Below are positions 1 to 64,000 of a DNA stretch of 64,000 bases, piece by piece (positions within the stretch are counted from its first letter, which is position 1; each line of letters starts with the position of its first letter). Position numbers and translations under genes: made by a program. Origin of the DNA: an uncultured Pelagibacteraceae bacterium. Lineage in GTDB: Bacteria; Pseudomonadota; Alphaproteobacteria; Pelagibacterales; Pelagibacteraceae. The notes under the pieces were generated by a model. The model was given only the letters and a program-made list of their open reading frames with translations, made no database searches and was not told the DNA's origin. The DNA is taken from the NCBI GenBank assembly GCA_902614055.1, contig CACMJX010000001.1:315189-379188 (forward strand), written 5' to 3'.

Positions 1-420
1 TTTATCTTCTTTGTCTAAAGTCATATGCCATATATGACTTAATCTTGTTTTGCCAATTAAGTTATATTTTCTCAATAAAACTTCTTTCATTAAAATATCT
101 GTGTGAATATGACCTTTAACAATTATTTTAACCAGTCCATCTCCAGCAAGCTTTGCCGCAATTTTGGCAGTGTTATTTTCAACTGGCTCATTTATTATTT
201 CATATTCAGAGATATCGAATTTTAACTCTTCCGCAGTTTTTTTAATTTCTATTTCATCACCAATAAAAACAGGGATGATCAATTTTTCTTTCACGCAATC
301 CATTATAGATAGCATAGGAAGTCTTTTGCCTGCATTTACGATTGCTGCTTTAGCTCCTCTTTTTTGATTAGCAATATCTAGTAAATTAATTGGACAAACT
401 GTTGATTTATCTGAAAGCAT
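1..420 (-). CDS. pta: Phosphate acetyl/butyryltransferase (Pta/Ptb family), N-terminal part, truncated by window edge
   Basis: Manual reverse translation from 420: MLSDKSTVCPINLLDIANQKRGAKAAIVNAGKRLPMLSIMDCVKEKLIIPVFIGDE...VKGHIHTDILMKEVLLRKYNLIGKTRLSHIWHM; PTA/PTB-like 'LMKEVLLR...RLSHIWHM'. Not in the ORF track because it has no stop inside the window. Confidence 0.75.
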   Translation of the reverse strand, partial: MLSDKSTVCPINLLDIANQKRGAKAAIVNAGKRLPMLSIMDCVKEKLIIPVFIGDEIEIKKTAEELKFDISEYEIINEPVENNTAKIAAKLAGDGLVKIIVKGHIHTDILMKEVLLRKYNLIGKTRLSHIWHMTLDKEDK

Positions 421-484
421 TTGAATTTATATATACTAAATTAATAAAAAAACTAATATAGTATTATTGATATAAGGATAAAAA

Positions 485-1333
485 GTGGAAGTAGTTACAA
501 AAATAGCTCCAATCGCTCTTGCTCTTATAATGTTAGGTCTTGGATTAGGATTGACAGGACGTGATTTTTTAAGAGTAATAAATTATCCAAAAGATTTTAT
601 AATTGGTTTTATATGTCAGTTAATATTATTACCAGTAGTTGCATTTATAATTGTATTAATATTAGATTTACCTCTTGAGATAGCTTTAGGTGTAATGATT
701 ATTGCCGCCGCGCCAGGTGGAGTTACATCGAATGTAATGACTAAATTTGCAAACGGTGATGTTGCTTTATCTATATCTTTAACTGCAATAATAAGTCTGA
801 TTAGCATAATTTCTGTACCATTTATAATATTCAAATCTGCCGACCTAATAGGTATTTCAGATATATCAACAAATATAACAATGACTGGTATTGCTTTAAA
901 AATGGCATTAGTTGTGACTGTTCCAGTTATTTTGGGAATGATGATAAGAAAATTTGCCGAAAATTTTATTTCCTCAAATATTACTACTATTGAAAGAATT
1001 ACAACGTTATTATTTATAATAGTTTTTGCTTCAATTTGGATTGAAGAAAGAGAAAATATATTTAATTACCTAAAACAAGCTGGAATTGCAGTTTTGTTAT
1101 TAAACATAACAATGATGGTAATTGCATATTATATAGGAAAATTTACTGCAACAGGCATTAAGCAAAGAAAGTGCATTGCCATTGAATGTGGTCTACAAAA
1201 TGGAACCTTAGCTATTTTCGTTGCTACTCAAATATTTAGTGAAATTAGTTATATTATACCCACAGCTGCTTACGCATTAATAATGTATATAACTGGTTTT
1301 ATTTTAATTTTTATTTTAAGAAGATCGAATTAA
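485..1333 (+). CDS. Bile acid:sodium symporter (BASS) family transporter
   Basis: 282 aa polytopic protein with GTG start; 'AAAPGGVTSNVMTKFANGDVALSISLTAI' and 'ECGLQNGTLAIFVA' are BASS-like motifs. Confidence 0.85.
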   Translation: MEVVTKIAPIALALIMLGLGLGLTGRDFLRVINYPKDFIIGFICQLILLPVVAFIIVLILDLPLEIALGVMIIAAAPGGVTSNVMTKFANGDVALSISLTAIISLISIISVPFIIFKSADLIGISDISTNITMTGIALKMALVVTVPVILGMMIRKFAENFISSNITTIERITTLLFIIVFASIWIEERENIFNYLKQAGIAVLLLNITMMVIAYYIGKFTATGIKQRKCIAIECGLQNGTLAIFVATQIFSEISYIIPTAAYALIMYITGFILIFILRRSN

Positions 1334-1380
1334 TATTAATCATTTATTGTAAAATTTAATAATTAGTTAATAATATTATT

Positions 1381-1716
1381 ATGAAACCTTTTACAGGATA
1401 TCTTATATTAGCATTAGGAATAACAACAGGCATAGCTGCAAACAGTTTTGCTAAAATATCAGATGGTTTCACAAAACTAACACCAACTATAGCCTGTCTC
1501 CTTTTAATGAGTGTAACCATGATTTCTTTGGCTAAATCAATGACTGTAATTCCTGTCGCGTTTAGTTATTCAACTTATAGCGGGTTAACAGTTGCAGGCG
1601 TGGTACTATTTGGGATGCTAAAATATAATCAAGTTCCTAACTTTTATGGGTTAATCGGCATTTGCTTAATTGTAATTGGTGTTATTATGGTTAATTATCT
1701 AGGACGCGCAGGTTAA
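1381..1716 (+). CDS. Small multidrug resistance (SMR/EmrE-like) transporter
   Basis: 111 aa, four hydrophobic helices, 'AIPVAFSYSTYSGL'-like segment and C-terminal 'GLIGICLIVIGVIMVNYLG'. Confidence 0.85.
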   Translation: MKPFTGYLILALGITTGIAANSFAKISDGFTKLTPTIACLLLMSVTMISLAKSMTVIPVAFSYSTYSGLTVAGVVLFGMLKYNQVPNFYGLIGICLIVIGVIMVNYLGRAG

Positions 1717-1723
1717 AATATAT

Positions 1724-2728
1724 CTACATGAGTAGATTTTGAATATCTTCCATTATATCTTTAGGGATTTTTATTTCAGATTTATAGTTTTTTTTATATC
1801 TTCTAAACTTATTTTCACCTGGATATAATATTTCATTTATTCCTTTTAGTTTAGGAAGTTTTTTTATTCTTTTAATATTTTCCTTCATTCTTCTTTTATA
1901 ATTTGATTGAAATAAGTTTGCTTTCATTACAATAAATAAGTGACCAATATTTTGTGGTCCTGAAAAATCATCAAAGGGATCTTTTACTTTCCCTCCATGA
2001 TTACCCCCCGTATAAACGCCACTTAATATGTCTACCATCCATGCAAGTCCTGATCCTCTAAAACCTGCTATTGGGAGTTGAACACCTTTAAGTGCTTTTT
2101 TAGCATTTGTTGTAGGGTTACCAAATTTATCTAAAGCAACACCTTCAGGTATTTTTGAATTAGATCTTGATGCAACTCTTATTTTTCCTCTATTTATCAT
2201 TGATACAGATGTGTCTAGTATAAATGGGACTTTAGAAGCAGTAGGTGATCCAAAGCAAATTGGATTTGTGCCAAATAAAGATTTGATAGCTCCATGTGGA
2301 GCAATTGCAGGAGGCGCATTAGTAAAGACCAAAGCTATCATATTTTTTTTTACAGCTTGTTCAGCGTAATATCCTGACATACCGTAATGGCCACTATTTT
2401 TAACAGCCACTAACCCTATACCTGTTTTTTTTGCATTTTTTATGGCCTTTTTAATTGCTATATCGGCTGCAACAAATCCTATGCTATCATCTGCATTTAT
2501 ATGAGTAGCTGATTGAGAGACATTTTTAAGTTTAATTTTTGGTTTTGGATTAATTAGTTTTTTTTGGATACGATCACAGTACATTTTTAGCCTTGATAAT
2601 CCATGAGTCGGGGCACCCACTAACTCAGCATTAATTATGGCATTCGCACAAATGTCTGCATGATTTTTTGAAAGTTTAAACTTTTGAAATATTTTAATAA
2701 TGGTTTTCTTTAATTTATTTTTTTCCAT
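1724..2728 (-). CDS. Ldh2/malate-L-lactate-sulfolactate dehydrogenase family oxidoreductase
   Basis: 'VGAPTHGLSRL', 'NSGHYGMSGYYAEQAVKKNMIALVFTNAPPAIAPHGA...FGTNPICFGSP' are Ldh2-family signatures. Confidence 0.85.
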   Translation of the reverse strand: MEKNKLKKTIIKIFQKFKLSKNHADICANAIINAELVGAPTHGLSRLKMYCDRIQKKLINPKPKIKLKNVSQSATHINADDSIGFVAADIAIKKAIKNAKKTGIGLVAVKNSGHYGMSGYYAEQAVKKNMIALVFTNAPPAIAPHGAIKSLFGTNPICFGSPTASKVPFILDTSVSMINRGKIRVASRSNSKIPEGVALDKFGNPTTNAKKALKGVQLPIAGFRGSGLAWMVDILSGVYTGGNHGGKVKDPFDDFSGPQNIGHLFIVMKANLFQSNYKRRMKENIKRIKKLPKLKGINEILYPGENKFRRYKKNYKSEIKIPKDIMEDIQNLLM

Positions 2729-3878
2729 TTTGGTTTTTTAAATCTTTTGTAAAAAATGACTTTATATCATTTACCAATAAATCTGGCTCTTCAAGAGCTG
2801 CAAAGTGTCCACCTTTTTTCATTTTTGTCCATCTTTTAACATTAAAAATTCTTTTTACATACGATTTAGGTGGCCAGCTCAACATTTCTTTTGGAAATTC
2901 TGCAATTGCAGTAGGTATTTTAATTTTTTTAAAATTTTTTGGAAAAGGTCTTCCACCTTCTTCTCTTCTGCCAAAATAAATCCAAGCTGAAGAATTAAAA
3001 GTTTTTGTTAATATATAAATCATTATATTTGTTAATAAGAAATCCTTTGAATAAACATTTTCAATATTACCTTTTTTTAAGTCTGACCATGAATAAAACT
3101 TTTCTAATATCCATGCAGCAGTACCAACAGGGCTATCCACCATTGCATAACTTAATGACTGAGGTTTGGTTGCCTGTAACGTCCTATATCCCTCTTGCAT
3201 AATTTGCTCATTAGCAAATCTTTGTTCCCATTTTTTTTCTTTTGTAGTTATTGCTCCTTTTGGATGTCTCATATTTAAACAATTTACATGAATAGCTTTA
3301 CAATTATTATAATGATCATGTCCTAACCAGTTACAAACAGCAGAACCCCAGTCTCCACCCTGAGCAAAATAATTTTTATATCCCAGTTTTTTAGTCATTA
3401 ATTTATTCATAATCTTTGCAATTTTTTTAGGACCTATTGGTTTTTTTGGTATTCCAGAAAATCCAAATCCAGGTAGAGAAGGGATTATTACATCAAAACT
3501 CTCTTCTTTATGTCCTCCAAATTTTTCAGGATGGGTTAACTTTTCTATGATATGTAAAAATTCAACAAAACTTCCTGGCCACCCATGAAGAATAAGTAGT
3601 GGATTTGGTTTGTTCCCACTACCATTTTGCTTTATAAAATGAATATTAATCCCATCTATATTAGTAGTGTAATTGTTAAATTTATTGATTTTTTTTTCTT
3701 GTAACTTCCAATTAAACTTTAATGTCCAGTACTTAGAAATCTTTTTTAAATAAGCATGATTTGTTCCATGTAACCATCCATTCATCTGTTGGATGTCATT
3801 AAATGGAAATTCCCTAACTTTTTTATTGATATTATTTAAGGTTTTTTTTGAAACATTAACCTTAAATTTTTTTATCAT
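2715..3878 (-). CDS. Epoxide hydrolase-like alpha/beta hydrolase with EHN N-terminal domain
   Basis: 'LLILHGWPGSFVEFLHII', 'PSLPGFGFSG', 'QGGDWGSAVCNWLG', C-terminal 'GGHFAALEEPDLLVNDI'. Confidence 0.85.
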   Translation of the reverse strand: MIKKFKVNVSKKTLNNINKKVREFPFNDIQQMNGWLHGTNHAYLKKISKYWTLKFNWKLQEKKINKFNNYTTNIDGINIHFIKQNGSGNKPNPLLILHGWPGSFVEFLHIIEKLTHPEKFGGHKEESFDVIIPSLPGFGFSGIPKKPIGPKKIAKIMNKLMTKKLGYKNYFAQGGDWGSAVCNWLGHDHYNNCKAIHVNCLNMRHPKGAITTKEKKWEQRFANEQIMQEGYRTLQATKPQSLSYAMVDSPVGTAAWILEKFYSWSDLKKGNIENVYSKDFLLTNIMIYILTKTFNSSAWIYFGRREEGGRPFPKNFKKIKIPTAIAEFPKEMLSWPPKSYVKRIFNVKRWTKMKKGGHFAALEEPDLLVNDIKSFFTKDLKNQNGKK

Positions 3879-3889
3879 TAATTATTATA

Positions 3890-5815
3890 TTAACCCTTTC
3901 CTCGCCAAGGAATAGTTTTATCTATTATTTTTCTTAAAGTAATATCAAACAATAACCCTAACATTCCCATGATAAAAATTGTTATCCAAATTACTTCATA
4001 TTGAAAATATTTTTTTGCAACGTTCTCAACAAATCCAATACCAGTTGTTCCAGCTAAAAACTCTGCAGCAACCAGAGTTCCCCAACACATTCCAACTGCA
4101 ACTCTAATTCCAGTCAATATTTCAGGTAAAGAATTTGGAAATATAACATGTCGAAGTATTTGTCTTTTAGAAGCACCTAAAGAATGGGCAGCGTGAATTT
4201 TAGATAATTGTGTCCCTGATGCCCCGGCTCTTGCTGAAATAATCATAATTGATAAAGAAACCATGAATAACAAAAATACTTTTCCAGTATTATCAATTCC
4301 AAGTACTGAAATTATAAGTGGAGCCCAAGCAAGTGGAGGTACTGGTCTATAAAGTTCAATTAAAGGATCAAAGAAACCTTTAGCAAATCTGTTTAGTCCC
4401 ATAAACAAACCTAATGGAACCCCTATAATTATTCCAAAAACTAATCCTAAAAATACTCTTAAGAACGAATCCCATATATGACCATAAGGTACAGGTATTT
4501 TGAATAATTTAAAATCACCTGTAACAACTTTTAATACTTTACCTTTAAAATTTTCTATAACAACTCCCTCACTTGTGTGAACAGGGTATTCGCCTGGTAA
4601 AATATCAGCAATCCAATCTGGTAAAATAAATCCAACTATTGAACTAACATCAATCATTTCTATCCAGAGAAGAGGTATATTTTTATATCCAACACTTGGA
4701 TTAGACATCAGGATGAATTTATTCAATGTGTCTGACGGTTTGGGTAACCATCTTCCTGAGCCTTGTTCTGAGCAACTCGGTCCACTAGCTACAATTGTTC
4801 CAGCTGGAAATAAAATTATATCAATTAATCTAAGACCAGCTTGTTCTTTTTCCTGAAGGTCATCAAATTCAATAATCGCCTTTTGCATTTCATTTAGTGC
4901 ATTTGGTGGATAAATGCTTGCAAATTCAATTCTTCTTGCAATTTTGACTATATTTTTTGCGTAATCTGAGGCAATTTCCTCATTATCATCTAAACTTTTT
5001 CTATAAGTTTTTACTTCATCTTTCAGTTCTTTAATTGAACTTTTGAACTGTGGATTGTGATTTCTTAATTTGAAAAATTTATCATTAATTTTTTTCAGTT
5101 CCTCTGCAGCAGCTTGAAATTTCAAACCTTTTGAAGTTTCTGCAACAAACGGAACTTCAATAGTATTTTCTATTGTACCAGTTCCTGATCTAACCGTTGT
5201 TATGCCCCAGTTACCTTGTTCAGATATTGTTTTTAATCGTTCACTTTTTTCAACTTCTGTTTCAAATGGATAATCTTCTTTTTTAAAATTTGAACTTAAT
5301 TGTTTTATCTCATTGGTCATTTCACTTATTTTAATTTTAGTATCCATCTCAATTAAATCCTCATTGGTTAATAAAGGAATTAATTCTTTAGTTTTATTTA
5401 TAAAATCAACTAAAATTGTTTTTTGTTGATTGTTAAGATCATTTGAATTTTGAATCTCATTAGTAATTTTTTGAAGATTTTTATTTTCAATTTTAATTAT
5501 AGAGGTGCTTTTAAATTCACGTTCCTCTATTGGAAATTGATATTTCAATCCCAGTAAAGATTCGTTTATTTTAGCTACCTGACATAATTCGTTTGCTGAT
5601 TTTGGATAAAAACCTTTTGCTATGTCCCAAGAGTAATAAAGCCATACTAATAGTATTGCAGCACTTCCAACAATAACCCAATGAGTTCCACCTTTAGCTC
5701 TTTCAGGATTTCCAAATACAGCATCAATTTTCTCAGTTTGTATTAGTCTTCTGCCGTACATAATGCATCCAATAATAGATACAAATATAAGTACGGTTAT
5801 TATTTGAGTTAACAT
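3890..5815 (-). CDS. tauC: Taurine-type ABC transporter permease (TauC-like) with about 370-residue N-terminal extension
   Basis: C-terminal ~260 aa is a BPD_transp_1 permease ('HAAHSLGASKRQILRHVIFPNSLPEILTGIRVAVGMCWGTLVAAE'); adjacent to tauB and tauA. Confidence 0.8.
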   Translation of the reverse strand: MLTQIITVLIFVSIIGCIMYGRRLIQTEKIDAVFGNPERAKGGTHWVIVGSAAILLVWLYYSWDIAKGFYPKSANELCQVAKINESLLGLKYQFPIEEREFKSTSIIKIENKNLQKITNEIQNSNDLNNQQKTILVDFINKTKELIPLLTNEDLIEMDTKIKISEMTNEIKQLSSNFKKEDYPFETEVEKSERLKTISEQGNWGITTVRSGTGTIENTIEVPFVAETSKGLKFQAAAEELKKINDKFFKLRNHNPQFKSSIKELKDEVKTYRKSLDDNEEIASDYAKNIVKIARRIEFASIYPPNALNEMQKAIIEFDDLQEKEQAGLRLIDIILFPAGTIVASGPSCSEQGSGRWLPKPSDTLNKFILMSNPSVGYKNIPLLWIEMIDVSSIVGFILPDWIADILPGEYPVHTSEGVVIENFKGKVLKVVTGDFKLFKIPVPYGHIWDSFLRVFLGLVFGIIIGVPLGLFMGLNRFAKGFFDPLIELYRPVPPLAWAPLIISVLGIDNTGKVFLLFMVSLSIMIISARAGASGTQLSKIHAAHSLGASKRQILRHVIFPNSLPEILTGIRVAVGMCWGTLVAAEFLAGTTGIGFVENVAKKYFQYEVIWITIFIMGMLGLLFDITLRKIIDKTIPWRGKG

Positions 5816-6613
5816 TTAGTTTTCTTTACCCATAATTTCTTCTTCCATATTCCAAATCATGGATAATATTTCTTCACGCTTAGATGAAAATTCTTTATTT
5901 TTTTTTATTTCTCTTAAATCTTCCTTTAAACCCATTTCTGCAAAAGGTAGATTGTATTCCTTATGTATTCTTCCTGGTCTTGGTGCCATTACATAAAGTC
6001 TTTCACCAAGTAACAACGCTTCTTCAACTGAGTGAGTGATTAAAATGATAGTTTTTCCTGTCTCTTTCCAAATTTTAAGAACCAAAGATTGCATTTTCTC
6101 CCTAGTTAACGCATCCAGCGCGCCTAGGGGTTCATCCATTAATATTAAATCAGGATCATTTATTAGACATCTTGCTAGAGCCACTCTTTGTTGCATCCCT
6201 CCAGATAATTGGTATGTAGGAGTGTTGCCAAACCCTTTTAAACCTACAATTTCTAGCCATTCCTCAACTCTTTGAGCAGTTTTTATTGGATCTTCTTTTT
6301 TCATTCTAAGCCCAAAATCAACATTTTCAGCAACTGTTAACCACTCAAATAAAGCTCCTTGTTGAAAAACCATTCCTCTCTCAACTCCTGGACCATTAAT
6401 TTCATTGCCAGCTAAAACAATAGAACCTGAGGTAGGTCTCAAAAAACCAGCAGCAATATTTAAAAGAGTTGTTTTTCCACATCCTGAAGGACCAAGAACA
6501 GTAAGAAGTTCTCCTTTCTTTAAGGTAAAATTTACATCTTTTAATGCGTGAACAGTTTCTCCTTTTGGAGTTTTAAAAATCATATTTAGATCTTTGGAAA
6601 CTAAGTCACTCAT
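5816..6613 (-). CDS. tauB: Taurine-type ABC transporter ATP-binding protein
   Basis: Walker A GPSGCGKTT, signature LSGGMQQRVALARC, Walker B LILMDEP; gene order. Confidence 0.88.
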   Translation of the reverse strand: MSDLVSKDLNMIFKTPKGETVHALKDVNFTLKKGELLTVLGPSGCGKTTLLNIAAGFLRPTSGSIVLAGNEINGPGVERGMVFQQGALFEWLTVAENVDFGLRMKKEDPIKTAQRVEEWLEIVGLKGFGNTPTYQLSGGMQQRVALARCLINDPDLILMDEPLGALDALTREKMQSLVLKIWKETGKTIILITHSVEEALLLGERLYVMAPRPGRIHKEYNLPFAEMGLKEDLREIKKNKEFSSKREEILSMIWNMEEEIMGKEN

Positions 6614-6647
6614 AGAAATAACTTTATATAAAACTAATGTTAAAAAA

Positions 6648-6675
6648 AATAGGCGCTAAATAATTAGCGCCTATT
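6648..6675 (-). terminator. Intrinsic terminator/attenuator between tauA and tauB
   Basis: Perfect 12-bp stem AATAGGCGCTAA-(4 nt)-TTAGCGCCTATT; followed on the minus strand by a T-run (A-run at 6642-6649 on +). Confidence 0.85.
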
Positions 6676-6698
6676 AAATTTGTTTTACTCTTTATATA

Positions 6699-7640
6699 TT
6701 ATAAAGGTAAAAAACTAGTATCAACGGCACCACCTGGTGTTCCCATACCTTTTAGGAAACCATCAAGATTACCGCTCTCCATTGACTGTTTAGTCTCTTC
6801 TGGAGTAAGAAATTTAAATCCACTTAAAGTTTCTTTCATATCAGCAACTTTCATTTCTGAAGCTTTTGACATTGCGTTCATATCGCTTTTACCAGATCTA
6901 TATCTGTCATTTGCTTCATGAGTTACTTCTATAAAAGTTCTAAGCATACCTGGATTTTCCTTCATAAATTTGTCAGTTACAGATGTAATATCTATTCCTA
7001 AGATACCTGCATCTCTTGCTTCTTGTACTGTTAAAAGTCTAGAACCAACTGCAACTGCAGCTTTGATAGAATTTCCACCAAATAAACATGCCATTACAAC
7101 ATCACCACTTACTAATGCAGCAGCACCTTCTTCTGGATCCATTTGAATTATATCCATTTTACTTCTATCAGCTCCAATAACTTTCATACTTTCATCAAAT
7201 ACATATTCAGCCATAGTTCCAAGAGGAACAGCAACTTTTTTACCTTCTAGTTCAGAACCATTTGCTTTTGTAATTCCAGAAGCGTTTGATGTAACACAAG
7301 TAGTACCACCCATTCCATATTCCATTGCAATATCAACTAACTTGATAGGTGCATTAGATTTTACAGCATTAATAAAAGGCACTAAACCTTGAGAATATGA
7401 AATATCAATATCTCCTGCTAGCATTGCATCAGTCATAGCTCCACCATTAGTGAAGTTAGTCCATTTTACTGGAACTCCTAGAGCTTTAGCAAAATTCTTT
7501 TTTTGCATGTCCTCTAAATTTGGACTTGGCCATTCTAGAAAATATGCGACTCTCACTTCATTTGCCGCAGCATTTGCAGCTGAAATTGATAAGTTAAGAG
7601 CGAATATACTTCCTAAAATAAAGCTAATTAGTTTCTTCAT
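6699..7640 (-). CDS. tauA: Taurine-type ABC transporter substrate-binding protein
   Basis: Signal peptide (MKKLISFILGSIFALNLSISAANA), 'RVAYFLEWPSPNLEDM...' SBP; upstream of tauBC. Confidence 0.85.
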   Translation of the reverse strand: MKKLISFILGSIFALNLSISAANAAANEVRVAYFLEWPSPNLEDMQKKNFAKALGVPVKWTNFTNGGAMTDAMLAGDIDISYSQGLVPFINAVKSNAPIKLVDIAMEYGMGGTTCVTSNASGITKANGSELEGKKVAVPLGTMAEYVFDESMKVIGADRSKMDIIQMDPEEGAAALVSGDVVMACLFGGNSIKAAVAVGSRLLTVQEARDAGILGIDITSVTDKFMKENPGMLRTFIEVTHEANDRYRSGKSDMNAMSKASEMKVADMKETLSGFKFLTPEETKQSMESGNLDGFLKGMGTPGGAVDTSFLPL

Positions 7641-7706
7641 TTTGTCTCCTTAATTAAATTTAATTAACCGTATTTAAGTTTAATTTTAGATGTATGTAAA
7701 CGTATT

Positions 7707-7798
7707 TTGTAAGCACATTAATCATAGGTGATTTGAACATGTCTAAAATGGGTTCAACTTTAAGTTGTATTTGATGTCACCTAATGACATACTTACAA
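7707..7798. promoter_or_regulatory. Nested inverted repeats in the tauA / aminotransferase divergent intergenic region
   Basis: TTGTAAG(7707-7713)...AGGTGA(7726-7731) mirrored by TCACCT(7777-7782)...CTTACAA(7792-7798); inside lie TTGAAC(7733-7738)/GTTCAA(7752-7757) and CAACTT-T-AAGTTG (7755-7767). Confidence 0.5.
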
Positions 7799-7869
7799 TG
7801 CATAGAAATTATTTTCTATTTTTTTATTTTAGTCTATGAAAGAGTAATAATAATACTTAAAAATTTTTT

Positions 7870-9213
7870 ATGAGTTCAGAAAAGCCACAAATACCAAATT
7901 CTTTAAATGAACATTGGATGCCATTCTCTTCAAATAGAGATTTTAAAGCAAACCCTAGATTAATTGTTGAGGCAAAAGGTGTTTATTTAAAAAATCATCA
8001 GGGTAAAACCCAAATCGATGCAAGTTCAGGATTATTTTGTAATCCATTGGGGCATGGTAGAGAAGAAATAATTGAGGCAATTACAAAACAATTAAGAACA
8101 GTAGACTACGCTCAACCATTCCAACAAGGCTTTGGTGGATCATTTGAATTAGCAACAAGAATTTCAAAACATACACCAGGGAATTTAAATAGAATTTTTT
8201 ATACTATTTGTGGGTCAACTGCAGTTGAAACAGCAATAAAAATTTCAGTAGCTTATCATAAAGCTAGAGGTGAAGGTGAACGATTTAGATTTGTAGGAAG
8301 AGAAAGGGCTTACCACGGTATGAATATTGGAGCTACCTCAGTCGGTGGAATGATCAACAATGTTAAAACATTTGCTAGTGTATTGATGCCAGGTGTTCTT
8401 CATATGAGACATACGCATTTACCAGAACATAAATTTATATCAGGTCAACCAGAAACAGGAGTTGAAATTGCTGAAGATTTAGAAAGAATTTGTACAAACT
8501 TTGGATCAGAAAATATTGCGGCATGTATTGTAGAACCAATTGCAGGATCTACAGGAACACTAGTCCCACCAAAAGGATATTTACAAAGACTAAGAGAAAT
8601 TTGTGATAAGCACGGCATACTTTTAATCTTTGATGAAGTTATAACTGGATGGGGAAGAACGGGATCTCCATTTGCTTCACAAGAATACGGAGTTACACCA
8701 GATATAATAACTATGGCAAAAGCTACAACAAATGGAATAAGTCCTTTGGGTGCAGTGGCATGTAAAGAGGAAATATATGATACGGTAATGGATGGATCAC
8801 CTAAAGGTTCTATAGAATTATTTCATGGTTATACATACTCAGGAATACCTGTGTCTGTTGCAGCAGGATTAGCTGTACAAGATATCTTTGAAAATGAGGA
8901 TATATTTAATAGAGCTAAAAATTTAGCACCATATTTCCAAGAGGGTTTGATGTCTTTAAAAGATATAGATGTTGTTGATAATATAAGAGGTTATGGAATG
9001 ATGGGTGGAATTGATATCAAAATGGATAAAAAACCAGGAGCAGCAGGATTTACATGCTTTAAACATTGTTATGATGCTGGAGTGAATTTTAAAGCAACAG
9101 GGGATTGCTTAATTATTGCACCAATGTTTATTTGTGAAAAAAAACATATCGATGAAATAATAGATAAATTAAGAACAGGGATTACAAATTACTCCAAAAG
9201 CAAAAAAAATTAA
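7870..9213 (+). CDS. Class III omega-aminotransferase, probable taurine(hypotaurine)/beta-alanine:pyruvate aminotransferase
   Basis: PLP class III motifs ('IFDEVITGWGRTG', 'TMAKATTNGISPLGA'); divergent from tauABC and followed by alanine dehydrogenase. Confidence 0.82.
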   Translation: MSSEKPQIPNSLNEHWMPFSSNRDFKANPRLIVEAKGVYLKNHQGKTQIDASSGLFCNPLGHGREEIIEAITKQLRTVDYAQPFQQGFGGSFELATRISKHTPGNLNRIFYTICGSTAVETAIKISVAYHKARGEGERFRFVGRERAYHGMNIGATSVGGMINNVKTFASVLMPGVLHMRHTHLPEHKFISGQPETGVEIAEDLERICTNFGSENIAACIVEPIAGSTGTLVPPKGYLQRLREICDKHGILLIFDEVITGWGRTGSPFASQEYGVTPDIITMAKATTNGISPLGAVACKEEIYDTVMDGSPKGSIELFHGYTYSGIPVSVAAGLAVQDIFENEDIFNRAKNLAPYFQEGLMSLKDIDVVDNIRGYGMMGGIDIKMDKKPGAAGFTCFKHCYDAGVNFKATGDCLIIAPMFICEKKHIDEIIDKLRTGITNYSKSKKN

Positions 9214-9222
9214 TTCACTTAT

Positions 9223-10338
9223 ATGAAAATAGGTGTTCCAAAAGAAATAAAGTCTCAAGAAAATAGAATTGGCCTTACTCCTGAGAGTGTTAAAATATTA
9301 ACATCAAACGGTAATGATGTAATGGTCGAAAATAATGGTGGCTTTGAAGCTGGATTTTATAATGAACAATATAAATCTGCTGGCGCAAAAATTGTAGACA
9401 AAGCTGAAGACATTTTTAATGACTCTGAAATAATTGTAAAAGTAAAAGAGCCTCAATCAAGTGAAGTAAAAATGATTAAAGAAAACCAAATTGTTTTTAC
9501 ATATTTACACTTAGCGGCTGCAAAAGAACTCACAAAAGGCTTGGTAGACTCTAAATCAGTTTGTATTGCTTACGAAACCGTAACTGACAACAATGGTAGA
9601 TTACCTTTGTTAGCTCCAATGAGTGCAGTTGCTGGAAGAATGTCAGTTCAAGCAGGTGCACATTGCCTTGAAAAAAACCAAAAAGGGAGAGGACTTCTTT
9701 TAGGAGGGGCGCCTGGTGTTGATCCTGGAAATGTGGTTATTTTAGGTGGTGGAGTTGTAGGTGAAAATGCAGCAATTATTGCTACAGGCATGAAAGCAAA
9801 AGTTCACATAGTAGATAAATCTGAAAAAAGACTGAATGAATTATCCAAAAAATTTGGTGATCTTATAATACCAAAATTAAGCGATGAAACTGATTTACAA
9901 AAATTAATTTCAGAATGTGATTTGTTGGTAGGAGGTGTTTTAATACCAGGCGCAGAAGCGCCAAAACTTGTCACAAAAAAAATGCTTAAAAATATGAAAA
10001 GAGGATCAGTAATAGTTGATGTAGCAATTGATCAAGGAGGATGCGTTGAAACAAGTAAACCGACCACATTCGCTGAACCAACATACATTGTAGATGATAT
10101 TGTTCATTATTGTGTAGCAAATATGCCCGGTGGTGTACCTAGAACTTCAACCATAGCTTTAAACAAGGCTACGCTTCCCTTTTTAAACAAATTAGCTAGC
10201 GATGGTTATTACAAAGCTTTAAAAGACGATCCAAATTTCTTAGCTGGCTTGAATGTCCATAAGGGTGAAGTAACATACAAAGCAGTTGCAGATGTCTTTG
10301 GATATGATTATTTAACCGCAAGAGATGCATTAAATTAA
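9223..10338 (+). CDS. ald: Alanine dehydrogenase
   Basis: N-term 'MKIGVPKEIKSQENRIGLTPESVK'; 'VVILGGGVVGENAA'; 'YCVANMPGGVPRTSTIALNKATLP'. Confidence 0.93.
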   Translation: MKIGVPKEIKSQENRIGLTPESVKILTSNGNDVMVENNGGFEAGFYNEQYKSAGAKIVDKAEDIFNDSEIIVKVKEPQSSEVKMIKENQIVFTYLHLAAAKELTKGLVDSKSVCIAYETVTDNNGRLPLLAPMSAVAGRMSVQAGAHCLEKNQKGRGLLLGGAPGVDPGNVVILGGGVVGENAAIIATGMKAKVHIVDKSEKRLNELSKKFGDLIIPKLSDETDLQKLISECDLLVGGVLIPGAEAPKLVTKKMLKNMKRGSVIVDVAIDQGGCVETSKPTTFAEPTYIVDDIVHYCVANMPGGVPRTSTIALNKATLPFLNKLASDGYYKALKDDPNFLAGLNVHKGEVTYKAVADVFGYDYLTARDALN

Positions 10339-10946
10339 TTAAGAATTTTTTTTATTTTTTTTTCAATATTACCACTTATAATTATAATTCCTTTTTCATT
10401 AGGATGCATTCCATCGTCTAAATTTAATTCAGGATTTAAAGCAACTCCATCAAGCAAAAAAGGAATTAAATTTAAGTCATATTTATCAGATAGTTTTTTA
10501 TAAATTTTATCAAATTTATTTTTATAATCTTTTCCGTGACTATCTGGTGCTACCATCCCTGCTAAAATTATTTGAATTTTTTTGTTTAATATCTTTTTTA
10601 TAGTTTTCTCCAAATTTTTCTCAGTTTCATTTGGACTAATACCACGCAACATATCATTTGCACCAAGACCAATTAAAATTAAATCGATATTTTTTTCGGC
10701 AATTGTCCATTCTATTCTGTTTAAACCAGCTGCAGATGTATCACCTGATACACTTGCATTGATTACCTTAACTTTTAAACCATTTTTATTTAAATTATTC
10801 TCAAGCACTGAAGATAGATGATATTTTTTATCTAAACCATATCCCGCCATTAGACTATCACCGAATAAGACAACTTTGTAATCGGCTTTAGCTACAAATC
10901 CTGGTATTAATAAAATAATTATTTTAATAATTAATTTTTTTATCAT
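10335..10946 (-). CDS. tesA: GDSL-family arylesterase / TesA-like lysophospholipase
   Basis: Signal peptide, 'VVLFGDSLMAGYGL', 'IGLGANDMLRG', 'DGMHPNEKGI'; divergent from lolD-like/ftsX-like pair as in the ybbA-ybbP-tesA arrangement. Confidence 0.85.
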   Translation of the reverse strand: MIKKLIIKIIILLIPGFVAKADYKVVLFGDSLMAGYGLDKKYHLSSVLENNLNKNGLKVKVINASVSGDTSAAGLNRIEWTIAEKNIDLILIGLGANDMLRGISPNETEKNLEKTIKKILNKKIQIILAGMVAPDSHGKDYKNKFDKIYKKLSDKYDLNLIPFLLDGVALNPELNLDDGMHPNEKGIIIISGNIEKKIKKILN

Positions 10947-11619
10947 GAATAAACTTTTAAAATTATCTAATGTTAGTTTAAATTATATCATAGATAATAA
11001 CTCTATAAATATTTTAAAAAATATTAGCTTTGAAGTAGACTATAAAGAAACTATTTCAATAGTTGGAGAAAGTGGTTCGGGCAAAACAAGTTTAATCATG
11101 TTAATTGGGGGACTCGAAAAGATTTCAGCAGGAAATATTTTTTTTAAGGGCTCAGAAATATCCAATATGACTGAGGATGAAATTTCTGAAATCAGAAGAA
11201 AAAATATTGGAATAGTATTCCAATCATTTTATTTGATACCAAATTACACCGCACTAGAAAATGTGAGCCTATCTCTTGAAATAAATAAACTTGATAATGC
11301 AACACAAAAAGCTAAAGAAATTTTAGATAGATTTGGATTGAGCAATAGATTTAACAATCTTCCTAGTCAACTATCAGGAGGTGAACAACAGAGAGTAGCT
11401 ATTGCAAGATCTGTTGTAATGAAACCAGAGCTTATTTTAGCTGATGAGCCAACTGGCAATCTAGATAGTGAAAATACAGAGAATATTTCTAGTTTACTTT
11501 TTAATTATATAAAAGATGAAAATGCTAGCTTAATAATGGTCACTCACGACAATAATTTAGCTAATTTAACTAAAAGAAAAATAACTATTAAAGATGGAGT
11601 GATTAGTGAAAATCAATGA
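10945..11619 (+). CDS. LolD/YbbA-like ABC transporter ATP-binding protein
   Basis: Walker A GESGSGKTS, LSGGEQQRVAIARS, LILADEPTGNLD. Confidence 0.9.
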   Translation: MNKLLKLSNVSLNYIIDNNSINILKNISFEVDYKETISIVGESGSGKTSLIMLIGGLEKISAGNIFFKGSEISNMTEDEISEIRRKNIGIVFQSFYLIPNYTALENVSLSLEINKLDNATQKAKEILDRFGLSNRFNNLPSQLSGGEQQRVAIARSVVMKPELILADEPTGNLDSENTENISSLLFNYIKDENASLIMVTHDNNLANLTKRKITIKDGVISENQ

Positions 11620-14131
11620 TTTAAGTCTTTATTCTAAATATGCATTTCGCGATTTAATTAGAAGTTATTCGAAAATTTTAAGTATAATAATTACTTTATT
11701 AATTAGTCTTTTTATACTTAGTGCTATTTTAACCATCGAAGACAGTTTAGAGAATGAACTTAACGAAAATTCTAAAGTTCTTTTAGGAGGAGATTTAGAA
11801 ATTGATTATAATAACAGAGAGGGAGATCGGAATTTAATAAAACAGGTTGAAAATATTTCAACAGTATCTCAAATAGTTGAATTCAGCACGATGATTTCAA
11901 CTATTGAAAAAAAACAGAATAAGACATCATTTACTAGAATCAAAGCGATAGATCAAAATTACCCATTGTATGGAGATGTAATTTTTGAACCAGTTGGGTC
12001 ATTAAAAAAATTAAATAAAATCGACAATACTATTCTGGTAAATGAAAATATTTTTAAGAATTTGAACCTTAAAATTAATGATATTGTAAAAGTTCAGAAT
12101 ATAAAATTTAAAGTTATTGGTGTTGTAAAAGTTCTTCCAGATATTGGTGGAGCATTTGTATTTGGTGATTTTGCATTAACAGGAAAAAAAACATTAGATA
12201 AACTAGAATTAAATACATTAGGAAGTTTCTTAAATTATGAATACAAAATTAAATTTGATGATTATAAAAATAAAGATAAAAAAATAAATGAAATTAAAAA
12301 AATTTTTAAAAATAATGATAAGGTAAAAATACGATATCCAGAGAATTCTGCAGGAGGCATAAAAAGAATTATTGATAATTTTTCACAATTTTTATCACTA
12401 GTTTCAATAAGTGCTATGTTAATTGCTGGTATAGGAATTGCTAATACTCTTCTTTCTTTTATCAATCAAAAGAACTCATCAATCGCTGTTCAAAAAGCAA
12501 TTGGAATTAATTCAGGGAATATTAAAACTATTTATTATTTGCAGCTGCTAATTAGTTTAATATTTATTTCTTTAGTTGCTTATGGACTAAGTTTTTTCTT
12601 GGTCCCAGTTGTTGATAAATATATATCAGATGGACTTGGATTAAATATTCAGGCATCATTTTCTTTAACAAATTTATTTATTGTTTTTATGGTTGGATTG
12701 TTAGTTATAATAATATTTTCAATCCCAACAGTTAATTCAATTGACCAAATTAAAGCTTCTAGTTTATTTAGAAATGTTTTTCAAAGTTTGCAGTTTAAAT
12801 ATTCAAAATTATCAATTAGTTTAAGTTTGTTACTGCTTACCATTTTAATCAGCTTGTTTGCTTTTAGGTCTTCGATACCCACTTATAGTTTGATATATTT
12901 TGCTTCGTTCTTTGTATGTCTAGCTGTCTTTTTTTATGTTTCCCGTTTTATAATATTATTATTGAGGAACAATCTATTTAATCTTGGTATTTCATCAAAA
13001 ATAGCAATTAAAAATATTACACAATCAAAAAGTATTACACCTATAACTGTGATGTCACTTGGACTAGGTATGACATTGTTACTTACGCTAGCATTTGTAG
13101 GCTCTAATTTTAAAAGAGAAATAGCAAAATCAATTCCAGAAATTGCTCCAGACTATTTTTTTTTAGGGATCCAAAATAATCAAAAAAATTTGTTTAAAAA
13201 AATAATTATTGATTCTGATAAAGAGGCAGTCATGGAAATTGTTCCCATGGTATCAGCAGGTCTTGTAAAAATTAATGGAATAGATCCAAATACATATATT
13301 TCAAATTCTAATGATAGTTATTGGGTAATCATGAATGATAGAAGAGTTTCATGGGTTAATACAATTCCAAAAGACAATCCTATTGTAGAAGGCAGTTGGT
13401 GGGATACTTCAAAACCAAATAAGTTACAAATATCACTGGATAGTAAAGTTGCAAAAGACTTTGGAGTAAGTATAGGTGACAAATTTACACTTAGAATTTA
13501 TGGAAGAGAAATTGAAGGAGAAGTAGTAAATTTTAGATTGGTTAACTATCAAGATTTAAGTATCAATTTTGCAATGTTGCTAAATCCACAATTCGCAGAA
13601 AATATTCCACACGAATATCTCTCTACAATAAAATTTAAAAATATCCAAAGCTTTAATGAGGTTAATTTTTTAGATAAATTTCCAAGTGTATCGATAATAA
13701 AAATTTCAGATTATTTATCAAAAGTTACCGATGTTCTAAATAAAGTTTTTATAGCAGTCAGCATAATATCAGTTGTAACAGTAATTATTGGCTTAGTTGT
13801 AATCTCAAGCGCGATAATTGTTCAAGGTAAAATTAAAATTTTTCAAAATCTGGTTTTTAAAATTTTAGGTTTTTCTAAGAAAGAAATTATAATGTCTTCA
13901 ATTATTGAATTTATAATTTCTTTTTTGTCTATTATATTTTTTTCAACTATTTTTGCAGTATTTGCATCAAAGTTTATCATAGAAAATATTTTTCAACTTA
14001 AGTGGTTATTTGAAATAAATATATTTTTCTATGTTACTATTGGAATTGGTGTAGCAACACTTGCTCTAATTATAATTACAAACTTTAGGTATTTAAGTCC
14101 AAAGGTATATCCACTTGTAAGAAATGAGTAA
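11606..14131 (+). CDS. FtsX-like ABC transporter permease (YbbP type)
   Basis: 841 aa with two FtsX-like TM units ('AMLIAGIGIANTLLSFINQKNSSIAVQKAIG'); overlaps the ATPase gene. Confidence 0.87.
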   Translation: MKINDLSLYSKYAFRDLIRSYSKILSIIITLLISLFILSAILTIEDSLENELNENSKVLLGGDLEIDYNNREGDRNLIKQVENISTVSQIVEFSTMISTIEKKQNKTSFTRIKAIDQNYPLYGDVIFEPVGSLKKLNKIDNTILVNENIFKNLNLKINDIVKVQNIKFKVIGVVKVLPDIGGAFVFGDFALTGKKTLDKLELNTLGSFLNYEYKIKFDDYKNKDKKINEIKKIFKNNDKVKIRYPENSAGGIKRIIDNFSQFLSLVSISAMLIAGIGIANTLLSFINQKNSSIAVQKAIGINSGNIKTIYYLQLLISLIFISLVAYGLSFFLVPVVDKYISDGLGLNIQASFSLTNLFIVFMVGLLVIIIFSIPTVNSIDQIKASSLFRNVFQSLQFKYSKLSISLSLLLLTILISLFAFRSSIPTYSLIYFASFFVCLAVFFYVSRFIILLLRNNLFNLGISSKIAIKNITQSKSITPITVMSLGLGMTLLLTLAFVGSNFKREIAKSIPEIAPDYFFLGIQNNQKNLFKKIIIDSDKEAVMEIVPMVSAGLVKINGIDPNTYISNSNDSYWVIMNDRRVSWVNTIPKDNPIVEGSWWDTSKPNKLQISLDSKVAKDFGVSIGDKFTLRIYGREIEGEVVNFRLVNYQDLSINFAMLLNPQFAENIPHEYLSTIKFKNIQSFNEVNFLDKFPSVSIIKISDYLSKVTDVLNKVFIAVSIISVVTVIIGLVVISSAIIVQGKIKIFQNLVFKILGFSKKEIIMSSIIEFIISFLSIIFFSTIFAVFASKFIIENIFQLKWLFEINIFFYVTIGIGVATLALIIITNFRYLSPKVYPLVRNE

Positions 14132-14146
14132 GTTTAAATAATTTTA

Positions 14147-14542
14147 TTAACTTTTTATTGAAGTTTTTAAAGCTTGGTAAATTAAATCTTCTGTAGTTTC
14201 TCCTATACTTCTATAAACTTCTTTATCACCCTTAAAAATCAATAGAGTGGTTTGATATAGTATATTAAATGAGTTAGCTATATCTCTATTTGTTACATCG
14301 AATGAAAAATATTCAATGTTATCAAATTTAATATCAGATAATTCACCTTCTTTTTTTGCTGTTTGTAAAACTTTCATCTGATTTGCACATGATCCACAGT
14401 ACTCTATCCAAGAACTAATAACTATAACCTTTCCTTCAGACTGAGCTTTCTCAAATAGTGCTTTATCAAATGTAGTCCTCTTTTCCATTGCATTTGCACT
14501 AAATGCAAACAAACAAAGTATAAAGACAATAAATTTTTTCAT
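14147..14542 (-). CDS. Secreted thioredoxin-fold protein
   Basis: Signal peptide 'MKKFIVFILCLFAFSANA', CxxC motif 'SSWIEYCGSCANQM'. Confidence 0.75.
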   Translation of the reverse strand: MKKFIVFILCLFAFSANAMEKRTTFDKALFEKAQSEGKVIVISSWIEYCGSCANQMKVLQTAKKEGELSDIKFDNIEYFSFDVTNRDIANSFNILYQTTLLIFKGDKEVYRSIGETTEDLIYQALKTSIKS

Positions 14543-14639
14543 AATTTGTAATGTTTTATATAATTAAATTAATAGATGAACATAGATTATAGTGACACAT
14601 GTAAGCTTAAATTTATTTAGTAAAGGAAAATTTGTTTTT

Positions 14640-14667
14640 ACTAGGCTTCTAGTTAGCGAAGCCTAGT
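14640..14667. other. Stable hairpin in long intergenic region
   Basis: ACTAGGCTTC-(8 nt)-GAAGCCTAGT, 10-bp perfect stem; no 3' T-run on either strand. Confidence 0.5.
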
Positions 14668-14811
14668 ATTATAATTAACTTATAATAAGAGAGAGAAGTT
14701 CATTAAAAATCAATATATTGATTTGATACAGCGTTACTTATGAATATTAGCTATGTGTAATCTGTATATATGTTCAAAAATGGCACTTTACTTATTTAAA
14801 CTATGGCTTAA

Positions 14812-14880
14812 ATTACTTAAAGGGGTGCCATATAGGCTGAGATATACCCGTTGAACCTGTCCGGTAATTCAGAAAGGGAA
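14812..14880 (+). promoter_or_regulatory. TPP (THI-box) riboswitch
   Basis: GGGGTGCC...GGCTGAGATATACCC-GTTGAACCTG-TCCGGTAATTCAGAAAGGGAA matches the thi-box core (GGGGUGCC, GCUGAGA, ACCC, GAACCUG, CCGG); ends at the start codon of the symporter. Confidence 0.93.
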
Positions 14881-14882
14881 AA

Positions 14883-16313
14883 ATGGATAACATAAATATA
14901 TTAAATCAATTATCTGCAATATTATTAACCTTAAGCATAAGTATAATTTTTGTCATTATCGGACTTGTATATTCAAAAAAATATCAAGGACTTAACAATT
15001 ATTTAGTCGCAAGTAGATCAGTAAGTACTTTTTCTTTAACAACTAGTTTAGTTGCATCTGCATTAGGAGCGTGGATATTATTTGGGCCTGCATCAGCGGC
15101 AACATGGGGAGGAATAGGGGCTGTTATTGGATATTCTTTAGGAACTGCATTCCCTCTTTTTATCTTAACTTTTATGGGAAAAAAATTTAGAGATAACTAT
15201 CCAAGAGGGAAATCTTTAATTGAGGTTGTAAGATCTAGATTTGGCTCACAATTATTTAAACTGATTTTGTTTTTATCTATTTTTTATATGTCGATTTTTT
15301 TAATAGCAGAGGTTACTGCAGTTTCAATTTTAATAAACTATATTTCAGGAACAGACTTATGGATTACAGCATCAATCGTAATCATAAGTTCACTCATATA
15401 TACTTTGTACGGCGGGTTAAGAGCTTCAATTTTTACAGATAATATTCAATTCATAGTATTTGGTCTGTTATTGTTGATATCATTTTCATATTTAATCTCC
15501 TTTAACTCAAATGAGTTTAGTTTCGAATTTATAAAACAGAACAAACCAAATTTACTAAGCCCAGGTTACTTACCAAATTTCACTGCCGGCTTAACTTTTT
15601 TTATAGCTGTAGCTGCAACCAATCTTTTTCATCAGGGAAATTGGCAAAGAGTTTATGCTGCTAAAGATAATAGAGTTTTAAATAATAGTTTAATTATCTC
15701 ATTTTTAATAATCATACCGATAGTATTTATGATGGGTTTTTCAGGGTTAATTGCAACTTCTCAAAACTCAAATGTTATTCCTGATCTTGCATTTTTTTCT
15801 TTATTGCTGAAAGATAATGTTATTTATCTATCAGTTATAATAATCGTTTTAGCAATTTCTTTAACAGTAAGCAGTATAGATACTTTAGTAAACGCTATTT
15901 CAAGCCTAATAATTGTCGATGGGAATAAAGTCTTAAAATCTAAAGGTGATTACTTAAAACTTTCAAAGCAAATAATAATATTAATCTCTATAATTTCATT
16001 ATTTGTAGCATCAAAAGGATTGAGTATTTTATATTTATTTTTATTGGCTGATTTATTTTGTTGCGCAGCAGTACTAAGTATATTTTTTGGTTTTTATTCT
16101 AAAACATTTAATGAAAAAAATGCATATGTATCAATTTTAGTTGGCTTGATCGGAGGAATTCTTTTATTTCCAAGTCCAGACTTTTCAAAATCAATTTTGG
16201 TTGGAATAATACTGCCAATAGATTTTTTACCGGCATTTGTCTCTCAATCCTTACTGTTTTGCTCTTTTGTAGTTGCAACATTTTTACCCATTTTAACTTG
16301 GAAACTAAAGTAA
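14883..16313 (+). CDS. thiV: Sodium:solute symporter, TPP-riboswitch controlled (ThiV-like thiamine-precursor transporter)
   Basis: SSS-family protein 'YLVASRSVSTFSLTTSLVASALGAWILFGPASAA'; directly downstream of TPP riboswitch. Confidence 0.85.
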   Translation: MDNINILNQLSAILLTLSISIIFVIIGLVYSKKYQGLNNYLVASRSVSTFSLTTSLVASALGAWILFGPASAATWGGIGAVIGYSLGTAFPLFILTFMGKKFRDNYPRGKSLIEVVRSRFGSQLFKLILFLSIFYMSIFLIAEVTAVSILINYISGTDLWITASIVIISSLIYTLYGGLRASIFTDNIQFIVFGLLLLISFSYLISFNSNEFSFEFIKQNKPNLLSPGYLPNFTAGLTFFIAVAATNLFHQGNWQRVYAAKDNRVLNNSLIISFLIIIPIVFMMGFSGLIATSQNSNVIPDLAFFSLLLKDNVIYLSVIIIVLAISLTVSSIDTLVNAISSLIIVDGNKVLKSKGDYLKLSKQIIILISIISLFVASKGLSILYLFLLADLFCCAAVLSIFFGFYSKTFNEKNAYVSILVGLIGGILLFPSPDFSKSILVGIILPIDFLPAFVSQSLLFCSFVVATFLPILTWKLK

Positions 16314-16357
16314 ACCATGATTTACATCTTGTTAATATAAATATATTATAAATAATT

Positions 16358-17464
16358 ATGAGTTTTATTTTGCCATTTATTATATTAATTATTGTAGTTG
16401 TATTTATACATGAATATGGACATTACTATTTTGCAAAAAAATATGGTGTTGGGGTAACAGATTTTTCAATTGGTTTTGGTAAAGAATTGTTCGGTTGGAA
16501 TGATAAATCTGGAACAAGATGGAAGATTTGTTGGATTCCCTTAGGAGGCTATGTTAAATTTTTTGGAGATAGAAATGTTTTTTCTCAGGCTGATCAAGAG
16601 GAACTATTAAAAAAATATAATAAAGAAGACCAACAAAAGCTATTTGTAACGAAACCACTTTACCAAAGATCTTTAATCGTTGCAGGTGGTCCAATAGCAA
16701 ATTTTGTTTTAGCAATATTCATTTTTTTATTTATATACATGTTTGCTGGTAAAGATTTTACTCCAGCAGTTATTGATGAGGTTCAAAAAGATAGTCCAGC
16801 AGAAGTAGCTGGGATGCAAAAAAATGACATAATTCTTGAAATTGATAACAATAAAGTTGAGAGTATTCTTGATGTTTCTAAACTGATTTTAATGTCAACC
16901 TCAGATATAGTTGATTTTAAAATTTCTAGATATGATCAAGAAATATTATTGAAGGTTAAACCAAAAATTGTTGCTGGTGTCGATAATTTAGGAAATAAAA
17001 TCAACAAAAGAATAGTAGGTATTAAACTTAGTCCATACAATAATGAAATTAATCATAAACGATTAGGACCGGCAAATGCATTAATTGAGTCTGTTAAAGA
17101 AGTATATTTTGTAACTACTTCATCTCTTAAATATATGGGTTCAATGATTACTGGCTCTGGAGATAGCTCACAGTTAGGAGGGCCAATTAGAATAGCAAAA
17201 ATTTCAGGACAAGTAGCAGAATTTGGAATATTGCCATTTATTAGTATGATGGCCTATATATCGATAAGTTTAGGCTTAATTAACCTTTTTCCAATACCAC
17301 TTTTAGATGGGGGCCATTTAATGTTTTATGCATTTGAAAAGGTTTTAGGAAAGCCATTAAGTCAAAAAACACAGGAAGGTTTTTTTCGAATCGGAATGTT
17401 TTTATTGTTAACTTTAATGTTTTTTGCAACATTTAATGACCTTAAAGATTTAGGCTTATTTTAA
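16358..17464 (+). CDS. rseP: Site-2 protease RseP
   Basis: HEYGH zinc motif at N-terminus, PDZ region 'SPAEVAGMQKNDIILEIDNNKV', C-terminal 'INLFPIPLLDGGHL'. Confidence 0.93.
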   Translation: MSFILPFIILIIVVVFIHEYGHYYFAKKYGVGVTDFSIGFGKELFGWNDKSGTRWKICWIPLGGYVKFFGDRNVFSQADQEELLKKYNKEDQQKLFVTKPLYQRSLIVAGGPIANFVLAIFIFLFIYMFAGKDFTPAVIDEVQKDSPAEVAGMQKNDIILEIDNNKVESILDVSKLILMSTSDIVDFKISRYDQEILLKVKPKIVAGVDNLGNKINKRIVGIKLSPYNNEINHKRLGPANALIESVKEVYFVTTSSLKYMGSMITGSGDSSQLGGPIRIAKISGQVAEFGILPFISMMAYISISLGLINLFPIPLLDGGHLMFYAFEKVLGKPLSQKTQEGFFRIGMFLLLTLMFFATFNDLKDLGLF

Positions 17465-17615
17465 AGGGATTTTATAACGTTAAAAAAGCTTTATAAAACA
17501 GTACTTTTTTATAACTATATGTTGTGGTAAATTCAATCATAGACACAAAAAAAAAGCTTGAATTATCAATGATTTTGTTAAGTATATAAATATAACCTTT
17601 AAAACCGGAGCTAAA

Positions 17616-17891
17616 ATGAACAAAAAACAACTTATAGCAAAATTAGCAGGGTCATTAAATCAAAGTAAAGCTGATGCTGAGCGAACATTTGATACGATTA
17701 CCAACACTATTTTGGACGCTTTAAAAGGCGACGATAATGTTAAAATTGCTGGTTTTGGAACATATAAAGTGGCTAAAAGAAAAGCTCGAATTGGTCGAAA
17801 TCCAAGAACTGGAGAACAAATCCAAATCGCTGCTTCTCAAAAGGTGAAGTTTTTACCTGCAAAAGCACTTAAAGAAGTTTTCAATAAATAA
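17616..17891 (+). CDS. HU-family DNA-binding protein
   Basis: 91 aa 'MNKKQLIAKLAG...VKIAGFGTYKVAKRKARIGRNPRTGEQIQIAASQKVKFLPAKALKE'. Confidence 0.95.
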   Translation: MNKKQLIAKLAGSLNQSKADAERTFDTITNTILDALKGDDNVKIAGFGTYKVAKRKARIGRNPRTGEQIQIAASQKVKFLPAKALKEVFNK

Positions 17892-17900
17892 ACTTTTTAA

Positions 17901-17945
17901 AACAGCCTTTATTAAAAATTAGAATTTAATAAAGGCTGTTTTTTT
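17901..17945 (+). terminator. Rho-independent terminator after HU gene
   Basis: AACAGCCTTTATTAAA-loop-TTTAATAAAGGCTGTT followed by TTTTT. Confidence 0.92.
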
Positions 17946-18056
17946 GCAATTATGCCGTGTACTACATGCAAATACTGCATATCTCTTTTAAATAACAATC
18001 AATAGTTTTTAGTTTTATTAAATTTATAACAATCCCTTTAATTAAACGGAGGTGAA

Positions 18057-19358
18057 ATGGTTAAACTTTTAAAAAAACTGGCTGGTCCATTAGTAAGTTT
18101 ATTTTTCTTACTTAACATGACTAGCGCAGGTTATGCTGAAACAACAGTTTCAGCTGAAGTCGGTTTCATATTCAATACATTTCTTTTCTTGGTTTGTGGT
18201 TTCTTAGTAATGTTTATGGCAGCAGGTTTTGCCATGCTCGAATCAGGGATGGTAACGTCAAAAAGTGTATCAGTAATATGTGCCAAAAATATCGGATTAT
18301 TTTCAATAGCCGGAATTATGTTCTGGATGGTTGGATATAATTTAGCATACGGAATTCCAGAGGGTGGATACATTGGAAGCTTTACTCCATGGTCTGATGC
18401 AAGTTCAGTTGATACTGGATATGCAGATGGATCTGATTGGTACTTCCAAATGGTTTTCTGTGCAACAACAGTTTCAATTGTATCTGGAACATTAGCTGAA
18501 AGAATTAAATTATGGCCGTTCTTTTTATTTGCGGCTATTCTATCAGGAATTATCTATCCAATCGTAATGGGTTGGCAGTGGGGAGGTGGCTGGTTAGCAG
18601 CTGCTGGTTTCTCCGACTTTGCTGGTTCAACACTCGTTCACTCAACTGGAGGTGCGGCGGCTTTAGCTGGAGCAATTCTTTTAGGAGCTAGAACAGGTAG
18701 ATTTGACAAATCTGGAACAGCTAAACCTATGAAGCCATTTGCTGCGTCTTCTGTACCATTAGTTACAGTTGGTGTATTTATTTTATGGCTAGGTTGGTTC
18801 GGATTTAATGGTGGATCTCAATTAGCGATGGGAACATTTGATGATGCAGTAGCAGTATCAAATATTTTCATTAATACAAACTTAGCAGCCTGTGGTGGTG
18901 TATTAGCAGCTGGTGCATTAACAAGATTAATGTCAGGTAAAACTGATGTCATTCAAATGCTTAACGGAGCAATTGGTGGTCTTGTTGCAGTTACAGCTGA
19001 ACCATTAATGCCTTCACCGCTAGCAGCAATTCTTATAGGTGCGATTGGTGGAATAATAGTTGTCTTTGGAACTAAATTATTATTCTCACTAAAAATCGAT
19101 GATGTAGTTGGAGCGGTTCCAGCTCACTTATTCGCTGGAATATGGGGAACTTTAGCAGTTCCACTAACTAACGGTGATGCATCATTCGGAGCGCAGCTTC
19201 TAGGAGTAATCTCAATCAATGCATTTGTATTCGTAGTATCTCTAATAGTATGGGGAATTATGAAGGGAACAATGGGTATAAGATTGAGTAAAGAAGCAGA
19301 AAGACTTGGTACAGATGTTACAGAGTCTGGAGTTATCGCATACGCAATAAGAGACTAA
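18057..19358 (+). CDS. amtB: Ammonium transporter
   Basis: 'DFAGSTLVHSTGGAAALAGAILLGAR', 'LGWFGFNGGSQLA'; Amt family. Confidence 0.95.
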   Translation: MVKLLKKLAGPLVSLFFLLNMTSAGYAETTVSAEVGFIFNTFLFLVCGFLVMFMAAGFAMLESGMVTSKSVSVICAKNIGLFSIAGIMFWMVGYNLAYGIPEGGYIGSFTPWSDASSVDTGYADGSDWYFQMVFCATTVSIVSGTLAERIKLWPFFLFAAILSGIIYPIVMGWQWGGGWLAAAGFSDFAGSTLVHSTGGAAALAGAILLGARTGRFDKSGTAKPMKPFAASSVPLVTVGVFILWLGWFGFNGGSQLAMGTFDDAVAVSNIFINTNLAACGGVLAAGALTRLMSGKTDVIQMLNGAIGGLVAVTAEPLMPSPLAAILIGAIGGIIVVFGTKLLFSLKIDDVVGAVPAHLFAGIWGTLAVPLTNGDASFGAQLLGVISINAFVFVVSLIVWGIMKGTMGIRLSKEAERLGTDVTESGVIAYAIRD

Positions 19359-19390
19359 AGAATAACTATCTCTCTCTCTATAGTTGATAA

Positions 19391-19417
19391 AAGGCCCCTT
19401 AACTGGGGCCTTTTTTT
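19391..19417 (+). terminator. Rho-independent terminator after amtB
   Basis: AAGGCCCCTT-AA-CTGGGGCCTTTTTTT. Confidence 0.88.
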
Positions 19418-19859
19418 AACAATTTTTTATAAAATCTAAAACCTCTGCAGCATGACCTGCCACCTTTACGTTTCGCCATTCCTTAATAATTTTATTTTTC
19501 TCAATAATGAAAGTACTTCTTACTGTACCCATAAATTCTCGACCCATGAATTTTTTTTTGGCCCAAACTTTGTAAGCCTTCAAAGAAGTCTTATCTTCGT
19601 CTGCTAATAATTCGAATTTTAAGTTAAGTTTTTTACTCCATTTTTTGTGACTTTCTAAACTATCTTTGGATATACCAAAAATTGTGCATCCAAGTTTTTC
19701 AAACTTACTTAGAAGTTTATTAAAATCATTTGTTTCAATTGTGCAACCACTCGTATTATCTTTCGGATAGAAATAGATGATAATAAATTTTGATTTTACT
19801 TTACTTAATTCAACAGTTTTGCCTAATGTGGAGGATAATTTAAAGTTCGGTGCTTTCAT
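19416..19859 (-). CDS. bcp: Thioredoxin-dependent peroxiredoxin (Bcp/PrxQ)
   Basis: 'FYPKDNTSGCTIETNDFN', 'FGISKDSLESHKKW'. Confidence 0.92.
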   Translation of the reverse strand: MKAPNFKLSSTLGKTVELSKVKSKFIIIYFYPKDNTSGCTIETNDFNKLLSKFEKLGCTIFGISKDSLESHKKWSKKLNLKFELLADEDKTSLKAYKVWAKKKFMGREFMGTVRSTFIIEKNKIIKEWRNVKVAGHAAEVLDFIKNC

Positions 19860-19873
19860 AATTTTTTAAACTT

Positions 19874-20869
19874 TTACTTAATTTTCTCTAAAATGAAATT
19901 AGAAACTTTCTCAACAGTTAAATTTTTCATATCATTTCTGTCTCTACTCAAGATATTTTCATCATAGTTGTCAGGAGTTATTGTTAAGATATTACTATAT
20001 TTCAATTCACTTACTGGATCATTACAAATTAATCCAAAACTTTTGACACCAAGTGCCGCAGCCATATTCATTGGTCCAGAATTGTTTCCCACAAAAAAAG
20101 ATGATTTTTTCAATATACCCATAATATTTGCCAAATCATATTTTGAGCAGTTAATAAAGTATTTATTTTGTGATAAGCTTATGATTTTAGATGCTATATG
20201 ATCGTTTTTTTTACTACAAATTAAATAAACTTTCTCGAAAAGGTTCTTTTCAAATAAAATATTTGCTAATTCAACAAATAGTTCTTCATACCACATTCTA
20301 AATTCTTCACTCGAATCAATCCCAAATGAAATGATTTTTTTATCAATTTTTTTTATATTTATATCGATATCATCTCTTTCAAAATTAATTGTTAATTCTG
20401 GAAATATATCTCTGACTGTAATGTTATTCAGTAATAATAATTTTTGCGATTGATCAGAGTAAGTTAGTTTCCAATCTTCTTCATTAAAAAAATTTTTACA
20501 GGTTAACCATTTTTTTTGATTTCCCAATCCTGGGCCAATTATATTTTGGATGCCAGCAAATTTTGCTGCTATAGCAGGTCTACTAATTTTATCTAACACA
20601 TATAAATGACTAAAATGCCCGCTTTTTAAAAATTTAAAAAGTTTAAATGTATCTATCCAATAATTAAAATTCTTTCTAAATTGGTTATACTTAATAATTT
20701 CTATATAATCTAAATCTTTAAAAATTATTTTTGCCCGAGTTTCTTCTCTAGTAATTAAAATAATATTTTTTTTATGATATAAACTAATAGCCTTAATATA
20801 TGGTAATTGCCATATTAAGTCTCCTACTTTTGAATGTGAATAAACAATACAAATTTTTTTATTTTCCAT
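19874..20869 (-). CDS. Glycosyltransferase family 9 (heptosyltransferase-like)
   Basis: 'IVYSHSKVGDLIWQLPYIKAI' and 'FFVGNNSGPMNMAAALGVKSFGL'. Confidence 0.8.
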   Translation of the reverse strand: MENKKICIVYSHSKVGDLIWQLPYIKAISLYHKKNIILITREETRAKIIFKDLDYIEIIKYNQFRKNFNYWIDTFKLFKFLKSGHFSHLYVLDKISRPAIAAKFAGIQNIIGPGLGNQKKWLTCKNFFNEEDWKLTYSDQSQKLLLLNNITVRDIFPELTINFERDDIDINIKKIDKKIISFGIDSSEEFRMWYEELFVELANILFEKNLFEKVYLICSKKNDHIASKIISLSQNKYFINCSKYDLANIMGILKKSSFFVGNNSGPMNMAAALGVKSFGLICNDPVSELKYSNILTITPDNYDENILSRDRNDMKNLTVEKVSNFILEKIK

Positions 20870-21068
20870 TAATAAATTTCTAAATTTTATATGTCATTAT
20901 TTAAACATTTCAGTCTTTGTACAGTTTTTTCTTTACAATAAAATTAAAAGAATTTTTATAAAAAATTAATTTTAATTAAATTAAGATTTGTAAACATTAT
21001 GTATTTATCTAATTACAATAAGGTGCTAATAATAAGTATTTTAAAACTAAAAATAATTTAAGTAAAAT

Positions 21069-21455
21069 ATGAAAATTAAATCTTCAAAAGACCTTGTCAC
21101 AGAAGCTTTATCTGAAATTAAAACTATTACTCCTCAAGAAGGTTTAGAAAAAATAAATAATAAAAGTTGTAATTTAATAGATATTAGAGACATAAGAGAG
21201 TTAGAAAGACTAGGAAGAATAGAGAACTCATCTCATGTGCCAAGAGGAATGTTGGAATTTTGGATGGATCCTGAAAGCCAATATTTTAAAGATGGTAAAA
21301 TTGATATGAACAAAGAAATGGTTTTATTTTGTGCTGGTGGTTTGAGATCAGCATTAGCTACTAAATCTTTACAAGAAATGGGTTTCACAAATGTCTGCCA
21401 TATTGAAGGTGGCTTTGGAGCGATGCAAAATTCCGGATTTAAAGTAATAAAGTAA
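21069..21455 (+). CDS. Rhodanese-domain protein
   Basis: 'NLIDIRDIRELERLGRIENSSHVPRGMLEFW...VLFCAGGLRSALATKSLQEMGFTNV', active-site Cys present. Confidence 0.9.
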   Translation: MKIKSSKDLVTEALSEIKTITPQEGLEKINNKSCNLIDIRDIRELERLGRIENSSHVPRGMLEFWMDPESQYFKDGKIDMNKEMVLFCAGGLRSALATKSLQEMGFTNVCHIEGGFGAMQNSGFKVIK

Positions 21456-21463
21456 TTTAAATT

Positions 21464-21937
21464 TTAATCTAACAGATTAATCCTTTTAGCGTAGAACATT
21501 CTTATTATCCAATAAATGACCAAACCTAACGGACCAATAAAATAAGTTATTATTATTGGAAAGAACACTATATATTTCGACATAAATAATTTTTGGCTAT
21601 CTTTCATTATCCACGTTCCACAAAACAAGTTTATTGCTAAAAAGTGTGTCCAAAACATAATCAAAAAAGCTTCAGCCTCAAAAAGATTTCTTAAGTCATA
21701 CAGACCGAGGTACAACGTAAAATTATAATCAAAATCATATCCCGAAATATAGAAATAATAACCGAGATAAACGTAGACAGCAGTTAATACAAAAAAGGGA
21801 AATATAGAGGTAACTAATAATCCACAAATTTTTGACTGTGGAAAAATAATTAGAATAAGCCAGAAAGGTATTACACCTATATTTAACCACAAATAAATCA
21901 TCTCTATCGTAAAAAAAGCAGCTATTTGTTCAATCAT
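21464..21937 (-). CDS. ABA4-like (DUF4281) membrane protein
   Basis: 'FTLYLGLYDLRNLFEAEAFLIMFWTHFLAINLFCGTWIMKDS...YFIGPLGLVIYWIIR'. Confidence 0.72.
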   Translation of the reverse strand: MIEQIAAFFTIEMIYLWLNIGVIPFWLILIIFPQSKICGLLVTSIFPFFVLTAVYVYLGYYFYISGYDFDYNFTLYLGLYDLRNLFEAEAFLIMFWTHFLAINLFCGTWIMKDSQKLFMSKYIVFFPIIITYFIGPLGLVIYWIIRMFYAKRINLLD

Positions 21938-21966
21938 ATTATTTTTATATTATATTAAATAAAGCC

Positions 21967-22530
21967 ATGATTCCTATAAAAAATAAAAAAAAGACTTTAG
22001 AAGTAACCGTGGATGAGATGACTAATTTTGCACTAAATTACGTGGAGAAATTTGCACCATCCAAACAACAGTTAAGAACTTATCTACTAAAAAAATATTT
22101 AACATCAAGAACTCCTAATATAAAAAAAAATGATGTTTCTAATCTTATAGATATTGTTCTTGAGGATTTAGAAAAATCAAAGTTTATAAACGATAAATTT
22201 TATTCAGAGTCAAAAGCAAAAAGTTTAATTCAAAGAGGATCGTCCATAAATAAAATAAGAAATTACCTAATGAATAAAGGTGTAGGTGAGAAATATATTA
22301 AAAATACGATTGAACAAATAAAAGATAAAAATGAAGATCAGGATTTTTTTTCAGCTATTAAAATCTGTAAAAAAAAAAGAATTGGACCATCAAGGCAAGA
22401 GGACAATAGACCTTTGTTTTATAAAAAAGATATAGGAGTATTAGCTCGCTCAGGTTTTGATTTTGAAGTTTCAAGAAGAGTTATGGATCTTGAAAAAGAT
22501 GAATATTTGAAAATAATTAATCTTCTTTAG
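21967..22530 (+). CDS. recX: RecX-family regulatory protein
   Basis: RecX-like helical repeats 'APSKQQLRTYLLKKYL...DKFYSESKAKSLIQRGSSINKIRNYLMNKGV...LARSGFDFEVSRRVM'. Confidence 0.82.
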   Translation: MIPIKNKKKTLEVTVDEMTNFALNYVEKFAPSKQQLRTYLLKKYLTSRTPNIKKNDVSNLIDIVLEDLEKSKFINDKFYSESKAKSLIQRGSSINKIRNYLMNKGVGEKYIKNTIEQIKDKNEDQDFFSAIKICKKKRIGPSRQEDNRPLFYKKDIGVLARSGFDFEVSRRVMDLEKDEYLKIINLL

Positions 22531-22663
22531 TTTTTTTATTTTTTTCTTCTAAATAGTATTGAATTTTATTTCTTATATAGTTTTTAACCATCACAAATAC
22601 AATTAAACCAAATATTGATACTGATACAATTATAATTAAAATTATTCTTAATTGCTCACTCAT
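22517..22663 (-). CDS. Small single-TM protein (48 aa), not in supplied ORF track
   Basis: Manual translation MSEQLRIILIIIVSVSIFGLIVFVMVKNYIRNKIQYYLEEKNKKTKED; lies directly downstream of cysQ. Confidence 0.5.
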   Translation of the reverse strand: MSEQLRIILIIIVSVSIFGLIVFVMVKNYIRNKIQYYLEEKNKKTKED

Positions 22664-23436
22664 TATAAATTTTTACTTCTCTTTAAAATTATACTTGGAT
22701 TTTTAAAATCTTTTTTACCATAAGTAATTTCTTTGCCATTAAAGTCAGTTACTATTCCCCCTGCGTTTTCAAGTATAGCATGCCCTGCAGCTATATCCCA
22801 TTCACAAGCCCTTGGCTCAGCAACATATCCATCAAATTCTCCTGCAGCTATTACACAAAATTTAAGAGAGCTTTTCATTCTAACGTATTGTGTGACTCCT
22901 AAATTCTTGTGTATTTTTTCAATTTCAGGTTTTAGTTTATTTGAATATGAAACTACTTTAATTGAACCTATAGGTGTATTTTTCTTGCAGTCTAACTTTA
23001 CAGTTTCGTTTGAAGTAAATTCATATGACTCATCTTTTGCAAAACTATAAAACATTCTTTTCTTTGCAGGCACATTGATTAATCCAGCTGCTGCTCTTCC
23101 ATTTAAAATTAATCCAGCATTAATTGTGAATTCCTCACCATCATTTATATAGTCGTATGTTCCGTCAATTGGATCAACTAACCAAAAGTTTTTTAAATTA
23201 GTTTTAGATTTATTGTGTGAAGTTTCCTCAGAAATAATGGGTATATCTGGCGTCAACTCTAGCAATTTTTTTGTGATAATTTTATTTACTTCAAGATCAC
23301 CATTGCTTACAGGGGTATTGTCAGATTTTATCTCTTTATTCAAACCTTTATCTCTTAGTTTAATAGACAATTCACCAGCCATTAAAAAAGTACCAATTAA
23401 ATCTTCGACAACACTTTTTATTTTACTTTCATCCAT
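22663..23436 (-). CDS. cysQ: Inositol monophosphatase superfamily, 3'(2'),5'-bisphosphate nucleotidase-like (start revised to internal Met)
   Basis: 'SEETSHNKSKTNLKNFWLVDPIDGTYDYINDGEEFTINAGLI', 'EPRACEWDIAAGHAILENAGG'; the ORF track start at 23472 runs further into the upstream small gene. Confidence 0.85.
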   Translation of the reverse strand: MDESKIKSVVEDLIGTFLMAGELSIKLRDKGLNKEIKSDNTPVSNGDLEVNKIITKKLLELTPDIPIISEETSHNKSKTNLKNFWLVDPIDGTYDYINDGEEFTINAGLILNGRAAAGLINVPAKKRMFYSFAKDESYEFTSNETVKLDCKKNTPIGSIKVVSYSNKLKPEIEKIHKNLGVTQYVRMKSSLKFCVIAAGEFDGYVAEPRACEWDIAAGHAILENAGGIVTDFNGKEITYGKKDFKNPSIILKRSKNL

Positions 23437-23605
23437 TATTATCAATTCTTTCAAGTTCAATATTGTTTGCATTTATTACTTTTTTTCCAACATTTTGGAA
23501 ATTAACTGTTACTTTGTCATTAATAATTGACTGAACTTGACCAATACCCCAACTTTTATTAGCTGGATTAATAACTTTGTCACCTGGCTCAAAATCTAAA
23601 ATCAT
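23429..23605 (-). CDS. DUF3553-like small protein (58 aa), not in ORF track
   Basis: Manual translation [58 protein letters not shown]; stop overlaps the cysQ start by 8 bp. Confidence 0.65.
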
Positions 23606-23646
23606 TTAATTTAACTTATAATAGAAATAAGTATAAATACCATCAA

Positions 23647-24762
23647 ATGAATTTAGAAACTAACTCAATAGGATTATTAAAAAAACCATCCGACACAACA
23701 GTAGTCGTTGCAATGTCTGGTGGCGTCGACTCATCTACTGTAGCAGGTATTATGAAAAAAGAAGGCTATAATGTTATTGGTATTACTTTAAAATTATATG
23801 ATGACGGTAAAGAAGTAGCAGCATCCAAGCAATGTTGCTCCGGCCAGGATATAATGGATGCAAAAAGAGTTGCGCACAAATTAGATATAGAACATAAAAT
23901 ACTTTATTATCAAGATAAGTTTAAACAAGGAGTAATAGATAACTTTGTTGAAAGTTATTTAAGAGGCGAGACACCTATTCCATGTGTTCAATGCAACCAA
24001 ACTGTAAAATTCAAAGATTTATTTGATTTTTCAAAAGATTTAAGCGCTGATGCACTTATTACGGGACATTATGTAAAAAGCTTAACAAAAAATAATCAAA
24101 CAAATATGTACAGAGCTTTAGATACCAATAGAGATCAAAGTTATTTTTTATTTAATACTACAAGAGAACAACTAAATTTTTTAAGATTTCCTTTAGGCGG
24201 AATGTTAAAAGATAAAACAAGAGAAATTGCAAAAAAATTAGATTTAAACGTTGCAGATAAACCTGATAGCCAAGATATATGCTTCGTTCCTAACGGAGAT
24301 TATGCTTCAGTAATTGAAAAATTTAAACCTGACTCTTTTAAAAAGGGAAATATCAAAGATTTAGACGGTAAAGTTTTGGGAGTTCATGACGGAATAATAA
24401 ATTTTACAATTGGGCAAAGAAAAGGAATTAAGATAGCAAATAAAGAACCCTTATATGTTTTAAATATTGATCCAGATAAAAACGAAATAGTAGTTGGAAA
24501 AAAAAAATACTTAGCAAAAAATAAAATCAATTTACGCAACCTAAATATATTAGAAAATGAATGTATGTTTTCTGAAAAAATTAAAGTTAAAGTAAGATCA
24601 ACAGGCAAACTTTTAGATGCAAAAGTTAATTTAGTAAATGCCGAAAGCGCCAATGTTATTTTAGATAACCCAGAATATGGAATATCTCCTGGACAAGCAT
24701 GTGTTTTTTATAAAAGCGATGAAAATGGAGAGAGATGTTTAGGGGGCGGTTGGATTAATTGA
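23647..24762 (+). CDS. mnmA: tRNA 2-thiouridine(34) synthase MnmA
   Basis: PP-loop '[15 protein letters not shown]', '[14 protein letters not shown]', '[13 protein letters not shown]'. Confidence 0.96.
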
Positions 24763-25401
24763 TTTTTTTTGAGAAAAAAAATAAAATAAAAAAAATAATT
24801 GTATTAATAAAAAATAGTTCCATGAAATTATGTTTTTAATTTGTGGAAAATCCTCAATTTTAATAATTAATATTGGAAGCAAAATTAAACCAGAAATAAC
24901 CAGAAAACTTGATAAGTAGTAATTGAAATGAACTATTTTATAATTAAAAAATTTTGAAAGTTTCTTTTCATTTTTAATTAATATTCTATTTGAGGAAAAC
25001 TGAAGTAATACAATTGAAAGAATATAGAAATAAATGCCAATTCTTTTAAAAAAAGAATAAACTTTACTTTCACCTAAAAAAGTTATGTATAAACATAAAA
25101 AAATGACTGTTATGTAGGTTAATATAACTAAGTTTTTAGTTTCAATTTTAGTATTATTAATCTCTTTTAAAAAAATATTCCAAAAAAAAAATATAAATAT
25201 TGCGTAAAAAAACATCATTGGTTTAAAAAAGAATTTCACAGGTTCATATCGTCCAGCTCTTGAGATCGAAGTACATCCCTCAAAATTTGGAATACACGTG
25301 GCCACTAAATTGAGTTTTATTGATATTAAGTATGAGATTATAACTGTAAAAACTGGCAGGACAAAACAAGCCAGTGATATAAATCTTAGCCTGTTAGACA
25401 T
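24739..25401 (-). CDS. Uncharacterised polytopic membrane protein (DUF998-like)
   Basis: 220 aa, about six TM segments, '[28 protein letters not shown]'. Confidence 0.5.
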
Positions 25402-25416
25402 TATTTGAAATTTAAA

Positions 25417-25500
25417 TTACTTTTTTTTATTTTTTTTTCTGGCTCTTCTCTTTTTTGAGCCCATTTTTCTACGGCCTCTGTGTTTTTTTGGATATCCCAT
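25417..25500 (-). CDS. Tiny very basic protein (27 aa), candidate RNA/ribosome-binding protein; not in ORF track
   Basis: Manual translation MGYPKKHRGRRKMGSKKRRARKKNKKK; clean start and stop between divergent/adjacent genes. Confidence 0.5.
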   Translation of the reverse strand: MGYPKKHRGRRKMGSKKRRARKKNKKK

Positions 25501-25524
25501 AATCTCCTTAATTTTACTATTTTA

Positions 25525-25566
25525 TTGACTTATTTGGTGGATATAGCATTGTCCCAACTACATATC
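25525..25566 (+). promoter_or_regulatory. Candidate H-type pseudoknot riboswitch (SAM-II/SAM-V-like) upstream of cystathionine beta-lyase
   Basis: Crossing helices: TTGG(534-537)/CCAA(554-557) and GATAT-AG(540-546)/CT-AC-ATATC(558-566), ending about 9 nt before ATG at 25576. Confidence 0.5.
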
Positions 25567-25575
25567 AAATTTTTT

Positions 25576-26751
25576 ATGGATTATTCCTTTAAAACTTTTT
25601 TAAAGCATACAGCTAAAGATTTTCATAACCATTCAGTAAATCCACCAGTTGTAAGGGCATCTACAATTATTTTTAAGTCTATGAACGATTTAAGAAAAAT
25701 GCAAAGAATGGATCAAAAAAAACCATTAGGTGGGCACTTCGATTACGGTAGAAAGGGTACCTCTACTACATTCATATTACAAAAAATTCTAACCAAAATG
25801 GAAGAGTCATACAATGTATTCTTAACTCCAACTGGATTTGGATCTGTATTCCTTTCAATTTTTAGTGTAACAAGACCAGGAGATGAGATTATAATTTCAG
25901 ATCCTCTTTACAACCCTACTAGAAACTTAAGTGAAAATTATCTTAAGGAATTTGGAATTAAAACAAAATTTTATAACCCACATGATTTAAAATCATTAGA
26001 AAAAAGTATAACAAATAAAACTAAATTAATTTATGTTGAGTGCCCTGGAAGTAATACTTTTGAATTTCAAGATTTAAAAAAAGTAATTTCTATTGCAAAA
26101 AAAAATAATATATTTACGGCTATAGACAATACTTGGGCAACACCATATTTTCTAAAACCTATAAAATTAGGTTTCGATATGTCTATAGTATCAGCAACAA
26201 AATATTATTCAGGACATTCCGATGTGATGGGCGGAAGCTTAGCTGTTAACAAAAAAGTATATAAATATGTTAAGAAAACAGACGAAATTTTGGGGTTAAG
26301 ATTGGGTCCTGATGATGCTTATTTAATAACAAGAGGCTTAAGAACTTTAGATATAAGACTTGATAAACACCAATCTAATGCTAGAGAAGTCTGCGAGTTT
26401 CTCTCCAAAAGTAAAAAAGTAAAAATTTTATATCCTTATAAAAAAAACTCTTTCAATTTTAGAATGTGGAAAAAATACTACTCTGGCTCATCAGGTCTGA
26501 TGGGAATAATTATAAGATCCAAAAGCAGAAAATCAGTTTTGAAATTTGTTAACTCTTTAAAATTATTTGGTCATGGTTATAGTTGGGGTGGGTTTGAAAG
26601 TTTAGCATTGCTGCAAAGTGATATAGAGATGGGTGACAGGAAATTCTTAAATTTAGATAAAAATGAACACTTAGTAAGATTACATATAGGACTAGAAGAC
26701 CCAAAAGATTTAATTGCAGATATTAGAAAAAGCCTTATGCTCGTTAAATGA
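25576..26751 (+). CDS. metC: Cystathionine beta-lyase / Cys-Met metabolism PLP enzyme (start revised from 25480)
   Basis: 'SATKYYSGHSDVMGGSL', 'GLRTLDIRLDKHQSNA', 'SWGGFESLALL'; MDYSFKTFLKHTAKDF start fits family N-terminus. Confidence 0.88.
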   Translation: MDYSFKTFLKHTAKDFHNHSVNPPVVRASTIIFKSMNDLRKMQRMDQKKPLGGHFDYGRKGTSTTFILQKILTKMEESYNVFLTPTGFGSVFLSIFSVTRPGDEIIISDPLYNPTRNLSENYLKEFGIKTKFYNPHDLKSLEKSITNKTKLIYVECPGSNTFEFQDLKKVISIAKKNNIFTAIDNTWATPYFLKPIKLGFDMSIVSATKYYSGHSDVMGGSLAVNKKVYKYVKKTDEILGLRLGPDDAYLITRGLRTLDIRLDKHQSNAREVCEFLSKSKKVKILYPYKKNSFNFRMWKKYYSGSSGLMGIIIRSKSRKSVLKFVNSLKLFGHGYSWGGFESLALLQSDIEMGDRKFLNLDKNEHLVRLHIGLEDPKDLIADIRKSLMLVK

Positions 26752-27971
26752 GTAAAGAAAAATTTTTCACAAGTAAAAAAGCATTAATAACCCTTATTGC
26801 AGCTTCGTTAACAGTTATCATTGCAATGGGAATAAGACAAACATTTGGATTATTCTTTTTTGATTTTAATTCTGATCTAAACATTTCCATTTCACATTTT
26901 GGTTTTGTAATAGGTTTGCAACTGTTAATGTGGGGTATCTTTAGTCCTGTATTTGGTTTTATTACTGATAAGTATGGAGGTGCAACTGCAATTTTTGTGG
27001 GTTTTTGTTTTTTTTTAGCAGGCCTTCTACTTTTTTATTTAGGACTGAATACTGGATACTTATTCACTCTTACAATTGGTGTTTTAATAGGTATAGGTTT
27101 AGGAGGGACTGCTATAAGTATCCCAGTATCTGTAGTTGCTAAACACTTCCCTGCTTCTAATAGAACAATCGCTACAGGCATTGTCACTTGCGCAGGTTCT
27201 TTCGGATTTTTTGTGTCACCTCTTTTAGTAAGATACTCCTTGATTGAAATGGGTTGGGAAATAACCATTTTATACTTTTGTCTTCTTTTAGGAGCTGGGT
27301 TAATTGTTGCTTTATTCGTTAGCACTCCCAAGATCCCCATAGGTAGTAGTAGCATAGATGATAATCAAACAGCATCAGACGCTTTGAAAGAGGCTTTTGG
27401 AAATAAGAGTTTTATTTTTTTAACTCTTGGTTTCTTTGTTTGTGGATGGCATATTGCTTTAGTAGCAACTCACATTCCAACATACATGATGGATAGAGGT
27501 CTCCCTGACTGGACAGCTGCAATGATATTGGCTTTAGTAGGTGTATTTAACATGATTGGAACAATCGGATCAGGTTATTTAGCAACGAGGTATAGTAAAA
27601 AAAAAATTTTAAGTGCAATTTATCTTTTAAGAGGCGTATCATTAATTTATTTCATTTTTTTACCACCAAGTGTGTTTAACTGTGTAGTCTTTGGAGTGAC
27701 ATTTGGTTTATTATGGCTTTCTACTGTGCCCCCAACCAACGGAATTGTTGGGCATATTTTTGGAACAAAACATATAGGTCTTTTATACGGCATAGTATTT
27801 GTAAGTCATCAAGTTGGATCCTTTCTTGGAGCATATTTAGGAGGAGTTTTTTATGAAGTACATGGAAACTTCGATTATGCTTGGTACGCATCTATCGCAC
27901 TTTCTATTTTTGCTGGTGTGATACACTTACCTATAAAAGAGAAAACAATTGAGCGAGTTCAAGCAGCATAA
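26748..27971 (+). CDS. MFS transporter (OFA/monocarboxylate-type)
   Basis: 407 aa, 12 TM, 'IRQTFGLFFFDF', 'WGIFSPVFGFITDKYGG', 'IGTIGSGYLATRYSKK'. Confidence 0.87.
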   Translation: MSKEKFFTSKKALITLIAASLTVIIAMGIRQTFGLFFFDFNSDLNISISHFGFVIGLQLLMWGIFSPVFGFITDKYGGATAIFVGFCFFLAGLLLFYLGLNTGYLFTLTIGVLIGIGLGGTAISIPVSVVAKHFPASNRTIATGIVTCAGSFGFFVSPLLVRYSLIEMGWEITILYFCLLLGAGLIVALFVSTPKIPIGSSSIDDNQTASDALKEAFGNKSFIFLTLGFFVCGWHIALVATHIPTYMMDRGLPDWTAAMILALVGVFNMIGTIGSGYLATRYSKKKILSAIYLLRGVSLIYFIFLPPSVFNCVVFGVTFGLLWLSTVPPTNGIVGHIFGTKHIGLLYGIVFVSHQVGSFLGAYLGGVFYEVHGNFDYAWYASIALSIFAGVIHLPIKEKTIERVQAA

Positions 27972-29163
27972 ATTTAAGTTTAATAAATATTTGGAAAAGC
28001 TTTACCAATCAAGTAAGCCTATTATTATTTACAAAGTTGAGGGAGGTTATAATATTTACACAGATTTTTCAAAAAGGATAATACTCAACAAAAATAATAT
28101 CGAAAAATTTTTAAATAGCTTTTCTTCAAAGAAATATAAAAAAGAAACTGACTTATATGTTGGTTTTTTTGGTTACGAAATTTTATGTAGTCTTTTAAAT
28201 TTATCTATAAAAAACCAAAAAAAAATGAACTTTCACAAAGGTATCTTTTATAAGCCAGAAACTTTAGTTAAAATAAGAAAAAAAATTAAAGTTCAATCAA
28301 ATTTAAAAAAAGCAGAATTCAATGAAGTTTTTCAAAAAACTCAAATTCTAAGCCCATTTAAACTCAATATAAACTTTAATAAATATCAAAAAATATTTAA
28401 TACATTTTCCAGAAAAATTAGAGAAGGAGAAACTTATCAAATAAAAATATGTACAAAATATAAGAATAAATCGACTATTAATTCAGTAAATTTCTTTTGG
28501 AAACTAATGAAGATCAATTCCTCGCCTGAGTCATTTATGATAAGAGATAAAGATTATTCAATAGTTAGCTGCTCACCTGAAACTTTAATTCACAGGGTAG
28601 GTAATCTTATTACCACTAAACCTATTGCAGGAACTTTAAAAAAAAATAAATATACAACTAAATCTAAAGCTCTCAAATTCTTTAGAAATAACATAAAAGA
28701 AACTAAAGAACATAATATGATTGTTGACCTTGAGAGAAACGATTTATCTAGAATATGTAAACCAGGTTCAGTAAAAATCAAAAAACAAAAATATGTGGAA
28801 GAATATAAGCACTTATATCACTACGTAACTAGCATTATTGGAAAATTAAATCAAAAAACATCTGTTAAAGAAATAGTTAAGTCAATGATGCCAGGCGGAT
28901 CTGTCATTGGTTGTCCTAAAATAAGAACATTGGAATTACTTAACTCACAAGAAAAAGAGGATAGAAATATTTTTACTGGAAGTTTTGGGTATATAAAATT
29001 TAATCAGGATATGCGGTTTAACATAATTATTAGATCAATTTTAAACTTTAAAAATCGATCAGAAATATCCGCAGCTTCTGGGGTAGTGTTGGATAGCAAT
29101 TCAAAGAAAGAATTTAATGAAAACTTTATCAAAGCAAAATCACTTTTGGAATTATTTAAATGA
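27949..29163 (+). CDS. pabB: Aminodeoxychorismate synthase component I
   Basis: Chorismate-binding motifs 'REGETYQIKICTKY', 'KPIAGTLKKNKY', 'EHNMIVDLERNDLSR', 'MMPGGSVIGCPKIR'; TTG start. Confidence 0.88.
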   Translation: MSEFKQHKFKFNKYLEKLYQSSKPIIIYKVEGGYNIYTDFSKRIILNKNNIEKFLNSFSSKKYKKETDLYVGFFGYEILCSLLNLSIKNQKKMNFHKGIFYKPETLVKIRKKIKVQSNLKKAEFNEVFQKTQILSPFKLNINFNKYQKIFNTFSRKIREGETYQIKICTKYKNKSTINSVNFFWKLMKINSSPESFMIRDKDYSIVSCSPETLIHRVGNLITTKPIAGTLKKNKYTTKSKALKFFRNNIKETKEHNMIVDLERNDLSRICKPGSVKIKKQKYVEEYKHLYHYVTSIIGKLNQKTSVKEIVKSMMPGGSVIGCPKIRTLELLNSQEKEDRNIFTGSFGYIKFNQDMRFNIIIRSILNFKNRSEISAASGVVLDSNSKKEFNENFIKAKSLLELFK

Positions 29164-29717
29164 TTTATATTATTGATCATCAAGATTCATTTACATGGAA
29201 TGTGGTTCACCAATTTTCTGAATTTGATGAAGTATATTGCTCAAATTATTTTGAAATAAATAAAAAATTATTAAATAAATGTAACACAATTGTATTTTCC
29301 CCTGGACCAGGTTCACCAAAAGATTATCCAACATCATTAAAGATTTATAATAAATTCAAAGGAGCAAAAAAAATTATTGGTATTTGTCTTGGTTATCAAT
29401 TGATCTTACACAGTGAAAATGGAAAAATTATTCAGCAAAAAAATATTTATCATGGTTTTCAATCGACTGTTAAAGTTACAAGCAATAATTCTATTTTTAA
29501 AAAAAATTCAGTTTTTAAAGTTGGCAGGTACCATTCACTTAAGTTAAAAGAACCTTTTATGAGAGAAAACTTTAATATTACAATGAGATGTACTAAATCT
29601 AATATAGCAATGGGTTTCGAAAATAGTCAAGATGATGTATATGGATTTCAGTTTCACCCAGAATCTTTTTTGACAAATAATGGTAAAATACTTATTAAAA
29701 AAATCTTATCAGCGTAA
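29160..29717 (+). CDS. pabA: Aminodeoxychorismate synthase component II (glutamine amidotransferase)
   Basis: 'DHQDSFTWNVVHQF', 'FSPGPGSPKDYP', 'GICLGYQLI', 'GFQFHPESFLT'. Confidence 0.9.
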   Translation: MIYIIDHQDSFTWNVVHQFSEFDEVYCSNYFEINKKLLNKCNTIVFSPGPGSPKDYPTSLKIYNKFKGAKKIIGICLGYQLILHSENGKIIQQKNIYHGFQSTVKVTSNNSIFKKNSVFKVGRYHSLKLKEPFMRENFNITMRCTKSNIAMGFENSQDDVYGFQFHPESFLTNNGKILIKKILSA

Positions 29718-30450
29718 AAACTTTAAAGAAATTGAGTTTGATGATCTATGGAACAAGGATGGAGTTTTTACAACAATGTGGATCTATAACAAGCCTCCTA
29801 AAATTCTTTTTTTTAACCCACACATTGAAAACTTAATAAAATCATTAAAGGCTTATAAAATCTATGATAAAACAATAAAAAGTAAAATACTAAAAGTAAT
29901 AAGTGAAAATATAGATAAAACCAAATCTTATAATCATTTACTCAGAGTTGCCTTAAATAAAAAAATTATTTCAATATCACTTAGAAACAGAGTGAAACCT
30001 AAGCGAAAATTTGGTATTAAATTAGTCCACTATAAAAGAGTGAAACCTGAATATAAAAATTTAAAATATAAAAAAATATTAGGTTACTTATCGAAAATGA
30101 ATACTTCAAAAGAAGATATTGCTTTATGCGTAAAAGATAAAATATTTGAGACTGGTACATCAAATTTACTATTTGTAAAAAAAAACAAAATTTATTCTCC
30201 AAAAAACAAATACTACAGAGGAACTAATATTAAATTTTATGAAAAAAAATTTAATATAATTAAAAAAGATATTTATCTGAAAGAATTAAATAATTTTGAT
30301 GAAATCTTGCTTGTTGGTTCTGGTAAAGGAGTGGTTTCTACAAGCTATATTTTAGATAGAAATTGGAGGAGAAAAAAAACAAAGGTATTTAATTCAATGT
30401 ACAAAACTTTTAAAAAAGAATTTAAAAAAGAAAAATATATTTTTAATTAA
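29680..30450 (+). CDS. pabC: Class IV aminotransferase, probable 4-amino-4-deoxychorismate lyase
   Basis: 'FETGTSNLLFVKKNKIYSP', 'FDEILLVGSGKGVVST'; downstream of and overlapping pabA. Confidence 0.75.
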   Translation: MVKYLLKKSYQRKNFKEIEFDDLWNKDGVFTTMWIYNKPPKILFFNPHIENLIKSLKAYKIYDKTIKSKILKVISENIDKTKSYNHLLRVALNKKIISISLRNRVKPKRKFGIKLVHYKRVKPEYKNLKYKKILGYLSKMNTSKEDIALCVKDKIFETGTSNLLFVKKNKIYSPKNKYYRGTNIKFYEKKFNIIKKDIYLKELNNFDEILLVGSGKGVVSTSYILDRNWRRKKTKVFNSMYKTFKKEFKKEKYIFN

Positions 30451-30453
30451 ATA

Positions 30454-30855
30454 ATGAGAGATCCAAATAAACCGTATTTATTTTATAAAATATCTAAAAA
30501 AGAATTTGAGTTAGAAAATGAATTAGTTTGCGCAAGTTATGATAGTTACCCAGTTTCCAAATATCATGCTTTAATAATCCCAAAAAGACATGTTGAAAAT
30601 TATTTTGAACTTCGTAATGAAGAAGTATTAGCATGTGACGCTCTATTAAAAGAACTAAAAAAGAAACTTGAGGATAAAGACAATACCATTGATGGTTTTA
30701 ATGTAGGATCAAATTCTGGCAAATCCGCAGGATAATAAATTAATCATTGCCACATCCATCTGATTCCAAGAAGATTAGGAGATGTTGATAACCCCCAAGA
30801 TGGTGTAAGAAGTGTAATAGCTTCTAAACAGCACTATGTAAGAAAAAACAAATAA
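30454..30855 (+). pseudogene. HIT-family protein interrupted by two tandem in-frame TAA codons
   Basis: ORF stops at 30733-30738 (TAA TAA), but the same frame continues INHCHIHLIPRRLGDVDNPQDGVRSVIASKQHYVRKNK to TAA 30853-30855, supplying the HxHxH motif. Confidence 0.85.
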
Positions 30856-30949
30856 TATTAAGTCATAAGTCCTGTTGAAATGTCATTATATCGCGGTTGA
30901 TCTCTATAAATAAGTATACTAAAAATCTTAGGCGGAAGGATAAATCACA

Positions 30950-31750
30950 ATGATTTCAACAAACCCATTTTTAATTTTAGCCGATAGTGTGCCACCAATA
31001 CTAATGCAATCTTTTGTAATTTTGATGGGTTTATTAATTTTAGTTGGAACTGTTATGGATATAATTCACAAAAAAAACGTAAAATATTTTTTTGAAAACG
31101 CAAAAAAAGCAAAATTGTCTGCTTCAAAAACTTTATCTACAGGAGAAAGAATTTCAGTAATATCTAAAACAATTGCAAGTGACATTGCAACTACATCAGA
31201 ACTAGGAGCTGGGAAAAGAAGGCTAGCACATGTGATGGGAATGTATGGAACTATACTTTTTTGGATAGGTTCAGTTGTTATGATATTTTTTTACACATCT
31301 CCTGGATCAGTAACACCATCTGTATGGCCAATCATTTGGCATTTAGGTGCAGCATTAACCGTTCTTGGTGGATCTTGGTTTTGGTTTTTTTTAAGAGTTG
31401 ATGTTTATTCTGAAGCACAACCTTGGTACAGAGTTATAAAAGCTGATTTATTTGTTTTAGCACTGATTGCTTCTTCCTTATTTGGACTAATCTGGTCTTT
31501 TCTACAATCATTAAATCTGCAAGGAAGATGGGACGATGTTGTATTCTTAGTTTTATTTATTGTTGCTAACTTAGTTTTATTTGGTGGTGTATATTGGTCA
31601 AAATTTGCACATATGTTTTATAAACCCGGTGCAGCTCTTCAAAAAAATTTAGCTGAGGCTGATGGCTCAAGAGACAATTTACCACCTGAGTCTGATGCAC
31701 CTGAACAATTTGGTCTTGGTATTAAAAGAGAGGAGCCAAAACATTATTAA
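30950..31750 (+). CDS. aprM: APS reductase membrane anchor AprM
   Basis: Polytopic protein directly upstream of aprBA; 'RRLAHVMGMYGTILFWIGSVVMIFFY'. Confidence 0.82.
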   Translation: MISTNPFLILADSVPPILMQSFVILMGLLILVGTVMDIIHKKNVKYFFENAKKAKLSASKTLSTGERISVISKTIASDIATTSELGAGKRRLAHVMGMYGTILFWIGSVVMIFFYTSPGSVTPSVWPIIWHLGAALTVLGGSWFWFFLRVDVYSEAQPWYRVIKADLFVLALIASSLFGLIWSFLQSLNLQGRWDDVVFLVLFIVANLVLFGGVYWSKFAHMFYKPGAALQKNLAEADGSRDNLPPESDAPEQFGLGIKREEPKHY

Positions 31751-31784
31751 TATGATAAAGAATATAAAGGAGAAAATATAAATT

Positions 31785-32255
31785 ATGTCAACTTTTGTAT
31801 ATATGACCAGATGTGATGGATGTGGTCACTGTGTAGATATTTGTCCGTCAGATATAATGCATATCGATGAAACAATAAGAAGAGCAAAAAATATTGAACC
31901 AAATTTTTGCTGGGAATGCTACTCATGTGTAAAAGCATGCCCTAATCATGCCATCGATGTAAGAGGTTACGCAGATTTTGCTCCAATGGGTCATAGCGTA
32001 AGAGTTAGAAGAGAAGAAGAGAAAGGAACTATTTCTTGGAGGATAAAATTTAGAAATGGAACTGAAAAGAATTTTGTATCACCTATAACGACAAAGCCTT
32101 GGGGTGAATATATTCCAAATTTAGCAGAAGGCGACAAACCAAATCAAGGAGAAATCAATTCTCAAATTCTCTATTCAGAACCAGAAGGACTTAATACAAA
32201 CCAAGAATTACCTAAAGTTGATAAGAGTGCCTTTAAAAAAGGGGTTTATTATTAA
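31785..32255 (+). CDS. aprB: Adenylylsulfate reductase beta subunit
   Basis: Two ferredoxin clusters 'CDGCGHCVDICPSDIMHID' and 'CWECYSCVKACPNHAIDVRGYADFAPMG'. Confidence 0.95.
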   Translation: MSTFVYMTRCDGCGHCVDICPSDIMHIDETIRRAKNIEPNFCWECYSCVKACPNHAIDVRGYADFAPMGHSVRVRREEEKGTISWRIKFRNGTEKNFVSPITTKPWGEYIPNLAEGDKPNQGEINSQILYSEPEGLNTNQELPKVDKSAFKKGVYY

Positions 32256-34111
32256 TGGCTAGAAAAACTATTGTAGAAAATTGTGATGTACTTGTAGTCG
32301 GTGGAGGTATGGCCGGTACCGGTGCAACATTTGAAGCTAGGCACTGGGGTAGAGATTTAAAGATAGTCTGTGTTGAAAAAGCTAACATAGATAGAAGTGG
32401 TGCAGTCGCGCAAGGACTTTATGCAATTAATTGTTACATGGGAATGCAGTGGGGTGAAAATCAACCCGAGGATCATGTAAGATATGCAAGAAATGATTTA
32501 ATGGGATTAGTAAGGGAAGATCTTGGATATGATATGGCTCGTCATGTAGACTCAACTGTACACATGTTTGATGAGTGGGGCCTGCCAATGATGAAAAATG
32601 AAAAAACTGGTCGTTATCAAAGAGAGGGTAAATGGCAAATAATGATACACGGCGAAAGCTATAAACCAATCGTAGCTGAGGCAGCAAAGAAATCAGCAGA
32701 TAAAATTTATAACCGAATTATGATTACTCATCTTTTAATGGATGAAAACAAAGAAAATAGAGTTGGGGGAGCTGTTGGATTTAATATGAGAACTGGTGAT
32801 TACCATGTCTTTAAAGCAAAGACAGTTATTGTAGCTGCTGGTGGAGCTTCACATATTTTTAAACCAAGAGCAGTTGGTGAAGGAATGGGTAGAACTTGGT
32901 ATGCCCCTTGGAGCAACGGGTCAGCATATGCATTACCTATTGCTGCTGGTGCAAAAATGACTCAAATGGAAAATCGAATTGTCCTTTGTAGATTTAAGGA
33001 TGGTTATGGTCCAGTTGGTGCATATTTCTTACATCTTAAAACATACACCCAAAACGCAAATGGTGAGAATTATGAGAAGAAATGGTATGAAAAAACCAAA
33101 GAATTAGTTGGAGAGTATATTGATCATCATCCAACTCCAACATGTTTACGTAATCACGCTTTCATTCAAGAAACTATGGCAGGTGGAGGACCTATTCATA
33201 TGGTTACCAAAGAAGCTTTCCAAGATCCACACTTAGAAACAGTGGGTTGGGAAAATTTCCTTGGAATGACTGTTGGACAGGCAGTAGTTTGGGCATCTCA
33301 AAATATTGACCCAAAGTATACTAATCCAGAATTAACAACGTCTGAGCCATACGTTATGGGCTCACACGCAACGTGTTCTGGTGCATGGGTTAGTGGACCA
33401 GAAGACTTATCACCGCCTGAATATTTCTGGGGTTATAACAGAATGACAACAATAGAAGGCTTATTTGGAGCTGGTGATACCGTAGGAGGAAGTGCTCACA
33501 AATTTTCATCTGGATCATTTACTGAAGGGAGACTTGCAGCAAAAGCAGCTGTTAAATACATAGAAGAACAAAAAGCAGCTGACATTAACGTTAGTGATAA
33601 GCAATGTGAGGATTTTAAAGAAGTGATTTATAAACCCCTTGAAAATTACACGGTTGGAAGAAACGAAATAACTGGAGGAACAGTGTCTCCAAGTTATATT
33701 TCTCCTATTCAAGGTTTACAGAGACTACAAAAAATTATGGACGAATATGTTGGTGGAATAAGTTATAATTATATGACTAACGAAAATACTCTTAAAAAAG
33801 GTCTTGAGTTGTTAGCATGGCTTGAAGAAGATTTAGAAAATGTAGGTGCTGAGGACTACCATCAACTTATGAGAGCTTGGGAGCTCAAACATAGAACATT
33901 AACCTCACAATGTGTAACTGAGCATACTTTATTTAGACAAGAAACACGTTGGCCTGGATACTATTACAGAGGTGATTATATGAAACTCGATGATGAAAAT
34001 TGGCATTGTTTAACGTTATCTAGAAGAGATCCAAAAACAGGCAAATTTACAATGGAAAAGGCTCCTGTTTATCATATCGTAGACGAAAAAGAGAAAAAAG
34101 AAGCTTCCTAA
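32255..34111 (+). CDS. aprA: Adenylylsulfate reductase alpha subunit
   Basis: FAD motif 'DVLVVGGGMAGTGATFEARHWG'; 'GAVAQGLYAINCYMGMQWGENQPEDHVRYARNDLMGLVREDLGYDMARHVDSTVHMFDEWGLPM' typical of AprA. Confidence 0.97.
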   Translation: MARKTIVENCDVLVVGGGMAGTGATFEARHWGRDLKIVCVEKANIDRSGAVAQGLYAINCYMGMQWGENQPEDHVRYARNDLMGLVREDLGYDMARHVDSTVHMFDEWGLPMMKNEKTGRYQREGKWQIMIHGESYKPIVAEAAKKSADKIYNRIMITHLLMDENKENRVGGAVGFNMRTGDYHVFKAKTVIVAAGGASHIFKPRAVGEGMGRTWYAPWSNGSAYALPIAAGAKMTQMENRIVLCRFKDGYGPVGAYFLHLKTYTQNANGENYEKKWYEKTKELVGEYIDHHPTPTCLRNHAFIQETMAGGGPIHMVTKEAFQDPHLETVGWENFLGMTVGQAVVWASQNIDPKYTNPELTTSEPYVMGSHATCSGAWVSGPEDLSPPEYFWGYNRMTTIEGLFGAGDTVGGSAHKFSSGSFTEGRLAAKAAVKYIEEQKAADINVSDKQCEDFKEVIYKPLENYTVGRNEITGGTVSPSYISPIQGLQRLQKIMDEYVGGISYNYMTNENTLKKGLELLAWLEEDLENVGAEDYHQLMRAWELKHRTLTSQCVTEHTLFRQETRWPGYYYRGDYMKLDDENWHCLTLSRRDPKTGKFTMEKAPVYHIVDEKEKKEAS

Positions 34112-34127
34112 TTTTTAAGATAGGTAA

Positions 34128-34478
34128 ATGAGTCTTTTAGAAAAATCCGACGAGGAGATAATTAAAATTGCAGATCCTATTTGGGCAAACTTAGTTAAAT
34201 CTTCAAATATCAAGGATTATGGTGGATTTACACGGGATCTTTCATCTCAAATGATGTATGGAGCTAATGAAGTTGAACTTGGAAAGCAATGGGCAAGTAA
34301 TAAATTAATTTCAAGTTTAGCAGAGGGATGTAAAGCTATTGGGTGCTTAAGACGAGGACTTTATATAACTGTGTTGTATAGACAGACAAGCACTGAGATA
34401 CCAGGAGACTTTTTGGGAAGGTTAGTTCTTGGAGAAGAAGGTGACGAAGTAAAAGTTTTTGGAGCAACTATTTTTTAA
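34128..34478 (+). CDS. Uncharacterised 116-aa protein in the apr cluster
   Basis: Complete ORF 17 bp after aprA, same strand; contains 'EGCKAIGCLRRGLYITVLYRQTSTEIPGDFLGRLVLGEEG'. Confidence 0.7.
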   Translation: MSLLEKSDEEIIKIADPIWANLVKSSNIKDYGGFTRDLSSQMMYGANEVELGKQWASNKLISSLAEGCKAIGCLRRGLYITVLYRQTSTEIPGDFLGRLVLGEEGDEVKVFGATIF

Positions 34479-34504
34479 AAAATTATTTGCATTTTATATA
34501 ACTT

Positions 34505-34666
34505 ATGGTTATTTGGAGTATGCAGGTTAATTTTAAAGAAAATTTCAAAAATATTCCCTCATTCTTCCAAAATCAAATAAGTAAAATAATTAAATCATTT
34601 TTATATCTATTTATCTTTTTTGCGTGGGGTATAATACTCCTTAGCACTGCGCAAAATTTTATCTAA
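34505..34666 (+). CDS. Possible small single-TM protein (53 aa), not in ORF track
   Basis: MVIWSMQVNFKENFKNIPSFFQNQISKIIKSFLYLFIFFAWGIILLSTAQNFI; one hydrophobic helix. Confidence 0.35.
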   Translation: MVIWSMQVNFKENFKNIPSFFQNQISKIIKSFLYLFIFFAWGIILLSTAQNFI

Positions 34667-34716
34667 AACTACTCATATTTATTGACTTTGTATTCCTAGA
34701 GGAATAATTACTTTAA

Positions 34717-35802
34717 ATGGAATATTTTCTTCCAATTGCTCAGGTCGAAATTAATTTACTATTTATATTTGGTCTAAGTTTAGTGGTGGGAATTTTATCT
34801 GGTTTGTTTGGAGTAGGTGGTGGATTTTTGATGACACCTTTTTTGATTTTTTTAGGTGTACCACCTATTTATGCAGTTCCAAATGAAGCTAGTAATATTT
34901 TAGGAACCTCAGTATCTGGATCTACAACTCATTATCTTAAAGGCACGCTAGATTACAAGATGGGATTTATGATTGTTATCGGGGGTGCTGTAGGTACGAT
35001 TTTAGGAATTATAACTTTTTCATATTTCAAAGATATTGGAAAAATAAACATAGTCATTTCTCTAGCTTATATGTACATCCTTGCAATTTTAGGAACCTTT
35101 ATGCTTATACAAGGTGTATCAGAAATTGATAAAGCAAGAAAAAAAATAACTGAAAGAAAAAAACTACATAAACATTATTGGATACATGGTCTACCTTTAA
35201 GAATGCGTTTTAAAAAGTCACAGCTTTATGAAAGCGCGTTTACACCAATTATAATAGGTTTGATAGTTGGTTTCATTGCAGCAATTATGGGAATAGGTGG
35301 AGCTTTTATTTTAGTTCCAGCGATGATTTATATTATAGGTATGCCAACAAAATTAATTCCAGGGACTTCCCTTTTTGTAACTATATTTATCAGTGCGATA
35401 GTTACAATTTTACATGCTTTAAACTATGGAACTATAGATTTAATTCTAGTTACAGTATTAATCTTAGGTTCAATAATCGGTGTTCAATTTGGTCAAAAAA
35501 TTGGAGAAAAAATTGATAGCTCAGAATTTAAAACTATTTTAGCAATATTATTATTATTAGTTGGTATAGCAATTGCTTATGATACTTTTATTAAAGATGA
35601 AAAAACAACAAGTGTCATTGTCAATGCTAAAGTTAATTTAGGACCACTTAGTGAATTTATATTAAACTTTTCGAGAGATTTGCCAGTATTTTATGGGTTG
35701 ACATCTGTACTTCTTGCTGTTGTTCTGGGTGTTGGAGCTGCAATGATTAGAAGAATTTATTCTAATTGGGATGATAAAAGACTTGCAAAATTAAAAAAAT
35801 AA
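34717..35802 (+). CDS. tauE: TauE/SafE (TSUP) family probable sulfite/sulfonate exporter
   Basis: 'GILSGLFGVGGGFLMTPFLIFLGVPP', 'GFIAAIMGIGGAFILVPAMIYI'; within sulfonate locus. Confidence 0.87.
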   Translation: MEYFLPIAQVEINLLFIFGLSLVVGILSGLFGVGGGFLMTPFLIFLGVPPIYAVPNEASNILGTSVSGSTTHYLKGTLDYKMGFMIVIGGAVGTILGIITFSYFKDIGKINIVISLAYMYILAILGTFMLIQGVSEIDKARKKITERKKLHKHYWIHGLPLRMRFKKSQLYESAFTPIIIGLIVGFIAAIMGIGGAFILVPAMIYIIGMPTKLIPGTSLFVTIFISAIVTILHALNYGTIDLILVTVLILGSIIGVQFGQKIGEKIDSSEFKTILAILLLLVGIAIAYDTFIKDEKTTSVIVNAKVNLGPLSEFILNFSRDLPVFYGLTSVLLAVVLGVGAAMIRRIYSNWDDKRLAKLKK

Positions 35803-36969
35803 TTAAGCGCTTCTATATAATTTAGTCATAACAAACTCCTTATGACCTAGAGCTTCAGCACAAGTTAATCGTCCATTTGCAACTCTTAAAGTTGATTTGA
35901 TTAACTCATCTCCAGCTTGACTTAAATTCATTTCTCTAGATAAAATCTTTGAAACATCAACATCTATATGTTCACTCATAGTTTTCGCCGTGAGAGGATT
36001 TGCTGTCAATTTAATCACAGGCTCTATAGGATTTCCTATAATATTACCCTGTCCAGTTGGGAATAGGTGAATATTAAAACCACCTGCAGCTTGTAAAGTA
36101 ACACATTCTGCAGCAGCTGAAGAAGTATCCATGAAGTACAACCCCGCACCTTTTGTTGGTTCCTCGGCTGGCTCCAAAACATCAATAAATTGACATCCTC
36201 CAATTTTTTGAAAATTACCAAATGCTTTTTCTTCAATAGTAGTCAATCCACCTGCAATATTTCCTGCAGTTGGTTGACTTTCTGACAAATCATCTGTTGC
36301 TTCTTTAAGAATAAAATTATTGTAATCGTTCCATGTTTTTTTAAACTTTGCTTGAGCCTCTGGTGTTTTGCCTCTTTTTTCACAGACCGTTTCAGCTCCT
36401 GTAAGCTCAGAAGTTTCGCCAAAACATAAATGTACACCAAGAGGTTCCAATTTATCCATTAGATTTCCAACTGTTGGATTTGATGCTAATCCTGATGTTG
36501 TATCAGACTCACCACATTTTACGGAAATCCATAAATCACTCATTGGACATTCTTCTCTTTGTTTTTCTGATGCCCACATGGAAAACTCTTGTGCTTTTTT
36601 TGAAACTTTAGCTATAGTATCTATATCTCCAACGCCCTCTATACTAAATCCTTCAACTGGTTTGCCTGTTGTTGTAATTGCATCAACAATTCTTTTTGTC
36701 CATTTAGGTTCAATACCTACAACTATAACAGCTGCAACATTAGGATTTTTTCCTGTACCAATCATTGTTCTAAAATGAAGTTCTAAATCTGCACCAAACT
36801 GCAGTCGCCCATAAGAGTGAGGTAGAGCTATTGTGCCTTTAATGTTATTTGCTACTGCTTCTGCACATGCATTTGAAATATCGTCTACAGGAAGAATAAT
36901 AACGTGATTACGTGTTCCAGCACGACCATTTTCTCTTTTATATCCTAAAAAACTTTTTGGAATTTCCAT
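35803..36969 (-). CDS. suyB: (2R)-sulfolactate sulfo-lyase beta subunit (UxaA C-terminal family)
   Basis: '[26 protein letters not shown]', '[19 protein letters not shown]', '[31 protein letters not shown]'; paired with SuyA and next to xsc. Confidence 0.82.
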
Positions 36970-36972
36970 TTA

Positions 36973-37260
36973 TTACCACTTTTTTGTTTTTACGTTATGA
37001 ACGTGTACATGTTCACCTTTTTTGATATTTTTAACTACTTTCCCGATATCATGTCCATATTTCAAAATAGTGTCACCTTCATTTAGATCTGCCATTGCAA
37101 TCTTATGACCCAATGGTATTTCGTCTTTTGATTGTATTGAAACAGACTTATCGTTTTCCATTATCCAACAATTACAATTTTGTTCTGGGGTTATTTTTTC
37201 TATAACAACTACGCCAACGTTGTCTTTTTCATCATGTATTATTATATCAGTATTAGACAT
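36973..37260 (-). CDS. suyA: (2R)-sulfolactate sulfo-lyase alpha subunit (SAF domain)
   Basis: 95 aa SAF-like 'IPLGHKIAMADLNEGDTILKYGHDIGKVVKNIKKGEHVHVHNVKTKKW'. Confidence 0.82.
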   Translation of the reverse strand: MSNTDIIIHDEKDNVGVVVIEKITPEQNCNCWIMENDKSVSIQSKDEIPLGHKIAMADLNEGDTILKYGHDIGKVVKNIKKGEHVHVHNVKTKKW

Positions 37261-37349
37261 TGTGACGATTTCTTTATTTGAAATTCGCTAAATCTTATAT
37301 ATTAATCGAGCACTTTGACAATTAAAAAAAGAATTAGAAAGGCTGAACT

Positions 37350-39134
37350 ATGACTAAAATGACAACTGAAGAAGCATTTATAAAAGTTCTTCAAATGCAT
37401 GGAATTGAACACTCGTTTGGAATAATAGGATCAGCTTTTATGGCAATATCTGATTTGTTTCCTAAGGCAGGAATTACTTTTTGGGATGTTGCTCATGAGA
37501 CTAATGGTGGTTTAATCGCAGACGGATACACAAGAGCAACAGGAAAAATGTCAATGGTTATTGCTCAAAATGGGCCAGGAATAACTGGATTAGTTACACC
37601 AATTAAAACAGCTTACTGGAACCATACACCTTTATTATTAGTTACTCCTCAAGCAGCAAATAAAACTATGGGTCAAGGTGGTTTTCAAGAAGTAGAACAG
37701 ATGAATTTATTTAAAGATATGGTTTGCTATCAAGAAGAGGTGAGAGATCCTTCAAGAATGGCAGAGGTATTAAATAGAGTAATTGAAAAAGCATTTAGAG
37801 GATCAGCACCAGCCCAAATAAATGTCCCAAGAGATTATTGGACTCAGGTAATTGATATTGAATTACCACCAATTGTAAGATTTGAAAGACAAGGCGGAGG
37901 AAAAGAAGCAATTGAAAAAGCAGCAAAACTTTTATCTGATGCAAAATTTCCAGTCATATTGTCTGGAGCGGGTGTAGTAATTGGTAATGCAATTGAAGAA
38001 TGTAAAAAGTTAGCTGAGAAGTTAGATGCTCCTGTATGCAATGGATATCAACATAATGATAGTTTTCCAGGAAGTCATCCCTTAGCAGTCGGACCATTAG
38101 GATATAATGGATCTAAAGCTGGAATGGAATTAATTTCAAAAGCAGATGTAGTTTTGGCATTAGGAACAAGATTGAATCCATTTTCAACTTTACCAGGATA
38201 TGGAATTGATTATTGGCCAAAAGATGCAACTATAATTCAAGTCGACATGAATCCAGATAGAATTGGACTCACAAAAAAAGTAACAGTTGGTATCTGTGGT
38301 GATGCTAAAATGGTTTCTCAACAGATTTTAGAAAAACTCTCACCAACAGCTGGAGATATTGGCAGAGATGAGAGAAAAAACTTAATTCATCAAACAAAAT
38401 CTGCATGGTTACAAACTCTTACCAGTTTAGACCATGAGGATGATGATCCAGGAACAGTTTGGAATAAAGAGGCTAGAGAAAGAGACTCAGATAGAATGTC
38501 TCCAAGACAAGCTTGGAGAGCAATTCAAGCTGGTATGCCTGAAGATGTAATTATATCTAGTGATATTGGCAATAATTGCGCAATAGGTAATGCATACCCA
38601 ACTTTTGAAAAGCCAAGAAAATATTTAGCACCAGGTTTATTTGGTCCATGTGGTTATGGTTTTCCATCAATACTTGGAGCAAAAATAGGATGTCCAGATA
38701 CACCTGTAATTGGTTTTGCAGGCGACGGCGCATTTGGAATAAGTATGAACGAGATGAGTTCTTGTGCAAGAGAGGAATGGCCAGCAATAACTATGGTTAT
38801 ATTTAGAAACTATCAATGGGGAGCAGAGAAGAGAAATTCAATTCTATGGTTTGATGATAATTTTATTGGTACAGAACTAGATCCAGAATTAAGTTATGCA
38901 AAGGTTGCTAATGCATGTGGTTTAAAAGGAGTTGCAGTTAAAACTATGGAACAAACAACTGCAGCAATTAAGCAATCATGCGAAGATCAAAAAAAAGGAA
39001 TTACAACATTTATAGAGGTAATCTTGAACCAAGAATTAGGTGAACCATTTAGAAGAGATGCTATGAAGAAACCAGTAGAAGTAGCAGGAATTGAAAAAAG
39101 TGATATGAAACCTCAAAAATCATTGGTAGGTTAA
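37350..39134 (+). CDS. xsc: Sulfoacetaldehyde acetyltransferase (ThDP enzyme)
   Basis: N-term 'MTTEEAFIKVLQMHGIEHSFGIIGSAFMAISDLFPKAGITFWDVAHETNGG' highly Xsc-like; ThDP motif 'GFAGDGAFGISMNE...'. Confidence 0.93.
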   Translation: MTKMTTEEAFIKVLQMHGIEHSFGIIGSAFMAISDLFPKAGITFWDVAHETNGGLIADGYTRATGKMSMVIAQNGPGITGLVTPIKTAYWNHTPLLLVTPQAANKTMGQGGFQEVEQMNLFKDMVCYQEEVRDPSRMAEVLNRVIEKAFRGSAPAQINVPRDYWTQVIDIELPPIVRFERQGGGKEAIEKAAKLLSDAKFPVILSGAGVVIGNAIEECKKLAEKLDAPVCNGYQHNDSFPGSHPLAVGPLGYNGSKAGMELISKADVVLALGTRLNPFSTLPGYGIDYWPKDATIIQVDMNPDRIGLTKKVTVGICGDAKMVSQQILEKLSPTAGDIGRDERKNLIHQTKSAWLQTLTSLDHEDDDPGTVWNKEARERDSDRMSPRQAWRAIQAGMPEDVIISSDIGNNCAIGNAYPTFEKPRKYLAPGLFGPCGYGFPSILGAKIGCPDTPVIGFAGDGAFGISMNEMSSCAREEWPAITMVIFRNYQWGAEKRNSILWFDDNFIGTELDPELSYAKVANACGLKGVAVKTMEQTTAAIKQSCEDQKKGITTFIEVILNQELGEPFRRDAMKKPVEVAGIEKSDMKPQKSLVG

Positions 39135-39171
39135 ATAAATATATGTATGATGTTTAATCATACTATAATTT

Positions 39172-40173
39172 ATGGATGTTAAATTAGAAAAGTGGTTTAG
39201 ACCTAATATTGATAAAGAAGTCTTAAGAGAAATTACAAAAAAATCTGACATCAAAGGATTTATACATGTAAGTATTTATTTTAGCTTACTAAGCATTGTT
39301 GGATGTTTAGCATATTTAACTTGGGGTACCTGGTGGTCAGCATTATGGTTTTACATTTACGGAAATATTTTTTGTTTTTGTAATCCAATTTGGCATGAAA
39401 CCGGCCATAAAACAGCGTTCAAGACTAAATTTTTAAATGAAATATTTTACTACATCTCATGTTTCATGGCATACTTTGAGCCTACAAGATGGAGATTTAC
39501 ACATTTTGTTCACCATGGAAATACTTACTCTACAAAAAATCCTTATGATCATGAAATTGAATATGATAATAATTTAAAAGATACTCCTAAAAAATTAATA
39601 ATGAATTTACTTCCTTTTGGGGAATTATTATTTTTCAAAAAAAGCATAGCTTTTGAAGTCATAAAACATGCTTTTGGGATACGAACTAAAGTTATGATTG
39701 ATTGTATTCCAGAAAATGCAAGACCTAGAACTATATTGATATCAAGAATTTATGTTGGTATTTGGTTGTCTATAATTATTTGGTCTTTATTAATATCTTC
39801 ATGGTTGCCCACATTATATCTTTTGTTGCCACATTATTATGGAAAAGGCTTACATAAGTTTGTTGCCTTTACTCAACATGCTGGTTTAGCAAGAGACGTA
39901 AAAGATCATAGATTATCAGCGAGGGATATGAAATTAAATCCAATACTAAGTTTTTTATACTGGAAAATGGAATATCACTGTGTTCACCATATGTTTCCAA
40001 CTGTTCCAGCCTATAATCTAGAAAAATTACACTATCATTTGAAAGACCAATTGCCTGAAATTAAAGATGGATTATTTGAAACTTATAAAGAAATAATTCC
40101 AGCTCTTAAAAAACAAAGAGATGAGCCTGATTACCATTTAGATATTTCCTTACCAGAAAAACAAGCTTCTTAA
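39172..40173 (+). CDS. Fatty acid desaturase-family membrane di-iron protein
   Basis: His boxes HETGH, HFVHH, HCVHH. Confidence 0.87.
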   Translation: MDVKLEKWFRPNIDKEVLREITKKSDIKGFIHVSIYFSLLSIVGCLAYLTWGTWWSALWFYIYGNIFCFCNPIWHETGHKTAFKTKFLNEIFYYISCFMAYFEPTRWRFTHFVHHGNTYSTKNPYDHEIEYDNNLKDTPKKLIMNLLPFGELLFFKKSIAFEVIKHAFGIRTKVMIDCIPENARPRTILISRIYVGIWLSIIIWSLLISSWLPTLYLLLPHYYGKGLHKFVAFTQHAGLARDVKDHRLSARDMKLNPILSFLYWKMEYHCVHHMFPTVPAYNLEKLHYHLKDQLPEIKDGLFETYKEIIPALKKQRDEPDYHLDISLPEKQAS

Positions 40174-40370
40174 TGTATAAAAATTATAAATTGTTGTTAT
40201 TTTTAGGAGCAGCAATAATATTTCTTTATTTTAGTGTGGGAAAATATGAGGAATTTAGTCTTCAAAAATCTATATCAGCATGTGTTATTGCAAAAAGTAA
40301 ATTAATGAAAGAAACTGAACCAGAACAAGCAAGAAAAATCTGTGAAAAAGAAATTAGACAAAGTAAATAA
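40173..40370 (+). CDS. Small membrane-anchored protein
   Basis: 65 aa; one N-terminal TM; start overlaps the desaturase stop. Confidence 0.55.
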   Translation: MYKNYKLLLFLGAAIIFLYFSVGKYEEFSLQKSISACVIAKSKLMKETEPEQARKICEKEIRQSK

Positions 40371-40458
40371 TATTTACTTTTATACAATTTTATTTTTTTT
40401 ATTAATATTAACAAGCGCATCTTCTGAAACAAGATTTGAAAAAGATAAGACAATCTAA
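40342..40458 (+). CDS. Possible short secreted peptide ORF (GTG start)
   Basis: MKKKLDKVNNIYFYTILFFLLILTSASSETRFEKDKTI has signal-peptide-like character; overlaps previous ORF by 29 bp. Confidence 0.3.
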   Translation: MKKKLDKVNNIYFYTILFFLLILTSASSETRFEKDKTI

Positions 40459-40522
40459 AATTATTCTAATATCAATTGAATAAGTAATATTATTGGATTA
40501 AGTTAGAGTTAAAAAAAATTCT

Positions 40523-40705
40523 ATGAATCCAACAGATATATTATTAAGTATTGCAATAGTGGGAATATACACTCTCATTTACGTATATTTAAAATCAAAA
40601 CATAATGATAACAAAATAATTATCAAATTATTTATTGTAGGCTTTGTGTATGCAACAATAATTACTGGTATACTTTATTACTTAATAAAGTTTATAGCCT
40701 CATAA
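40523..40705 (+). CDS. Small two-TM hypothetical protein
   Basis: 60 aa ORF with two hydrophobic segments. Confidence 0.5.
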   Translation: MNPTDILLSIAIVGIYTLIYVYLKSKHNDNKIIIKLFIVGFVYATIITGILYYLIKFIAS

Positions 40706-40711
40706 ATTTAA

Positions 40712-41398
40712 GTGACACATAAATTAGAATTAATATATTTTAAAATGAGAGCTTTAGCGGAAGCTCCTCGTTTACTATTTCATTACACAAATATTAAATA
40801 TGAGGATCTAATGTCATGGGATTACTATGATAAAGAGTGGTCAGAAATTAAACCTAATATTCCTTTTAAACAATTACCCATGTTAATTATAGATAAGAAA
40901 TATGAAATTTGTCAAAGTATGGCAATAATGACATTTATTGAAAATTTAGCAGGTATCAACATTACTGATCCAATATTAAACGCTAAAGCAAATGCTATTA
41001 TGCAGAGCGCACAGGAACTTTTTATGCCACTTAACCCAACAGTAAATTTTGCAACAGGAGAGAAATTTATTAAGAAAAAAAATGACATGATGCCATTTTT
41101 ATTATCAAGATTTGAAGATCTTGAAAAAGTCTTAAAGGGTAATGACAAAAAATTTTTTATCTTTGATGAGCCAAGAGCATGTGATTTTGTTACGTTTCAT
41201 CATTTAGATTTATCTAAAATGCTTGATCCATCAATTATAAAAAAATTTCCTAGATTAGAAAAATTTTTAGAAGACATGATATCTATAGAAAGTATAAAAT
41301 CTTATTTAGACAATCGTCCTAAATTAATCGATGTAAGTATCGAACCAAAATTAGTTATTGATGGAATTCCACACCCAACAGGAGTTAAAAAAACTTAA
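40712..41398 (+). CDS. Glutathione S-transferase-like protein
   Basis: 'LELIYFKMRALAEAPRLLFHYTNIKYED...FKQLPMLIIDKKYEICQSMAIMTFIE' thioredoxin-fold GST N-domain; GTG start. Confidence 0.8.
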   Translation: MTHKLELIYFKMRALAEAPRLLFHYTNIKYEDLMSWDYYDKEWSEIKPNIPFKQLPMLIIDKKYEICQSMAIMTFIENLAGINITDPILNAKANAIMQSAQELFMPLNPTVNFATGEKFIKKKNDMMPFLLSRFEDLEKVLKGNDKKFFIFDEPRACDFVTFHHLDLSKMLDPSIIKKFPRLEKFLEDMISIESIKSYLDNRPKLIDVSIEPKLVIDGIPHPTGVKKT

Positions 41399-41455
41399 TT
41401 TTTTAATAGTTGATTGCGTTATATAAAATTTCTATTATAACTTTCATGAATTTAT

Positions 41456-41532
41456 GGCGGGGTAGCTCAGTTGGTTAGAGCGCGGGACTCATAAGCCCGA
41501 GGTCAGTGGTTCGATCCCACTTCCCGCTACCA
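41456..41532 (+). tRNA. tRNA-Met (CAT), elongator type
   Basis: 77-nt cloverleaf GGCGGGG-TA-GCTC...GAGC-G-CGGGA-CTCATAA-GCCCG-...GGTTCGATCCC...TCCCGCT-ACCA with encoded CCA. Confidence 0.95.
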
Positions 41533-41534
41533 AA

Positions 41535-42062
41535 CTAATGACCAGGAAATTCCATTAAATTTTCAACTTTATATCCTTTTTTTTTGAGATTATCACAACC
41601 ACCTAGGTCAAAAAGATTTATAACAAATATAAAGGCTGCAACATGTCCTTTAGAAATTTCTATAAGTTTGGCTGCTGCATCTGCAGTTCCACCTGTTGCT
41701 ATCAAATCATCTATTATTAGAACTGAGTCATTTTCTGAAATTGAGTCTTTATGAACTTCTATTGTTGCTGTTCCATACTCCAGTGCAAAATCAACTGAAT
41801 GTACATCAGCAGGAAGTTTGTTTTTTTTTCTTAGCATAATAAAAGGTTTTTTTAAGATGTAAGAAACAGCAGATGCAAATACAAAACCACGTGATTCAAT
41901 TGCAGCTATTTTATCTAGCTTAAATTTTTTGGATCTCTCAACGATTTGATTAATTGTTTCCTCAAAAGCAGTTTCATTCTTTATTAAAGTAGTTATATCT
42001 CTAAATAAAATACCCTTTTTAGGATAATCTTTAATTGAGCGAATATAATCTTTTAAATCCAT
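41535..42062 (-). CDS. apt: Adenine phosphoribosyltransferase
   Basis: 'FRDITTLIKNETAF', 'AIESRGFVFASAVSY', 'VLIIDDLIATGGTADAAAKLIE'. Confidence 0.95.
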   Translation of the reverse strand: MDLKDYIRSIKDYPKKGILFRDITTLIKNETAFEETINQIVERSKKFKLDKIAAIESRGFVFASAVSYILKKPFIMLRKKNKLPADVHSVDFALEYGTATIEVHKDSISENDSVLIIDDLIATGGTADAAAKLIEISKGHVAAFIFVINLFDLGGCDNLKKKGYKVENLMEFPGH

Positions 42063-42099
42063 AATAGTTATTTATAAATACAATATAATTACTTTTTAT

Positions 42100-42972
42100 A
42101 TGTCAAATAATAAATTAGCAATAATAGGTGGAAGTGGTCTATATGACGTAGAGGAGTTTAAAGATAGAGAATTAATAGATTTAAACACTCCTTGGGGAAA
42201 ACCATCAGATCAGATTTTAAAAACAATTTATAAAAATAAGGAAGTTTATTTTTTACCAAGACATGGTAAGGGACACTTTATTTCACCATCAAACATTAAT
42301 TTTAGAGCAAATATTGACTCATTAAAACAATTGGGTGTAACAGATATTGTCTCTGTATCTGCTGTTGGTTCTTTGAAAGAAAACTTGTCACCCGGTAAAT
42401 TTGTTATTATTGACCAATTTATAGACAGAACATTCGCTAGAAATAAAACTTTCTTTGACGATGAAATAGTTGCTCATGTATCAATGGCACACCCGACCTC
42501 TAAGAGTTTAATGAATGCATGTGAAGATGCAATTAAAAAAGAAGGAATAGATTATCAAAGGGGAGGAACTTATGTAGTAATGGAAGGTCCACAATTTTCA
42601 ACTTTAGCTGAATCAAATCTTTACAGATCATGGAAAGCCGATGTGATAGGAATGACAAATATGCCTGAGGCCAAATTAGCAAGAGAAGCAGAAATTAGAT
42701 ATGCATCTGTCTCAATGGTAACAGATTATGATTGTTGGCATCCAGATCATGAAAATGTTGATGTGCAACAAGTGATAAAAGTATTATTAGATAATGCTTC
42801 TAAAGCAAAAAGTATGATTAAAAATCTTATTGATAATTTTGATACTCATATTGACCCGAATGACCCAGTAAATAATTGCTTAGATGTTGCTATAATTACT
42901 GCTCCAGAAAAAAGATCACAGAAAACGAAAGACAAACTAAAAACAGTAGCTGGAAGAGTTTTAAATAAGTGA
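42100..42972 (+). CDS. mtnP: S-methyl-5'-thioadenosine phosphorylase
   Basis: 'AIIGGSGLYDVEEF', 'FLPRHGKGHFISPSNINFRANI', 'MEGPQFSTLAESNLYRSWKADVIGMTNMPEAKLAREAEI'. Confidence 0.95.
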   Translation: MSNNKLAIIGGSGLYDVEEFKDRELIDLNTPWGKPSDQILKTIYKNKEVYFLPRHGKGHFISPSNINFRANIDSLKQLGVTDIVSVSAVGSLKENLSPGKFVIIDQFIDRTFARNKTFFDDEIVAHVSMAHPTSKSLMNACEDAIKKEGIDYQRGGTYVVMEGPQFSTLAESNLYRSWKADVIGMTNMPEAKLAREAEIRYASVSMVTDYDCWHPDHENVDVQQVIKVLLDNASKAKSMIKNLIDNFDTHIDPNDPVNNCLDVAIITAPEKRSQKTKDKLKTVAGRVLNK

Positions 42973-43760
42973 CAGTAAAATTATCTGATAAACAAATTTT
43001 AAATTATAAAAATGATGGTGTAATTTTAATTAAAGAAGTTTTTTTACCTTGGATTGAAAAACTTAAAACTGGATTTCACAAAGTATTAAGTAACCCAAGT
43101 TCATATGGAAGAGAAAATATTTCAAAACAACAAAGAGGGAGATTTTTTGAGGACTATTGTAACTGGAGAAGAATTGAAGAATTTAAAGATTTTATTTTTA
43201 ATTCACCAGCAGCGGAAATTGTTGCTCAATCAACTCAATCTAATCAAATTCAGGTATTTCACGAACACATTTTCTTGAAGGAACCTGGGACAAAAAAGGA
43301 AACTCCATGGCATCAAGATCTTCCATACTATTGTGTAGATGGAAATGATACAGGAAGTTTCTGGATACCATTAGATAATGTATCAAAAGATAACTGCCTA
43401 AAAGTTTTGAAAGGATCCCATAAGTTACCAATGTTAGTAAAGCCTACCAAATGGTCAAATGAAACTTTTTGGTATAAAAATAACAAGAATTTTATGGATA
43501 TGCCAAATATAGATAAAAATAATATTTTTAGTGCAGAGATGAATATGGGAGATGCAATATTATTTAATTTTAAAGTTTTACATTCATCTTCAGGAAATAA
43601 TGACAAAAAAAGTCGTAAAGCATTCTCTGCAAGATTTATTGGAGACGATGTAAGATACATTGATAGAAAAGGAGAAACTTCCCCACCTTTTGAAAGAATA
43701 AATTTAAATTCAGGAGATAAAATGAGAAAGGATTGGTTTCCTGTGGTTTGGAGTAATTAA
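42969..43760 (+). CDS. Phytanoyl-CoA dioxygenase (PhyH)-family Fe(II)/2OG oxygenase
   Basis: 'ETPWHQDLPYYCVDGNDTGSFWIPLDNVSKDNCLKVLKGSHK', distal 'LHSSSGNND' His and Arg; GTG start. Confidence 0.85.
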   Translation: MTVKLSDKQILNYKNDGVILIKEVFLPWIEKLKTGFHKVLSNPSSYGRENISKQQRGRFFEDYCNWRRIEEFKDFIFNSPAAEIVAQSTQSNQIQVFHEHIFLKEPGTKKETPWHQDLPYYCVDGNDTGSFWIPLDNVSKDNCLKVLKGSHKLPMLVKPTKWSNETFWYKNNKNFMDMPNIDKNNIFSAEMNMGDAILFNFKVLHSSSGNNDKKSRKAFSARFIGDDVRYIDRKGETSPPFERINLNSGDKMRKDWFPVVWSN

Positions 43761-44834
43761 ATGAGAATAAAGGGCAAAAAATATAGAACAATTTGGTATG
43801 AAAATAATGTAGTAAAAATAATTGATCAAACCAGACTTCCACATCAGTTTGTTGTTAAAGATTTGAAGACAATAAGAGATGCAGTAAAAGCTATAAAAAC
43901 TATGGAGGTAAGAGGAGCACCTCTTATTGGTGGAACTGCTGCTTACGGTATAGTATTGGCAATACAAGAAAATAAAAATTTAGATTTCATTAAAAAAAGT
44001 TCAGAAGAATTAGTTAATTCAAGACCTACAGCCATAAATTTACAATGGGCAGTTCATAGAATGAATAATAAATTATCATTTGTGAAGTCTGATGAATTAT
44101 TAGATGTGGCATTAGAAGAAGCAAAATCAATATGTGATGAGGATGTAAAATTTTGTGAGAATATAGGATTTAATGGACTTAAAATTATCGAAGAAATTCA
44201 TAATAAAAACAATAAAACTGTTAATATCTTAACTCACTGTAATGCAGGTTGGTTAGCAACTATAGATTGGGGGACAGCTACCTCACCAATTTATCATGCA
44301 CATAAAAAAGGAATTCCCATCCATGTTTGGGTTGACGAAACAAGACCAAGAAACCAAGGTGCAAACTTAACTTCATATGAATTAAATGAAGAAAATATTC
44401 CTAATACTATAATTGCAGATAATACAGGTGGAATATTAATGCAACGAGGAGAGGTTGATATGTGTATTGTTGGAACGGATAGAACTTTATCAACTGGAGA
44501 TGTGTGTAATAAAATAGGAACTTATTTAAAAGCATTGGCTGCTTATGACAATAATGTTCCTTTCTATGTAGCCTTACCAAGTTCTACAATAGATTGGGAT
44601 ATCAAAGATTACAAAGATATTCCTATTGAGGAAAGAAATTCTGAAGAACTATCTTATATTGAAGGAAAAGATGAAAAAAATAATATTAAAAGAGTTTTGA
44701 TTTATCCTAAATCAAGTAAAGCAATGAACCTTGCATTTGATATAACACCTGCAAAATATGTAACAGGTTTAATTACTGAAATAGGTATATGCGAGGCATC
44801 TACCGTTGGACTAAAGCAAATGTTTAAAAGATAA
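43761..44834 (+). CDS. mtnA: S-methyl-5-thioribose-1-phosphate isomerase
   Basis: 'MEVRGAPLIGGTAAYGIVLA', 'NILTHCNAGWLATIDWGTA', 'VWVDETRPRNQGANLTSYEL', 'VGTDRTLSTGDVCNKIGTY'. Confidence 0.95.
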   Translation: MRIKGKKYRTIWYENNVVKIIDQTRLPHQFVVKDLKTIRDAVKAIKTMEVRGAPLIGGTAAYGIVLAIQENKNLDFIKKSSEELVNSRPTAINLQWAVHRMNNKLSFVKSDELLDVALEEAKSICDEDVKFCENIGFNGLKIIEEIHNKNNKTVNILTHCNAGWLATIDWGTATSPIYHAHKKGIPIHVWVDETRPRNQGANLTSYELNEENIPNTIIADNTGGILMQRGEVDMCIVGTDRTLSTGDVCNKIGTYLKALAAYDNNVPFYVALPSSTIDWDIKDYKDIPIEERNSEELSYIEGKDEKNNIKRVLIYPKSSKAMNLAFDITPAKYVTGLITEIGICEASTVGLKQMFKR

Positions 44835-46417
44835 TGAATAAAGTTAAAAATATATTATTTATAATGGCTGATCAGCTAAGGTTCGATTATCTTTCTTGTT
44901 ATGGCCATCCTCATCTTAAAACACCTCATATAGATGCTTTAGCAAAAAAAGGAGTTTTGTTTGAGTCAGCTTATGTCCAAGCTCCTGTTTGCGGCCCATC
45001 AAGAGCATCGTATTACACTGGGAGAACGGTATTTAGTCATGGCTCAACGTGGAATCAAATACCTTTACCAATTGGGGAATTAACAATTGGAGATTATTTA
45101 AGACAATCTGGGATAAGAACTGGTGTTGTTGGTAAAACTCATATGAGACCAGATTTAGATGGAATGAATAGACTTGGAATTTCAAAAGATACAGAAATAG
45201 GTTTAACAATAAGCGAGCCTGGTTTTGAACCCTATGAAAGAGATGATGGGCTTCACCCAAATAACCATATTAAAAATTCAAACAAAAAATTATCCTACAA
45301 TGAGTGGTTAAATCAACTTGGATATGATGGTCAAAACCCTTGGGATAGTTGGGCAAATTCATCAGAAGATGAAAATGGAAATATTTTAAGTGGATGGAGA
45401 TTAAGAAATTCTAATAAACCTGCGAGAGTTAAACAGGAGCACTCAGAAACTGCTTTCATGACTAATCGATCTATGGAGTTTATTCAAGAAAGTGGAGAAA
45501 GGCCTTGGTTTCTGCATTTATCATTTATAAAACCTCATTGGCCATATATTGCACCTGCACCTTACCATAACATGTATTCAGCAAACCAATTTTACCCAGT
45601 TCATCGAAGTAATGCTGAAAAAGAAATAGATCATCCAGTGTACAAAGCTTTCATGGAAAATAATATTTCAAAGACTTTTTCAAGAGAAGAAGTTAGAAAC
45701 ACTGTTCTTTCAGGATATATGGGGTTAATAAAACAAATTGATGATAATCTTGGTAGGTTATTTAAATTTTTAGAAGATAAAAATTACATGAAAAATACAA
45801 TGATAGTCTTTACATCAGACCATGGTGATTATCAGGGTGACCATTGGCTAGGAGAAAAAGAACTATTTCACGAACAAATTGTTAAAGTTCCGATGATAAT
45901 TTATGATCCTAGTAATTTATCAGATAATAATAGAGGAATTAGAGAAAAAAGGTTTGTAGAGGCTATAGATTTACTGCCAACCTTTTTGGACTCTGTAGAT
46001 AGCGATGTAAGTAAACATCGCCTTGAAGGACAATCTTTGTTACCAATTATTAGAGGAAATGAAGTCTCTAATTGGAAAGAGAGTGTATTTAGTGAAATCG
46101 ATTACTCATTTAACGAAGCAAGAAAAATTCTTAATGTTGGAGCATCAGATGCAAGAGCTTATATGATTAGAAATAATAGATGGAAGTATATTTATTATAA
46201 AGGTTTTCCACCTCAATTATTTGATTTAAAAAATGATCCAGATGAATTCAATGATCTAGGGCTATCCTCAGAACACAAAAAAATTGTTGATGAAATGAAG
46301 GATATATTGCTTAAAAGAATTACAAATAGAAAAAATAGGGTTGCAGCAACAGATGAATTTGTTTTAAAAGAGAGAGATTATACAAAAGATGATGGAATTA
46401 TGATAGGAGTTTGGTAA
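44834..46417 (+). CDS. Sulfatase / phosphonate monoester hydrolase family (alkaline phosphatase superfamily)
   Basis: 'MADQLRFDYLSCYGHPHLKTPHIDALAKKGVLFESAYVQAPVCGPSRASYYTGR' (C-x-P-S-R FGly motif), 'TSDHGDYQGDHWLGEKELFHE'. Confidence 0.9.
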   Translation: MNKVKNILFIMADQLRFDYLSCYGHPHLKTPHIDALAKKGVLFESAYVQAPVCGPSRASYYTGRTVFSHGSTWNQIPLPIGELTIGDYLRQSGIRTGVVGKTHMRPDLDGMNRLGISKDTEIGLTISEPGFEPYERDDGLHPNNHIKNSNKKLSYNEWLNQLGYDGQNPWDSWANSSEDENGNILSGWRLRNSNKPARVKQEHSETAFMTNRSMEFIQESGERPWFLHLSFIKPHWPYIAPAPYHNMYSANQFYPVHRSNAEKEIDHPVYKAFMENNISKTFSREEVRNTVLSGYMGLIKQIDDNLGRLFKFLEDKNYMKNTMIVFTSDHGDYQGDHWLGEKELFHEQIVKVPMIIYDPSNLSDNNRGIREKRFVEAIDLLPTFLDSVDSDVSKHRLEGQSLLPIIRGNEVSNWKESVFSEIDYSFNEARKILNVGASDARAYMIRNNRWKYIYYKGFPPQLFDLKNDPDEFNDLGLSSEHKKIVDEMKDILLKRITNRKNRVAATDEFVLKERDYTKDDGIMIGVW

Positions 46418-46755
46418 TGAACCCTTTAATATTATCTTTAATTTGCTTAGTTTCAGTGGGAATTTCTGCAAATTTAATAAAATTAATTCGTGGAAATAGA
46501 ATTTTACTAATTATTTCTTTATTACCTTGTATTTATATATTTATCTTTGGTTTGTATGCAACTTTAGGCCCAATGGATTTATATAAAGATGGTACAGACA
46601 ATTTTTATGCTCAAAATCCAGGTAAAGAATTACCAATAGTGTTTGTATTATTAAAATTCTATCAATATATTTTAATGATTGTAGGTGCAGTTTTTGGTTT
46701 TATTTATTTTAATTATATAAAAAAAATAAAAGATACTAGTGAGCCATTAGACTAG
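46411..46755 (+). CDS. Hypothetical membrane protein
   Basis: 114 aa, about three TM; overlaps the sulfatase stop. Confidence 0.6.
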   Translation: MVMNPLILSLICLVSVGISANLIKLIRGNRILLIISLLPCIYIFIFGLYATLGPMDLYKDGTDNFYAQNPGKELPIVFVLLKFYQYILMIVGAVFGFIYFNYIKKIKDTSEPLD

Positions 46756-48046
46756 GCAAATATAAACAAATTGCAGGAAAAGCAATAATTAAAGCGAGCC
46801 TAAATACGTCAGTCATCAAGAATGGAAGAGTCCCAAACCATATAGTTTGTAAAGGTGTTTTTTGCATTACACCTTTAATAACGAATAAATTCATTCCAAC
46901 AGGAGGTGAAATTAATCCAAACTCAACAACTATCACTGCAAATATACCAAACCAAACAGGGTCAATTCCAGCATCAATAATCACTGGATAAAATACTGGA
47001 ATAGTTAAAAATAACATTGCTAAAGAGTCCATTACAGTACCAAGAACTAAATAAATTGCACAAATTACTAAAATTATTCCTAATGGAGTAAGCTCAAGAT
47101 AATTTATAAAATCAACAACCGCAAAAGGTAACTGTGTGACAGTTATAAGATAATTAAATATACTTGCACCAATAACAATTAAATATAATGAACCAACAGT
47201 TTTTATAGTCGTCCATAAAGCATCTTTCAATAAACTTAATTTTAATTGACCTCTAAAAAAAATAAAAATTAAAACTAATATCACACCTACTGCAGCACTT
47301 TCTGTTGCTGTAAAAAAACCTAAATAAAGTCCACCCATCATGATTACAAATATTAAAAAAATTGGAAAAACTTTTGATAATGCAGAAATTCGTTCCTTCA
47401 AGGGCATCTTTATTCCATAACCACCCTGTGAGGGATAAATTAAAAGATAAATCCTAATAGCAATCATATACAGTACCACTGCTATTATCCCAGGTATCAG
47501 TGCAGCAAAAAATAATTCTTGAACAGACTGTTCAGTTAAATAAGCATATATTACTAATATAACACTCGGAGGAATTATAATTCCAAGCGTTCCACCAGAT
47601 GCAATAGATCCGCTTATTAGGGCATCACTGTAACCATGTCTTCTCATTTCAGGGCCTGCCATTTGAGACATTGTTGCAGCTGTGGCAATTGAAGATCCAC
47701 AAATCATTCCAAATCCAGCGCATGCTCCAACAGTAGACATCGCTAAACCACCTTTGTAATGACCTACTATTGCATAAGCTGCATCATATAAATTTCTTGA
47801 TAAATTTGAACTGTTGGCAAGATTTCCCATTAGAACAAACAAAGGCAAAACTGATAATGTATATTTTGAGACAGCATCAAAAGGAGCAGTTCCCAAAACA
47901 AATATTGCAGGGTCAAATCCTGAAATCATTGCAAAGCCGATAAAACCAACAACCAACATTGCAATTCCTATTGGTACATTTAATACCATCAAAATTAATA
48001 CAGCGGCAAAAGACAATCCACCATTAATTACAGCTTCTAATCCCAT
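46736..48046 (-). CDS. dctM: TRAP transporter large permease (DctM-like)
   Basis: 'GFGMICGSSIATAATMSQMAGPEMRRHGYSDALISGSIASGGTLGIIIPPSVILVIY'. Confidence 0.94.
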   Translation of the reverse strand: MGLEAVINGGLSFAAVLILMVLNVPIGIAMLVVGFIGFAMISGFDPAIFVLGTAPFDAVSKYTLSVLPLFVLMGNLANSSNLSRNLYDAAYAIVGHYKGGLAMSTVGACAGFGMICGSSIATAATMSQMAGPEMRRHGYSDALISGSIASGGTLGIIIPPSVILVIYAYLTEQSVQELFFAALIPGIIAVVLYMIAIRIYLLIYPSQGGYGIKMPLKERISALSKVFPIFLIFVIMMGGLYLGFFTATESAAVGVILVLIFIFFRGQLKLSLLKDALWTTIKTVGSLYLIVIGASIFNYLITVTQLPFAVVDFINYLELTPLGIILVICAIYLVLGTVMDSLAMLFLTIPVFYPVIIDAGIDPVWFGIFAVIVVEFGLISPPVGMNLFVIKGVMQKTPLQTIWFGTLPFLMTDVFRLALIIAFPAICLYLPSLMAH

Positions 48047-48537
48047 TATAAATTCTCAGCTTTTGAATTACTTTTAAAAATAGTTTTAATAAACCATATG
48101 ATGATAGCAAAAACACTTAACCACATACCAATAGAGCATATGAAATAAAAAGGATAAAAATAAAGTTCTAGATCAATCGTTACTCTTTGATTATTCATAA
48201 ATTTGTATGATGTCAAAGTAGTAGAATATGCCATTAAGGACATAATCGATATCATTAAAACAAATTTTAAAATTACCAAATAAGTTTTAAATATACCCAA
48301 ATTTAAATTATTTATAAAATCTGCTGAAACATTAGCATTTAAATAAAATGCTCTTGGCATTGCGAGGAACGCTACTAATGCCATTCCTATTTCAACTAAC
48401 TCTATTGTACCTGTAACTGGTGAATTTAAAAATCGTCTTCCAAAAACGTCACAAAAAGTTAATACAGCTAATAAAAACAAAACAATGCCCGAAGCTATCG
48501 CTGAATAATCAAAAACTTTACTGACTTTAGAAATCAT
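48046..48537 (-). CDS. dctQ: TRAP transporter small permease (DctQ-like)
   Basis: 'FCDVFGRRFLNSPVTGTIELVEIGMALVAFLAMPRAF'. Confidence 0.9.
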   Translation of the reverse strand: MISKVSKVFDYSAIASGIVLFLLAVLTFCDVFGRRFLNSPVTGTIELVEIGMALVAFLAMPRAFYLNANVSADFINNLNLGIFKTYLVILKFVLMISIMSLMAYSTTLTSYKFMNNQRVTIDLELYFYPFYFICSIGMWLSVFAIIIWFIKTIFKSNSKAENL

Positions 48538-48604
48538 AAAAATGTTGCTTCAAATTATTTAAACATTAACATATAAGTAGTTTCAAAAATACAAAGTATT
48601 AATC

Positions 48605-49456
48605 ATGAAGTTTATTTCTTTTAAACACAACAAACAAAATAAGTTTGGTATTATAAATAATAATAAAATTACAGATCTAACTGGAAAAGTATCTAATTCA
48701 AATACACTTAAAGATTTAATTCAAAACCAAGGAATTGAAGATGCGAAATCTTATGCAACAAATAATCCAGGTAATATAAATGACTCAGATATTGAATATT
48801 TGCCATTAATTCCAAATCCTGGAAAAATTATTTGTGTAGGTTTAAATTATAGTGAACATGTTAAAGAAACTAACAGAACAGTCGAAGAGAACCCAGTAAT
48901 TTTTCATCGATTTCCAGAAAGTCAAACTGCACACTTACAACCAATTCAAAGACCTCTGGTTTCACAAAGTTTAGATTTTGAGGGTGAGATGGCAGTAATT
49001 ATGGGTGAAGGTGGCAAACACATAAAACCTGAAGATGCTTTAAAGCATATAATTGGTTATTCATGTTATAATGAAAGTACTGTAAGAGAATGGCAGAGAC
49101 ATACAAGACAATTTGGGATGGGTAAAAACTTTGAAAAAACAGGGAGTTTTGGTCCACACATGGTTTTAGCTGAAGACATTAATAATTATAAAAATTTAAC
49201 AATTGAAACTAGATTAAATGGCGAAGTCATGCAAAACGCAAAATTAAGTCAACTTATTTTCGATATTCCAATCTTAATCTCGTATGTTTCTAAAGCTATG
49301 GCTTGGAGAGCAGGTGATGTACTAGTCACTGGTACGCCTGGGGGTGTAGGGTTTAAAAGAAACCCTCCAGTATTTATGAAGCCGGGAGATAATGTTGAAA
49401 TAGAAATCACAGAAATTGGCACTTTATCTAATACAATTAAGGATGAAATAATCTAA
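48605..49456 (+). CDS. Fumarylacetoacetate hydrolase-family protein
   Basis: 'KIICVGLNYSEHVKE', 'DFEGEMAVIMGEGGKHI', 'GDVLVTGTPGGVGFKRNPPVFMKPGDNVEIEI'. Confidence 0.9.
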   Translation: MKFISFKHNKQNKFGIINNNKITDLTGKVSNSNTLKDLIQNQGIEDAKSYATNNPGNINDSDIEYLPLIPNPGKIICVGLNYSEHVKETNRTVEENPVIFHRFPESQTAHLQPIQRPLVSQSLDFEGEMAVIMGEGGKHIKPEDALKHIIGYSCYNESTVREWQRHTRQFGMGKNFEKTGSFGPHMVLAEDINNYKNLTIETRLNGEVMQNAKLSQLIFDIPILISYVSKAMAWRAGDVLVTGTPGGVGFKRNPPVFMKPGDNVEIEITEIGTLSNTIKDEII

Positions 49457-49506
49457 TTTTCAAGTTAAACTTTCTTATAATTATTTAATAATAAGAGGGG
49501 ATTAAC

Positions 49507-50520
49507 ATGAAAAAAAAAATAATTGGTTTTGTTATAGGAATTTTTTCCTTAAGCATTATTAGCACAGCATCAGCTACAGAATTAAAGTTAGCAACTTTTG
49601 AACCACCAAAAGCATTTATAGCAAGTAAGATTTTAGCTGCTTGGGCAGATAAAGTTAACAAATGTTCAAATGGTGCTTTAAACGTTAAAATGTATGCAGG
49701 AGGAGTATTAGGAAGTCCTCCAAAACAATACGATATAGTAACTTCAGGAGTTGCAGATATATCTTGGACAGTTCTTGGATATATTGGTGGACAATTTCCT
49801 TTAAGTTCAGTTGTAGAACTTCCATTCCTGACCAAAACATCAAAAGCTGGATCTAGAGCTTTAAATACTCTTTTTGAAGAAGGTTACCTAGATAAAGAAA
49901 TGGCAGGAATTAAACTGATAGGACTTCATTCGAACCCTGGATACCAAATCCATATGAAGGATACTAAAGTAGTTAAACCTGCAGACTTTAAAGGTAAAAA
50001 AATGAGAGTTCCAAGCAAAATAGCTGGAACTATTCTTAAAACTTTAGGAGCAACTGGGGTAAAAGTACCAGCACCAGGAACTTCAGAAGCATTAAATAAA
50101 GGTGTTATAGATGGCACACCTTTCCCATACACAGCAATTGGTTCATTTAGATTATTTGATGTTACTAAATATCATACAGAAGTTAACATCACTAATGCGA
50201 CATTTGGATTAATAATGAATGAAGGGAAATATAACGGTCTATCTTCAGCGGCAAAAGGATGTGTTGATAAACATTCTGGTCAATGGTTTGGCGACTGGGC
50301 ATCCAATTTAATCGATACCCAGAATGCTAAGATGAGAGTTCAAGTAGAAAATACTCCAGGACACGAGATAACTGTTGCATCAGACTCAGTGTTAGCTGAA
50401 TATAAAAAAATATTGGCTCCAATCGAATCTGACTGGTTAGCAGAAATGAAAGGCAAAGGCCTTGATGGAGATGCTGTATTAAAAAGAGCAAGAGAAGTAA
50501 TTTCTAAAATAGACGGTTAA
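49507..50520 (+). CDS. dctP: TRAP transporter substrate-binding protein (DctP-like)
   Basis: Signal peptide, 'AGGVLGSPPKQYDIVTSGVADISW', 'GKKMRVPSKIAGTILKTLGATGV'. Confidence 0.9.
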   Translation: MKKKIIGFVIGIFSLSIISTASATELKLATFEPPKAFIASKILAAWADKVNKCSNGALNVKMYAGGVLGSPPKQYDIVTSGVADISWTVLGYIGGQFPLSSVVELPFLTKTSKAGSRALNTLFEEGYLDKEMAGIKLIGLHSNPGYQIHMKDTKVVKPADFKGKKMRVPSKIAGTILKTLGATGVKVPAPGTSEALNKGVIDGTPFPYTAIGSFRLFDVTKYHTEVNITNATFGLIMNEGKYNGLSSAAKGCVDKHSGQWFGDWASNLIDTQNAKMRVQVENTPGHEITVASDSVLAEYKKILAPIESDWLAEMKGKGLDGDAVLKRAREVISKIDG

Positions 50521-50531
50521 TAGTTAAATTC

Positions 50532-50560
50532 GAGCCCGCTAATTTCATAGCGGGCTCTTT
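50532..50560 (+). terminator. Hairpin/terminator after dctP-like gene
   Basis: GAGCCCGCTA-ATTTCA-TAGCGGGCTC-TTT; 10-bp perfect stem, short T-run. Confidence 0.75.
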
Positions 50561-50582
50561 CAAAATTAAGTATAATAATAAA

Positions 50583-51560
50583 ATGGCAGTAAAAGCTTTA
50601 AGTTATATTGGAGTTAATTCAGACAAATTTGAGGATTGGTCAATTTATTCTCAAAAATATCTTGGTATGCAACAAATAGATCGAGGAAAAGAAATTCTAT
50701 CTTTTAGGATGGATGACCAAAAACAAAGGTTAACAATAACTGGTGATAAAGGAGATGGATTAGGATTTTTAGGATGGGAGGTTGATACAAAGGAAGATCT
50801 TCAAAATTTTGCAAATAAATTAGAAAAAAATAAAATAGAAGTAAATCATGGAAAGACTTCTTTTGCCGACAAACGTTTTGTTGAAGATTTAATATATTTT
50901 AACGATCCACAAGGAAATCGTATTGAACTCGTGTATAAGCCAATGTTGGATACAGATCCTTTTAAACCAGGCAGGCCAATTTCAGGATTTAAGACTGGGG
51001 CACTAGGGATGGGACATGCAGTTGTGCATGTTAAAAATATTGATGATTTAATTCCATTTTACAGAGATGTAATGGGATTCAAGATAAGTGATTATAGTCA
51101 TACTCCAATATCTTTATGTTTTTTTCATGTTAATGGCAGACATCATAGTTTAGCTTTATTCGGCTCAGGTGGAACTGGTTTCCATCATTTTATGGTTGAA
51201 TACAATAACTTAGACGACGTAGGTCAAGGTTATGACTTGTTACAATACAAGGATAATGCAATTGCTTATACAATGGGACGGCATACCAATGATTATATGA
51301 CATCATTTTATTCAATTACACCCTCAGGATTTTTTATTGAAAATGGATGGGGTGGGAGGATTATTAATCCAGACACATGGCAGCCAATTGAAACATTTGA
51401 GGGGCCTAGTTTTTGGGGGCATGAGAGACTTTATCTACCAGATGATGAGAGAATGAAATTTAGAAACAAAAGACTCGAAACTGCTTCTCAAGGAAAACAA
51501 GCTCCATTGTTAATTGATTGTCCTTGGTTATATTCAAATTTAAAAAAAAATAATTTTTAA
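50583..51560 (+). CDS. VOC-superfamily extradiol ring-cleavage dioxygenase (BphC/HsaC-like)
   Basis: Two VOC modules; candidate metal ligands in 'GHAVVHVKN', 'FHHFMVEY', 'GFFIENGWGG'. Confidence 0.82.
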   Translation: MAVKALSYIGVNSDKFEDWSIYSQKYLGMQQIDRGKEILSFRMDDQKQRLTITGDKGDGLGFLGWEVDTKEDLQNFANKLEKNKIEVNHGKTSFADKRFVEDLIYFNDPQGNRIELVYKPMLDTDPFKPGRPISGFKTGALGMGHAVVHVKNIDDLIPFYRDVMGFKISDYSHTPISLCFFHVNGRHHSLALFGSGGTGFHHFMVEYNNLDDVGQGYDLLQYKDNAIAYTMGRHTNDYMTSFYSITPSGFFIENGWGGRIINPDTWQPIETFEGPSFWGHERLYLPDDERMKFRNKRLETASQGKQAPLLIDCPWLYSNLKKNNF

Positions 51561-51568
51561 AAATATCA

Positions 51569-53029
51569 ATGAAAGAATTTGATGTCATAATAGTAGGATT
51601 AGGACCTGCAGGAGGGACTTTAGCAAACCTTCTGGCAATGCATGACTTTTCAATATTAATTCTCGATAGAGAAAAAAGTTTTTACCCACTTCCTAGAGCG
51701 GTTCATTTTGATGATGAAATAATGAGAGTATTTCAAACAATAGGAATTACAAAAGAATTTTTGAAACACACTATTATTAACAAAGGTACTAAATTTGTTA
51801 ATTCTAAAGATAAAGTGATTTTAGATTGGCCAAGACCAAAAAAAATTACAGAAAATGGATGGTATCCAAGTTATAGATTTCATCAGCCTGATCTTGAAAA
51901 AAAACTCAGAAGAAAATTAAAAAATTACAAAAAAGTCTCAATAGAACAAAATTCCGAAGTTATAAAAATTAACAATTTAAAAAATCATGTGGATATAACT
52001 TATTTAAACATAAATAATCACAAAGAGCTTCTAGCAAGATCAAAATATTTAATTGGTTGTGATGGTGCTAACTCTATAACTAGAAAACAAATGAAAACAA
52101 AAATGGATAATTTGGGTTTTACTCAAAAATGGGCAGTAGTTGATCTAATATTGAAAAAGAAAAAAAATAATTTACCAGATAGAACAATTCAATATTCAAA
52201 TCCAAAACAACCAGCGACTTATTGTAGAAATGTTGGTAGACGTAGAAGATGGGAATTTGCAATTAAGAAAAATCACAGTGATAAAAAAGTTTTATCAGAA
52301 AATTATATTTGGAATTTTCTAAAACCTTGGCTAAATAAAAGTGAAGCAATTATTGAGAGAAAAACAATTTATACATTTGAGTCTGCTATTGCTAGAAAAT
52401 GGCGAAAAGGTAGAATTTTTTTAGCCGGTGATGCCGCTCATTTAATGCCACCATTTATGGGACAAGGAATGTGTGCTGGAATTAGGGATGCATCAAATTT
52501 AGCATGGAAAATTGCCAACTGTATTAGAAATAAATATGATGAAACATTTTTAAATACATATCAATCGGAAAGATCTCTTAATGTTAAAGAATATATTGAA
52601 ACTACTATGAGAATGGGAGAATTTGTAAATGCCGTTGAGTCCATTCAAATAACAGACAATATAAAATCTGATAACAAGGGTATTAAAAGTATGCAGTCAA
52701 TTAAACCTAAACTAGGAAAAGGTCTAGGCAATATAAAGGATGTAAATAGAGGAAAAACCTTTCCTCAATTCAAACTTAAAAATAATAAAACCCTAGATGA
52801 TCATTTTTCAAAAAAAGGAATGATAATTTTATCATCAGATATAAAGCCTAAAACCTCAATTAATTACTCTTCATTGAATGTAAAGAATTTGAGCAATGTA
52901 TCAAAATATTTAAAAAATATTAATTCAAAAGCTATTTTAGTAAGACCAGATAGATTTATACTAGCTTCAGCAAGATCAGATAGAGACGTTAGTTTACTTC
53001 TAAAAAAATATTCTTCGATTTTACGATAG
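51569..53029 (+). CDS. FAD-dependent aromatic hydroxylase (MhpA-like)
   Basis: 'DVIIVGLGPAGGTLANLLA', 'LIGCDGANSITRKQM', 'RIFLAGDAAHLMPPFMGQGMCAGIRDASNLAWKIA'. Confidence 0.88.
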   Translation: MKEFDVIIVGLGPAGGTLANLLAMHDFSILILDREKSFYPLPRAVHFDDEIMRVFQTIGITKEFLKHTIINKGTKFVNSKDKVILDWPRPKKITENGWYPSYRFHQPDLEKKLRRKLKNYKKVSIEQNSEVIKINNLKNHVDITYLNINNHKELLARSKYLIGCDGANSITRKQMKTKMDNLGFTQKWAVVDLILKKKKNNLPDRTIQYSNPKQPATYCRNVGRRRRWEFAIKKNHSDKKVLSENYIWNFLKPWLNKSEAIIERKTIYTFESAIARKWRKGRIFLAGDAAHLMPPFMGQGMCAGIRDASNLAWKIANCIRNKYDETFLNTYQSERSLNVKEYIETTMRMGEFVNAVESIQITDNIKSDNKGIKSMQSIKPKLGKGLGNIKDVNRGKTFPQFKLKNNKTLDDHFSKKGMIILSSDIKPKTSINYSSLNVKNLSNVSKYLKNINSKAILVRPDRFILASARSDRDVSLLLKKYSSILR

Positions 53030-53806
53030 ATTGAACATCTCATTTACAGCTAATATTTTTGAATGATTGTTTGGAGCAATTTCTCCATTTGGCATATACA
53101 AGGAATTTTCAAATCCTACTCTAATTTTACCACCTAGGTTGATCGCTTTTTCCAAACAACTCATTTCTTCTTTTGCAAAAGCGCATATTGACCAATCTAA
53201 ATTGACATTATTATCTTTCATTACTTTTAAAAACTCTGGAATTTTTTCTGGATAACTAATTTTACCTGTGTAATGACCAATTACAAATAAACACCAAGCT
53301 CCCTCAATTGGAATTTCTGCTTTATTTAAAAGGTTTACTAATAAGTCTACATCCTTCGGATTATACAAAATATGCTGTATTTTAGTTCCAGCTTCTGTCA
53401 AATATTTATATAATTTTATATCTTCCTCTGTTGGGTTTCTGGAGGGTATTAACTCAGCCGTACCAATTGATGTACCTGGTGGAGTAACATCATATGCAAG
53501 TTTCCTCATTTCCTCAGGAGAATACTTTCCAACTGCCTCAGTAGTGACCTGAATATGCATTTTAGGAACTTGGTGTTCTAATTCATTTAATGCCTCTTTA
53601 TAAAGTCCAGCATCCAAAACATGTTCTCCTTTATCATTTCTTACATGCAGATGAATAGCACCTGCCCCTGCTTCAAAACAGTTTTTAGCAACATCAACTG
53701 TTTCCCTTATTGTTAAGGGAACATCTGGATGATCTTTCTTGATTTTTCTTGCTCCATTTGGAGCTACCATTAATCTAGGCAATTCATTTGGTTGATAAAA
53801 AGGCAT
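53021..53806 (-). CDS. BKACE family (DUF849) beta-keto acid cleavage enzyme
   Basis: 'CFEAGAGAIHLHVRNDKGEHVLDAGLYKEALNEL', 'IRVGFENSLYMPNGEIAPNN'. Confidence 0.87.
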   Translation of the reverse strand: MPFYQPNELPRLMVAPNGARKIKKDHPDVPLTIRETVDVAKNCFEAGAGAIHLHVRNDKGEHVLDAGLYKEALNELEHQVPKMHIQVTTEAVGKYSPEEMRKLAYDVTPPGTSIGTAELIPSRNPTEEDIKLYKYLTEAGTKIQHILYNPKDVDLLVNLLNKAEIPIEGAWCLFVIGHYTGKISYPEKIPEFLKVMKDNNVNLDWSICAFAKEEMSCLEKAINLGGKIRVGFENSLYMPNGEIAPNNHSKILAVNEMFNLS

Positions 53807-53809
53807 AAA

Positions 53810-55843
53810 CTATCTTAAAGATGCAGCAATATTTCCACCATCAACTGTTAGGATAGCTCCTGTGGTTTTTTTGGATATTGAAAGATGAAAAAAAGCTTTG
53901 GCTACATCTTCAGCTTTTACCTCATTTAAAAGTAAATTACCTTTCATATATTCATCTGTCGTAACTTCTCTAGCCTTTGCTCTTGATTTTATCATTTTAT
54001 CATTTAGAAGCCCACTTCTAATTCTGTCTGCATTTACCCCATTAGATCTTATTCCATATGATCCGTAATCAACGGCATATTGTTTGCATAGATTTAATAA
54101 TGCCGACTTTGGCAATCCATAAGGCCCAAAATTTTTACCTGGATTTACAGATTGTTTGGAAATATTAAATAATAAGCAACCTTCATTATTTTGAAGTTTC
54201 ATAATTTTTGTAGCTTCAGAAGCGCAGTATTGATGAGAAAAGAAATTATCTTCAAAACTTTTTCTTAAAGTTTTGTCACTTACCTCAGCAATAGAACCTC
54301 CTGTTGCAGTTCCTGCATTTGATATTAAAATATCTACTCCTCCAAATTTAGACGAAATTAAATTAAATGCTTTTTTAACACTTTCCTTGTTTGTTACATC
54401 GCAATAAATACAAAGGTCATTTAGTTTCTTACTCATTTCATCGACCTTTTTTTTATTATTGTCTATTAAAATTACTTCTGCGCCAGATTTTTTGAATAAT
54501 TTATATGTTGCTGTTCCTATTCCACCAAAAGCACCAGTAATAACAACAATACTCCCTTCTAATTCCTTTTTTTCTTTTTTTAATTTTGCTTGTTCAAGAG
54601 ACCAATATTCAACATCAAAAATATCTTTTTTTGTTATAAATTTATACTTTGAGGTTTCTTCAACAGATGAAATTACTCTTGCATTAGTTTCTGTCAAATC
54701 TGCAGCAATATTTGCAGCTTTAAGACTGTTGCCTACACAAAATATTCCAATATTTTGTACTATTATTACTCTTGGTGAAGTATCTAGCATAGTTTTCTTT
54801 TCTTTAACCTTTTTTTGGTTTTGCTCAAAATATTGCAGATATTTTTTCCTGTAATTTATAAATGCTTTTTTTGCAGTTTTTTCAAACTCACTAATAGAGG
54901 AATTAAGTTTGGGTTTTATTATTAAAGGAAAGGGTTTTACTCTTATTACATGATCTGGAGTAGCAGTTCCCTCTGCAGAATATCTTGCCACCTCTACTCC
55001 ATTAATAAAATACTTTAATGTCTTATTATTTCTAAAAGTAAGAATAAATTTACTTTTTGAGCCACTAGATGTAAGTCCTCGAAGTATTGGTGCTATTTGA
55101 GCAGGAGTAATTTTCGTATTTAAACTTTTTATTTGTTTAATTTTTTTTCTTTTTAATTTTTTTATAGCCTTTTCAGCGTCACTCACATATTTAATCATTA
55201 GATCGTATGATTCTTTTGCTTCGTTAGAGAATGTGAAAATTCCATGATTAAGCAAAATAAGACAGTTTATATTTGGATTGTTTGAGTAAACCTCTTTAAT
55301 CTTCTGAGCTAATCTATACCCTGGCATTATATAAGAAATTATACTTACTTTTTTTCCAAATATTTTTTTGCAAAAAGTAATTCCATTTGGTCTGTTAGTT
55401 ACATTCATAATCGCATCAGAATGCGTATGATCAACAAACTTGAAAGGTAAAAAGGCATGTAGAAAAGTTTCGACTGATGGATTTGGAGATTTGATATTAA
55501 TTAAATTCCTTTTTTGATATGATACCATTTCATCATCTGATAATTTTTTTTTATTCTTTAATGCCAGAAGAGGATTTAGTTTTACAGCTGGTAAACCTTC
55601 TGGTTCAATTTCTGCCATATCCCATCCACTCCCTTTTACACATAAAACATCATAGTTTTTTCCATCTAAATCTTTTACAGTAGTTTTAACAGAGGTATTA
55701 CCGCCCCCATGTAGAACCAATTCACTATTTCTTCCAAGTAATCTAGTTGTATAAACTCTCAAAGCCATATCTCTAGAATGACCAAGTTTCTTGTATTTTG
55801 ATATATATTTTTTTGCTTCTGTATTTGACCAATTATTTTTCAA
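53810..55843 (-). CDS. Bifunctional class II aldolase / short-chain dehydrogenase fusion (RhaD-like)
   Basis: N-terminal class II aldolase ('ELVLHGGGNTSVK', 'FVDHTHSDAIMNVTN', 'LLNHGIFTFS') fused to SDR ('VVITGAFGGIGTATYKLF', 'LISNAGTATGG'). Confidence 0.9.
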   Translation of the reverse strand: MKNNWSNTEAKKYISKYKKLGHSRDMALRVYTTRLLGRNSELVLHGGGNTSVKTTVKDLDGKNYDVLCVKGSGWDMAEIEPEGLPAVKLNPLLALKNKKKLSDDEMVSYQKRNLINIKSPNPSVETFLHAFLPFKFVDHTHSDAIMNVTNRPNGITFCKKIFGKKVSIISYIMPGYRLAQKIKEVYSNNPNINCLILLNHGIFTFSNEAKESYDLMIKYVSDAEKAIKKLKRKKIKQIKSLNTKITPAQIAPILRGLTSSGSKSKFILTFRNNKTLKYFINGVEVARYSAEGTATPDHVIRVKPFPLIIKPKLNSSISEFEKTAKKAFINYRKKYLQYFEQNQKKVKEKKTMLDTSPRVIIVQNIGIFCVGNSLKAANIAADLTETNARVISSVEETSKYKFITKKDIFDVEYWSLEQAKLKKEKKELEGSIVVITGAFGGIGTATYKLFKKSGAEVILIDNNKKKVDEMSKKLNDLCIYCDVTNKESVKKAFNLISSKFGGVDILISNAGTATGGSIAEVSDKTLRKSFEDNFFSHQYCASEATKIMKLQNNEGCLLFNISKQSVNPGKNFGPYGLPKSALLNLCKQYAVDYGSYGIRSNGVNADRIRSGLLNDKMIKSRAKAREVTTDEYMKGNLLLNEVKAEDVAKAFFHLSISKKTTGAILTVDGGNIAASLR

Positions 55844-55928
55844 AGTAATATCCTCAAATAAATTAGTATCGTAGTTTTTTATTTGAAAGAAGTAAAAAAT
55901 TAAATTAGTAAAGTTATTAAATATTTAT

Positions 55929-56969
55929 ATGACTAAAGTTGGAGAACATATTACTCTTGATATAATTGGCACAAAAAAGGAATATGACCCTGCTTTTTTT
56001 GAGAAACTTGTTTATAAAATCGCGAAAATAGCAAAGGTTACAGTGCTTGAAATTTCTAAATATAAATTTGAGCCACAAGGATTTACTTTAGTTGCTTTGC
56101 TGGCTGAAAGTCATATTAGTTTTCACACATTTCCAGAAAAGGGAATTATAAGTTTTGACTTTTTTACATGTGCGAAAATTTCTCCCTCTGTTGCTTTAGA
56201 TGTTATTAAAGATGAAATAGAACATGCACAAATAATTAAAAAAGAATTTAATAGAGATACAGTAGATCTCTATCATGATAATTATAGTTCACCTGGTTTA
56301 AAAAAATCATATGTAGTAAATAATGTTATCGAAAATTTTAAGTCAGGGGTAGGCCAACATATTGAGATACTGGAATTAGAACAATTTGGAAAAGCTTTAT
56401 TTATAGATAATGAAATTCAAGTAGCAGAAAAAGATGAATATCTTTATAGCTCTACTTTTGTAAATTCAGGACTTGACTTAAATTCAAATAAAGAAAAAGC
56501 AGCTATTATAGGTGGTGGAGATGGTGGTGTAGCAAGAGAATGTATTTCGAATAATTTTAGTTTTATTGATTGGTATGAGTTAGACCCTGAAGTAGTTGAA
56601 GTTTGTGATAAGCATCTAGGCAAAATAGGCGAGAAGGCTACAGAGAAAAATTCAGTAAAATGTGTTTGGGGAGATGCATTTGAGAGCATCAAATCAGTCA
56701 AAGATGATACATATGATCAGATATATGTTGATTTAAATGATGATCAATACTGCATAGATTTGGCCTCTAAAAATATGAAATCACTTGCAAGAATTTTAAA
56801 GCCAAAAGGAGTTATTACAGCTCAGGTTGGTAGCCAGGATAAAAAACCAAAACAAGTAGAGAATTGGTTAAACATATTTAATGAAAATTTTGGCAATACA
56901 AAATTATCAAGAATTTATATACCAAGTTTTGATTGTTCCTGGAATTTTTCTTCATCGATAAATCATTAG
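55929..56969 (+). CDS. SpeD-SpeE fusion: pyruvoyl AdoMet decarboxylase-like domain + spermidine synthase-like domain
   Basis: N-term SpeD motif 'ESHISFHTFPEKG' and 'FFTC'; C-term 'VGQHIEILELEQFGKALFIDNEIQVAEKDEYLY', 'IIGGGDGGVAREC'. Confidence 0.88.
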   Translation: MTKVGEHITLDIIGTKKEYDPAFFEKLVYKIAKIAKVTVLEISKYKFEPQGFTLVALLAESHISFHTFPEKGIISFDFFTCAKISPSVALDVIKDEIEHAQIIKKEFNRDTVDLYHDNYSSPGLKKSYVVNNVIENFKSGVGQHIEILELEQFGKALFIDNEIQVAEKDEYLYSSTFVNSGLDLNSNKEKAAIIGGGDGGVARECISNNFSFIDWYELDPEVVEVCDKHLGKIGEKATEKNSVKCVWGDAFESIKSVKDDTYDQIYVDLNDDQYCIDLASKNMKSLARILKPKGVITAQVGSQDKKPKQVENWLNIFNENFGNTKLSRIYIPSFDCSWNFSSSINH

Positions 56970-57027
56970 AAACTTCTTTTTAAATCTCAAAAATTATGAA
57001 ATAATTATTCTTTTAACGGAGGAAATA

Positions 57028-57855
57028 ATGAATGTAATAAAAAATATATTTTTAACTGTTTTATTATCTTTATTTTTAATTAGTAATTCTAACGCTGATA
57101 AAATTAAGATTGGAACTGAAGGAGCTTACCCGCCTTGGAATTCAAAAGATGCTTCAGGTAAACTTATTGGATTTGAAGTAGAACTTGCATGGACACTTTG
57201 TAGATATATAGGTCAGCAGTGTGAAATTGTTGAACAAGACTGGGATGGGATGATACCAGCTTTAACATCAAAAAAATTTGATGCAATAATGGCTGGAATG
57301 TCAATTACTGATGAGAGAATGAAAACAATTAATTTTTCACAAGGATATGCTGACGAAGTAGCATCTTTGGCTGTTATGAAAGGCTCTGACCTAGAAGGTA
57401 TAGACACTCCAGAAGCAGTAAATTTAAATATAGGTGGTTCGTCTGTAAATAAAGCTATGAGAACTTTAACTTCGGCTTTATCTGGAAAAACAGTCTGTAC
57501 ACAAATTGGAACAATTCACCAAAATTTCTTAGAGTCAGGTGACGTTGGAAAAATAAATTTGAAAACTTATAAAACACAAGATGAAGTGAATCTTGATTTG
57601 ACTAATGGTAGATGTGATGTTGCTTTAGCAGCAGCAGTTGCATTTACGGACTATGCTGAAAAATCTGGTGAAGCTGTTGTACTTGTGGGACCAACTTTTT
57701 CAGGTGGTGCATTTGGTAATGGTGTAGGAGTAGGTATTAGAAAAGACGATACTAAACTCTTAAAAGCTTTTAACAAAGCTATCGATAAAGCAAGAAAAGA
57801 TGGCCACATTAGTAGAATTGCCATCAAGTGGTTCGGCTTCGACGCTTCTATGTAA
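57028..57855 (+). CDS. Polar/basic amino-acid ABC transporter substrate-binding protein
   Basis: SBP_bac_3: 'IGTEGAYPPWNSKDASGKLIGFEVELAWTLCRYIGQQCEIVEQDWDGMIPALTSKKFDAIMAGMSIT'. Confidence 0.92.
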   Translation: MNVIKNIFLTVLLSLFLISNSNADKIKIGTEGAYPPWNSKDASGKLIGFEVELAWTLCRYIGQQCEIVEQDWDGMIPALTSKKFDAIMAGMSITDERMKTINFSQGYADEVASLAVMKGSDLEGIDTPEAVNLNIGGSSVNKAMRTLTSALSGKTVCTQIGTIHQNFLESGDVGKINLKTYKTQDEVNLDLTNGRCDVALAAAVAFTDYAEKSGEAVVLVGPTFSGGAFGNGVGVGIRKDDTKLLKAFNKAIDKARKDGHISRIAIKWFGFDASM

Positions 57856-57869
57856 TTAATTTTAGATAT

Positions 57870-57892
57870 GGCGACTATAATATATAGTCGCC
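57870..57892 (+). other. Perfect hairpin between SBP and permease genes (no T-run)
   Basis: GGCGACTATA-ATA-TATAGTCGCC. Confidence 0.75.
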
Positions 57893-57899
57893 AATCTAT

Positions 57900-58592
57900 A
57901 TGGAACTTCTATCATTTGGAGATACTGGTTGGGGAGATGAACTGTTTTTCGCAACCCTAATGACAATTGCTGTGTCTATTGCTGCAATGGCAATCGGATT
58001 TATATTTGCTTTAATATTTACTCCTTTAAAATTATCTAAAAATAAAACACTAAATGTAATTGGAAATTGTTACACTACTATAATTAGAGGCGTTCCAGAA
58101 TTATTAGTAATATATTTGTTATTTTTTGGTGGAACAGGAGCCGCTATGTATGTGGCTTCAATTTTTGGGTATGATGGTTATATTGAAATAAATGCATTTA
58201 TAACTGGTGCTCTTGCAATTGGGATTATTTCTGGAGCGTATTCTACTGAAGTTTTTAGGGGTGCCATTTTATCAATCGATAAAGGTCAATTTGAGGCCTC
58301 AAAAGTTTTGGGTATAAAAAAATATATTCAATTTTACAAAATTATTTTACCGCAAATGTTGAGGCTATCAATTCCAAACCTCAGTAACGTTTGGCAAATA
58401 ACTTTAAAAGATACCTCTTTAATTTCTGTTACAGGATTAGTAGAAATAATGAGACAATCTTATATTGCTGCTGGTTCAACTAGAGATCCTTTATTTTTTT
58501 ATTCAGTAGCAGCTGTATTATACTTAATGCTTACTTTCCTAAGTATGAAATTAATTAATAAATTAGAAATAAAATATAGCAAAGGATACTGA
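57900..58592 (+). CDS. Amino-acid ABC transporter permease (HisQ-like)
   Basis: 'TTIIRGVPELLVIYLLFFGG', 'EASKVLGIKKYIQFYKIILPQMLRLSIPNL'. Confidence 0.92.
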   Translation: MELLSFGDTGWGDELFFATLMTIAVSIAAMAIGFIFALIFTPLKLSKNKTLNVIGNCYTTIIRGVPELLVIYLLFFGGTGAAMYVASIFGYDGYIEINAFITGALAIGIISGAYSTEVFRGAILSIDKGQFEASKVLGIKKYIQFYKIILPQMLRLSIPNLSNVWQITLKDTSLISVTGLVEIMRQSYIAAGSTRDPLFFYSVAAVLYLMLTFLSMKLINKLEIKYSKGY

Positions 58593-59269
58593 TGGATATA
58601 AATTTAATGATTAGTATTTTTCCTGGCTTGTTAAATGGTGCAGTTATAACTCTTCAACTCCTAGTAACTTCAATGTTTTTTGGGTTAATAATAGGTTTAA
58701 TTTTTGCAATTTTGAGAATTAATAAAAATCCAATAATTAATAAGTTTGCATATGGGTATTCTTATTTTTTTAGGGGAACACCATTACTAGTTCAATTATA
58801 TTTAATTTATTATGGATTAGCTAATATAGAGTTTTTAAGAAATTCATTTTTTTGGGTAATAATAAAGGAGCCATATTGGTGTGCAATAATTGCATTTTCT
58901 TTAAATACAGGAGCTTATACATCCGAGATACTAAGATCAGCATTTCAGACAATCAAAAAGGGTTACATTGAAGCCGCTCAAAGTTTAGGAGTAACAAAAA
59001 AAATAACTTTTTACAGAATTCAATTGCCAATAGCTATAAAACAATCACTTCCAGCATATGGGAATGAAATAATATTAATACTTAAAGGTACTTCACTTGC
59101 AAGTGTTATAACAATTATGGATTTAATGGGTGAAGCTAGAAAAGTAAATGTTTTAACTTTTAAACCTTTTGAGGCCTTTATTACAGCAGGAATAATTTAT
59201 TTATTTATTACATTTATAATTCACAATATTATAAAGTATTTAGAAAAAAAATACAGATTTCAAACATGA
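58592..59269 (+). CDS. Amino-acid ABC transporter permease (HisM-like)
   Basis: 'FFRGTPLLVQLYLIYYGLA', 'EAAQSLGVTKKITFYRIQLPIAIKQSLPAYGNE'. Confidence 0.92.
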   Translation: MDINLMISIFPGLLNGAVITLQLLVTSMFFGLIIGLIFAILRINKNPIINKFAYGYSYFFRGTPLLVQLYLIYYGLANIEFLRNSFFWVIIKEPYWCAIIAFSLNTGAYTSEILRSAFQTIKKGYIEAAQSLGVTKKITFYRIQLPIAIKQSLPAYGNEIILILKGTSLASVITIMDLMGEARKVNVLTFKPFEAFITAGIIYLFITFIIHNIIKYLEKKYRFQT

Positions 59270-60051
59270 AAGTAGCTTGTATTCAATTATCTAGTGGGGA
59301 AGATTATAATAAAAATTTTAAAGATATTGTAAAATATATTAATCAAGCAATTGCAAATAAAGCAGACTTAATAATTACTCCAGAAACTTCTTCATTGATG
59401 TCTGCTGACAAAAATAATTTATTTAAATATTCACATGAAATGAAACATGATCCAATAATAAAAAAAGTAAAAATTATAGCTAAAACAAAGAGGAAATGGA
59501 TACTTCTTGGCTCAATGTGCATTAAAGAAAAAAGCAAATTAAGAAATAGATCTATTCTTATTGGACCTAAAGGTAAAATAAATACTTATTATGATAAAAT
59601 AAATATGTTTGATGTTAAAGTTTCAAAAAAAGAACAACATAAAGAAAGTAAGGTATTTAAAGCAGGTAAAAAATTAGTATCAGCTAAATTACCCTGGGGA
59701 AATATAGGTCTTACAATTTGTTATGATTTAAGATTTCCAGAACTTTATAGAAACTTATCAAAAAGAAATCTAAGTTTTATAACTGTTCCATCCGCATTTA
59801 CTAAAACAACTGGTAAAAGACATTGGTTAACTTTATTACAAGCAAGAGCAATTGAAAACTTCTGTTATATTTTTGCACCTAATCAAACAGGAAAAAATAC
59901 GATTAAAAGAGAAACTTTTGGGCATACAGTTATTATTTCACCCGATGGTAAAATAATGGCTCTTAAGAAAGTTGGTAAAGGAATTATTTATTCTAATATA
60001 AAACCTAAAATATCTATGGATTTAAGAAAAGTTATTCCAAGCATTAAATAA
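59266..60051 (+). CDS. Carbon-nitrogen hydrolase, Nit1/Nit2-like (possible deaminated glutathione amidase)
   Basis: 'LIITPETSS', 'GLTICYDLRFPELYRNLSKRNLSFITVPSAFTKTTGKRHWLTLLQARAIENFCYIFAPNQTG'. Confidence 0.87.
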   Translation: MKVACIQLSSGEDYNKNFKDIVKYINQAIANKADLIITPETSSLMSADKNNLFKYSHEMKHDPIIKKVKIIAKTKRKWILLGSMCIKEKSKLRNRSILIGPKGKINTYYDKINMFDVKVSKKEQHKESKVFKAGKKLVSAKLPWGNIGLTICYDLRFPELYRNLSKRNLSFITVPSAFTKTTGKRHWLTLLQARAIENFCYIFAPNQTGKNTIKRETFGHTVIISPDGKIMALKKVGKGIIYSNIKPKISMDLRKVIPSIK

Positions 60052-60056
60052 CTAAT

Positions 60057-61367
60057 TTAAATTTTTAAGTAAATTCTATTAAAATAAAAAAATAATGTGA
60101 GAGCTCGTAAAATCAAAAAAATAGTGAGTGAAATCCATAAACCTTGATTACCATAGACTTCAACAAGCATAAATGAACTTATTAAATGAATAACAACAGA
60201 GATAAACATAGCATTTCTCAACTCTTGTGTTTGTGATGCACCAATAAATATTCCATCTAATTGGTAACAAAAAGACGAAACAAAAGGCAGAAGCACTAAC
60301 CAAAATGAATATTGATAACTAATGTTTCTTACATTCTCTATGTCAGTCATAAAATCTATAAATGAATTTTTGAAAAACAGGTAAAACAGAGAAATCAAAA
60401 TTCCAGTTAAAGAACTCAAAATAAAAGAGTTTTTAACTATATTTGTAAAAAGTATTTTATTTTTTTTACCAATAGAATATCCAACTATACCTTCAGTTGA
60501 AAAGGCATAAGCATCTAAAATAAATGCAGATAAAAATATAAGATTTATTAAAATTGTATTAGCTGCAATAAATTCTTCACCAATCCTACCACCTAGATAA
60601 GTAAACCAAAAAAAAGAAAAAGTTAATAAAATAGTTCTTAAAAATATATTTAAATTTATCTCTAATAAATTTTTTAATTTTGAGGTATTTACAATTTCCT
60701 TAATATTAAAGTTTAAAGATACATATTTTCTTAGATAATAGAAAATATAAAATAAAAATAAAAACGATGTTACTCCTGTGGCAAGCAAAGTTCCATATGC
60801 GACACCTTTAATATTTAAATTGAATTTTAATACTAAAATAGAGCTAAACAAAATATTTAGAATAGACAATAAAACAATTGCAACACTTGAAATTTTTGTC
60901 TTTTGTAATCCAATAAATAAACCTATAACAATATAAATTGTCAATTCAAAAAACGATGAGTAAATTCTTATATTAAAATAGTCATTGAATTTTTTTTCTG
61001 TATCAAGCGATAGATCAAAAAATATTAGACATAAATTTAATAATTGTTTTTGGAATAGTATTAATAAAATTGATATTGAAATTACAAATAATAGATTTCT
61101 AAAAACTATATTTAAGATACTTTTATAATCATTTCTTCCAAATGATTGACTTACAAGGCCAACAGTTCCCATTCTTAAAAAACCAAAACTCCAAAATACT
61201 AATGAAAAAAAACTTGATGCTATACTTGTAGCAGTTAGATAACCTTGATTACTCATATTTCCCATTAATGTAGTATCAACAATTCCAACTAGAGGTATTG
61301 CAAGGTTAGCAAAAAATATTGGTATAGATAAACTCAATATGTATTTTATTGAAGATTTATCGCTCAC
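60057..61367 (-). CDS. MATE-family efflux transporter
   Basis: 'PLVGIVDTTLMGN', 12 TM; 'GFLRMGTVGLVSQSFGRND'. Confidence 0.92.
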   Translation of the reverse strand: MSDKSSIKYILSLSIPIFFANLAIPLVGIVDTTLMGNMSNQGYLTATSIASSFFSLVFWSFGFLRMGTVGLVSQSFGRNDYKSILNIVFRNLLFVISISILLILFQKQLLNLCLIFFDLSLDTEKKFNDYFNIRIYSSFFELTIYIVIGLFIGLQKTKISSVAIVLLSILNILFSSILVLKFNLNIKGVAYGTLLATGVTSFLFLFYIFYYLRKYVSLNFNIKEIVNTSKLKNLLEINLNIFLRTILLTFSFFWFTYLGGRIGEEFIAANTILINLIFLSAFILDAYAFSTEGIVGYSIGKKNKILFTNIVKNSFILSSLTGILISLFYLFFKNSFIDFMTDIENVRNISYQYSFWLVLLPFVSSFCYQLDGIFIGASQTQELRNAMFISVVIHLISSFMLVEVYGNQGLWISLTIFLILRALTLFFYFNRIYLKI

Positions 61368-61374
61368 TTAATAA

Positions 61375-61764
61375 TTAGTAGCTTGTATATTCTTTAATCT
61401 CTTTAATTTTAGAGCCTGTATGATTATTCACTTCTAGTTTAAGTTTTGCTCTGTCATCATTTAAAAAGTGCACATCTCTTGAGAGTTTTATAAATTTTTC
61501 ACTAAAATCAGAATTTTTTTCACATAATCTTTTATTATCTTCAATAACCCAGAGTTTTGAATTAATTTCTTTTAATGAATTGAATAATTCACTTAGTTTT
61601 TCATCTGATTTAACATTTTTATTTAATTGATCTTTCAGTACACTATATTCATCATTTATAAATTTAAGTTTCTCAAGATCCTTAATTTTTTCTTTTTTGA
61701 TTTCTAAAATTGAAATTTTATCTAAGAGTTCACCTACAGATACTTCAACTAAAATTTTATTCAT
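61375..61764 (-). CDS. DUF6165-like protein
   Basis: 'ILVEVSVGELLDKISILEIKKEKIKD...LWVIEDNKRLCEK'. Confidence 0.7.
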   Translation of the reverse strand: MNKILVEVSVGELLDKISILEIKKEKIKDLEKLKFINDEYSVLKDQLNKNVKSDEKLSELFNSLKEINSKLWVIEDNKRLCEKNSDFSEKFIKLSRDVHFLNDDRAKLKLEVNNHTGSKIKEIKEYTSY

Positions 61765-61796
61765 ATATAAACATAGTGTGTTAAGTTGTTAAAAAT

Positions 61797-62738
61797 ATGT
61801 CTAATATTCTTATAATTAAACATGGATCTTTAGGTGATATAGCCCAAGCAAGTGGTGCAATTCAAGATATTTCTGATTTTCACAAAGATGATAAAGTCTA
61901 TTTATTAACATCAAAGCCCTACATTGATCTTTTCAAAAAAAATCCATATTTAGAGGACATAATTTTGGATAAGAGATTATCAAGATTTAATATGATTTAT
62001 TTATTTAATCTCATGCGCAAATTAAAAAAATATAAATTTTTAAAAGTTTTTGATTTACAAAATTCTTCTCGTACAAATTTCTATAAGAAAATATTGTTCC
62101 CAAATGCTAGTAATCTTGTTTGGTCGTCTTCTGAAACCACGTTGCCAAAAGATAAATCCAAGGATGAATTTGATAAAAATCCCGTTTTAGACAGATTTAA
62201 ACATCAATTAGAAACATCTGGAGTTCATACTAAAAACACTATGTTTCCTGATTTTAAGTGGGCTTGTTCCAATATTGAAAATATAAAAAAAAAATTTGAT
62301 TTAAATAAATATATAATTTTATTTCCATTTTGCTCTCCGCATTTACAGATTAAAAAATGGCCTAATTATAATAAACTTATAGATTTAATTAAGAATAAAT
62401 TTAAAGATGAATATAAAATCATAGTAGCCCCAGGTCCTGATGAAATTAATATAACAAAAGAAATTAATGCGATTTCAATTTTAAAAGAAAATAGCTCTTT
62501 AGATATTTCTGAGCTTGCTACATTAATAAAAGACAGTTCTTTCGTTGTAGCAAATGACACTGGACCAGCACATATAGCAGCACATTTGAATACTAAAGGC
62601 TTAGCCTTATTTGGTTCTCACACTACTGCATATAAAGTGAGTATAGAGAGAGAAAATTTCAAAGCAATTCAAGTAACAGATTTAAATAAATTATCTCCTG
62701 AAAAAGTTTTTGAATATTTAACAAAATCATTAAATTAA
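61797..62738 (+). CDS. Glycosyltransferase family 9 (ADP-heptose:LPS heptosyltransferase-like)
   Basis: 'ILIIKHGSLGDIAQASGAIQDI', 'FVVANDTGPAHIAAHLNTKGLALFGSHT'. Confidence 0.9.
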   Translation: MSNILIIKHGSLGDIAQASGAIQDISDFHKDDKVYLLTSKPYIDLFKKNPYLEDIILDKRLSRFNMIYLFNLMRKLKKYKFLKVFDLQNSSRTNFYKKILFPNASNLVWSSSETTLPKDKSKDEFDKNPVLDRFKHQLETSGVHTKNTMFPDFKWACSNIENIKKKFDLNKYIILFPFCSPHLQIKKWPNYNKLIDLIKNKFKDEYKIIVAPGPDEINITKEINAISILKENSSLDISELATLIKDSSFVVANDTGPAHIAAHLNTKGLALFGSHTTAYKVSIERENFKAIQVTDLNKLSPEKVFEYLTKSLN

Positions 62739-63481
62739 TGGAAATAAATTTCCTCTTTTTTATAAGTGTTGTTCCTGCAATAATTTTGTACGGTATTGCA
62801 AAGTCTGGTTTAGGAGGTTCAATATCATTAATTTCAGTCCCATTAATGACAGTTGTGATGCCTTTGCAACAAGCTTTAGCAATTATTCTGCCAATTTTAA
62901 TTTTTTCAGATATGATTGCTGTTTACAGATTTAGAAAAGAGTTTAATTTTAGTATACTCAGAGTAATTGTGCCGTTTGCGGCAATAGGGATTGTAATCGG
63001 TTCCTTCACATTCAATCATTTTTCAGAGGATTTACTTAAACTAATAGTTGGAATAATGGGATTTTTATTTGCTGGACACTATTTTTTGTTTAAAAAAGAA
63101 AAGACAGTTCCAGCTAAGCAAAATTTTTTAAAGGGTGCAATTTGCTCATCTATTGCCGGATTTTCAAGTTTTTGTGTTCATGCAGGTGGAACCCCCACAA
63201 GTCTTTACTTGCTCCCATTAAGATTAAAGAAAGAAATTTATGTAGGAACGAGAATTATCTTTTTTAGTTGTGTTAACTTAATGAAGCTACCTTTATATAT
63301 TTACTTATCAATGATGAATTTTGATACTTTATATCAATCCGTCTCTCTTTTCCCTTTGGCACTAATTGGAATATTTATTGGATATCAATTACTTAAAATT
63401 ATAGAGGAAAATTTGTTTTATAATATCATCTATGGTTTAATTCTTATTAGTAGTACAAAATTAATATTTGATTTTATTTAA
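62738..63481 (+). CDS. TSUP (TauE/SafE) family transporter, second copy in window
   Basis: 'YGIAKSGLGGSISLISVPLMTVVMPLQQALAIILPILIFSD'. Confidence 0.85.
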   Translation: MEINFLFFISVVPAIILYGIAKSGLGGSISLISVPLMTVVMPLQQALAIILPILIFSDMIAVYRFRKEFNFSILRVIVPFAAIGIVIGSFTFNHFSEDLLKLIVGIMGFLFAGHYFLFKKEKTVPAKQNFLKGAICSSIAGFSSFCVHAGGTPTSLYLLPLRLKKEIYVGTRIIFFSCVNLMKLPLYIYLSMMNFDTLYQSVSLFPLALIGIFIGYQLLKIIEENLFYNIIYGLILISSTKLIFDFI

Positions 63482-64000
63482 ACTTTGTCTTTTTAATAGA
63501 GTAGTTACCAAATTTTTTTAGCAAAAAAGGTAAAAAAGCTACAATTATCAATATCCTTAAAAAATGATGATAACTTACAAAAATCGGGTCAATATTGTAA
63601 GCAACACTAATAACAACCATTTCATGAATTCCTCCTGGGGCAAAACTTAAAAAAGTTGGAATAAAATCAAAACCTAAATACTGGAGAAAGTAAGCTGTAA
63701 TCATCGCAACAATAACTAAAATAGAACAAACAATTAAACCGTGAAATATATAAAAGAATAATTCTTTAAGTTTTAATCCATTTAGTCTACTTCCAAGAGC
63801 AGTACCCAAAAAAATGAAAGCTAAATTTATTACTGTATCTGGAAACCTAGAATTAACTATCTCAAAAGTATAAAATAAACCTGACAAAGCCATAGCACCA
63901 ACAAGAATTGGTGAAGGAATATTTAATTTTTTTAATAAAATAGAAAATAAATAACAAATAACTATTAGAAATAATATTTCAAAAAAATATCTTATGTCGT
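63474..64000 (-). CDS. AbrB-family transporter (AmoA-like membrane protein), truncated by window edge
   Basis: 'FIFLGTALGSRLN', 'FLSFAPGGIHEMVVISVAYNIDPIFVSYHHFLRILIIV'; frame stays open upstream of the track ORF start (…KLNIPSPILVGAMALSG). Confidence 0.82.
   Translation of the reverse strand, partial: DIRYFFEILFLIVICYLFSILLKKLNIPSPILVGAMALSGLFYTFEIVNSRFPDTVINLAFIFLGTALGSRLNGLKLKELFFYIFHGLIVCSILVIVAMITAYFLQYLGFDFIPTFLSFAPGGIHEMVVISVAYNIDPIFVSYHHFLRILIIVAFLPFLLKKFGNYSIKKTKFK

Follow-up and report, generated by a model that had tools for sequence, protein, structure and literature searches.

Introduction

HinT-type purine nucleoside phosphoramidases and related HIT proteins (PDB entries 2eo4, 3l7x and 1y23) can be aligned by sequence with the intact orthologues of a HIT gene of Pelagibacter (SAR11). 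The copy of this gene described here, from an uncultured member of the group, differs from these proteins by stop codons located before the H-C-H-I-H motif. Premature stops, relaxed selection and intact flanking genes are general features of bacterial nonsense pseudogenes and are also found for this HIT gene. A passage of PMC4285135, citing Giovannoni 2005, gives pseudogenes as absent from Pelagibacter ubique HTCC1062. With regard to the surroundings of the gene, aprM is located before aprBA (PMC2211403), and for Ca. P. ubique, in which sat is absent, a function of AprBA in the detoxification of sulfite has been proposed (PMC5069961).

Results

The window, i.e. the whole stretch of 64,000 nucleotides that was analysed, belongs to a draft genome of 1.17 Mb in 35 contigs that is 78% complete. 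The HIT-domain frame (30454..30855, plus strand, as are its parts and the flanking genes described below) comprises 133 codons plus a stop. Its first 93 codons are followed by TAA TAA (30733..30738, codons 94 and 95), after which the translation continues as INHCHIHLIPRR...KNK up to the terminal TAA at 30853-30855. The Pfam HIT profile PF01230 spans both stops with a score of 62.6 bits (cut-off 21.5), which rules out a chance homology. By descent, as judged by a score above the curated cut-off, the frame read through its stops is a HIT gene. As a working enzyme, for which an open frame including the HxHxH motif is expected, it does not qualify because TAA TAA stands before HCHIH. Two in-frame TAA codons at the catalytic motif had already been recognized in a sequence-only reading and were recovered here directly in front of HCHIH; the residues they replace had been expected to be Gln-Thr, but are Gln94-Ser95 in 80 of 80 distinct orthologues. 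Each TAA is one substitution away from the codon of the relatives, and the frame contains no frameshift, i.e. no frame-breaking indel.

Some HIT match was present in 148 of 151 genomes sampled from the same genus. Conservation was counted over 109 orthologous loci, which represent 80 distinct protein sequences, and no internal stop was found in any of them. Stops flagged in the HIT genes of four genomes (G147, G084, G123 and G037) proved to be located at the natural C-terminal end, outside the interior of the domain. The window copy shares with the intact Pelagibacter orthologues (PF01230) the position between pabC and aprM, the length and the order of motifs, and is distinguished from them by the two stops and by six amino-acid replacements, most of which fall on nearly invariant residues.

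The nearest relative, SAR11 single cell AG-904-G21 (L057), has an open HIT frame that is 97.3% identical over the gene, with an identity of only about 92% across the surrounding 15 kb. The two HIT genes differ at 11 bases in 10 codons. Using L053 as a third sequence to polarize these differences, 10 of the 11 bases were private to the window and none could be assigned to the L057 side; at the remaining one, a silent site, all three sequences differ from one another. In eight of the 10 codons the change affects the protein (N6K, C8Y, C11Y, A25V, Y26C, Q94stop, S95stop and G116D). Five of these changes, N6K to Y26C, form a cluster in the N-terminal part, upstream of the stops (30469..30531), as seen from the comparison with L057 and from orthologue conservation. 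Among the relatives, C8, C11 (both conserved in 79 of 79 orthologues), Q94, S95 and G116 (Gly in 80 of 80) are invariant, N6 and A25 are almost invariant, and either Tyr or Phe is found at position 26. The window-private G116D (30799..30801) is located in the remnant C-terminal frame that carries the HCHIH motif (30739..30855). Everything behind the stops had been described as intact and in frame, of which only the second part is correct, since an invariant glycine has been lost.

The flanking genes are intact. The frame is preceded by a pabC-like gene for a class IV aminotransferase (29680..30450; PF01063, 3.4e-20; dN/dS 0.12 between window and L057) and, further upstream, by two genes identified by eye as pabB and pabA. 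It is followed by a gene for an aprM-like membrane protein (30950..31750), which had no Pfam or NCBIfam match and was named by its position before aprBA (PMC2211403), and by aprB (31785..32255; TIGR02060, 1e-56) and aprA (32255..34111; TIGR02061, 4.8e-301).

To assess selection on the HIT gene, the same base changes were placed at random on the L057 gene. The neutral expectation was 7.9 amino-acid-changing codons (95% range 5-10), compared with eight observed; at least one stop arose in 21% of the trials and at least two stops in 1.6%. In the aligned genes elsewhere in the window, 240 of 1121 private codon changes (21%) were amino-acid-changing (Fisher p = 3.6e-5 versus HIT), and for the immediate neighbours the share was 29 of 137 (p = 6.7e-5). 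Low dN/dS values of 0.01-0.17 between window and L057 were obtained for pabB, pabA, pabC, aprM, aprB and aprA, and the intact HIT genes compared with one another gave a median of 0.068, versus 0.66 for the window HIT gene, a value resting on 11 substitutions. Compared with the intact orthologues that occupy this locus in relatives, the frame carries a disabling lesion, and with eight of 10 changed codons nonsynonymous, purifying selection is lost over its whole length. An amino-acid-changing share at the neutral expectation over 11 substitutions indicates that constraint on the gene ceased some time ago. A nonsense lesion, as proposed from the sequence alone, is thus supported, but its description as very recent does not agree with 11 substitutions from the nearest intact relative.

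The same changes might also have been introduced by amplification, sequencing or assembly, in which case the true gene would be intact. Errors, too, fall randomly on codon positions, so that the neutral pattern taken by itself fits them, and the data come from a single incomplete draft in many contigs. This explanation would, however, need about nine errors within the 402 bases of the HIT gene, none of them a frame-breaking indel. In aprM, aprB and aprA only four private amino-acid-changing codons were counted in 1040, and at that rate the Poisson probability of eight in HIT is 7e-8. Moreover, HIT, with 11 private substitutions in 402 bases, has about the same density of such changes as the adjoining intact pabC (25 private codons in 256). 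What changed in HIT is the placement of substitutions and not their density, suggesting that purifying selection is gone rather than that errors have piled up. We therefore regard an error, including the assembly error considered earlier, as unlikely.

Two other genes of the window with a high amino-acid-changing share (42969-43760 and 14147-14542) keep their frames open and resemble cases of ordinary divergence. The former, dioxygenase-like by eye, has 31 amino-acid-changing and 22 silent window-private codons; this excess perhaps reflects recombination with a more distant relative. The segments 19860-21066 and 24760-25416 could not be aligned to either sister genome. Their flanks are conserved, which points to lineage-specific gene content in an otherwise syntenic region.

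Recoding or read-through of the tandem TAA would allow the full HIT enzyme to be made. The frame is indeed open past the stops to its normal end, and the RNA downstream of them folds slightly better than shuffled sequences (z-score -2.1). This fold is weak and no Rfam element was matched near the stops; an RNA element at this site was therefore rejected. An alternative genetic code was rejected as well, because 45 of the 59 window genes use TAA as their regular stop. No tRNA with a TTA anticodon was present among the 29 identified in the 78% complete genome, which argues against a suppressor tRNA; the sole odd match was a truncated tRNA-Gly-like copy. Furthermore, selection is not kept on both sides of the stops, and stops at codons 94 and 95 occur in no relative. 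The loss of both N-terminal cysteines and of the invariant glycine would be unexpected in a functional recoded enzyme. Since the rest of the protein is unprotected and the stops are unshared, TAA serves as the usual terminator and no cognate tRNA was detected, we consider recoding very improbable. The truncated tRNA-Gly-like copy (anticodon GCC; L187, 1501-1567; contig C4:12320-12386) lies about 1.6 kb from an intact tRNA-Gly(GCC) (L158; C4:10668-10739), an arrangement resembling the border of an integrated element.

Separate translation of two HIT halves that then reassemble is the least credible explanation, for although the HCHIH segment is still legible and ATT, a rare start codon, directly follows the stops, a search of the in-frame codons behind them for an internal start revealed no ATG, GTG or TTG, the 38-codon tail is itself damaged at the invariant glycine and the N-terminal half is decaying at the neutral rate.

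The junction between pabC and aprM was compared among Pelagibacter genomes. HIT was located there at the usual spacing in 76 of 76 scorable loci out of 80, a result to be expected because these loci came from a search selecting for HIT. In G020, G025, G053, G066, G101, G109 and G143, pabC and aprM are only 40-94 bases apart and no HIT gene lies between them. G084 and G123 show the same gap without HIT and encode an HNH-HIT fusion at another place. In G095 and G018, such a fusion sits at the junction itself, where the gap measures about 1090 bases. HNH endonuclease-HIT fusions of 330-345 residues (PF01844 plus PF01230) were observed at five loci: exactly at the pabC-aprM junction, replacing the free HIT gene, in L037 and L038, and elsewhere in L034, L035 and L039. 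Given that other lineages have empty or swapped junctions, the most plausible reading of the window HIT gene is a transitional stage of a loss that is already complete in those lineages. The genome carrying the window has another HIT gene on contig C4, which is HinT-like and intact.

Discussion

Most probably (we would put it at about 0.9), the frame at 30454..30855 is a genuine and established pseudogene, derived from a gene for a HIT-family nucleotide hydrolase/transferase of Pelagibacter (SAR11), with stops, a drifting frame and a loss that is tolerated. Two single-base changes in adjacent codons produced the tandem stops directly 5' of the catalytic HCHIH motif. Any polypeptide still made would end after 93 residues and lack the catalytic histidines, and the remainder of the gene is drifting without purifying selection. 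A functional protein is presumably no longer made from this frame. Its loss is tolerated in that the HinT gene is kept, and other Pelagibacter lineages have deleted the gene cleanly from the pabC-aprM junction. The best reading is thus an established pseudogene midway through a recurrent loss, of which deletion would be the eventual end. One genome represents the species here, in which intact HIT alleles may still segregate.

In the window (30454-32255) and in related loci, HIT is located directly upstream of aprMBA, and the 78% complete genome yielded no ATP sulfurylase, which would be compatible with a tentative link to the turnover of adenylyl sulfate (APS). This compound can serve HIT enzymes as a substrate. 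From this general knowledge and from the gene neighbourhood, one might speculate that the HIT gene between pabC and aprMBA serves the SAR11 sulfite-oxidation locus as a dispensable accessory that consumes APS and is repeatedly lost, replaced by HNH-HIT or decaying. We regard such a function as unlikely: genomes that keep aprBA without HIT exist and weaken the idea, and a direct statement of a HIT-apr link in SAR11 was not found in the literature. If it were true, the HIT pseudogene would point to a lineage with a different way of dealing with APS.

Unlike HTCC1062, the type isolate of the genus, for which the passage in PMC4285135 reports no pseudogenes, this Pelagibacter would carry an intermediate of gene decay, which is less usual in the genus. 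As far as that passage goes, the HIT case appears mildly unusual for Pelagibacter and ordinary for bacteria. It is also a worked example of how a stop in a catalytic motif can be told from recoding by asking whether the remaining frame stays under selection. The HIT pseudogene is best seen as a real but ordinary case of gene decay, and the pabC-aprM region as a junction at which the loss or exchange of a single small gene recurs. In a genus noted for its streamlined genomes, the window copy would then represent a half-way stage of gene loss.
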